From Patescibacteria group bacterium (GTDB taxonomy: Bacteria; Patescibacteriota; Patescibacteriia; Magasanikbacterales; UBA922), in NCBI GenBank assembly GCA_018823045.1, contig JAHJIX010000019.1, positions 1-37,842 on the forward strand: DNA of 37,842 nucleotides, in the 5' to 3' direction. The first letter of the stretch is position 1. Every line of letters starts with the position of its first letter. Shown here piece after piece: positions 1-37,842 of the stretch. A program made the position numbers and the translations under genes. The notes under the pieces were generated by a model, which was not told the DNA's origin, ran no database searches, and saw only the letters and a program-made list of their open reading frames with translations.

Positions 1-1189
1 AACGATCTAATTCTTTTTTGGAAAAAATATTTTCATCTTTCATCCAAAGCATTAATGATTGCCTTAATAGATTTTCTAATTTAAGAATATCATCGTTTTT
101 TAATTCTTGTTTCTCTCCATGAACAATATTACTACGATAAGTATACATTTTTTTCAAAAAAAGATAATTCTCCTCACGATTTTCAATATCACTTAAAAGA
201 AAAGCAACTCGCAAAGCTATCTTAAATGATAATTCAGCTTTACTTTCAGGTAAATACAAAGCTTCAAATCCTATTATATAATCAATTATCTTATCATCAA
301 AATTTTTTCTTGACATTCCCATAGATAAACGACGAAGAGCTAATGAAAACCTTGATTCTTTTTCTTCTGAAATAATATACTGAAAAATACTAGATAATTC
401 ATTAATATCCTCTTCATTAATAAAACATTTCTTACCTGAAATAATATCTTGATGATTTTTTCCTTGACGGAAACCTTTTGGCCCTGTAGAAAATGTTTTC
501 AATTGAAAATAAATACTATCACTACGATAAACAGCTGAATGTTTTAATAATCTAAGAGCATATACTATAAAATCAAAAAATTCTGTTGTTTCTATCAATT
601 CAATTTTTTCTTTATTTTTAAGAAGCTTAGGCAATATTTGTTTTCGCTCAATAATAAAATCAGACTTAGCAAATTCCATACGTATTCTATGAAAATCGAA
701 GTCCTCTTTAATGTGTGTTTTCTTTATTTTCTTTTTAATTACCAATTCATCATTTAATTTGATTTCTTCTCCATCATAATCAAAATTATACAGGTTTGAC
801 GAATCTAAATATACAAAATCATTAGAATAAAATAATTCCTCAAACTTGACATATGATTCATTAAATATATCTTCAATATAGGTATTATTCTGATTATATA
901 CTATTCTTAAAAAAACTAGAATACATCTTTCCTTATTTATTGAAAATTTAAAATTAGAAATACCAATATTTTTTCCTTCTAAAAATTCAATTTTTTCATC
1001 ATTTTTCATTATTTGTAAGCAAATATTGAAAAGGGATTGTTTCTTTATTCTTTTATCTACTTTTTCAAACTCAAACAAAAAATCTAAACTTTCTTTTTCA
1101 AAAGGATTTTTTTTATATAATCTTAAAGCAATCTTTGTTAATTCTTTAAGTTTAAGATATAACTTTTGATTATTTATTTCTTTATCCAT
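1..1189 (-). CDS. HEPN-domain protein, ApeA-like (3' end outside window)
   Basis: I translated the reverse strand from the ATG at 1189 and found 396 codons with no stop, running off the window edge. The last third carries the HEPN signature: a helix reading IIGFEALYLP (about residues 305-314) and the R-x4-H motif YRSNIVHG at 351-358, with R352 and H357 as the expected RNase residues. This arrangement is typical of ApeA-type HEPN proteins, some of which act in anti-phage abortive infection; the N-terminal 200 residues are charged and not recognised. The ATG lies 1 bp after the leuS stop, and no Shine-Dalgarno is visible, so translation probably depends on ribosomes finishing leuS. The gene is visibly more AT-rich than leuS, which suggests acquisition. 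An RNA-binding or general HEPN role is the alternative to defence. Confidence 0.72.
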   Translation of the reverse strand, partial: MDKEINNQKLYLKLKELTKIALRLYKKNPFEKESLDFLFEFEKVDKRIKKQSLFNICLQIMKNDEKIEFLEGKNIGISNFKFSINKERCILVFLRIVYNQNNTYIEDIFNESYVKFEELFYSNDFVYLDSSNLYNFDYDGEEIKLNDELVIKKKIKKTHIKEDFDFHRIRMEFAKSDFIIERKQILPKLLKNKEKIELIETTEFFDFIVYALRLLKHSAVYRSDSIYFQLKTFSTGPKGFRQGKNHQDIISGKKCFINEEDINELSSIFQYIISEEKESRFSLALRRLSMGMSRKNFDDKIIDYIIGFEALYLPESKAELSFKIALRVAFLLSDIENREENYLFLKKMYTYRSNIVHGEKQELKNDDILKLENLLRQSLMLWMKDENIFSKKELDR

Positions 1190-1190
1190 A

Positions 1191-4103
1191 TCAAACAACA
1201 ACACTCACCAACTTCCCCTTCACATAAATCACCTTCCTCACATCCTTCCCCTCTACCCACTTCACAACATTCTCTTCAGCAAGCGCAAGCGCCTTCACAT
1301 CCTCCTCAGAAATATCAGCAGCAACTTCAAGCTTCGCTCGTACCTTTCCGTTTACTTGTACCACAAGCGTTACCATATCCTCTACCAAATACTTTTCATC
1401 ATACACTGGCCAAGGGGCAATAGAAATACTTCCTTCATATCCTGATTTTTCCCAAAGCTCTTCGGTCATGTGTGGAGCAAAAGGAGACAAAATAGACAAA
1501 ATTTTTCCAAATTGCTCTTTGGCCAAAGCTTTTTTCTTGTATACAAAATTCACCATCTCCATCATTCGTGCGATAGCGGTATTGAAGCCAAGGACTTCGA
1601 TATCATCCCCAACTTTTTTAATGGTCTTGTGAATTTCTCTTTCAACATCTTCACTGAACAGGTAGGCCTGTTCACTACAGATAAACTCCTGTAAATTCCA
1701 AACACGGTCAAAAAATTTCTTTACCCCTTTGAGTCCTTCTTCACTCCACGCTACATGTTGATCAAAAGGCCCCATGAACATGATATAGGTTCTGAGAGCA
1801 TCTGCCCCAAACTTTGCAACCATGTCATCTGGATTTACGACATTTCCTTTACTCTTACTCATCTTTTCTCCATCTTGCGCCAAGATAAGTCCATGACTCG
1901 TACGCTTTGCATAGGGTTCACTATGAGGCACTTCTCCAATATCATGAAGAAATTGATTCCAAAATCTTGAATAGAGAAGATGAAGAACCGTATGTTCCAT
2001 TCCCCCATTGTACCAATCCACTTGTCCCCAATAATTAAGCGCTTCCTTTGATGCAAAAGCGGTGTCATTGTGAGGATCCATATAACGAAGCCAATACCAA
2101 CTTGACCCTGCCCAGTTTGGCATGGTGTCGGTTTCACGCTTTGCCTCGCCTCCACAACGTGGACAAGTTGTTTCTACAAATTCTCTCATATCAGCAAGTG
2201 GTGAATCTCCATTGTCTGTCGGTTCATACTTCTCTACATGAGGAAGTTCAAGTGGAAGATCTTTTCGATCAAGTGGGATCCAACCGGGATTACGTTCTTC
2301 TCCTTTACTCTTTCGCTCTCCATTTTCTGCACAATGCGGACAATATACCAATGGAATAGGTTCTCCCCAATATCTTTGACGAGAAAATACCCAATCACGA
2401 AGACGGAAGTTATCTTTCTTTTCTCCAATGCCTTTTTCTTCGAGCCAAGCAATCATTTTTTCTATTGCTTCTTCTTTTTTCAAATCATTAAGGAAATCTG
2501 AATTGATAGCAATACCTTCTCCAGTAAAAGCTTTTTCTCCCTCTTTGAAAATATTGTAATAATAAATATGATTATCCAAATTGATGAAATCATGCAAATC
2601 CTCTACCTTTACCCATTTTCCATCATGATTTTTTACCTCCTTTGGATCAACTTCCGCTCTTTCATCATCCGCTAATTCAATATATACCGCTCGTTGCTCT
2701 CCATAACGATTAACATCTTTATGTGCTGCAAAAAAATTCGTATGCGTTTCAAAACCAAGCAAGTTTATAGACTTGATATTTTGATATCCCGTTTCTTCCT
2801 TCATTTCACGAATAGCAGCATCCTCCCATGTTTCACCATTTTCCTTTCCTCCAATTACAAAAGAAGTCCATCCTTGCTTTGTCCAATCTAAACAAAAATA
2901 CGCATCCTCTTCTGGGTGTTTTACAAGAACAATAACATTTTGTCTTCGAACCGTTTCTTTTCCTTCCTTTGGAATGTCCTTTTCGGCTGATGGAATCATT
3001 TCTGCTACTACTTGACGAATAGGAAGATCAAACTTCTTCGCAAACTCAAAATCCCTCTCATCATGAGCAGGTACCGCCATAATTGCTCCAGTTCCATAAG
3101 TAGCAAGTACATAGTCCGCAATCCAAACAGGAATTTCTTCTCCGTTTACTGGATTGATCGCTTTAATGCCTTTAAGCTCTACTCCTGTTTTATCTTTTTG
3201 AAGTTCTGTTCTTTCGAGGTCTGATTTGAGTCCAGCTTGCTTTTGGTAAGCAGCAACTTCATCAAGATTTTCTATGTTGTCTTTTAACATTTCAAGTAAG
3301 GCATGCTCTGGAGAAAGTACCATGTAGCTTGCACCAAAAAGCGTATCAGGACGAGTCGTAAATACACGAATCTTTTCTTCAAAATTCTTGATAGCAAAAT
3401 CTAGCTCAGCGCCAGTACTCTTGCCTATCCAATTGCTTTGTTGAATTTTGGCTCGTTCGATATAGTCTACCGTATCAAGTCCCTCAAGTAATTTATCTGC
3501 GTACTTGGTAATAGCAAGCATCCATTGTTCCTTATCCCGTTTTTCTACCGTTCCACCACAACGCTCACAAGCTCCATTTACAATTTCTTCATTGGCAAGA
3601 CCAATTTTACAAGACAAACACCAATTGATTGGCGTGTTTTTCTTATACGCCAAACCATGCTCAAAAAATTTGAGAAAAATGTCTTGCGTCCATTGGTAGT
3701 ATGCAGGATCCGTTGTATCAATGACTCTTGACCAATCAAAAGAATAGCCAAGCATCTTGAGCTGACGAATAAAATTTGCAATATTTTCTTTGGTTACATC
3801 CTTTGGCTGGCGACCTGTTTTGATCGCATAATTTTCGGTAGGAAGTCCGAAAGCATCAAATCCAATTGGATAGAGTACATTTTTCCCTTCCATTCGTTTT
3901 TTTCTGCTGATTACATCCATTGCGGTCATTGGCCGAGGATGCCCTACATGAAGCCCCGCTCCTGATGGATAAGGAAACTCAATTAGCCCAAAAAACTTCT
4001 CTTTGCTTGCATCTTCCGTTACTTCAAATGTTTTTTCTGCCTCCCACTTCTCTTGCCATTTCTTTTCTCCACTCTCTTGTAAAAAATCGTTATATGTTTT
4101 CAT
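1191..4103 (-). CDS. leuS: Leucyl-tRNA synthetase with inserted Nudix domain
   Basis: Charges tRNA-Leu with leucine in the cytoplasm. Counting from the GTG at 4112 (residue 1), HIGH-type HVGH lies at 55-58, KMSKS at 750-754, zinc cysteine pairs at 165/168, 182/185, 591/594 and 650/653, and the editing-domain threonine-rich [10 protein letters not shown] at 251-260. The editing domain is interrupted after about residue 370 by roughly 150 residues holding a full Nudix box (G421 to Y443, REMKEETGY ending), then resumes at [12 protein letters not shown] near 527. The frame is open throughout, so this is a fusion and not an artefact. I chose the ATG at 4103 because LeuRS proteins normally begin close to the YxDF-type segment; the in-frame GTG at 4112 adds three residues. 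The HEPN gene follows after 1 bp. Confidence 0.95.
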
Positions 4104-4142
4104 AATATTCACTTTAAGATATTGATAGTAAAATCTTACCTT

Positions 4143-4171
4143 ACTTTACCGTAAAATGAGAAGAAAATCAA
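4143..4171 (-). promoter_or_regulatory. Proximal leuS promoter candidate
   Basis: On the minus strand TTGATT is followed after 17 bp by TAAAGT, ending about 40 bp upstream of the leuS ATG. The -10 is imperfect, so this may be a secondary start. Confidence 0.4.
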
Positions 4172-4220
4172 GTCGTTTTCGCTGTAAAATAAAAAAAATA
4201 GCGGAACAGAATACGCCATT

Positions 4221-4249
4221 TTTATATCAGTACAAAACAGATCTGTCAA
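4221..4249 (-). promoter_or_regulatory. Distal leuS promoter candidate
   Basis: On the minus strand a perfect TTGACA is followed after 17 bp by TATAAA. It would give a 5' leader of about 110 nt for leuS and the coupled HEPN gene. Confidence 0.6.
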
Positions 4250-4295
4250 TAAAAAAACCCCAACAAAATAAATGAGCCAATAAATCATCAAAAAA

Positions 4296-4700
4296 TCAGT
4301 AAAAACAGGGGTAATTTTTATGATACTTCAGAGGAACACTCATTCTTCCTCCATTTGCACTACTTATAAATATCGCAGTCACCATATTACAACAAAAATG
4401 ATTTTGTTCTTTACGATTTAAATTCGTATAGAGCTGCTCACCATTTTCATCCAATGCAGGAGTAATATGCTTATCTTTTAAGAGCAAGCCATCACCAAAA
4501 CTACAAGAAAAATAGGCGAATATTTGCCGACGATTTGAAGAATATGCCTTATGACACTCCTCTTTTTTTTCTTGTGACAAAGATTGACACACTTGCGCAG
4601 TCCCAATTTTGATATTATCATCTTTTTGTGGGGGTGGCAGATTGCAGCCTACCATTGAGATGAAAAAGAACATGATGCAAAAGTATGTGTACTTGAGCAT
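4296..4700 (-). CDS. Small Cys-rich lipoprotein, unknown function
   Basis: A 134-residue protein beginning MLKYTYFC with a hydrophobic signal segment and a lipobox ending SMVGC, so Cys19 should be lipidated and the protein membrane-anchored outside the cell. The mature part is short, with several cysteines (a CC pair near the C-terminus) that could form disulfides; no domain is recognised. The open frame extends upstream to 4772, but the ATG at 4700 has a textbook AAGGAG Shine-Dalgarno 6 bp upstream (4706-4711) and places the signal peptide at the N-terminus. The strong Shine-Dalgarno is unusual in this window and may mark acquired DNA. A TTGACA promoter lies just upstream. Confidence 0.75.
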   Translation of the reverse strand: MLKYTYFCIMFFFISMVGCNLPPPQKDDNIKIGTAQVCQSLSQEKKEECHKAYSSNRRQIFAYFSCSFGDGLLLKDKHITPALDENGEQLYTNLNRKEQNHFCCNMVTAIFISSANGGRMSVPLKYHKNYPCFY

Positions 4701-4751
4701 AGAATCTCCTTGGGTAAAGCTCAAAAACACCATGTTTCTGAGCATATTAAA

Positions 4752-4780
4752 ACAGTAGCACTCTTCCATCAAACTGTCAA
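4752..4780 (-). promoter_or_regulatory. Promoter of the Cys-rich lipoprotein
   Basis: Minus strand TTGACA (4775-4780), 17 bp spacer, TACTGT (4752-4757), about 50 bp upstream of the chosen ATG at 4700. It lies inside the longer open frame, which supports the shorter protein start. Confidence 0.6.
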
Positions 4781-4833
4781 CATGTTCTCATAAACCACAA
4801 TATGATACAATATGAGAGATATATCTATTATCT

Positions 4834-5415
4834 ATGAAAATATCTATTATTGGCACTCACTCTACTGGAAAAACCAATATTATCTCTGCCCTAGAACAAG
4901 CACTTGTCGCTCAAGGAAAAACAGTCACTATTCTCAAAGAGTTGGCACGAGAATGCCCTTTTCCGATTAACGAAAGCACCACACTAGAAGCACAATCATG
5001 GATACTTGACCAACAAATTGCTCGCGAAGCCGCAATTGACCACGATAATCATGTGCTCATTACCGATCGCGCATCTCTTGATAATTTTGCATATATGTAT
5101 CGTGCAGTTGGTGAATCATTGCCAGGATATTTTGAAGAAAAAGCAGCACATCATATGGGGACATATGATATTATTTTTAAAACACAAAAATTAGATATTG
5201 ATGCAAAAAAAGACAAAGTCAGATCAACAGACTTTATCTTTCGGGATATGATTGATTGGATGATTTTACATTTACTCGAAAAACATGATGTTCCATTTGT
5301 CCAACTCGCTCCAACAACTGACTACATGACCCATGTTGGGCATATTTTAAGCTATATACAGAGTGCACCACATTTCGTTATGCCACATAAAGAAGCGGTG
5401 TGTGCGTTGTATTAA
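4834..5415 (+). CDS. P-loop NTPase/kinase-like protein (NadR/AAA_28-like)
   Basis: A 193-residue single-domain protein. The Walker A loop GTHSTGKT is at residues 7-14, immediately after the first strand, as in nucleoside or nicotinamide riboside kinases of the NadR/AAA_28 group. The segment LITDRASLDNFAYM (about residues 74-87) matches the Walker B/lid region of those enzymes, where the Asp-Arg pair lies near the phosphate acceptor. Function is therefore probably phosphorylation of a small metabolite, with NMN synthesis one possibility; the substrate cannot be read from sequence. It is transcribed divergently from the lipoprotein and followed by a palindromic repeat. TACAAT at 4806-4811 is a possible -10, but I see no convincing -35. 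Confidence 0.8.
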   Translation: MKISIIGTHSTGKTNIISALEQALVAQGKTVTILKELARECPFPINESTTLEAQSWILDQQIAREAAIDHDNHVLITDRASLDNFAYMYRAVGESLPGYFEEKAAHHMGTYDIIFKTQKLDIDAKKDKVRSTDFIFRDMIDWMILHLLEKHDVPFVQLAPTTDYMTHVGHILSYIQSAPHFVMPHKEAVCALY

Positions 5416-5421
5416 ATGTAC

Positions 5422-5546
5422 AAAATCCTCCCCTTACGAGGGAAGTTAGAGGGGGTCCATCTTTGCAATTAAGAGAGGTCTAATTTAAACCTTCTTTAAA
5501 CGCTCCGTAAGACCCCACCTAGTCTCCCCTTATAGGGGAAGAATTT
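5422..5546. repeat. Palindromic REP/MITE-like repeat between convergent genes
   Basis: Two inverted arms (5422-5457 and 5510-5546) of similar sequence, each with a small hairpin of the form CTCCCC-TTA-GAGGG or CCCC-TTATA-GGGG and an outer GGGGT/ACCCC segment, separated by about 50 bp. It fills the gap between the P-loop gene and the membrane-protein gene, whose 3' ends face each other. A related hairpin occurs at 20045. It may serve as a bidirectional terminator. Confidence 0.65.
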
Positions 5547-5552
5547 ATTTTA

Positions 5553-5930
5553 TTATTTCACCATTCTTTGATATATCTTCATCGCTACCAACACTTCCAA
5601 TACACTCATCGGAACCGCATACCACAAAATGTTTAATGGGAAAATACCCATATTACCAACAACCAACCACATCAATACAAAACCAACAAACCAAGAAAGC
5701 CACACTGCAGACCAAAAGCTGTGTTTTTTATAAATCACATATATTGCATAAGCAAAGGCGAATCCCCATATTCCCCAAACTAATCCATTATACCATGCAC
5801 CTGGATATGGCATACCAATTGCTTCGTAATGATTCGTCCAAAAAGACTTAAGTAAAAATTCGTTGCGAAAAAATTCAAAAAAATTAATCCAAAGTCCTGC
5901 AAAAAACACAGACAATATTGTTTTCTTCAT
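5553..5930 (-). CDS. Small membrane protein, about four TM segments
   Basis: A 125-residue, strongly hydrophobic protein with an N-terminal segment MKKTILSVFFAGLWINFFEF and further membrane spans near residues 47-65, 71-90 and 98-118. Loops are short and aromatic. I recognise no catalytic motif and cannot assign a family. No Shine-Dalgarno precedes the ATG. It lies 23 bp after the start side of the prepilin block, in the same direction, so it may be the last gene of that transcript. Confidence 0.65.
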   Translation of the reverse strand: MKKTILSVFFAGLWINFFEFFRNEFLLKSFWTNHYEAIGMPYPGAWYNGLVWGIWGFAFAYAIYVIYKKHSFWSAVWLSWFVGFVLMWLVVGNMGIFPLNILWYAVPMSVLEVLVAMKIYQRMVK

Positions 5931-5953
5931 ATTTCAAAAAAATAAAAACAGGG

Positions 5954-8900
5954 TTATAAGGGATATAAATATTCCCCAGAAATCACTTCAATATCTACTT
6001 CACCTGGCCTCGTCCAAGCAACCGACATATGATCACCACCATATCCTTCTTGAAAAATGCCTTCTATATAATATCTTTGTCCAGCCTGAAGCGTGATAGG
6101 AATAGAATGTTGTGAAGGATATTTTGTCCATAATTGATATGTTGTCCAACCAGGAACTTCTGCAATCTTCGATTTATTTGCTTCATTACTATCTGAAGAA
6201 AGCCATAATTCGCCATAATCATCACTTGCAATATAAAAAGTATATTCCCCTGTCTCTGGTGCTTCTAATAAAGCTTCCACCCTAGCCCCATAAGCATTTC
6301 CAATATTTTGTGGAACTTCAAAGCTCGTGATAAGAGCAGAACTATGAGGAGCATCAGGATAATCAACACGTGCTTTAAGAGTGGCTATTGAAACATTTCC
6401 AATATTATTCCAATAATGCACTTGAATAGGGTCTCTCCAATCGGGATCAGTATCTTCATCGAGCTGTGTATAAGGAGAGATAAAATCACTAACGATAACT
6501 TGAATATTTGCATTACTTGGTGTTATCCAAGCAACAGAGACATGATCTTCATCATCTCCTTCTTTATGCAATACTTCAAAATAATATTTTTCACCCGCTT
6601 GCAAAGAAATTGGATTGGATGATTGTTCTGCATAATCATCCCAATCACGAAAAACAGTCCAAGCAGGTACCGATGCAATAAGATTTTTATGAGAGGCAAA
6701 TTGATCATTACTAAAATACAATTGAGAATTATCATCACTTGCAATATAAAAAGTATACTCCCCTGTTTCAGGTGGAAAAATAAATCCTCTCATACGAGAA
6801 CCATAATAATCTCCATGAGCAGAAAATTCTAAACTTGTGAGAATACTTGTGCTATCAGGATTATATGGATAATTATTATTACTTGTCAAATCAGCAATAC
6901 TTAAACCACTTAGGCTTTCCCAAAAATCAATATTTATATAACCCAAAGCAGCTAGATTGGGTTTTGTATCATTATATTCTTGCAAAATTTCTTCAGAACT
7001 TCGAATCGAATTATACAGATACACTTCATCAATAATTCCATCAATAGCAGCACTCGTACCTGCATAATCAGAACCTATATAAAGTTTTGCAAGTGTACCC
7101 CCTGTAGGTGCATTTGCGTACACGAAACTATCAAGTTCCTCTCCGTTAATATAGAGACGAACTTCACTCGTCGCAGCTTCACGAACAAGAGCTATATGAT
7201 AAAAAGTATCAGCAACGAAATTTGCATCAAAAATATATTGAACATTTGATCCTTGAGCATACTCATGTTTATATTCTACATCACCATTACTTTCTAGCTG
7301 TAATTCATAGAGTGTATTATCTTCTTCATCTTCTCCAATTCGTGAATAAACCAAAAATGTCCTGCTTGAAATACTATCAAGTTTTGTCCAAAATGAAATA
7401 GATAAATCTCCTACAATTTGCAAATCTTCTGAAAGAGGAATATCAATATAATCCGTAGAATTATCTAAATGAAGTGCATTATTCAACACCCCTTCTTCAA
7501 ATTCTGTTCCCTGTGCTGTTGCATCATTATTTCCTTCTTGATCAAGCAAATTATCATCAAAATTCCAGTAGGATACAAGACCTTCTAGTGCTTCTGAACA
7601 ATCAGCAACATCATTGTCATTGATATCCAAATCACCTGGCCAAGGATTATCCAAAGGAAAAGCATCTTCTGAAAGATCTAAACGATCCCAATAATTTCCA
7701 GCACAGGATTCATCATCAAAAATATTATTATCTTTATCCCCTTGAACAATCGTATAATTGGTACTTTGATAAAAATTATTATAGTAAACATTATTATTGA
7801 TTGCACCATTATAAAACTGTAAAATACTTTTATCCGTAGTAATGGTATTCAAACGAATCGTATTATTTTCTGAAAATTGTCCACTCGTTTGTCGCCCATT
7901 GATCTGAATTCCTGTCTCTGCATTACCATCCAGAACGTCAAGCGTAATAGTATTTCCTTCTATAAGAGCATTATCAATTCGAGCAAGATTAATACCTCGA
8001 CTATTCACAACATTGGAAGTAATTGTATTATTTTTAATAATAAAGGTATCATGATCTGGATCATTATTACTTGGATTACTCGCATAGATAGCACTGCTAA
8101 AACCATCAATAATACAATTTTGTACGGTAATATTACTTAAATTTCCCCATTGCCCAAACATAATTCCTTTTCCTGTATCAGATCCTTGAATCATATGTCC
8201 ATCACAATCAAATACGATACCTACACTATCATCAAGAATTCTAAATCCATCTCCACAAAAAAAATAATCTCTATCCAAAACAATTGATTCTGTTATTTCT
8301 ATTTCATTTTCTTGACAAACTTCAGGAGCTTCATCTTCCATTGGAACCGCATAAGAACTGAAATGCTCTGCAGTGAAAGTTAAAGTATCCCCATTACAAG
8401 TTATATTCGTACAACTTGGATCTGTCCCCGCATTACAAAGAGCTCCATTATTGATCACATCTGTGGAACTTGCAAAATTCCCTGCTGACCAATAAATATC
8501 TGTTGGGCAAGTTACATTATGAAGAGTTAGGCTTACCTCATGATCAAAACTCGGATCTAAATTGGCAAGATTTACACTTATAAGCCCTTCCCCTATTTGA
8601 ACATTGCTATCATAATCTTCACCACTGGCGTCAACCGTATACCCTACAGGAAATGTAATAGAACCATGCGCATTAGCAAGTATCATATTATTAACGGCTG
8701 TTAAATCTGGTACTGAAGTAAAATCAGTACTGCCTGGATACTCACTATACAATGGCAAAGAACCAACTTGCCCGGTAAAACAACTTATAGCTTGAATTTG
8801 TCTATCATCAACAGAAACAGCATAATAGGTTTGTTCGTCTGAACCAAATTTTGGATCTTTTGGGATCCGCGGGAGATAAGTTGCCAATGTATTGCTTAAA

Positions 8901-9199
8901 TCAAGACAAGACGCTTGTGGTGTAATACCTGCACAATCAATATCACATCCAGCATTATCTGTTCCAAGCATACGCCAATTATTATCTACACCACTTGGTA
9001 AATGTCCACCATGATCTACTTGATACAGACGAATTGCTTGCACAATCGCATCAAGATCTTCAAGACGACGAGATTCTTGTGCTTCTTGAAAGCGCGTAAT
9101 TGGGTCTACGGCAATAAAAACAACAGCAGAAATAATTGCTATAATTGCGATGGTTATAAGTAACTCAATTAACGTAAATCCTTTTCTGGATAAAGACAT
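5954..9199 (-). CDS. Giant prepilin-adhesin: beta-helix, LamG, two PA14 domains
   Basis: A 1081-residue protein with a class III-type prepilin start: RKG|FTLIELL gives a prepilin peptidase site after Gly7 and a hydrophobic helix to about residue 31. Residues 32-145 form a pseudopilin-like body with cysteines 85, 89, 98 and 140 and the IPKDP segment. Residues 146-290 form a shared extension ending HFSSYAVP. Then come a right-handed beta-helix with NNTI/GNTI repeats (about 300-500), a LamG/concanavalin-like domain (about 540-745), and two PA14-like domains (about 755-910 and 930-1081), each with a GEYTFYIASDD motif. Such domains bind carbohydrates, so a pilus-displayed or membrane-held host-attachment adhesin is inferred. 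Its ATG is 1 bp after the stop of the upstream paralogue. Confidence 0.88.
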   Translation of the reverse strand: MSLSRKGFTLIELLITIAIIAIISAVVFIAVDPITRFQEAQESRRLEDLDAIVQAIRLYQVDHGGHLPSGVDNNWRMLGTDNAGCDIDCAGITPQASCLDLSNTLATYLPRIPKDPKFGSDEQTYYAVSVDDRQIQAISCFTGQVGSLPLYSEYPGSTDFTSVPDLTAVNNMILANAHGSITFPVGYTVDASGEDYDSNVQIGEGLISVNLANLDPSFDHEVSLTLHNVTCPTDIYWSAGNFASSTDVINNGALCNAGTDPSCTNITCNGDTLTFTAEHFSSYAVPMEDEAPEVCQENEIEITESIVLDRDYFFCGDGFRILDDSVGIVFDCDGHMIQGSDTGKGIMFGQWGNLSNITVQNCIIDGFSSAIYASNPSNNDPDHDTFIIKNNTITSNVVNSRGINLARIDNALIEGNTITLDVLDGNAETGIQINGRQTSGQFSENNTIRLNTITTDKSILQFYNGAINNNVYYNNFYQSTNYTIVQGDKDNNIFDDESCAGNYWDRLDLSEDAFPLDNPWPGDLDINDNDVADCSEALEGLVSYWNFDDNLLDQEGNNDATAQGTEFEEGVLNNALHLDNSTDYIDIPLSEDLQIVGDLSISFWTKLDSISSRTFLVYSRIGEDEEDNTLYELQLESNGDVEYKHEYAQGSNVQYIFDANFVADTFYHIALVREAATSEVRLYINGEELDSFVYANAPTGGTLAKLYIGSDYAGTSAAIDGIIDEVYLYNSIRSSEEILQEYNDTKPNLAALGYINIDFWESLSGLSIADLTSNNNYPYNPDSTSILTSLEFSAHGDYYGSRMRGFIFPPETGEYTFYIASDDNSQLYFSNDQFASHKNLIASVPAWTVFRDWDDYAEQSSNPISLQAGEKYYFEVLHKEGDDEDHVSVAWITPSNANIQVIVSDFISPYTQLDEDTDPDWRDPIQVHYWNNIGNVSIATLKARVDYPDAPHSSALITSFEVPQNIGNAYGARVEALLEAPETGEYTFYIASDDYGELWLSSDSNEANKSKIAEVPGWTTYQLWTKYPSQHSIPITLQAGQRYYIEGIFQEGYGGDHMSVAWTRPGEVDIEVISGEYLYPL

Positions 9200-9200
9200 A

Positions 9201-11933
9201 TTATTGATTTCCTAAATGAATACCTATACCATTAATGATTGTTGAAGCAGTCGCTCCGCCATTATTTTCTATTGAAGAAATACTTGTTACAAAGCCTTCA
9301 CTTCCATCTAAAATATCAGTACTTTCTAAAGTAATTTCTAATAATTCACCTGAATTCACAACAAAAACATAATTTCCATTTCCATCACCCGCAACTTCAA
9401 CTCCTTGATCATTTTTCACTGCGACAACTGATGCTGGTAAATTACTCAATGTTATATTACTTAAAGATTCACTACCATCAAGATCATTTAATGTTGCCCT
9501 AAATTGAAGAGTATAAGAGGCTTCTACAATATTTCCATCAAATACTTCTGCATTACCTATTACTTCACCATCACTGAATTTTATATTTTCAAAATTCAAT
9601 ACTCTATTTCGAATATTATCTTTGTTATTATTATCATAATTTAATTTTGTATAGTCCAATAATTCTATTGAATCTACTCCTTCCCCACCATCAATAGTAT
9701 TATAGACATTACTTCCTATACGGAGAAAATCATTTCCAGTACCTAAAGTAACGGGCTGAGTTAATTGTTTACTCAAAAAAAGAGTATCATTTCCTTCTCC
9801 AGCCTGAATAGAAGCATAAACATGATGTAACGCTTCAAAAAAATCATCCCCGTCACCTAAGTTCATTACATTGTTTACCTCTCTAGCTACTTGAATATAA
9901 TCATTTCCAGTACCCGCAATTAAAGTATTATTAAAATCTCTTCCAATTTTTAAAATATCATGTCCTTCTCCTAAATCTATAGAACGATTAACTGAGCGAT
10001 TCAAATATAAAGTATCATTTCCTAATCCAGCAACAATACTTCCATTTACATCCCGTTCAACATCAAGTTTGTCATCACCATCCCCCAAAATAATATCTCG
10101 ATTTACATAACGATCTATTTCACACATATCAGCACCATCTCCCATATCAATAATACCATTAACATCTCGCTCAATATATAAACGATCTTGACCTTGAAAT
10201 AAACTTATATTTCCATTAATTTCACCACGAATCATAACCTGATCAATGTCATTTGTTCCATTATAATTTTCATTTAAATTCGTACCTATACCATAAGTCA
10301 TATTCGTAATAATATTTGACAAACGATCAATTTCTGGAAACACAGGAAAACTTCTATTTACTTGATTTTCTTCCAAAGCAACGAGCAACTGAGGAGCTTG
10401 CGCTTCATTATCTTCATTTACTACTAATTCACCAACTTCATTATATAAGGCGTCAATTTCTTCTAAAGAAACAGCCCTATCATAGATACGAATAGTATCA
10501 AGGAGACCATCAAATTCATTTAAAGTATCATTTTGAGATCCAATACGAACATCATTTGTTCTTGATTGAATATTTCCATTTGTTTCTAAACTTGCTAACT
10601 CTTGATTATCAATATAAATTTTCATGGCTTCTCCATCATAAAGAGCAACAACATGATGCCAATCCGTATCATTTATTCTATCAACCCATTCTAAACTCAC
10701 CTCAGTCCAATTTGGTTTATATAAAATAAAATTCACCTTACCATTCGAATCTATCCAAAGGAAATATTGAGAATTTTTAAATATAAAAGCACCACCATCA
10801 CTTAAATCACTTTTTTTAAACCATACAGATAAAGTAATTTCATCTTCAGTAATATTTAGAGAATCACTATTATCTACCAAAACATGCCCACCACTACCAT
10901 CAAAATCTAAACCACTACCTTCTCGCCCATCTGTCCATTCAGCACCATCAATAATACCAGCATTATTATTTCCAGAACTATCAGCTATAGAAGCTCCAAT
11001 ATTTTCATTCATATTCCAATAAGCTACTAATCCTTCTTCTAAATCAATATTATTTTCTTCTACAGGATCAAGTGGCACAGCATAAGAAGAAAAATGCTCT
11101 GCACTAAAACGGATTGTTCCGGCATTACAAGTAATATTTGTACAACTTGGCACCGTTCCTCCATTACAAACCGCACCATTATTTACGACTTCTGCTGAGC
11201 TTCCATAAACATCAGCAGCATAATAAATATCTGTTGGACAATTAATATTATTAAATGAAAGTGTTACCGCAGAATTAAAACTTGCATCAAGATTAGCAGG
11301 GTTCACAGAAATAAATCCTTCTCCAATCTGCACATTACTATCATAATCCTCTCCACTTGCATTTACGGTATATCCATTTGGAAATTCAATTGATCCATGG
11401 GCATTTGCAAGTGTCATATTATCCACCGCAGTCAAATCAGGAACAGATGTAAAATCTGTACTTCCAGGATATTCACTATAACTTGGAAGTGACCCGACTT
11501 GACCTGTATAACAATTGACTGCATTAATTTGTGTATCATTCACAGATACAGCATAATATGTTTTTTCATCACTTCCTACTTCTGGATCTTTTGGAATTTT
11601 AGGAAGATATGCAGAAAGAACATTTGTTAAATCAAGACAAGACTCTTCTAGATTTAATCCACCACAATCAATATCACACCCAGCATTGTTAGTTCCCAAC
11701 ATACGCCAATTCGCATCTACACCATTTGGCAATTGGCCACCATTATCAACCTGATATAAATAAATTGATTGCACAATTGCATCAATATCTTCTACACGCC
11801 GTGCATCACGTGCTTCTTGAAATCGTGTAATTGGATCTAATGCAACAAAAACAACGACCACAATAATTGCTATAATTGCAATGGTTATAAGTAACTCAAT
11901 TAACGTAAATCCTTTCCATCGTTTTGATACCAT
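9201..11933 (-). CDS. Giant prepilin-adhesin: LamG plus 19-residue GxGxD solenoid
   Basis: A 910-residue paralogue of the downstream gene. Residues 1-287 match it closely (WKG|FTLIELL prepilin site, same cysteines, IPKDP, same extension ending FSSYAVP). A LamG domain follows (about 298-505). Residues 579-755 hold ten repeats whose GxGxD motif recurs at exactly 19-residue steps (579, 598, 617, 636, 655, 674, 693, 712, 731, 750), a calcium-binding beta-roll-like design but with one motif per 19 residues in place of the usual nonapeptides. The C-terminal about 135 residues contain DLDGSESLSNITLSNLP, a phrase seen in repeat modules of large RTX adhesins. No Shine-Dalgarno is visible. I infer an extracellular, calcium-stiffened adhesin assembled through the type IV pilus pathway. 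Confidence 0.88.
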   Translation of the reverse strand: MVSKRWKGFTLIELLITIAIIAIIVVVVFVALDPITRFQEARDARRVEDIDAIVQSIYLYQVDNGGQLPNGVDANWRMLGTNNAGCDIDCGGLNLEESCLDLTNVLSAYLPKIPKDPEVGSDEKTYYAVSVNDTQINAVNCYTGQVGSLPSYSEYPGSTDFTSVPDLTAVDNMTLANAHGSIEFPNGYTVNASGEDYDSNVQIGEGFISVNPANLDASFNSAVTLSFNNINCPTDIYYAADVYGSSAEVVNNGAVCNGGTVPSCTNITCNAGTIRFSAEHFSSYAVPLDPVEENNIDLEEGLVAYWNMNENIGASIADSSGNNNAGIIDGAEWTDGREGSGLDFDGSGGHVLVDNSDSLNITEDEITLSVWFKKSDLSDGGAFIFKNSQYFLWIDSNGKVNFILYKPNWTEVSLEWVDRINDTDWHHVVALYDGEAMKIYIDNQELASLETNGNIQSRTNDVRIGSQNDTLNEFDGLLDTIRIYDRAVSLEEIDALYNEVGELVVNEDNEAQAPQLLVALEENQVNRSFPVFPEIDRLSNIITNMTYGIGTNLNENYNGTNDIDQVMIRGEINGNISLFQGQDRLYIERDVNGIIDMGDGADMCEIDRYVNRDIILGDGDDKLDVERDVNGSIVAGLGNDTLYLNRSVNRSIDLGEGHDILKIGRDFNNTLIAGTGNDYIQVAREVNNVMNLGDGDDFFEALHHVYASIQAGEGNDTLFLSKQLTQPVTLGTGNDFLRIGSNVYNTIDGGEGVDSIELLDYTKLNYDNNNKDNIRNRVLNFENIKFSDGEVIGNAEVFDGNIVEASYTLQFRATLNDLDGSESLSNITLSNLPASVVAVKNDQGVEVAGDGNGNYVFVVNSGELLEITLESTDILDGSEGFVTSISSIENNGGATASTIINGIGIHLGNQ
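9669..10199 (-). repeat. Ten 57-bp coding repeats (19-residue GxGxD units)
   Basis: The repeat part of the 910-residue prepilin. Consensus of one unit is GxGxDxLxIxRxVNxxIxL. Spacing is invariant although the sequences have diverged, which implies structural selection on period. First and last units are degenerate. Confidence 0.85.
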
Positions 11934-11991
11934 AATAAATATATGAAGAAATCTTTTTTTTATTATACACGATATTTCTACTTTTTCATAG

Positions 11992-12021
11992 AAAAAACAC
12001 CCAAAAATATGGGTGTTTTTT
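11992..12021 (-). terminator. gdhA terminator
   Basis: AAAAAACACCC and GGGTGTTTTTT pair around an 8-nt loop, 18 bp past the gdhA stop, with T-runs on both strands. Because of the symmetry it could work in both directions. Confidence 0.8.
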
Positions 12022-12038
12022 CTGTTTATAATAGATAT

Positions 12039-13256
12039 TTACATCTTCTCTGCAACGCGTTCAATTGCACTTACAAATGCAGCGGTGCGCATGTCGACCG
12101 CATATTCTTCTTTATTTGCCCAAACCGTATTAAATGCATCCACCATAATTTTTTCTAATTTTTCTAGCACGACTTTTTCTGTCCAGTGTTCCCCTTTTAC
12201 ATTTTGATCCCATTCAAAATAACTTACGGTTACTCCACCGGCATTTGCTAAAACATCTGGGACCACAACAATTCCTTTTTCATGTAATATTTTATCTGCT
12301 TCTGGTGTTGTTGGACCATTAGCCAACTCAACAATAGACTTCGCTTGAATACGACCTACATTTTCTTTCGTAATAACATGCTCTAATGCGGCGGGAATTA
12401 AAATATCTACATCAAGCTCAAGAATTTCTTCATTTGAAATCGTCTCTGTTCCCTCAAAACTAATCACACTTCCTGTTTCTTGTTTATGTTGAGACAATAC
12501 ATCAATTGCCAGTCCTTCCATATTGACTATCGCCCCTTTTGAATCTGAAACGGCAACAATTTTATAGCCTAATCCTGACAAAATACTTGCCATATGACTT
12601 CCTGCATTGCCAAATCCTTGAATAGCGACCGTTGTTTCTTTTGGCTCAAGTGCTAACTTTTTTGCAAGCTCAATTGTACAATACACCCCACCTTGCGCCG
12701 TTGAAAAACTACGTCCTTCAGATCCACCATCTTCAAGAGACTTTCCAGTAATAACCCCTGGATCAGCATACCCAACTAATTTTTCATATTCATTGCGCAT
12801 CCATCCCATAATTTGTGGAGTGGTATACACATCTGGAGCAGGCACATCTTTGTCAGACCCTAAATTGCGCCATAATTTTTGTACATAACCACGAGAAAGA
12901 CGTTCTGTTTCTCCTGCTGATAATTCTTTTGGATCAACAATAACTCCCCCTTTACCACCACCCATTGGGATGTTAACGGTTGCACATTTAATCATCATCC
13001 AAAAAGACAGTGCTTTTACTTCATCTTTACTCACGTTTGGATGGTAACGAATTCCCCCTTTATATGGGCCAAGAACATCATTATATTGACTTCTATAGCC
13101 TGTAAATACTTTTGTTGACCCATCATCCATCTTTACAGGAATAGCCACTTCTAACACTCGTTCTGGATGAGAAAGAATGTTATGAATACTTGGATCAAGA
13201 TTCATAAGTACTGCAGCTGTATTGAGCTGCGTCATTGCGTTATCAAATGCGTTCAT
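12039..13256 (-). CDS. gdhA: Glutamate dehydrogenase (Glu/Leu/Phe/Val DH family)
   Basis: Oxidative deamination of glutamate to 2-oxoglutarate (or the reverse), linking carbon and nitrogen metabolism. The 405-residue length is normal. The N-terminal domain has the glutamate-site YKGGIRYHP (65-73), the catalytic lysine in PMGGGKGG (K102) and the catalytic aspartate in PAPDV (D142). The NAD(P)-binding Rossmann fold begins at GFGNAG (214-219). Substrate could be another amino acid in this family, but the YKGGIR and GGGKGG blocks fit glutamate best. It is flanked by its own terminator and a promoter that carries a TTATCCACA site, so it is monocistronic. For a CPR-type genome with reduced metabolism it would supply ammonium assimilation or 2-oxoglutarate. 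Confidence 0.95.
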   Translation of the reverse strand: MNAFDNAMTQLNTAAVLMNLDPSIHNILSHPERVLEVAIPVKMDDGSTKVFTGYRSQYNDVLGPYKGGIRYHPNVSKDEVKALSFWMMIKCATVNIPMGGGKGGVIVDPKELSAGETERLSRGYVQKLWRNLGSDKDVPAPDVYTTPQIMGWMRNEYEKLVGYADPGVITGKSLEDGGSEGRSFSTAQGGVYCTIELAKKLALEPKETTVAIQGFGNAGSHMASILSGLGYKIVAVSDSKGAIVNMEGLAIDVLSQHKQETGSVISFEGTETISNEEILELDVDILIPAALEHVITKENVGRIQAKSIVELANGPTTPEADKILHEKGIVVVPDVLANAGGVTVSYFEWDQNVKGEHWTEKVVLEKLEKIMVDAFNTVWANKEEYAVDMRTAAFVSAIERVAEKM

Positions 13257-13292
13257 ATTTTTTTCATTAAATACTAAATCACTATGACATTA

Positions 13293-13331
13293 ATCATACA
13301 CTATACATAAAAAAATGGTAGATGTGGATAA
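13293..13331 (-). promoter_or_regulatory. gdhA promoter with TTATCCACA site
   Basis: Minus strand: TTATCCACA (13323-13331), 1 bp, CTACCA (13316-13321) as a weak -35, 17 bp, TATGAT (13293-13298). The weak -35 beside a conserved 9-mer suggests an activator site. The geometry repeats at trxA and at 35667. Confidence 0.55.
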
Positions 13332-13358
13332 AAAAAGTGCTATATCTAGCACTTTTTT
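13331..13358 (-). terminator. Terminator after the DUF4349 gene
   Basis: AAAAAAGTGCTA and TAGCACTTTTTT form a perfect stem with a 4-nt loop, 17 bp past the stop at 13375. It abuts the TTATCCACA site of the gdhA promoter. Confidence 0.8.
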
Positions 13359-13374
13359 ATTTGAATTATCCTTA

Positions 13375-14310
13375 TTATTTTTTCTTCACCTTTCGAACGA
13401 CACCCCAAATCACTAAAGCAATAATTACCCATACAGGAATAAATACCAATACCCAAATCATAAAGTTCACAAGTCCAATACCAAATCCTCGTAAACTTCT
13501 GATTGCATCTTTTACAATAGCAAGTGGTTTCCAACTATCATCGTTATCAACAACTGGGAGCATACTTGGATCTGTTGAGAGATGAACCGTTAAAGTAGAT
13601 AAATCTGCACTTTGTTTTAAATACTTCATCCGTCCTTCAATACGCTCAATATCTCGACGCACATTTGTCAGCTCTCGCTGAACAGCAAGTACATCTTCAA
13701 TTTCTACTGCACGCTCCATAATTGTTAAAAATTGACTTTCTGCTGCACGTAAATTTCCTAATTGCGCATCTAAATCAACAAACTCTTCTGTCACATCAGT
13801 ACCGGTGACTGATTCTGACTCAACACTTCCAAGTGCTGTTACTTGTGAAATGCTTCCGTCAAAATCTTTTGCAGGCACGCGTACACGCACTGTTGCATAT
13901 GGCGCAAGACCATGTTCATACACAGTGCTTTCAACAACAAAACCTCCTGATTTTTCTGCTAAACTAATTACTTGATCAACGGCCAAACGCACATCCTGGA
14001 CAACCAAAGACAATTCTCCCGTTTTAATAATCAGACGCTCTGTTGTCTCTACACTTGCTCCATCATCCATATCGATGCTATCTGATATCACGCGAGAAGA
14101 AACAGTCTTTTGCATAGAAATACTCGCACTTTCTTCATAAGCCATGTCATTCATAGCACTCGGCATCGCCATTCCATAATCAAAACCAGTTACACTAGTA
14201 CTACTAAAATTTACAATAAAAAATCTTATTGCAGCCAAAATAATCAAACACAGGACAACTATACCAACTCCCCCTAACCACGCAAGATAACGCTTTGTTT
14301 TTTTCTCCAT
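13375..14310 (-). CDS. DUF4349 membrane protein
   Basis: A 311-residue protein matching the DUF4349 pattern: N-terminal TM (about residues 11-33), an extracellular region with two beta-alpha units (TGELSLVVQDVRLAVDQV and the VRVRVPAKDF segment), a coiled coil (about 185-235, LDAQLGNLRAAESQFLTIM onward), a short beta segment STLTVHLS, and a C-terminal TM (about 280-303) ending in Lys-rich RKVKKK. The order and the two membrane anchors fit the family well. Biochemical role is unknown; it probably sits in the cytoplasmic membrane with the coiled coil outside. It follows trxA but has its own extended -10 (TGTTATACT, 14339-14347), so linkage to thioredoxin is only positional. Confidence 0.85.
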   Translation of the reverse strand: MEKKTKRYLAWLGGVGIVVLCLIILAAIRFFIVNFSSTSVTGFDYGMAMPSAMNDMAYEESASISMQKTVSSRVISDSIDMDDGASVETTERLIIKTGELSLVVQDVRLAVDQVISLAEKSGGFVVESTVYEHGLAPYATVRVRVPAKDFDGSISQVTALGSVESESVTGTDVTEEFVDLDAQLGNLRAAESQFLTIMERAVEIEDVLAVQRELTNVRRDIERIEGRMKYLKQSADLSTLTVHLSTDPSMLPVVDNDDSWKPLAIVKDAIRSLRGFGIGLVNFMIWVLVFIPVWVIIALVIWGVVRKVKKK

Positions 14311-14338
14311 ATATTATATTAAAAATAAAGATACTCTG

Positions 14339-14347
14339 AGTATAACA
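14339..14347 (-). promoter_or_regulatory. Extended -10 of the DUF4349 gene
   Basis: TGTTATACT on the minus strand, about 30 bp upstream of the ATG and directly downstream of the trxA terminator. The -35 is weak. Confidence 0.5.
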
Positions 14348-14348
14348 C

Positions 14349-14378
14349 AAGATCCCCCACATTGTGGAGGATCTTTTT
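14349..14378 (-). terminator. trxA terminator
   Basis: AAGATCCCCCACA and TGTGGAGGATCTT form a long stem followed by T-runs, 13 bp past the trxA stop. Confidence 0.8.
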
Positions 14379-14390
14379 ATATATTCAATC

Positions 14391-14714
14391 TTATTTGTGT
14401 TTTTCAATTACTTCTTTGAGGGCTTCTTTTTGCATTCCACCAACAAGCTGATCAACGACTTGTCCGCCTTTAAATACCAAAAAGGTTGGAATACTCATTA
14501 CTTGATATTTTCCTGCAGTATTTGGATTTTCGTCAACATTGACTTTTCCAACTTTCACGCCTTGTCCTGCGTATTCTTCTGCTAATTGATCAACAATTGG
14601 TCCCATCATTTGACATGGTCCACACCAAGGAGCCCAAAAATCTACTAAAGTAAGTGTTCCTGCTTCAATGACTTCTGCACCAAAATTTGCATCAGTTAAT
14701 ATTAATTCTGCCAT
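14391..14714 (-). CDS. trxA: Thioredoxin
   Basis: Cytoplasmic dithiol reductant for disulfide exchange. The 107-residue protein has the classical active site WCGPC at 30-34, DFWAPW before it, and the cis-proline segment MSIPTFLVFKGG near residues 73-84. Length and motif are those of standard TrxA, with no extra domain or signal peptide. It has its own terminator and a promoter bearing TTATCCACA next to a TTGACG -35, so expression is probably individually controlled. No Shine-Dalgarno precedes the ATG. Confidence 0.96.
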   Translation of the reverse strand: MAELILTDANFGAEVIEAGTLTLVDFWAPWCGPCQMMGPIVDQLAEEYAGQGVKVGKVNVDENPNTAGKYQVMSIPTFLVFKGGQVVDQLVGGMQKEALKEVIEKHK

Positions 14715-14754
14715 ATATTTGTATATATAATAAATAAAACTTAAATATACTCGT

Positions 14755-14794
14755 ATGCTATCAGTTATACCCTACTTTCGTCAATTGTGGATAA
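14755..14794 (-). promoter_or_regulatory. trxA promoter with TTATCCACA site
   Basis: Minus strand: TTATCCACA (14786-14794), 1 bp, TTGACG (14779-14784), 18 bp, TAGCAT (14755-14760). The 9-mer directly abuts the -35, as at the gdhA and ACR3-like genes. Confidence 0.6.
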
Positions 14795-14811
14795 AAAATA
14801 TATGTCAAAAT

Positions 14812-14842
14812 AAAAAAAGCCAGTACATCTACTGACTTTTTT
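14812..14842 (-). terminator. infB terminator
   Basis: GTCAGTA and TACTGGC pair around a 4-nt loop with A- and T-runs on either side, about 15 bp past the infB stop. Confidence 0.75.
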
Positions 14843-14856
14843 TGTATCACTGTTAT

Positions 14857-16884
14857 TTATGATAATTCTAATTTTCGTACTCGCTTTTCTTCTGTATACA
14901 CTTCAATAATGTCACCTTCAATCAATTTTTCTTTTCCTTCAAATCGAAGACCACACTCAGAACCAGCGGATACTTTCTTTTCTTCTTGTTGACCAATCTG
15001 ACAAGAAATAATTTTACCCACAGCAATATGCTCTCCATCTCTGACAACACGCGCTAATGTATTTGGCATTAATTTTCCAGTCTTTGCCAGTCCACCAACA
15101 ATCATTTGTTTTTTCTCTGTTCTAAAGATTGCACGAACTTCAAATGTTCCAATTTCTGTTACAACAATTTCAACATCAAGTAATTTTTCAAGTTCTTCAT
15201 TTACCCAATCAAGTAATCCATAAATCACTTCAAATTTATGAACTGGCATACGTTTTTCTCTTAAAATTTCTTCGGCACTTGATGATGGTTTTACATTAAA
15301 CGCAATCAAATGACCATTTCCTGATTCTGCTTTTGACACATCATCTCCTGTAATGTTTCCAAGCCCTTTTCCGATAATTTTAATACCCACCTCATCATGA
15401 AGTACTTTGTCAAAAGAACCAATAATCGCTTCAAGAGAACCAAGTACATCTGCTTTAATCACTAAATTTAATGTCTTATGTTTCTTTTCGTCATCTCCTG
15501 AATGATCTTCAATCTTCATCGTTTGTTTTTGCGCACCTGTTTGTTCATTTCTTTTTTGTTTTACATCAATCTTTTTTGCATTTTTTACATCGCCCACATT
15601 CAATACATCTCCTACTTCTGGGGCAACTTTAAATCCCATAATTTGTACAGGAACCGATGGACCAGCTTCATCAATCATTTTTCCTGTATAATCCTTCATT
15701 GCTTTTACTTTTCCGTAAATTTCATTATGAATCACTAAGGGTGATCCTTTTTTTAATGTCCCCGCTTGAATTAAAATAGTTGCGACCGGCCCCATATGTT
15801 TATCTACATGAGATTCAATCACTGTTCCAATTGCATCAATTGTTTTATCAGCTTGAATGTTTGCTTCATGAACATCAGCTACCAACAATAACACATCAAG
15901 TAATTTATCGATATGTAATTTTTCTTTCGCAGAAATTTCTACCATAGGAACAGTCCCCCCCCAATCTTCAGCAATCACCCCATGCTGTGATAATTCTGTT
16001 TTTGTTCGTTGCACATCTGCGGCTTCTTTATCTACTTTATTAATCGCAACAACAAATGGTAATTTTGCCGCTTTTAAAATTTGAATCACCTCTTTTGTTT
16101 GTGGTTTTACTCCATCATCTGCCGCAACAACTAAAATGCCAATATCTGCAACTTTTGCACCACGACTTCTCATAACAGTAAATGCTTCATGTCCTGGAGT
16201 ATCAATAAAAGTTAAGGCTCGTTCTTCTTTTGTTTTTGGATCTTTCCACATCGTTTGGTACGCACCAATATGCTGTGTAATACCACCTGACTCTGTATCG
16301 ATAATATTTGCTTCACGAATTGTATCAAGTAATTTTGTTTTTCCATGATCGACATGACCCATCACAATAATTACAGGATCTCTTTTTTCTACATTAATTG
16401 CATTTGTGAGTGCCTCTTCTACTGCTGAAGATTGTTCTACTTCTTTTTGAATATCTACATCTTGTACTTCTTCTGCTTCTACAAAAAAACCTAACTCTTC
16501 TGCAATAACACCTGCCGTATCAAAATCAATAAACTGATTTTGATTTGCAAGTACTCCATTACGCATAAGCTCAGTAATCACCTGTGAAATTGGTAATTCT
16601 AATTTTTCAGAAAATTCACGGACAGTGATTCGTGAAGGAAGTAATACTAAATGTCCACTTTCTTTTCGTAATTCTTTTTCTTTATTTCTTTTTTCTTCTT
16701 GCTCTTGTTTTCGTTTTTTTTCTAAATCACGTTTAATTTTTGGCCATGCACGCATGATTTGTTGTGCCACTTTATTATCTACTTTGACGGCTTTCATTCC
16801 AACATCAAAACCATACTCAGGCAATATGCGAAGTAATTCTTTAGGATGAACACGGAGTCGACGTGCGAGTTCTGTAACATTCAT
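14857..16884 (-). CDS. infB: Translation initiation factor IF-2
   Basis: GTPase that places fMet-tRNA on the 30S subunit and promotes subunit joining. The 675-residue protein begins with an IF2_N helix-turn fold ([20 protein letters not shown]), a Lys/Glu-rich linker, a second IF2_N-like unit near 88-112, then the G domain: G1 GHVDHGKT 176-183, G3 DTPGHE 228-233, G4 NKVD 282-285. Domains II and III and the fMet-tRNA-binding C domain follow and are complete to the end. Compared with the roughly 890-residue E. coli protein the N-terminal region is short, as in many small genomes. A strong promoter lies about 90 bp upstream; the ATG has no Shine-Dalgarno. Confidence 0.96.
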
Positions 16885-16976
16885 AGAGGTAAAAACGTTT
16901 ATTGAGTAAAGAAAACGTATAATAGAAAAAATATCTTCACATAGTAGACATGCTCTCTACTATACATTTGCTCTAA

Positions 16977-17005
16977 ATTATACTAAAAATAGATTAAAAA
17001 GTCAA
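16977..17005 (-). promoter_or_regulatory. infB promoter
   Basis: Minus strand TTGACT (17000-17005), 17 bp, perfect TATAAT (16977-16982). It leaves a leader of about 85 nt before the infB ATG. Confidence 0.8.
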
Positions 17006-17111
17006 TATAATTGCTTAAAGCTACGACTTTTTTACGCAAAAACAATACAAATCTGTCTAAAATCTCTTATACGATATTAAAAAAATATATTAGACGAGTT
17101 CCAAAGAAGGC

Positions 17112-17137
17112 AAAAACACCCGTTTCCGGGTGTTTTT
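17112..17137 (-). terminator. hppA terminator
   Basis: AAAAACACCCG, loop TTTC, CGGGTGTTTTT: a strong intrinsic terminator 16 bp past the hppA stop. The rest of 17006-17111 shows nothing I can assign. Confidence 0.85.
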
Positions 17138-17152
17138 CTTCTTTCAATCAAA

Positions 17153-19135
17153 TTATAGCAATCCAACTATCAATAGTGCAACAATATTTGCAACTTTAAT
17201 CATTGGGTTAATTGCAGGACCAGCTGTATCTTTATATGGATCACCGACAGTATCACCAGTCACAGCCGCTTGATGAGCAAAGCTTCCTTTTCCACCATGA
17301 TTTCCATCTTCGATATATTTTTTTGCATTATCCCAAGCCCCACCACCGGTCGTCATTGAAATAGCAACAAATAGTCCTGTAATAATTGTTCCAACAAGTA
17401 GACCACCAAGTGCGGCTGGTCCTAAGAACCAACCCACTAAAATTGGAGCAACAATTGGAATCAATGCTGGTAAAATCATTTGACCAATCGCGCCTTTTGT
17501 TACGATATCAACACAACGTGCATAATCTGGTTTACCAGTACCTTCCATGATTCCTTTAATTTCTTTAAATTGACGACGAACTTCTTCTACCACACTTCCG
17601 GCTACTTTTCCAACAGATTCCATTAAGTATGCACCAAATAGGTATGGAAGTAACCCGCCAATAAACAATCCAACTAATACATTTGGATCATCAATACGAA
17701 ATACAGTACTAATGCCATAATCGCTTAATTTGTGTGTATAATCAGCAAAGAGAACTAAGGCAGCAAGAGCAGCTGATCCAATTGCGTATCCTTTCGTTAC
17801 CGCTTTTGTTGTATTTCCGACTGCGTCAAGCATGTCTGTTGTTTTACGAACATCTTCATCAAGTCCTGCCATTTCAGCAATACCACCAGCATTATCTGTA
17901 ATTGGTCCGTATGCGTCAATTGCAACAACAATTCCTGTCATAGATAACATGGCCATTGCAGCAATTGCAATACCGTATAATCCAGCAAATCCGTATGTAA
18001 GAAGTACACTCACCGCAATGAAAATTACAGGAAGTGCCGTTGCTTGCATAGAAACAGCTAAACCTGAAATAACATTTGTTCCGTGCCCTGTTTCACTTGC
18101 TTTTGCAATTTGTTGTACTGGTTTATGTTCTGTTGATGTATAATATTCAGTCACCCAAAACATGAGTCCTGTTAATGCAATTCCAACAAACCCACTTAAA
18201 AAGAGATCCATTGTACCCACTTTTAACATTGGGGCATAGTAATCACTCACAAAGTAAATCGCCACAAGTGCAAGAAGTGATGAAACAATCAATCCTTTAT
18301 ATAGTGCCCCCATGATATTTTTTCCTTTTCCTAATTTGATAAAGAACATTCCAATAATTGAGGCAATAATAGATACTCCTCCGATTACTAATGGAAATTC
18401 AATTGCAGCTCCTTTATTTACAAAAGTTAAGTACCCAAGTACCATCGTTGCCACTGCAGTTACTGCATATGTTTCAAATAAATCTGCTGCCATTCCAGCA
18501 CAATCACCTACATTATCACCAACATTATCAGCAATCACCGCAGGATTTCTTGGATCATCTTCTGGAATTCCAGCTTCTACTTTACCAACAAGATCAGCAC
18601 CAACGTCTGCTGCTTTAGTAAAGATTCCACCACCAATACGAGCAAAAATAGAAATAAGACTTCCACCAAATGCAAGACCAATGAGTGCATCAACATCTTT
18701 AAAGATTAAATAAAATCCAGTCACACCAAGTAAACCAAGTCCTACAACAAGTAAACCAGTCACTGATCCACCTTTTACAGCAAGATTTAATCCTTGTGCT
18801 AATCCTTTTTTTGACGCTTCTGTTGTTCGGACATTTGCTTTCACAGAAATAATCATGCCTAAATATCCAGCAACGCCAGAAAATATAGCACCAACTAAAA
18901 ATCCAATACCAGTGTTTACACCAAGTGTTAACCATAAAACGGCAAACACAGCAATAGATACATATCCGATCGTTTTATATTGACGACCTAAATATGCACG
19001 GGCTCCTTCTTCAATTGCAGTTGCGATGCTTTGCATCTTATCTGATCCAGCTGGTTGTTTTTTAATCCACTGCATCAAAAAGACACCGTATAAAATTGCG
19101 GCTACTGCCGGGACAATTGTTAATGCGATGAACAT
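17153..19135 (-). CDS. hppA: K+-independent H+-translocating membrane pyrophosphatase
   Basis: Couples hydrolysis of pyrophosphate to proton export across the cytoplasmic membrane. The 660-residue protein is all membrane helices with the family signatures: [20 protein letters not shown] (168-187), [19 protein letters not shown] (193-211), and the C-terminal [12 protein letters not shown] and [13 protein letters not shown] blocks. In the GNTTxA motif the variable residue is lysine (K444), which established work links to the K+-independent, proton-pumping class (alanine marks K+-dependent enzymes). It would recover energy from pyrophosphate made in tRNA charging and nucleic acid synthesis, useful in a fermentative reduced cell. 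Monocistronic, with its own promoter and terminator. Confidence 0.96.
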
Positions 19136-19179
19136 ATTGCTCTAAGGTTAGCATTAATAAATAATATATAAGTGGGTAT

Positions 19180-19208
19180 ATCATAGCCTAAAATCAAAAA
19201 GAAATCAA
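19180..19208 (-). promoter_or_regulatory. hppA promoter
   Basis: Minus strand TTGATT (19203-19208), 17 bp, TATGAT (19180-19185), about 45 bp before the hppA ATG. Confidence 0.65.
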
Positions 19209-19267
19209 GATATTCTATACACATCACCAAGAAAAATTTAAACTATTTTGCTTATTCTAGCGAAATA

Positions 19268-20056
19268 ATGAAGAAAAAAAGCCTGTCCCCTCTAGAATTT
19301 TATAGAAAAAATCGCTATACTTTATACCATAATGAATATATATCTATGGAAACAGACATATTACCCCCGAGCGGCTTTCTTCTCGTTGACAAACCAACAG
19401 AATGGACTAGTCACGATGTTGTTGGCTATTTACGTGGAGTGACAAAAATAAAAAAAATAGGCCATGCAGGCACACTAGACCCATTTGCAACGGGCCTCCT
19501 TATTGTTGGCATTGGGAGAGAAGCAACAAAACGCATTGATGAATTTAAAGGAATGAAAAAAATATACGTCACAAGTATTCAATTAGGTGCGATAAGCGAT
19601 ACACAAGATTGCACAGGAGTACTATCTGACATTCACGAAAATATACCTGTATATAATAAGGAAGACATCGAAGCGGTACTTCAAACCTTCATGGGCGAGC
19701 ACACACAAATTCCACCCATGTATTCTGCAAAAAAAGTTGCTGGAAAAAAATTATATGAATTAGCTCGCGCAGGAAAGACCGTGGAACGAGCACCTTGTGA
19801 AATTACTATTCATACTATTGAGTTAATCAATGTTGACTCTGATACCGCTGTTATTGATTTACGTTGTACTGTTTCTACTGGAACATACATCAGAACACTC
19901 GCACACGACATTGGGCAAGCCTTAGGCGTTGGTGCATATTGTAAAACACTAAGAAGAACACACATTGGTGACTATACGGTTGATGATGCGATTCCACCAA
20001 AATCATTTGAGAAAGATAGTTGGGAAAAGAGATTACTACAAGTCCCTCCCCTATAA
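19268..20056 (+). CDS. truB: tRNA pseudouridine-55 synthase
   Basis: Makes pseudouridine 55 in the T loop of tRNAs. The catalytic aspartate lies in GHAGTLDPFATGLL (D71 when counted from 19268). The segments PPMYSAKKVAGKKLYELAR and STGTYIRTLAHDIGQALG are also typical. From 19268 the protein has 262 residues, with 26 Lys/aromatic-rich residues before METDILPPSGFLLVDKP. Most TruB proteins start at the GFLLVDKP segment, so the ATG at 19346 is a good alternative; neither has a Shine-Dalgarno. The last codons (VPPL and stop) are formed by a palindromic repeat, so the natural C-terminus may have been altered slightly. It converges on uvrC. Confidence 0.93.
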   Translation: MKKKSLSPLEFYRKNRYTLYHNEYISMETDILPPSGFLLVDKPTEWTSHDVVGYLRGVTKIKKIGHAGTLDPFATGLLIVGIGREATKRIDEFKGMKKIYVTSIQLGAISDTQDCTGVLSDIHENIPVYNKEDIEAVLQTFMGEHTQIPPMYSAKKVAGKKLYELARAGKTVERAPCEITIHTIELINVDSDTAVIDLRCTVSTGTYIRTLAHDIGQALGVGAYCKTLRRTHIGDYTVDDAIPPKSFEKDSWEKRLLQVPPL

Positions 20057-20068
20057 GGGGAGGATTTT
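20045..20068. terminator. Palindromic repeat acting as bidirectional terminator of truB and uvrC
   Basis: CCTCCCC-TATAA-GGGGAGG followed by ATTTTCTT. The left arm encodes the TruB C-terminus and stop; uvrC ends 5 bp beyond on the other strand. The core resembles the hairpins of the repeat at 5422-5546. Confidence 0.65.
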
Positions 20069-20072
20069 CTTA

Positions 20073-21344
20073 TTACTTTAATCTTCGTTTTGATCTCTGA
20101 AAATTAATTGCAAATCGATGCGCCTCATCTCTTACTTGTATAAGCAAATCCTGATACTTCTGCACCCACAAAATAAACTGCGCATTTTTTTGTCCAAAAA
20201 TAAATTCATTTTTCTTTCTTTCCACTCCTTTTGCAATTCCGACAACTGGAATATGTATATTTTTTTCTTTAAGCATTCTTTTTACTCTATTTACCTGCGG
20301 TTTTCCTCCATCAATAAGAAATATCTCTGGATATGGCCATTCATGATGAGCTAAGCGTCTCAATAATACTTCTTCAAGACAATCAACATCACTTTGACCG
20401 ACTACTGTCTTAATAGTAAATTTTCTATAGTCTGCTTTTTTAGCATATCCTTTTTCAAACACAACCATACTCCCCACTTTTCCTGTACTACCCAAATTTG
20501 AAATATCATATCCTTCAATCCGAAAGTTTTTCCCGGTATCAGCAAATTCATCTTCAAAGAATTGCTTATTCAGAAGCGTAACATCATAAATTCTTTGCAA
20601 TTGCTTTACTTGATCACGAAAAAGTGCGGCATCTTCAAAACGCGATTCCCTTGATGCACGCTTCATTTCTTTTTCAAAAAAAGTAATAACATGTTTTTTA
20701 TTTCCCTTTAGAAACGACACCATTGGTGAGATCACTTGTTTCTTGTATTCATCTCCACTAATTTCTCCTGTGCACACTCCCAAACACTGATCCATCTGAC
20801 GATAAAGACATGGTTTCTTTGACCGCGGCTTACAATCTGAATAGTGAAATAACTTTCGCAGTAGTTTCAAAAATGCTTTGGTATTTACCCCAGGAAACGG
20901 TCCAAACACATAGGCATATTCTTTACTATATGGAATTTTCCAATCTTTTATTTCTTTTCCTTTTTCTTCAAGATATTGTTTCATTTCATGCTGACGAAGC
21001 ATTTGAATTTTTGGATAATGATCATGTGTAACACACAAATAATTCCAACTCTTATTATCTTTACCAATAACATTATATTTAGGTTTATGAAATGCAATAG
21101 TATTAGCTTCAAGAATGATTGCTTCTAAAACTGACTCTGTCACTTCCCATTCAATATGCGCGACTTCATGCATCATTTGCTCAATTGGCCGACTCGTTTT
21201 TGCTCCACAAAAATAGCTTGAAACACGGCTCTTCAAATTCGTTGCTTTCCCAACATACAGCAATTCTTTTTGTATATCAAAAAATAAGTAGATGCCAGAG
21301 CTACTTGGGAGGGCGAGAAGTATGTTGGTGAATTTGTGTTTCAT
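20073..21344 (-). CDS. uvrC: UvrC-like excinuclease subunit lacking the C-terminal HhH domain
   Basis: Makes the dual incisions of nucleotide excision repair with UvrAB. Present are the N-terminal GIY-YIG nuclease (GIY 17-19, YVG 30-32, R40 and a conserved Glu in the VLEAIILEANTI helix), a four-cysteine cluster (CKPRSKKPC...CLGVC, about 172-195), a UVR motif (about 225-255) and the RNase H-like nuclease (EGYDISNLGSTGKVGSMVVF and DGGKPQVNR). At 423 residues it stops just after RDEAHRFAI, where a typical UvrC of about 600 residues continues into a helix-hairpin-helix pair that helps bind DNA. The stop is 5 bp from a palindromic repeat, so truncation by repeat insertion is possible, but a lineage-specific short form is equally plausible. 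Confidence 0.9.
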   Translation of the reverse strand: MKHKFTNILLALPSSSGIYLFFDIQKELLYVGKATNLKSRVSSYFCGAKTSRPIEQMMHEVAHIEWEVTESVLEAIILEANTIAFHKPKYNVIGKDNKSWNYLCVTHDHYPKIQMLRQHEMKQYLEEKGKEIKDWKIPYSKEYAYVFGPFPGVNTKAFLKLLRKLFHYSDCKPRSKKPCLYRQMDQCLGVCTGEISGDEYKKQVISPMVSFLKGNKKHVITFFEKEMKRASRESRFEDAALFRDQVKQLQRIYDVTLLNKQFFEDEFADTGKNFRIEGYDISNLGSTGKVGSMVVFEKGYAKKADYRKFTIKTVVGQSDVDCLEEVLLRRLAHHEWPYPEIFLIDGGKPQVNRVKRMLKEKNIHIPVVGIAKGVERKKNEFIFGQKNAQFILWVQKYQDLLIQVRDEAHRFAINFQRSKRRLK

Positions 21345-21439
21345 AATCAGTATTACTGCTTAATATAGCAAATATTTGTAGAAAATTCAAGGTCTATGTC
21401 TTAACAGACAATCATTTATAGGTCATTTTGAGTTTGTAT

Positions 21440-21477
21440 AAAAAAAGAAACAATATCATTTATTATTTCTTTTTTTA
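21440..21477 (-). terminator. Terminator after the orphan 458-aa gene
   Basis: AAAAAAAGAAAcAATA and TATTATTTCTTTTTTT pair around a short loop, ending with T-runs on both strands, about 40 bp past the stop at 21516. The remainder of 21345-21439 holds nothing recognisable. Confidence 0.65.
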
Positions 21478-21515
21478 TGTCCTCCTTTCTCCTTTGTCTG
21501 TTTTTACTACTTTTG

Positions 21516-22892
21516 TCATCCCTTTTTTACGAGGATGTAATTTCCTTCATTTATCTCATCAATAAACTGAGACAAGTCCAACAGTTTTATACCTGTTTGA
21601 TCATCTCTTCTCATATGTGGAAATATGTCTGTAAAATTTATTTTAAAAGACTTTCCCAGACAAAAAACTCGTGAAGTCTTTTTTCCTTGAGCAAATGTAT
21701 CAAAATGTTGAATTCCAAAAAAGAGAAATTCTTCCAGACTTGCTGGAACAAATCCCAATTCTTTCAACAATATCAATAACATTTTTGTATTTTTAATATC
21801 CCTATTGATACGAGCAAGATACACATCTTCTCTGTAGCTTGTCTTTTTGAAATCAATATGAACATCTTTTGGCTTTAACGCACTTCGTGCATATCCTCCC
21901 CTTTGTATTAATTGATCAGCAGACAATGATGGATCAAAAGCAATTTGCATTTCATCACTCATTTCAAAAAATTCTTCTGCAGGAGGAATTATACGCCATT
22001 CCTGATAAACAGGTGAATATGGAACGTTCATTTCTTGCCATGTTTTGATCTTTATATGACCAAATTTATCAGTATCTTTTATATCTGCAAAAAGAATACT
22101 CGTCAAAGTCAAATACGCGCGTTCTTTATTAAAACACTCTGGAATAAACAGAGGCATCAATGAACAAACAACAATGACGTTACGCAGACTTTTCCCAATG
22201 TACTCACAACTTAATGGTGGAACACATATAACAGCAGCTTCAATATAATCAAGGTGCTTATGACGAAGAAATGTACCATCTCCATAAAATACACCAATCT
22301 GGTAATTTTCCCTGAAGTACAATTTTGCCCGAATTAGGCTCCTATTACTTTCGAGGTGATTGGTATTTTCAATGAAACGAATCAACGGGACATGCAGAAT
22401 ACCAACTGTTCCATTATATGGAGCTTTCATCATAAGCTTTGGTCCTCTCGTTCCACGAGAGAAATATGGACGAATGTGCTTATCAAATGGATGATAGAGT
22501 ATCGTATTGCTCGCTTGCATTGGAAGTTCATCTAAAAACACCTTCCCTACACCAAGCACTTCCTGTATTAAGGAATATACTTGAGCTGGAGTAAGTGATT
22601 GTGACTTATCCAAAACCGTCAACTTCTTCACAATAATATGATTTTGATTATCAATATATTGTGTGCTAGAAATATCATCTTCATCAATCAGAAAAATGTC
22701 TCCAATTTCCCATCCTTGTTTATACACATAACTCCTGGATGGATAACAATCTTCATTTTCCTCGAAGATACGCCAAGTGCGTTTTCCATCAATATATCGA
22801 TCTGGCAAAAATATATCTATTCCCACCAAATCTGTTCCATCTTGCGTATGACCAGCCGCATAGAGACTGATAATGACGGCCCTAAAGAACAT
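21516..22892 (-). CDS. Unrecognised 458-aa protein
   Basis: I do not recognise this protein. It has no signal peptide or membrane segment, and looks cytoplasmic and mostly beta-rich, with many acidic and aromatic residues. Two short stretches stand out: an N-terminal part with LVGIDIFLPDRYIDGKRTW and a central RPYFSRGTRGPKLMMKAPYNG; a C-terminal part (about 350-400) has helical LARINRDIKNTKMLLILLKELGF. The start at 22892 is firm: an AGAAGGAG Shine-Dalgarno lies 5 bp upstream (about 22898-22905), the best in the window. A possible promoter is TAGACA-17 bp-TATGTT further upstream. Strong Shine-Dalgarno and somewhat higher G+C than neighbours suggest horizontal origin. It is flanked by divergent and convergent boundaries, so it forms its own unit. 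Confidence 0.7.
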   Translation of the reverse strand: MFFRAVIISLYAAGHTQDGTDLVGIDIFLPDRYIDGKRTWRIFEENEDCYPSRSYVYKQGWEIGDIFLIDEDDISSTQYIDNQNHIIVKKLTVLDKSQSLTPAQVYSLIQEVLGVGKVFLDELPMQASNTILYHPFDKHIRPYFSRGTRGPKLMMKAPYNGTVGILHVPLIRFIENTNHLESNRSLIRAKLYFRENYQIGVFYGDGTFLRHKHLDYIEAAVICVPPLSCEYIGKSLRNVIVVCSLMPLFIPECFNKERAYLTLTSILFADIKDTDKFGHIKIKTWQEMNVPYSPVYQEWRIIPPAEEFFEMSDEMQIAFDPSLSADQLIQRGGYARSALKPKDVHIDFKKTSYREDVYLARINRDIKNTKMLLILLKELGFVPASLEEFLFFGIQHFDTFAQGKKTSRVFCLGKSFKINFTDIFPHMRRDDQTGIKLLDLSQFIDEINEGNYILVKKG

Positions 22893-22998
22893 GACGACTC
22901 CTTCTTCTGTGTGTGTTGGTTATGTTGTTAAAGAACAACGAGCGAATAAAATCAACATATCATATTTTTTTATTTTTGTCTAGATTAAGTGGAATATG

Positions 22999-23027
22999 TT
23001 GATTGTTTTTTGTAAACATGCTACGAT
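22999..23027 (+). promoter_or_regulatory. Promoter giving a near-leaderless mRNA
   Basis: TTGATT (22999-23004), 17 bp, TACGAT (23022-23027). The ATG at 23037 is only 9 bp past the -10, so transcription should begin at or within a few bases of the start codon. Confidence 0.65.
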
Positions 23028-23036
23028 AAATAGACT

Positions 23037-24467
23037 ATGAGACGATTTTTCAAAAAATTAACGTTTATATGCGCTTTAAGTATTATTGCTATTTTTCTAT
23101 TAGTAATTATTATCAACTGGCATGTCAATCATGCGACACAAGATAAGACCTTTGATGAAATTGACCATATCCCTACCAATCATGTTGGGCTTGTTTTGGG
23201 TACAGCAAAATACCTCCAAGATGGACGAGATAATGTGTACTATACCTACCGCATGGATGCGACCGTTGCATTGTTTGAAGCGGGTAAAATCAACTATGTG
23301 CTCGTCAGTGGTGACAATGGCACAACCGAATACGATGAACCAAACATGATGCGCGAAGATCTTATTGAACGCGGTATTCCAAAAGAACGTATCTATTTAG
23401 ATTATGCAGGCTTTCGGACACTTGATTCAGTAGTCAGAAGCAAAGAAATCTTTGGGCAAGAACAACTTACCATTATTTCTCAACCATTTCATACAAAACG
23501 AGCCGTCTACATTGCAAAATCAAAAGATATAGATGCCATTGGGTACAATGCAAAAGATGTGCATCCATACTATAGTCTCTGGACACAAACGAGAGAAAAA
23601 TTAGCTCGGGTCAAGATGGTAATGGATTTGATATTTGGGAAAAAAGCAAAATTTTATGGAGATCCAATTGACATTCCCGTTTCAGAAACATCAGCAGCAT
23701 ATACTCCCCCTACAGGATACACTCGCACAACACTCACCCGCCAAGTTGATGGTAATCGTCAAGAAGTGGGCTATCTCTTTTTAATGAGTGGTCTCGAAGC
23801 AAAACTTGATATCATTACAAAAGCAACAAATGAAGAGACAGCCTATCTCTACCCTACCATGGATGCAGAAGGACTTGCACAAAGATATATTGATCAACAA
23901 AAACAACCCGTATTACAACTCGCCGGAGCATTTACGCATGACTGGGAGCATATTCAAGGAATGGCTTTTGATGACGGTGTTTTAATTGGAGCACTCGAGA
24001 CAAAACAATGGGATGGACTTCTTGTTATTGAAGATGGTATCCCCCACATAGAACATAAAGCAGACATTAAACATCTGGATTCATTTCTCGATAATGCCGT
24101 TGAAAAAGAATTAAGTATCATTGAACAGATTTCAATTATTCGTGATGGTGAGATAGATATCTATCCCCCATTTCCACCAGATCGTCTATATACATTTCGT
24201 TTTTTTGTCGAATACCAAATTGCTGAAAAAATATTTCCTGGTGTAATTATATTTACAGAAGCAATGAGTGTTGAAGACAGCATGGCAGTTATTGATAGCC
24301 TAAATACTGATGAAACAAAAATTCTTAATGCACTGTATCTTGATGGTGGCTCTGTAAGTACTGGCGTATATTATGATGCATTACAAACTCCTTTTGAATT
24401 CACAGACCCTGGGTTTGGTCATAAAGAAGATGGGTATACAAATGTGTTGTTATTTTTTAGTGAGTAA
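23037..24467 (+). CDS. SanA/YdcF-like DUF218 domain fused to a phosphodiester-glycosidase-like domain
   Basis: A 476-residue membrane-anchored protein. Residues 8-27 form a TM segment; residues 48-200 are a DUF218 domain like SanA/ElyC, with LVLGTAKYLQDGR, RMDATVALFEAGK, LVSGDN and SQPFHTKRAVYIAK. E. coli relatives affect envelope integrity and vancomycin sensitivity. Residues about 240-476 form a second domain with QLAGAFTHDWEHIQGMAF, WDGLLVIEDGIPHI and NALYLDGGSVSTG (431-443), which resembles the NxDGGxS signature of NAGPA/DUF2233 phosphodiester glycosidases. The second assignment rests on these short motifs only. An envelope glycan role outside the membrane is inferred. It heads a seven-gene plus-strand run with small gaps. 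Confidence 0.78.
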   Translation: MRRFFKKLTFICALSIIAIFLLVIIINWHVNHATQDKTFDEIDHIPTNHVGLVLGTAKYLQDGRDNVYYTYRMDATVALFEAGKINYVLVSGDNGTTEYDEPNMMREDLIERGIPKERIYLDYAGFRTLDSVVRSKEIFGQEQLTIISQPFHTKRAVYIAKSKDIDAIGYNAKDVHPYYSLWTQTREKLARVKMVMDLIFGKKAKFYGDPIDIPVSETSAAYTPPTGYTRTTLTRQVDGNRQEVGYLFLMSGLEAKLDIITKATNEETAYLYPTMDAEGLAQRYIDQQKQPVLQLAGAFTHDWEHIQGMAFDDGVLIGALETKQWDGLLVIEDGIPHIEHKADIKHLDSFLDNAVEKELSIIEQISIIRDGEIDIYPPFPPDRLYTFRFFVEYQIAEKIFPGVIIFTEAMSVEDSMAVIDSLNTDETKILNALYLDGGSVSTGVYYDALQTPFEFTDPGFGHKEDGYTNVLLFFSE

Positions 24468-24513
24468 TATATCAAAACCAAACCCGTCCACCACTATTTA
24501 ATTAATAACAGAT

Positions 24514-24879
24514 ATGTCATTACTATCAAAATTATTTGGAAGATCAGATAATCACACCACAAATAAAAACCGTTCTCACCATACTCAACAACATACACAA
24601 CCACAACATTTCATGCATTCTACAGGAACAATCCAAGTAGATAATATTTTTAAGATAAAAAGCCTCGGAACAATACTCACAGGAAAGGTCATTAGTGGTG
24701 GTGTTGCTGTTGGATTTACAGCAAACCACAACGGGCAACCTATTGTTATTAATAGAATTGAAACATTTAATAAACAAGAAAAATCTGTTGAAACAGGTGA
24801 AAGCGCAGGTTTTTTAATTGATGAAGCACAGTCAAATCAAGTTAAAAAAGGAGATACAATTACATTTAGAAAAAATTGA
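24514..24879 (+). CDS. Small protein with EF-Tu domain-2-like beta-barrel
   Basis: A 121-residue protein with a His/Gln-rich N-terminal 35 residues, then a domain reading VDNIFKIKSLGTILTGKVISG, which parallels the opening of translation-factor domain 2 (VDRVFTIxGxGTVVTGxVxxG). The later ETGESAGFLIDE and KKGDTI fit the remaining strands. No GTPase domain precedes it. In EF-Tu this barrel contacts aminoacyl-tRNA or the ribosome, but a free-standing copy may only use the fold. Function is unknown. Six bases separate it from the next Nudix gene, so they are co-transcribed. The His-rich leader could bind metal, which is speculation. Confidence 0.7.
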   Translation: MSLLSKLFGRSDNHTTNKNRSHHTQQHTQPQHFMHSTGTIQVDNIFKIKSLGTILTGKVISGGVAVGFTANHNGQPIVINRIETFNKQEKSVETGESAGFLIDEAQSNQVKKGDTITFRKN

Positions 24880-24885
24880 TACATT

Positions 24886-25332
24886 ATGAAAAATCAATTT
24901 ACAATAGGCTGTTTTGCGATAATCCTCAATGAAAAAGAGGAAATTCTTATCGTTCACAGAAATGATTATGACCTTTGGAATTTACCTGGTGGCGGTATGG
25001 ATATAGGAGAAACGCCAGAAGAGTGTGTTATTCGTGAAATAAAAGAAGAAACAGGATTCAAAGCAGAACTTATCAAATTACAAGGTATTTATACAAAAAA
25101 AGACAAAAATACAATTTCCTTTTCTTTTATTTGTAACATCATAGGAGGAAAAGCGACACTCAATGATGAAGCACGAGCAATAGAATTTGTATCATTAAAA
25201 GATATCCCAAAGAACTTTTCACCTAATCAAAAAGAACGTATTGAAGACTACTTTCAAGACAGAAATCATACCATATACAAACAACAAAAGAATGCTTCTT
25301 CACTTGAATTACTTAAAGAACTTGGTTTATGA
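24886..25332 (+). CDS. Nudix hydrolase 1
   Basis: A 148-residue Nudix protein with a complete box from G36 (GGMDIGE) through REIKEETGF, preceded by LWNLPGGG, so the metal-binding glutamates are intact. It should hydrolyse a nucleoside diphosphate linked to another moiety; the substrate is not readable, with ADP-ribose-like or modified nucleotides possible. Its TGA stop overlaps the next ATG by 4 bp (ATGA), showing translational coupling to the second Nudix gene. No Shine-Dalgarno. Confidence 0.9.
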   Translation: MKNQFTIGCFAIILNEKEEILIVHRNDYDLWNLPGGGMDIGETPEECVIREIKEETGFKAELIKLQGIYTKKDKNTISFSFICNIIGGKATLNDEARAIEFVSLKDIPKNFSPNQKERIEDYFQDRNHTIYKQQKNASSLELLKELGL

Positions 25333-25784
25333 AACTCGCCACCGTTTGCTACATAACAAAGGATGGCAAAACACTTATGCTCCACAGAAATACACGGAAA
25401 GGAGATATTCATGAAGGAAAATGGGTTGGGATTGGTGGTAAATTTGACGAAGAAGAATCACCAGAAGAATGTATTATTCGTGAAGTAAAAGAAGAAACAA
25501 ATTTAGATATTAAAAACCCCAAATTATGTGGCATTCTGAGCTCATATAACTTTAAAGGGGCTGATTGGATGATATTTGTCTTTAGTTCCACTGATTGCAA
25601 GGGGGAATTATCTTCCTGTGCAGAAGGAACACTCGAGTGGATCCCAAATGAAGAATTACATAACTTAAATCTTTGGGAAGATAACAAACGCTTTCTTCCA
25701 CTCATTGATGAAGACAAATTTTTCTCAATGAAAACAATCTATAAAGGAACTGATAAAGAAGAAATTACTCTTTCTATTCATTAA
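25329..25784 (+). CDS. Nudix hydrolase 2 (MutT/NUDT1-like)
   Basis: A 151-residue Nudix protein. The run LMLHRNTRKGDIHEGKWVG before the box is typical of the NUDT1/8-oxo-dGTPase-like branch, which sanitises oxidised purine nucleotides. The box GGKFDEEE...REVKEETNL is complete except that the usual Gly after EET is Asn. It starts inside the stop of Nudix 1. Oxidised nucleotide removal is a reasonable inference; specificity is not proven. Confidence 0.9.
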   Translation: MKLATVCYITKDGKTLMLHRNTRKGDIHEGKWVGIGGKFDEEESPEECIIREVKEETNLDIKNPKLCGILSSYNFKGADWMIFVFSSTDCKGELSSCAEGTLEWIPNEELHNLNLWEDNKRFLPLIDEDKFFSMKTIYKGTDKEEITLSIH

Positions 25785-25795
25785 TTACTCACTCT

Positions 25796-26053
25796 ATGAC
25801 GAGTATACACCAACGTGTTAAACGTATAGAAAAAAGAAATAAAAAAGTAGAATTAGATAAAGCGTGGGAAACAAGTTTAGCTCGAAAAATAATTATTACT
25901 ATACTCACCTATTTAACCATTGTTCTTTTTTTTCATACAGCAGAATTACCCAGACCATTTATAAATGCTATTGTGCCTAGTATTGGTTTTGTTCTTTCTA
26001 CCCTCTCTTTACCTATTTTTAAAACTATTTGGATTAAATATCATAAGAAATAA
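25796..26053 (+). CDS. Small two-TM protein with N-terminal coiled coil
   Basis: An 85-residue protein: a charged helix (RVKRIEKRNKKVELDKAWE, about 7-25), then two membrane segments (about 31-47 and 55-74) joined by a short loop containing LPRPFINAIVPSIGF. The pattern of an AWETS-type motif followed by two helices is one I associate with small conserved proteins of CPR and other bacteria, but no function is known to me. It sits between two Nudix genes, 11 bp after one and 1 bp before the next. Confidence 0.75.
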   Translation: MTSIHQRVKRIEKRNKKVELDKAWETSLARKIIITILTYLTIVLFFHTAELPRPFINAIVPSIGFVLSTLSLPIFKTIWIKYHKK

Positions 26054-26054
26054 T

Positions 26055-26504
26055 ATGGCAAAAACATATCACAAAAATATCCCAGCATCATATCTTATTT
26101 TAATGAAAGACAATCAAGTATTACTACTTAGACGATTTAATACTGGTTATGGAGACGGGAACTACTCTCTCCCAGCGGGTCATGTTGATCCAGGAGAAAC
26201 ATTTACACAGTGTATTATGCGTGAAGGACTAGAAGAAATTGGAGTTACCATTCACCAACAACAATTATCTCTTTCTCACATTATGCATCGCAATAACCCA
26301 ATGAAAAAAAATGATGAACGTATCGATGCTTTTTTCATCGCAAAGAAATGGGAAGGAGAAATTGAAAATAAAGAACCACATAAATGTGATGACCTTTCTT
26401 GGTTTTCATTAGATGATCTTCCAGAAAATATTCTTCCTTATGTAAAGAAAGTGCTTGGGTACATTAATCAAGGTGTGTTTTATAGTGAATTTGGTTGGGA
26501 ATAA
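26055..26504 (+). CDS. Nudix hydrolase 3
   Basis: A 149-residue Nudix protein starting MAKTYHKNIPASY. The box is GHVDPGE...MREGLEEIGV, with the usual hydrophobic residue after RE replaced by Gly but the catalytic glutamates kept. LLRRFNTGYGDGNYSLPAGH precedes it, a pattern common in Nudix proteins acting on nucleotides. The frame is open to 25965, but that stretch overlaps the two-TM gene, and the ATG at 26055, 1 bp after that gene's stop (TAA T ATG), is the natural start. Specificity unknown. Confidence 0.88.
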   Translation: MAKTYHKNIPASYLILMKDNQVLLLRRFNTGYGDGNYSLPAGHVDPGETFTQCIMREGLEEIGVTIHQQQLSLSHIMHRNNPMKKNDERIDAFFIAKKWEGEIENKEPHKCDDLSWFSLDDLPENILPYVKKVLGYINQGVFYSEFGWE

Positions 26505-26522
26505 ATTAATTAATATCAATAT

Positions 26523-26990
26523 ATGAAAAAGCCCTGTAAACTTATTAGCTCAATTCTTATTCCACTTCTCATTGGATTTGGTGGATCATTTTTTACGGTT
26601 AGCTCAATTAACTCATGGTACAGTACTATCAATAAACCGTTTTTCAATCCCCCAAATTGGATCTTTTCTCCTGTCTGGACAACGCTCTTTATTCTTATTG
26701 GAATTTCTTTTTATCTTGTCTGGCAAAAAGATTTTGGGAAAAATAAAAAGCAGATACTTGCTATCTACTTTACACAACTTGCATTTAATTTTTTCTGGTC
26801 TATTTTCTTTTTTGCCCTGCAAAATCCATTACTGGCCTTTATTGAAATTATTATCCTTTGGATTCTTATATTCTTGAATATTAAAGTCTTCTACAAAATT
26901 GATAAACGAGCAGGATACTTACTTATCCCCTATTTACTCTGGGTGAGTTTTGCTTCTATTTTAAACTTGTCTATTGTGATTTTAAATTAA
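26523..26990 (+). CDS. tspO: TspO/MBR family membrane protein
   Basis: A 155-residue five-TM protein of the TspO/translocator family, which binds porphyrins and related ligands and is linked to stress or tetrapyrrole regulation. Signatures seen are INSWYSTINKPFFNPPNWIF (the conserved W-Y...KP..PP..F), PVWTTLFILIG, ALQNPLLAFIEI and the C-terminal PYLLWVSFASILN. It ends the Nudix operon 18 bp after Nudix 3. Redox or haem-related stress is a theme shared with the oxidised-nucleotide hydrolase beside it and the haem protein at 30 kb, which is suggestive only. Its stop codon lies inside the tail of the opposing RNA gene's terminator. Confidence 0.93.
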   Translation: MKKPCKLISSILIPLLIGFGGSFFTVSSINSWYSTINKPFFNPPNWIFSPVWTTLFILIGISFYLVWQKDFGKNKKQILAIYFTQLAFNFFWSIFFFALQNPLLAFIEIIILWILIFLNIKVFYKIDKRAGYLLIPYLLWVSFASILNLSIVILN

Positions 26991-27329
26991 AAGAGCCCAT
27001 ATATCGTGGTATATATGGGCAAAGATACTTATGCGGTTTTGTATTCTTTAACGAATACCTAGGCTTCGGGAAAAGACTTTATCCCCGCATTAAGTTAGTA
27101 AAAACTAACCAAATTCAGTTTTGCCCATAAGACAAAAAAGAATTATTACCTAGCCTTTCATTTCTGAAAGGAAAACTTTTGACTTCTACTCTTCTTTCTA
27201 TTAAAGAAAGAAGCAAGGAATTAAATAATTACTTATTTAATTTAGCCATGTACCCACAAGGTACATGCTTGTATACCCTTCTTTCAAAAGATATACAACC
27301 CTTACTGTTAGTACTACTAACCGGTAGAT
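26984..27329 (-). ncRNA. Structured RNA of about 345 nt, class not recognised
   Basis: A minus-strand unit bounded by a strong promoter (TTGACA-17-TAAGAT, 27335-27363) and an intrinsic terminator (26984-27020), with no open frame. The RNA reads as consecutive perfect hairpins: GUUAGU/ACUAAC, UUGUAUA/UAUACAA, CAUGUACC/GGUACAUG, AAUUAAAUAA/UUAUUUAAUU, CUUCUUUC/GAAAGAAG and CCUUUCA-GAAA-UGAAAGG, then a 3' part with GGUUAGU/ACUAACU and ACUUAaUGCGG/CCGCAUAAGU enclosing two smaller hairpins. A 10-bp helix can also form between 27120-27129 and 27014-27023. Length fits RNase P RNA or tmRNA, but I find neither the RNase P GAAAGUCC/ACAGAA cores nor a tmRNA T-arm and tag. Either a very divergent housekeeping RNA or a new class. 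Confidence 0.62.
26994..27020 (-). terminator. Terminator of the structured RNA
   Basis: GCCCATATAT-ACCACG-ATATATGGGC on the minus strand, a perfect 10-bp stem, followed by TCTTTTAATTT. On the plus strand it starts 3 bp after the tspO stop but lacks a T-tail. Confidence 0.75.
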
Positions 27330-27334
27330 ATTTC

Positions 27335-27380
27335 ATCTTAGTCTATTTTTTATAATTTGTCAATACTATACTGTGGATAA
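27335..27380 (-). promoter_or_regulatory. Promoter of the structured RNA with TTATCCACA site
   Basis: Minus strand: TTATCCACA (27372-27380), 8 bp, perfect TTGACA (27358-27363), 17 bp, TAAGAT (27335-27340). The site is farther from the -35 than in the other three promoters. Confidence 0.7.
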
Positions 27381-27594
27381 CTAGATATTGACGAATAAAA
27401 AAAGAACTAGGCCTTCCTATTGAATATGTAAAAAGAGAAAAAAATGATTGAACAACAAAAAAATAGTCGAGACAGTATAACCTCGATAACACTATAAATA
27501 CAAGTATATTTCAACATATTCTTCTTTTATCAAAAGAGGATATGCCAAAACATATTTTTACGTAAAAACATATAAGTGTCACTATCTTACCCAA
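27381..27594. other. Intergenic stretch without a recognised gene
   Basis: A very AT-rich stretch between the RNA promoter and the typA terminator. I see only an imperfect palindrome at about 27551-27573 (ATATTTTTACGTAAAAACATAT-like) and no open frame or convincing promoter pair. Confidence 0.5.
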
Positions 27595-27595
27595 T

Positions 27596-27625
27596 AAAAA
27601 AGCCATCGTATTTGCGATGACTTTT
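27596..27625 (-). terminator. typA terminator
   Basis: GTCATCG-CAAATA-CGATGGC followed by TTTTTT on the minus strand, about 15 bp past the typA stop. Confidence 0.85.
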
Positions 27626-27640
27626 TTGATTTCTATTCAA

Positions 27641-29431
27641 TTATTTTTTTCGACCTAATCTTTTACGTTCATTTTCAGTCAATAATTGTTTACGAATACG
27701 AATATGGTTTGGAGTAATTTCTAAATATTCATCATCAGTAATAATTTCAAGACCACGCTCTAAGGTAACAATCATTGGTGGAGTCAAGTTTAACGCGTCA
27801 TCTGAACCACTGGCACGCATATTTGTTAATTGCTTTCCTTTAATAGGATTGACATTCATATCCTCTCCTTTTGACGTATTTCCAATAACCATTCCTTCAT
27901 ACACTTCTGTATTTGGTCCAATATATAACACACCACGATCTTGCAAATTTGCAAGTGAATATCCAAGTGCTTTTCCTTTTTCCATAGAAATCATTGAACC
28001 AACATTTCTCTTCTTGATTTCTCCTGCATATGGTTTAAATCCAATCACTTGTGTACAAAGAATTCCTTCTCCTCGAGTATCCATAACAAATTGTCCACGG
28101 TATCCAAGTAAACCACGTGATGGAATTTCAAAAATAATACGTGTTTGTCCATCTTTGGTCATCATATTTGTCGTCACTCCTTTTCGTTTTCCTAATTTTT
28201 CAATCACAATACCAGCAAATTCATCTGGGACATCAACAGTCACTTCTTCGTATGGCTCTTGTTTTTTTCCATCCACTTCTTTGATAATAACTTGTGGTTG
28301 AGATACTTGCATTTCAAATCCTTCACGACGCATGTTTTCGAGCAATACCGCAATATGCATTTCTCCACGACCATATACTTTATAATGATCAGTCGAAGAA
28401 AAATCTACTTGAAGACCAACATTAATTTCTAACTCTTTTTCTAAACGTTCTCTTATTTGACGTGTTGTAACGAATTTTCCATCTTGACCTGCAAAAGGAG
28501 AACTATTAACCAACAAATTCATAGAAATCGTTGGCTCATCGATTGTAATTGCTGGCAATGGTTCTTGTGTTTCTGCTTCACAAATTGTTTCTCCAATATA
28601 AATGTCAGGAATACCAGAAATCATTACCAAATCACCAGCGAATGCTTCACTTGCTTCTTCCTTAACTATCCCTCTAAATGTTTGGATTTTATTAATACTC
28701 CCTGTTCGTGTTTCTCCATCAGGTTTTCTTACCACAACTTTTGCTCCTGCCTTAATTGTTCCTTCGTAAATTCGTCCAATAGCTAAACGTCCAAGATAAT
28801 TGTCGTACCCGAGATTAAACGGTTGCATTCTAAATGGCACCTCGATTTTTGCGGGTGCTGGTGGAACATGTTCTAAAATAGCATCGAGAATAGGAAACAA
28901 GTTATCACTTTCGTCTTCCATATTCTTTTTTGCAATACCTGCTTTTCCATTTGCATATAATGTTACAAATTCTAATTGTTCATCATTTGCACCGAGATCC
29001 ATGAATAATTCAAGTACTTGGTCATGCGCACGTTCAACGTCTGCGGCAGGTTTATCAATTTTGTTTAAAATAACAATAGGTTTTAAGCCTAAGTCTAATG
29101 ATTTCTTTAATACAAATTTTGTTTGTGGCATTGGGCCTTCTTGTGCATCAACAATGAGTAATACAGAATCAATTGAACGAAGAACACGCTCAACTTCTGA
29201 ACCAAAATCAGCATGCCCTGGAGTATCTACAATATTAATTTTTGTATCTTTATAAAAAACTGATGTATTTTTAGCATAAATAGTAATACCACGCTCTAGC
29301 TCAAGTGCGTTGCTATCCATACTTACGGTATCATCAGCACTTACCATTCCCGTTTGACGCATAATTGCATCTGTGAGTGTCGTTTTACCATGATCAACGT
29401 GGGCAATGATTGCAATATTTCTAATTTCCAT
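27641..29431 (-). CDS. typA: Ribosome-associated GTPase TypA/BipA
   Basis: EF-G-like GTPase that binds 70S ribosomes and supports growth under stress and 50S assembly. With the ATG at 29431 the protein has 596 residues, normal for the family. G motifs: AHVDHGKT 10-17, LERGITI 45-51, DTPGH 69-73, NKID 123-126. The C-terminal BipA-specific region with GRGEMHIAVLLENMRREGFE, PSRGLLGYRGQF and IRKQLLTENERKR is complete. A TTG two codons upstream (29437) is also possible, but the MEIRNIAIIAHVDHGKT start is usual. Strong promoter upstream; hairpin near the 5' end of the mRNA (about 29456-29476); no Shine-Dalgarno. Confidence 0.96.
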   Translation of the reverse strand: MEIRNIAIIAHVDHGKTTLTDAIMRQTGMVSADDTVSMDSNALELERGITIYAKNTSVFYKDTKINIVDTPGHADFGSEVERVLRSIDSVLLIVDAQEGPMPQTKFVLKKSLDLGLKPIVILNKIDKPAADVERAHDQVLELFMDLGANDEQLEFVTLYANGKAGIAKKNMEDESDNLFPILDAILEHVPPAPAKIEVPFRMQPFNLGYDNYLGRLAIGRIYEGTIKAGAKVVVRKPDGETRTGSINKIQTFRGIVKEEASEAFAGDLVMISGIPDIYIGETICEAETQEPLPAITIDEPTISMNLLVNSSPFAGQDGKFVTTRQIRERLEKELEINVGLQVDFSSTDHYKVYGRGEMHIAVLLENMRREGFEMQVSQPQVIIKEVDGKKQEPYEEVTVDVPDEFAGIVIEKLGKRKGVTTNMMTKDGQTRIIFEIPSRGLLGYRGQFVMDTRGEGILCTQVIGFKPYAGEIKKRNVGSMISMEKGKALGYSLANLQDRGVLYIGPNTEVYEGMVIGNTSKGEDMNVNPIKGKQLTNMRASGSDDALNLTPPMIVTLERGLEIITDDEYLEITPNHIRIRKQLLTENERKRLGRKK

Positions 29432-29487
29432 AGCCAAATAATCTATTAAATAAGCGGCTCCTATAATATAGGAGTCGTTGATGCAAT

Positions 29488-29516
29488 AGTATAGCGCATT
29501 TTTTTCTATTTGTCAA
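29488..29516 (-). promoter_or_regulatory. typA promoter
   Basis: Minus strand perfect TTGACA (29511-29516), 17 bp, TATACT (29488-29493). The leader then forms GACTCCTATA/TATAGGAGCC, a hairpin close to the transcript's 5' end. Confidence 0.8.
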
Positions 29517-29541
29517 GCAAAAAACGGTATTTTTTTGTTTT

Positions 29542-29780
29542 TTATTCACTATATTCCTTTAATTTAGCTATAAGCTGATCTATCACCTCTAACTGTTTAG
29601 CACTCATCCCTTTTTTTAACTCAATGTTATTTTATCAGTAAGAGCCCAAATCAGCGAATCTACCAAAACATCAGCCTCTTCTGGATCCATGACAGCAAAA
29701 GTCATATATGCCGGCAAGTAATACTGTTGAGCTTCACTATTTAGTAGAGGAAAAGAATCACGTTGCCGAGCAAGCATCTT
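29542..29780 (-). pseudogene. Frameshifted C-terminal remnant of a small protein (DUF6714-like?)
   Basis: Just downstream of the tRNA on the same strand, one frame reads ARQRDSFPLLNSEAQQYYLP, then AYMTFAVMDPEEADVLVDSL, then IWALTDK and soon a stop at 29616. A neighbouring frame continues with LKKGMSAKQLEVIDQLIAKL and KEYSE to a TAA at 29542. Joined by a one-base shift near 29625-29635 they read as one natural protein end. The YYLPAY phrase with an Asp-rich turn and a terminal helix recalls DUF6714-type proteins, which I hold only loosely. The N-terminal part is absent; the tRNA lies there instead. Confidence 0.5.
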
Positions 29781-29782
29781 AA

Positions 29783-29858
29783 TGGAGCCATCATCCAGGA
29801 TTGAACTGGAGACCTCAGCCTTACCATGGCTGCGCTCTACCAACTGAGCTATGATGGC
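29783..29858 (-). tRNA. tRNA-Thr (GGU), CCA encoded
   Basis: Folded by hand: acceptor GCCATCA/TGATGGC, D arm GCTC/GAGC, anticodon stem CAGCC/GGCTG with loop ATGGTAA (anticodon GGT, T33 present), variable AGGTC, T arm TCCAG/CTGGA with TTCAATC, discriminator T and encoded CCA. All stems pair. It is transcribed from a strong promoter at 29924-29952 through an unusual leader. Confidence 0.95.
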
Positions 29859-29908
29859 GTGTAAACCAACTGCCTGCCCGCCTCGGGCGGGAGCTATGAT
29901 GGCGTGTA
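29839..29908 (-). repeat. Duplicated tRNA-Thr 5' end interrupted by a GC-rich palindrome
   Basis: A 25-bp unit covering the first about 20 nt of tRNA-Thr plus 5 flanking bases (29839-29863) occurs again at 29865-29908. The upstream copy is split by a 19-bp insertion (29873-29891), cctgCCCGCCtcgGGCGGG, a GC-rich hairpin alien to the surrounding AT-rich DNA. Confidence 0.9.
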
Positions 29909-29923
29909 CTCTAATATGCCAAA

Positions 29924-29952
29924 AGTATATCAATATTTTGTATATTCGTCAA
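29924..29952 (-). promoter_or_regulatory. tRNA-Thr promoter
   Basis: Minus strand TTGACG (29947-29952), 17 bp, TATACT (29924-29929). The start site should be near 29917, so the precursor includes the broken partial tRNA copy. Confidence 0.75.
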
Positions 29953-29956
29953 TATC

Positions 29957-29985
29957 TAGACCTGCCAATAGAGATATGATACAAT
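29957..29985 (+). promoter_or_regulatory. Promoter of the cytochrome b5-like lipoprotein
   Basis: TAGACC (29957-29962), 17 bp, TACAAT (29980-29985), about 30 bp before the ATG. It is back-to-back with the tRNA promoter. Confidence 0.5.
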
Positions 29986-30016
29986 ACTAATATTATTTAG
30001 CTAAGTATACATAGAT

Positions 30017-30385
30017 ATGAATAAAACAATAGCAATTCTCCCCGTATTATTTCTTACCGTATTTCTCTCTGGATGTGGGCAAAGTACAGAGCCAACTCCT
30101 GAAACAACACCTGAAGAAACGCAAACACCTATTGAAGAAGTGCTCCCAACAGAAAAAGATAATAGTATCAGTCTAAGTGATATACAAAAGCATAATACCA
30201 AAGAAGATTGCTGGACTGCTATTGATGGAAAAGTCTATGATATCAGCCCATATATTGCCCTTGGAGTACACAAACCAGTCATTGTCAAAGGTTGTGGCAT
30301 TGATTCAAGTGCGATGTTTGCACGTGACCATGGAGAAAGTGACCGCATGTTATTACCTGATTACTACATTGGAGAATTGAAATAA
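30017..30385 (+). CDS. Lipoprotein with cytochrome b5-like haem-binding domain
   Basis: A 122-residue lipoprotein: signal segment, lipobox LSGC (Cys20), a Pro/Glu/Thr linker (22-47), then a cytochrome b5-like domain (52-122). The fold markers SLSDIQKHNTKEDCWTAIDG, KVYDISPYI and DYYIGEL are in the family order. The usual HPGG is HKPV, with H85 as first ligand, and the FxxxH ending FARDH gives H105 as second ligand. Haem binding is therefore likely but not certain. It should sit on the outer face of the cytoplasmic membrane. The flavocytochrome gene follows after a terminator, so a one-electron acceptor or donor role with that enzyme is inferred. Confidence 0.85.
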   Translation: MNKTIAILPVLFLTVFLSGCGQSTEPTPETTPEETQTPIEEVLPTEKDNSISLSDIQKHNTKEDCWTAIDGKVYDISPYIALGVHKPVIVKGCGIDSSAMFARDHGESDRMLLPDYYIGELK

Positions 30386-30400
30386 TATTTTTATTTTTTT

Positions 30401-30431
30401 CATAAAGCAGACTATATCAGTCTGTTTTATG
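30401..30431 (+). terminator. Terminator after the b5-like gene
   Basis: CATAAAGCAGACT and AGTCTGTTTTATG pair around ATATC; the right arm supplies the T-rich tail. It runs into the -10 of the next gene. Confidence 0.65.
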
Positions 30432-30438
30432 TTATACT
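30430..30438 (+). promoter_or_regulatory. Extended -10 of the ferric-reductase-like gene
   Basis: TGTTATACT, about 30 bp before the ATG at 30468. The TG overlaps the terminator of the previous gene; no clear -35. Confidence 0.45.
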
Positions 30439-30467
30439 TAATTGAATATTACTAATGATTATACAAT

Positions 30468-31682
30468 ATGTTTACTGATCTCACCCTTACAGCAATCCTT
30501 TATGACCTTGGGCGACTTACTGGTCTTATTGCATTTTTTGGCTTAGGCATATTAGTCTTTGCTGGTGATACAACCCGATTTTTTGATCGTTTTTTTGGTT
30601 TTGATCGACTGATTCCATTTTTAAAAAAACTCTCTTACGGCACTGCTGTTTTTCTGCTCCTTCATCCCATATTCTTCATGATAGCTAAACAAAAGTTTCT
30701 TGCCTATCTCATTCCTGATTTCTTTTATTTGCACCTTGCCCTGGGCATTGTTGCCTTTTACTTATTTATCATCGTTATGATCGCGTCAGCGCTCTACAAA
30801 CGCATTTCTCATCTTGCCTGGCAATATTTACATGTGCTTAACTACATCTTATTTTTTATCAGCCTACAACACGCCAAACATTGGGGATCATCTTCTTCAT
30901 ATTGGTATATAAGTGCGAGTTATCAAGCGATGCTCTTTCTTATTGTTATAGGACTCATTTATCGGGCACAACATAAAATTCGTCACAAAACAAAAGCATA
31001 TCCAATTAAAAACATTATAAACGAAAACCACGATACAAAAACTTTTGTATTTGATATGGGAGAAAAACAACATTTTCAAGCAGGACAATTTTGTTTACTC
31101 CGCATACACGATAAAACAAGAAAATTACATGCCCGCCATCCATTTACCATGTCTAATGCTCCAGGAAGTACCGAACTCGCATTTACTATTAAACAATCCG
31201 GTCGATTTACTGAGGCATTATTTCAATTAAAAAAAGGAGACAAAGTCCTCATTGAAGGCCCCTTTGGTATCTTCACTAAAAAAAGATGCACAACAAAAAG
31301 ACAGGTCTTTATTGCAGGTGGTGTTGGCATTACTCCATTTAAAAGCATGCTTGAAGATCCATCAACAGAAAATGATCCAAGAAAAATATTCCTTTTTTAT
31401 GGAGCGCGCAGCAAAAAAAACATGCTATTTGAAGACTTTTTTTCCAAAAAACTCTCTAAAAAGTTTCACGCGATTTATTGTCTTAGTCAAGAAAAAAAAT
31501 CAGATGGTATTTGTGAAATTGGCTATATTGATGAAAAAATACTTCTCAAATATATCACATCATTTGAAGAAACCTGCTTTTATATTTGTGGTCCAGAAGC
31601 AATGAAACAATCAGTTATAGGCATTCTAAAAAAACACAAGGTTCCAAAAGAACATATTATTGTAGAACATTTTTATTGGTAA
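30468..31682 (+). CDS. Ferric-reductase-like membrane flavocytochrome
   Basis: A 404-residue protein. The first about 165 residues hold six membrane segments with histidines suited to haem ligation (H66, H89, H122, H135), as in ferric reductase/YedZ-type domains. The remainder is an FNR module: FAD-binding RHPFTMSNAPGS, a phosphate-binding GEGP-like IEGPFG, NAD(P)-binding GGVGITPFKSM (about 280-290) and the C-terminal CGPEAM. It would take electrons from cytoplasmic NAD(P)H through FAD and haems to an acceptor outside, possibly metal, oxygen or the b5-like lipoprotein encoded just upstream. Substrate is inferred only. Start chosen at 30468 because the TM segment follows at once. Confidence 0.9.
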   Translation: MFTDLTLTAILYDLGRLTGLIAFFGLGILVFAGDTTRFFDRFFGFDRLIPFLKKLSYGTAVFLLLHPIFFMIAKQKFLAYLIPDFFYLHLALGIVAFYLFIIVMIASALYKRISHLAWQYLHVLNYILFFISLQHAKHWGSSSSYWYISASYQAMLFLIVIGLIYRAQHKIRHKTKAYPIKNIINENHDTKTFVFDMGEKQHFQAGQFCLLRIHDKTRKLHARHPFTMSNAPGSTELAFTIKQSGRFTEALFQLKKGDKVLIEGPFGIFTKKRCTTKRQVFIAGGVGITPFKSMLEDPSTENDPRKIFLFYGARSKKNMLFEDFFSKKLSKKFHAIYCLSQEKKSDGICEIGYIDEKILLKYITSFEETCFYICGPEAMKQSVIGILKKHKVPKEHIIVEHFYW

Positions 31683-31690
31683 AAGGTTCT

Positions 31691-31719
31691 TAGACAAACA
31701 CACCTATATATGGTATAAC
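31691..31719 (+). promoter_or_regulatory. Promoter of the Pro-rich lipoprotein
   Basis: TAGACA (31691-31696), 17 bp, TATAAC (31714-31719), about 28 bp before the ATG. Confidence 0.6.
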
Positions 31720-31747
31720 TAGTATATCTTAACAGTACCTATTGTTT

Positions 31748-32638
31748 ATGAATAAAAAATATATTCTTCCAACCGCTCTCATGATCCTGTTACTTACAGG
31801 ATCCGGATGTTCAATGAACACCAAAAAAGTGGAACAAATACCAATACAACCAACGCCAACACCCATTGTAGCAGAAGTGGCTGACCCTATTGAAAAAGAA
31901 AAACCAAGTACAGTGACCGCAGAAGTAACTATTGCTACTAGCACAGAAAAAGCACCTGCAGAAGTAATAGAGACAGAACCTGCGCCACCAGTAGTTGTTG
32001 TTTCACCAAAACCAGCACCTGTTGCCTGTGGAACAGACACAAGCTGCCTTCAAAAACATATCCAAAACTGTCTCCCAGCTACAGGAGAAATGACATTTTT
32101 AGTACAAACATTTGGCTTAATTATTACTGACAATGGTCAAACATGTACTGTCCGCCATACAGCAAAATCTGGATTTGAAGGAGAATTTGCAAGTTGGATT
32201 GGCGAATATTTTGACTGTAGTTTTGATAAAGCAACACTCAAAGCAAACCCAGAAATATACACTGATGCATTTATTGATCCAATAAACCAGTGTAGTGGCC
32301 CATATGTTGATTTAATGAAATCACTCGATACGGCTTCTCAAGATACGACAACAAAATCAACTAAATTTATTGGAATCGATGTAGGAAAAAGTAGCAGCGT
32401 TGGTGATGATACATTTACTATTGTCCGTATCACGGATCTCAATTCTGTAACCTTTAATTATCAATCAAAAGATTACACTATCACACCCGGAGAAACAAAA
32501 ATTATTGGGACCACAGAAATTACTTTAGATACACTTGAAGAAAAAACATGCAAAATCAACGGAGAAGACTTATCAGGACTTGAATGTCATCAAACCCTTC
32601 CATATAAATCAACATTCAAAGTGCTCTATATAAAATAA
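31748..32638 (+). CDS. Pro/Thr-linker lipoprotein, unknown function
   Basis: A 296-residue lipoprotein starting MNKKYILPTAL, lipobox TGSGC, then a long Pro/Thr/Glu-rich spacer (to about residue 95) that would lift the rest off the membrane. The folded part begins at ACGTDTSCLQKHIQNC and has seven or more cysteines, probably in disulfides; the C-terminal about 80 residues (GIDVGKSSSVGDDTFTIVRI onward) look like a separate small beta domain. I recognise no family. The in-frame TTG at 31742 is less likely than the ATG at 31748. It has its own promoter and a perfect terminator. Confidence 0.75.
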   Translation: MNKKYILPTALMILLLTGSGCSMNTKKVEQIPIQPTPTPIVAEVADPIEKEKPSTVTAEVTIATSTEKAPAEVIETEPAPPVVVVSPKPAPVACGTDTSCLQKHIQNCLPATGEMTFLVQTFGLIITDNGQTCTVRHTAKSGFEGEFASWIGEYFDCSFDKATLKANPEIYTDAFIDPINQCSGPYVDLMKSLDTASQDTTTKSTKFIGIDVGKSSSVGDDTFTIVRITDLNSVTFNYQSKDYTITPGETKIIGTTEITLDTLEEKTCKINGEDLSGLECHQTLPYKSTFKVLYIK

Positions 32639-32648
32639 AAAGACACAT

Positions 32649-32680
32649 AAAAAGGACGAGCTTATAAGCTCGTCCTTTTT
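32649..32680 (+). terminator. Terminator after the Pro-rich lipoprotein
   Basis: AAAGGACGAGCTTATAAGCT with its mirror CGTCCTTTTT: a perfect palindromic stem with T-tail, 11 bp past the stop. Confidence 0.9.
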
Positions 32681-32738
32681 TATTGTCTAAACATCTACTT
32701 TAGGATATACTAAATGTATAGATATAATCAATACATAT

Positions 32739-33356
32739 ATGTTTCAGAATCTTCCACTGTTTCATAAAAAAAAGAAAAAGAAAACTGTTGGATTTATCCA
32801 TGAAACCCACCAACACATTTGGATAAAATTTCTATTTGTTTTACTCTTATTTGTTCTTTATTTTATTTTTATTTCTATTCATTATGGTCTACATGATGGT
32901 TTTTTAATTACGATACTTACTTGGTCATTTTTTGTTCTCTGCACACCTGTTGCTGACGCAGGTCTTTTGATTGATTTTCCTATTCGCCTTCTTTTTTGGA
33001 ATATACCAATGGTACTCAGTGAATTATTTGTCTGGGCAACCGCTATATGTTTAAATATATTCAGCATATTTTTTCTTCCTCACACATATGAAAAAACAAC
33101 AATATTATCTCTTTTTCATCATATTTTGTCTCATCCATATCCATTTTGGAGCATTATTATTCTTTCTAGCATAGGAACATTTCTCTCTGTGAAATTTGGA
33201 GATGAACTCATGGATTATATTAAACATAAAGATTGTACTTATCGAAAAAAACATCATCTCAAATCAAAAGCTATTATCCTTATATTTATTTTTTTACTCA
33301 CATTTATTATTTATGACTATATGTTACAAAATTTTGGAATTGAAATTCCTTTGTAA
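32739..33356 (+). CDS. Polytopic membrane protein, unknown function
   Basis: A 205-residue protein with a Lys-rich N-terminus (HKKKKKK) and about five membrane segments (about 29-50, 55-75, 88-112, 135-152, 178-195). The block TWSFFVLCTPVADAGLLIDF recalls a widespread conserved membrane family with an FVLCTPxADxG signature, for which I know no function. The C-terminal cytoplasmic loop is Lys/His-rich. The permease gene follows about 80 bp later in the same direction, so they may work together, but that is positional evidence only. Confidence 0.7.
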   Translation: MFQNLPLFHKKKKKKTVGFIHETHQHIWIKFLFVLLLFVLYFIFISIHYGLHDGFLITILTWSFFVLCTPVADAGLLIDFPIRLLFWNIPMVLSELFVWATAICLNIFSIFFLPHTYEKTTILSLFHHILSHPYPFWSIIILSSIGTFLSVKFGDELMDYIKHKDCTYRKKHHLKSKAIILIFIFLLTFIIYDYMLQNFGIEIPL

Positions 33357-33433
33357 CATATATATTTATAAAAAAAGGATATTTACAAATAGAAGAATCT
33401 ACTGAACTTGCCCATGCCGTAGAATTTTTCTTC

Positions 33434-34300
33434 TTGGATGTATTCAAAATATTTTTCCTCATGCTCCTTATTACTCATTTCATGAGTATTCTTCGCTATT
33501 ACTTCCCTATACAGAAATTACGAAGCTTTCTTATCGAAAAGAAACTTTATGGACTTGACTATCTTTTTGCAACCTTATTTGGAGCTATAACTCCTTTTTG
33601 TTCTTGTTCATCTATTCCGCTTTTTATAGGATTTCTTGAAGCACGAATACCTCTTGGCGTTACCTTTGCCTTCATGATAACTTCTCCACTGATCAATGAA
33701 GTTGCCATAGCCCTTTTCTTTGGAATCTTTGGATTAAAAATTACCCTCATGTACTTCGTCGCCGGTATTTCTATCGGTATGATAGGAGGATGGATCCTTG
33801 GAAAACTCAAAATGGAAAGATATGTAGAAGATTTTGTTTGGAAAGTACAGGCTCAAAAACAAAATAATAGAAAAGAAAAAAAAAGCTTCAAAAAAATATT
33901 TCCGAAACTCTCTCGAGAAGCTTTTGATATTATCAAAAAAGTTGCTTGGTACCTCATCGGAGGAATAGCCCTTGGTGCTTTTATTCATGGCTATATTCCA
34001 GAAAATTTTTTTGAAATGTATTTAGAACATGCAGGGTTTTGGGGTGTTCCTCTCGCTACGATATTAGCCGTTCCCATGTATGCTAATGCTAGTGCAGTCA
34101 TCCCCATTATAGAGTCCCTCGTAAGCAAAGGAGTGCCTATAGGAACCGCTTTAGCCTTCATGATGGCTATTGTAGGTCTATCTCTCCCAGAAGCTCTCAT
34201 ACTCAAGAAAGTCCTCAAATGGCAACTCTTAGCAACTTTTTTTGCTGTGGTTACCTTTGGAATTATTCTCATTGGTTATTTATTTAATTGGATGATTTGA
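33434..34300 (+). CDS. ArsP/YraQ-type permease (PF03773-like), start uncertain
   Basis: A roughly 288-residue membrane permease with the family signatures PFCSCSSIPLF, TSPLINEVAI, VPMYANASAVIPIIE and GLSLPEALILKKVLK in two symmetrical halves. Relatives export organoarsenicals or have unknown solutes. The only standard start in frame is TTG at 33434, but the frame stays open upstream and encodes EESTELAHAVEFFFLDVFKI, which looks like the natural N-terminus of this family. A Shine-Dalgarno-like AAAAAAGGA (33371-33379) stands 9 bp before an in-frame ATA at 33389. So the true start may be a non-standard ATA, or an ATG was lost by mutation or sequencing error. Confidence 0.85.
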   Translation: MDVFKIFFLMLLITHFMSILRYYFPIQKLRSFLIEKKLYGLDYLFATLFGAITPFCSCSSIPLFIGFLEARIPLGVTFAFMITSPLINEVAIALFFGIFGLKITLMYFVAGISIGMIGGWILGKLKMERYVEDFVWKVQAQKQNNRKEKKSFKKIFPKLSREAFDIIKKVAWYLIGGIALGAFIHGYIPENFFEMYLEHAGFWGVPLATILAVPMYANASAVIPIIESLVSKGVPIGTALAFMMAIVGLSLPEALILKKVLKWQLLATFFAVVTFGIILIGYLFNWMI

Positions 34301-34315
34301 TATTGAAAAGCTTTT

Positions 34316-34594
34316 TTATAAAACATCACCTAAAGTTCGAATAAAATCAGAAAAACTCCACAAATTATCATGCCCAGCACCCTCAATCAAAAGGTACTTT
34401 TTATCTTCTAAATCCAAGGCATCAAATAAATTTCGAGAGACCTCAGGCAAAATCATACGATCAAAACTTCCATGAATAATAAAAAGCTGTCCATCATAAT
34501 CCTTGAGATGGTCTAAATTATCATACTTTCCTTTCTTTTTATAAAAGCGTGTACCATTATATTCCAATTTCTCATAATCCACAAAACCTGGACA
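34316..34594 (-). pseudogene. 3' remnant of an alpha/beta hydrolase gene
   Basis: The 88-residue frame reads like the last quarter of an alpha/beta hydrolase: YDGQLFIIHGSFDRMILPEV carries the acid (Asp in GSFDR) and KKYLLIEGAGHDNLW the catalytic His. The nucleophile GxSxG half is missing; upstream in frame there are only four more codons before a TAG at 34595, and then the terminator of the next gene. The only start is a GTG at 34582. Probably a decayed remnant left after a deletion or insertion. Confidence 0.65.
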
Positions 34595-34602
34595 CTATAT
34601 CA

Positions 34603-34641
34603 AAAAAAGAAAGAATCGTCGACTAAGACGATTCTTTAAAT
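34603..34641 (-). terminator. Terminator overlapping the ACR3-like stop codon
   Basis: AAAGAATCGTC, loop with the TAG stop, GACGATTCTTT, then CTTTTTTTG on the minus strand. The left arm encodes the last residues FKESS. Confidence 0.85.
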
Positions 34642-35630
34642 AATATTCTTTTTATCTTATGCAAAATAGATTCTTTTCCAAAAATAATATCTGTAAACTT
34701 CACATACCAAGCAGCACTTTGTGCTTGAATAACATAGGCAAGTGCAATGATAATTGCAATTTCTGAGCTTTCCTTACCAAAAACCGTCATCGCAATAGCA
34801 AGGGCAATAGAAAGATTTCTCATCACGGTTCCATAGACAAGAGCAATAGCATCTTCACGAGAAAGGAAAGTCTTTCCAACAATAGTACTCAAAGCAAAAT
34901 TTACTGCATAGAGCACAATCAAAGGCAAAAAGTATTGCCAAAGAAGTGCGGGATTATTTAAAATAGCAGAAGACTTCAGTGCCATAGCAATAAAGACAAT
35001 TCCAAGCACTCCAATAATTGCAAAAGGAGGAAATTTCTTTTTATATGTTTCGTCAAAAGATTTTTGACCATATTTTTTCACCAAGATCTTTTGTGTGAAT
35101 AAACCCAAAAGCATTGGCGCAAAAACAATCAAAGCAATTTGTTTAAAAACCTGTACAAGTGGAATAACAATACTCTCCCCAACCAGCCAATCAAGATAAA
35201 ATGGGGTAAGGACAGAACCCAAAATCAAACCAAAAACCGTTATCTTTACCGCAGCAAGCATATTCCCTTTGGCAAAACCCGTCCAAGAAATGGTCATCCC
35301 AGAAGTCGGGAGAAGCGAAGTCAAAAGAAGCCCAACCACAGCAAACGGTTTATCGGCAAAAAACATCTTTCCAATAAACAATCCCAAAAAAGGAATGACA
35401 AGAAAATTCAATCCTTGTGTGAGAAGCAAAACCTTTCTACACTTTTTACTAAAATGAAAATTCATCTTTAGGCTCACCATCATTGGATAGACCATAAAGA
35501 AAGTAAGCGGCAAAATAAGTGCCTTGAAACTTGATACATCAAAAAACTTCCCATAGAGTAAGCCAAAAATCATAAAAGTTGGGATCGTCCAAATGAGATT
35601 TTTTTGAAGATATCGGAGTGTTTGTATCAT
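34623..35630 (-). CDS. BASS/ACR3-family transporter
   Basis: A 335-residue, ten-TM carrier of the bile acid:sodium symporter superfamily, closest by eye to the ACR3 branch: SLLPTSGMTISWTGFAKGN (TM4 region) and YGTVMRNLSIALAIAM (TM9 region). The essential cysteine of arsenite-exporting ACR3 proteins in TM4 is not present here, where Ser/Thr occur, so arsenite export is doubtful. The frame opens at 35696, but a promoter with perfect TATAAT lies inside that extension and the ATG at 35630 (MIQTLRYLQKN) gives the usual short N-terminus before TM1. Its promoter carries a TTATCCACA site. Confidence 0.82.
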   Translation of the reverse strand: MIQTLRYLQKNLIWTIPTFMIFGLLYGKFFDVSSFKALILPLTFFMVYPMMVSLKMNFHFSKKCRKVLLLTQGLNFLVIPFLGLFIGKMFFADKPFAVVGLLLTSLLPTSGMTISWTGFAKGNMLAAVKITVFGLILGSVLTPFYLDWLVGESIVIPLVQVFKQIALIVFAPMLLGLFTQKILVKKYGQKSFDETYKKKFPPFAIIGVLGIVFIAMALKSSAILNNPALLWQYFLPLIVLYAVNFALSTIVGKTFLSREDAIALVYGTVMRNLSIALAIAMTVFGKESSEIAIIIALAYVIQAQSAAWYVKFTDIIFGKESILHKIKRILFKESS

Positions 35631-35666
35631 ATATGTATTAAATAATTGCGAATGATTTGCATTTAA

Positions 35667-35705
35667 ATTATACTCCTCCATTGATTCCCTGTACATTGTG
35701 GATAA
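35667..35705 (-). promoter_or_regulatory. ACR3-like gene promoter with TTATCCACA site
   Basis: Minus strand: TTATCCACA (35697-35705), 1 bp, TGTACA (35690-35695), 17 bp, perfect TATAAT (35667-35672). Same geometry as the gdhA promoter. Confidence 0.65.
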
Positions 35706-35751
35706 AAAAATACTGTATTTCTACAATATTTTTTTATATTTTCTATTATAC

Positions 35752-36456
35752 TTATTTACTTGCAGGCCCACGTTCTTGTGCACCTTCAATAATTTCAGTA
35801 AACATTTCAGCTGACATATATTTTGCCTCATAACCACCACCTTGACGCTCAAGATTTTTTATAAATGCACGCAAATGATTTCTTGAACCTTTTTGCAAAT
35901 TTTCGTATGCGATCAAAATATCTTCATTGTCCACGTCTCTTTTAAAATTCTCTAAATCTTGAATGTCTAAATCTTCAATCATTGCCCCAACAATCAATGC
36001 GTCTACTAGTGATTTATTTCCTGTTGCTACAAATTCATTATATGCCGATTGCATAGCTGGTAAGCTAAATACACCCACAGTATCATCTGTAACAGGATCA
36101 TCAATACCATAACGCTCAATTAATACTTTTATGGTATCAGTGTGCGTTTGCTCACTTTTTGCAATATTTTTAAACACGTTCATGTCCCATTTTTCACCCA
36201 ATGTGGTATACACATCTCGTGCCAATTTTTCTTCTTCACGCATTTGAGTCAATCCCATTTGCTCTTTTACACTTAACTCAGCAATAGGAATAGCTCCAAT
36301 TAATTCATGACCTTTTACATAATCAGCCTCATCAACGATATAAGCAACTTCTTCTTGTCTTTCAAATGGACGTTCTTCAGACAAAGATTCTTGTCCACAA
36401 CCAGTAGTACCAATAATCAACACAAATAAAATAATGTATAGTGAAATATATCTCAT
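35752..36456 (-). CDS. DUF2202 lipoprotein, ferritin-like
   Basis: A 234-residue lipoprotein: signal segment MRYISLYIILFVLIIG, lipobox TTGC (Cys20), then a DUF2202 four-helix domain. Recognisable are MREEEKLARDVYTTLGEKW, SEQTHTDTIKVLIERYG, ALIVGAMIEDLDIQDLE and GSRNHLRAFIKNLE, whose Glu/His pairs recall ferritin-like metal sites. Metal or oxidant handling at the cell surface is the family inference; no activity is proven. A TTG eight bases upstream (36462) is open in frame, but the ATG at 36456 begins the signal peptide properly. It follows the surface protein gene after about 9 bp, so they form an operon. Confidence 0.88.
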   Translation of the reverse strand: MRYISLYIILFVLIIGTTGCGQESLSEERPFERQEEVAYIVDEADYVKGHELIGAIPIAELSVKEQMGLTQMREEEKLARDVYTTLGEKWDMNVFKNIAKSEQTHTDTIKVLIERYGIDDPVTDDTVGVFSLPAMQSAYNEFVATGNKSLVDALIVGAMIEDLDIQDLENFKRDVDNEDILIAYENLQKGSRNHLRAFIKNLERQGGGYEAKYMSAEMFTEIIEGAQERGPASK

Positions 36457-36465
36457 AAGCAATAA

Positions 36466-37818
36466 TTATTCGTCTTTTTTATGATATTTAATAAGCAACC
36501 CAACTAAAAGAACCACGATAACACCTGCAAATCCATACAATACATACAACATTGTCTTAAATGATGTATCTTCACGAATATTATCAACATTTGTTACTAA
36601 TCCAACGGCTTCATTATTTACGACTTTTTCTTCATGTGACCTTGCTAAATATGCCTCAACTAGTGCGGTCACAGCTGCTTCATCAGTAATATCAACTCCT
36701 GAAGCTTCTGCTTCTGCCAAAATTTCTTCAATAACTTCCGCTGGAATTTCTTCGCGAACAACACTTTCTTCTGATGAAACAGCGACGTCACCATCCATAA
36801 CCTCACCATCTTCTACAACCTCTCCACCATCAACTAAAGGTAATGTTGGTCGTGAATCAGCATCTCCACTGTCAACAACACCCTCTTCTGGTACAGGAAC
36901 ACTGTCACCTTCTAATACAAGATCTTCTCCAAATAATTCAGGGCGAGGAAATGTAGGGTCTACCGGAACAAGACGATCAGCAGTGCTATCTCCTGCATGC
37001 AAAATACTATCAATTAATGAATTTCTACTTATTAATTCGAATTCTTTCCCTGTACACGTATGTCCGCCCAATACAGCACCAACAGACACTGTATCATACA
37101 CAGTAGGGTCAACAATAACATAACGATTTGCCAAGCCATCTTTTGTCACAAATAAATTTCCAGTAGCAACTAAATTTGTCATTCCTTTTTCTGCAAGCAG
37201 TGAATTATCATCTGCATGAATAGTTAATCCATATGGGACACCGTCTCTATCTGCATCAACATTCATCAGTGTTGCGTAATACACTTTATTTGTTCCATCG
37301 TCAAGCAAGGTAACTTCCCCATCAATATGACAAGTTAACTCATCAATGGCCGTCACTTTTTTTGATGTACACGTTTTTCCATTCATTGTTGCAGTTACTA
37401 CAACTTCTTTCCCTTCATAAAGGTAAAATAAATTCTCATGCACCTCTAAACCTGATAAATTTACCAATTTTCTTTTTGTCAAATTATCTTCAAAAAAATT
37501 ATTTCCTAAAAATGGCTTCAATGTGGTTGTTCCATCTGATAATAATAAATTATTATCCCCAATAACTGCTTTTAAAGAAAAATGAACATTAGCAACATCT
37601 TCTTCAACCATATATGAAAGACCAATATATGCTTTATTACGTCCATTTGGATATGTTTCAAGCATGATTTCTGTTTCACACTCATAGTTTAATCCAGTAT
37701 CCAAAATACTTGTATCTACAATTGGAATAGTAGGGACATTTGGAACAAAAATAGCTGAAGCACCTTGCGGTAAAAGTATTACGAAAGATAATACTAATAC
37801 TGATATGAATGTTTTCAT
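36466..37818 (-). CDS. Tail-anchored surface protein, two-repeat ectodomain
   Basis: A 450-residue exported protein: signal peptide (1-22, cleavage after ASA), ectodomain, acidic linker and a C-terminal TM (about 422-445) with a short basic tail KYHKKDE. The ectodomain holds two related units of about 100 residues, each opened by a Cys in a beta-strand (C47, C163) and closed by a TCT segment (C150, C255), suggesting one disulfide per unit and an immunoglobulin-like or similar fold. Residues about 290-400 are Asp/Glu/Val/Pro-rich and probably unstructured. I recognise no family. A stalked surface protein co-expressed with the DUF2202 lipoprotein is inferred. Confidence 0.78.
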   Translation of the reverse strand: MKTFISVLVLSFVILLPQGASAIFVPNVPTIPIVDTSILDTGLNYECETEIMLETYPNGRNKAYIGLSYMVEEDVANVHFSLKAVIGDNNLLLSDGTTTLKPFLGNNFFEDNLTKRKLVNLSGLEVHENLFYLYEGKEVVVTATMNGKTCTSKKVTAIDELTCHIDGEVTLLDDGTNKVYYATLMNVDADRDGVPYGLTIHADDNSLLAEKGMTNLVATGNLFVTKDGLANRYVIVDPTVYDTVSVGAVLGGHTCTGKEFELISRNSLIDSILHAGDSTADRLVPVDPTFPRPELFGEDLVLEGDSVPVPEEGVVDSGDADSRPTLPLVDGGEVVEDGEVMDGDVAVSSEESVVREEIPAEVIEEILAEAEASGVDITDEAAVTALVEAYLARSHEEKVVNNEAVGLVTNVDNIREDTSFKTMLYVLYGFAGVIVVLLVGLLIKYHKKDE

Positions 37819-37842
37819 ATATATAGATTAAAAATTTTTATT

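Follow-up and report, generated by a model that had tools for sequence, protein, structure and literature searches.

It is probable that a small mobile hairpin entered the D-arm of a working tRNA-Thr gene in the window (the whole 37,842-nucleotide stretch of DNA analyzed here) and that the 5' end of this gene was duplicated, leaving a split stub followed by an intact tRNA. tRNA-Thr(GGT) was the sole tRNA gene of the window according to ARAGORN and Rfam, and no Rfam 15 family other than tRNA was found above its gathering score in the window. On the minus strand, nt 1-20 of the tRNA and 5 flanking bases occurred in two copies at a distance of 45 bp; the outer one was split after tRNA nt 12 by the 19-nt sequence CCCGCC-CGA-GGCGGG-CAGG. 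The order on this strand was TACAC-GCCATCATAGCT-[CCCGCCCGAGGCGGGCAGG]-CAGTTGGT-T-TACAC-GCCATCATAGCTCAGTTGGT... or, read from further upstream, TTGACG-17-TATACT - 15 nt - TACAC - GCCATCATAGCT - CCCGCCCGAGGCGGGCAGG - CAGTTGGT - T - TACAC - GCCATCATAGCTCAGTTGGTAGAGC... A repeat search returned an exact 18-nt direct repeat at 29846-29863 and 29891-29908 with a spacing of 45. The initial annotation had described a duplicated unit of 5 flanking bases plus tRNA nt 1-20, which agreed with both the sequence and the exact direct repeat, and a 19-nt GC-rich hairpin inside the outer copy, which was indeed present at 29873..29891, after tRNA nt 12. The features of the locus were as follows.

29783..29858, minus strand: intact tRNA-Thr(GGT), with nt 1 at 29858 and an encoded 3' CCA (ARAGORN; Rfam RF00005, 64.3 bits at 29786-29858)
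29859..29863, minus strand: inner copy of the duplicated 5-nt flank, TACAC on the minus strand (exact direct repeat; sequence)
29865..29872, minus strand: second piece of the stub, a copy of tRNA nt 13-20, CAGTTGGT (sequence)
29873..29891, minus strand: 19-nt hairpin insert with a 6-bp stem and a one-sided CAGG tail toward the intact tRNA (sequence; consensus of relatives, YCCGCC-n-GGCGGRCARG)
29892..29903, minus strand: first piece of the stub, a copy of tRNA nt 1-12, GCCATCATAGCT (12/12 identical to the intact tRNA)
29904..29908, minus strand: outer copy of the duplicated 5-nt flank, TACAC (exact direct repeat; sequence)
29924..29952, minus strand: promoter-like site TTGACG-17-TATACT, 20 nt before nt 1 of the stub and 65 nt before nt 1 of the intact tRNA (consensus scan; hexamers and spacing common to G001, another species of the same genus as the window's genome, G000, and to G015 and stub-free relatives)

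Chance or an annotation artefact was ruled out by the exact repeat, by recurrence elsewhere, and by a control in which the 5' ends of other tRNAs stood upstream of a tRNA in 7 of 1324 comparisons. Directly downstream of the tRNA-Thr gene, the minus strand at 29616-29783 carried a 53-aa open reading with a sub-threshold DUF6714 match (E 0.0012); it was missing from the aligned G001 locus and may be the remnant of a gene that stayed behind 3' of tRNA-Thr. The plus strand at 30017-31682 held a cytochrome-b5-like lipoprotein, followed by a ferric-reductase-like membrane oxidoreductase.

The distance from the promoter to nt 1 of the stub was 20, 19, and 12 nt in G000, G001, and G015, respectively, and the distance to the intact tRNA was 65, 97, and 56 nt. 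In most stub-free relatives, a promoter of the same kind stood 13-18 nt before the tRNA; some had longer or unclear leaders. The stub occupied the original start position of the tRNA, and the intact tRNA was displaced downstream. Because the stub stands at the start distance expected of the promoter, the insertion appears to have hit a working gene, with the intact tRNA rebuilt downstream. Of all the evidence against an acquired leader, this placement carries the most weight.

The palindrome CCCGCCnnnGGCGGG was searched for in its own 1.16-Mb genome, as the initial annotation had proposed, and occurred exactly once; one further, poor match was returned when 3 mismatches were allowed in a 21-mer. 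A second case was present in this genome at tRNA-Ile(TAT) (G000:C24, L083, 56388-56460), with the order GCGCCCATAGCT-[TCTGCCTATGCTAAAGTTTCGGCGGGCAAG]-CAGG...-GCGCCTATAGCTCAG. Its hairpin was slightly decayed (TCTGCC...GGCGGGCAAG) and its stub carried one mismatch, so that the genome has two known hairpin-split stubs, one of them decayed. For the comparison with relatives, also proposed earlier, tRNA-Thr loci were extracted from 59 related genomes and 35 loci were listed. An upstream 5' tRNA-Thr stub, in which a palindrome or what is left of one interrupted the sequence at nt 11-13, was found at 7 of the 35 listed loci (G000, G001 with a decayed hairpin, G015, G012, G018 weakly, G052, and G055), and the palindromes of G052 and G055 were quite unlike those of the other tRNA-Thr stubs. 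All 5' stubs in the tRNA-Thr sample were broken by a palindrome or its remains, none being hairpin-free, as expected if insertion and duplication were coupled. The contig ends G005:C47, G009:C6, G015:C3, and G004:C1 fell no more than about 250 nt from a tRNA-Thr gene or fragment, and these breaks look as if local repeats confuse assembly.

The same construction recurred at other tRNA genes. It stood before tRNA-Lys in G035, and a pattern search of 46 family genomes added tRNA-Val and tRNA-Met cases. A tRNA-motif pattern was found in 9 of 86 genomes of the order, and the forward pattern gave 15 matches in 14 of 380 Patescibacteria genomes; about 11 of the 13 loci read in this phylum sample stood at their own tRNA. 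Approximately 85,000 species genomes were then scanned for TAGCT-YCCGCC-n-GGCGGRCARG, which returned at least 117 stretches. The 80 loci listed held 88 matches. For 56 of these, a tRNA was located on the same strand fewer than 400 nt downstream, and its 5' end usually matched that of the stub. Altogether, a 5' stub of the neighboring tRNA itself, split by a YCCGCC...GGCGGRCARG hairpin, was present at at least 57 loci and in at least 11 isotypes. The phyla among the matches listed were Patescibacteria (many lineages), Marinimicrobia, Bacteroidota, Ignavibacteria, Kiritimatiellota, Omnitrophota, and Marinamargulisbacteria; many of these genomes are metagenome bins, and single assignments may be wrong. 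When the stub loci were checked against Rfam 15, only tRNA, tmRNA, rRNA, and RNase P matched. A full-text literature search, with subscription papers and preprints outside its range, turned up studies of REP/RAYT systems and of tRNA fragments that stem from integration; it found no published account of hairpin-split 5' tRNA stubs, and we provisionally regard them as previously undescribed. Their recurrence across tRNA genes and phyla points to repeated, site-specific insertion. The earlier proposal that a small mobile palindrome had inserted into the tRNA thus holds as the best reading, but not as a one-off event. Nor need the insertion be recent, as had been supposed, since G001 carries the same stub (12/12 nt) with a decayed hairpin; the insertion may predate the split of G000 and G001, unless there were two independent insertions.

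In 55 of the 56 curated loci taken from the matches listed, tRNA nt 12 was directly followed by the hairpin; this count, like the other position and sequence counts, is partly conditioned by the TAGCT plus hairpin built into most search patterns. When the family was searched by the hairpin alone, with no tRNA motif, insertions were again found at nt 11-12, among them some in the contexts TAGTT (Arg), TCGTT (Arg), and TAGC (Cys). TAGCT as the sole sequence target was therefore rejected: tRNAs with TAGTT and TCGTT were struck at the same position, and hairpins outside tRNAs were not preceded by TAGCT, so that the position in the tRNA seems to matter. An exception was L130, in which a TAGCT elsewhere in an fMet-like relic was used. 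The orientation was fixed as well. No reversed hairpin was found inside a stub among 246, and the reversed-hairpin pattern gave 0 matches in the 380 Patescibacteria genomes, compared with the 15 forward matches. The idea that the arrangement arose generally by snap-back, with inverted arms that match the local tRNA, was also considered and set aside; such arms were clear in L162 and L175 and reached at least 6 nt in only 8 of 56 loci.

The stub lay upstream of the intact tRNA in 57 cases and downstream only in 1 among the matches listed. This asymmetry bears on the possibility that a whole-gene tandem duplication came first and that a palindrome later entered the upstream copy, by then redundant, of which erosion left only the 5' end. 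Either of two complete tandem copies should then have been struck about equally, and the observed counts disfavor such an invasion. Beyond the hairpin, moreover, the tRNA copy ran at most 9 nt further in 50 of 56 curated loci, whereas erosion would be expected to stop at scattered points, and the hairpin-free 5' stubs that this order of events would lead one to look for were missing from the tRNA-Thr sample. Some loci do fit it: the outer copies of L176 and L130 were almost complete and had hairpins in two arms, those of L130 forming a tandem array, and some relics came from a tRNA other than the neighbor (L108, L146). On balance, we assign this order of events a low probability. The L130 array (reverse strand, 7450-7930, in a Flavobacteriales bin) comprised five units of about 118 bp, each resembling an fMet-type relic and each with hairpins in two arms.

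Insertion into a working gene, which we prefer, would proceed as follows. A small hairpin (YCCGCC-loop-GGCGGR with a one-sided CARG tail) would insert 3' of nt 12 in the tRNA-Thr D-arm, and the same event would duplicate the 5' end of the gene, consisting of a short flank and nt 1-20. The hairpin-split stub would remain at the old start by the promoter, and an intact tRNA would be regenerated just downstream. We infer that insertion and duplication are a single event, for example through slippage of the nascent strand after hairpin insertion; in such a one-step model, the hairpin would enter one strand after nt 12 and the growing strand would re-anneal upstream. The cell would survive the insertion because a whole tRNA is left behind. 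Presumably only events that copy at least nt 1-12 give a viable tRNA, and selection for a working tRNA would leave the self-restoring events. The stub would then be transcribed as an inert or mildly competing leader and removed by RNase P.

The extent of the duplication was examined against this model. The 5' flank was duplicated along with the tRNA start in 16 of 55 loci, compared with 7% in the control, and the flank duplication was exact over 99, 37, and 15 nt in L165, L114, and L162, respectively. About 70% of the stubs had no duplicated flank, though their nt 1-12 were exact, indicating that duplication often begins at nt 1 or close to it, which is not what simple slippage would lead one to expect.

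The stub and hairpin might instead be retained as a functional leader with control over tRNA maturation; they could, for instance, compete for the acceptor 3' strand ahead of cleavage by RNase P. In the folding ensemble of the window's precursor, the acceptor 3' strand was taken by the stub, whose nt 1-7 can pair with it, at a share of about 0.25 and by the true 5' end at about 0.75, which makes leader competition plausible in the model. In three genomes of genus g9, the stub, the hairpin, and the next ten bases were better conserved than the surrounding leader and spacer; between G000 and G001, the stub was identical over 12 nt and the hairpin and leader had changed. This better conservation of stub and hairpin in g9, and of the stub in G000 and G001, hints at selection, and together with the folding share it suggests that a minor effect of the stub on processing is possible. 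The patchy distribution (7/35 listed tRNA-Thr loci, 9/86 genomes of the order, and 14/380 of the phylum) nevertheless argues against a conserved function, each lineage having different tRNAs and palindromes and G001 a decayed hairpin. The initial annotation had set a functional leader conserved in distant relatives against its own reading, and none was found: the stub was patchy at tRNA-Thr and its palindromes differed in sequence. A fixed functional leader is therefore unlikely.

Mobile elements are known to give rise to partial tRNA duplications and attR sites when they integrate (PMC9897764), and a recombinase could have used the tRNA 5' end as an att site, with the element supplying a new 5' end and later being mostly deleted to leave attL and the intact tRNA. 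This would fit flankless duplication from nt 1, with attP supplying the tRNA 5' end, but it is very unlikely. In the loci read, the inserts measured tens to about 250 nt and the hairpin was in every case next to nt 11-12; a gene would not fit between stub and tRNA, with 14-223 nt separating the hairpin from the intact tRNA; and every locus would need to have been almost fully deleted. The stubs resemble att-site tRNA fragments in that a partial tRNA copy lies beside an intact one. Those fragments accompany integrated elements (PMC9897764), whereas here the 5' end is copied, an insert of tens of nt is present, and a palindrome stands at a fixed place within the partial copy.

Partial copies of tRNA 3' ends were found downstream of 24 of 271 tRNAs, compared with 2 of 1619 control comparisons, and often had a palindrome in the T-arm or anticodon arm. 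Mirror-image 3' relics downstream of an intact tRNA were seen in L029, L066, L010, L011, L199, and L149; the anticodon arm or T-arm of these relics carried a palindrome. In L029, L149, and L199, an upstream 5' stub and a downstream 3' relic, taken together, correspond to a single tRNA that encloses the intact tRNA within its D-loop. In L188 (approximately 5864-6100), an intact tRNA-Gly was flanked by the two halves of another tRNA-Gly copy, the 5' half comprising nt 1-31 and the hairpin; here the nesting was in the anticodon loop, and 15-nt inverted arms, ACATTACAAAAATCT and AGATTTTTGTAATGT, surrounded the inner tRNA. The 3' relics and nested tRNAs may be further products of the same process. 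Downstream of tRNA-Val, -Arg, and -Pro (L072, L112, and L213, respectively), a conserved-looking stretch of about 100 nt, GAACGCYGGAGC ... GCGAGGCGGTGGC, preceded 3' tRNA relics, and no Rfam family matched it at these loci. At tRNA-Arg(GCG) of genus g9 (L330, L350, L353), the intact tRNA of two of the three species shared the C of the stub where the acceptor 3' strand calls for T, and the third paired perfectly; the shared C hints at sequence transfer from stub to gene.

The YCCGCC-loop-GGCGGR hairpin with its right-hand CARG tail was present in about 130 copies in the 46 family genomes, with up to 16 per genome and one exact match in the window's own genome. No fixed sequence was found to the left of YCCGCC in the non-tRNA copies of the family genomes. 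Of 116 hairpins, 21 lay no more than 300 nt from a tRNA, several times above the roughly 3% estimated from tRNA density. In the family, hairpin copies per genome correlated with Y1-transposase matches (Spearman 0.60; 0.48 at genus level, p = 0.006), and no hairpin was found within about 1.5 kb of 30 Y1-transposase loci, that of G000 included. The G000 locus (G000:C15:147329-147553, L262) encoded a single transposase of the Y1 (IS200/RAYT-like) type, divergent in sequence, and no CARG-tailed hairpin lay close to it.

REP elements are GTAG- and CGTC-tagged palindromes with RAYT transposases (PMC3733652, PMC2817692), and RAYT genes have been described as always flanked by two inverted REPs (PMC2817692). 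Like these, the present hairpin is short and GC-rich, has a conserved one-sided unpaired tetranucleotide, variable loops, and stem variants, and varies in copy number with Y1 transposase genes in the family; it also appears dispersed in family genomes, against a single exact match in the window's own genome. Its tag, however, is CARG (CYTG on the other strand) rather than GTAG or CGTC, the 30 Y1 loci had no hairpin flanks, and it follows nt 12 of tRNA genes whose 5' end is duplicated, a setting on which the REP papers are silent. The hairpin works like a REP-type palindrome, yet membership of REP/RAYT is not supported, having failed on the tag and on Y1 genes without flanking hairpins. Rickettsia palindromic elements are also mobile palindromes that insert within genes; they are longer and best known from open reading frames, and we know of no tRNA-restoring 5' duplication for them.

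More tentatively, these minimal mobile hairpins might form a new class in several phyla that prefers tRNA genes, inserts in one orientation after nt 12, copies the 5' end in the same event, and leaves a working tRNA, with the 3' relics and doubly framed tRNAs (L029, L149, L188, L199) arising from the same process at other arms. If this is true, essential and often single-copy tRNA genes would be a repeated landing site for tiny hairpins that insert at one fixed position in one orientation and repair their target in the process, and the mobilizing enzyme would become findable. It would represent a way into an essential gene without death of the host and would account for the hairpin-bearing tRNA stubs across phyla.
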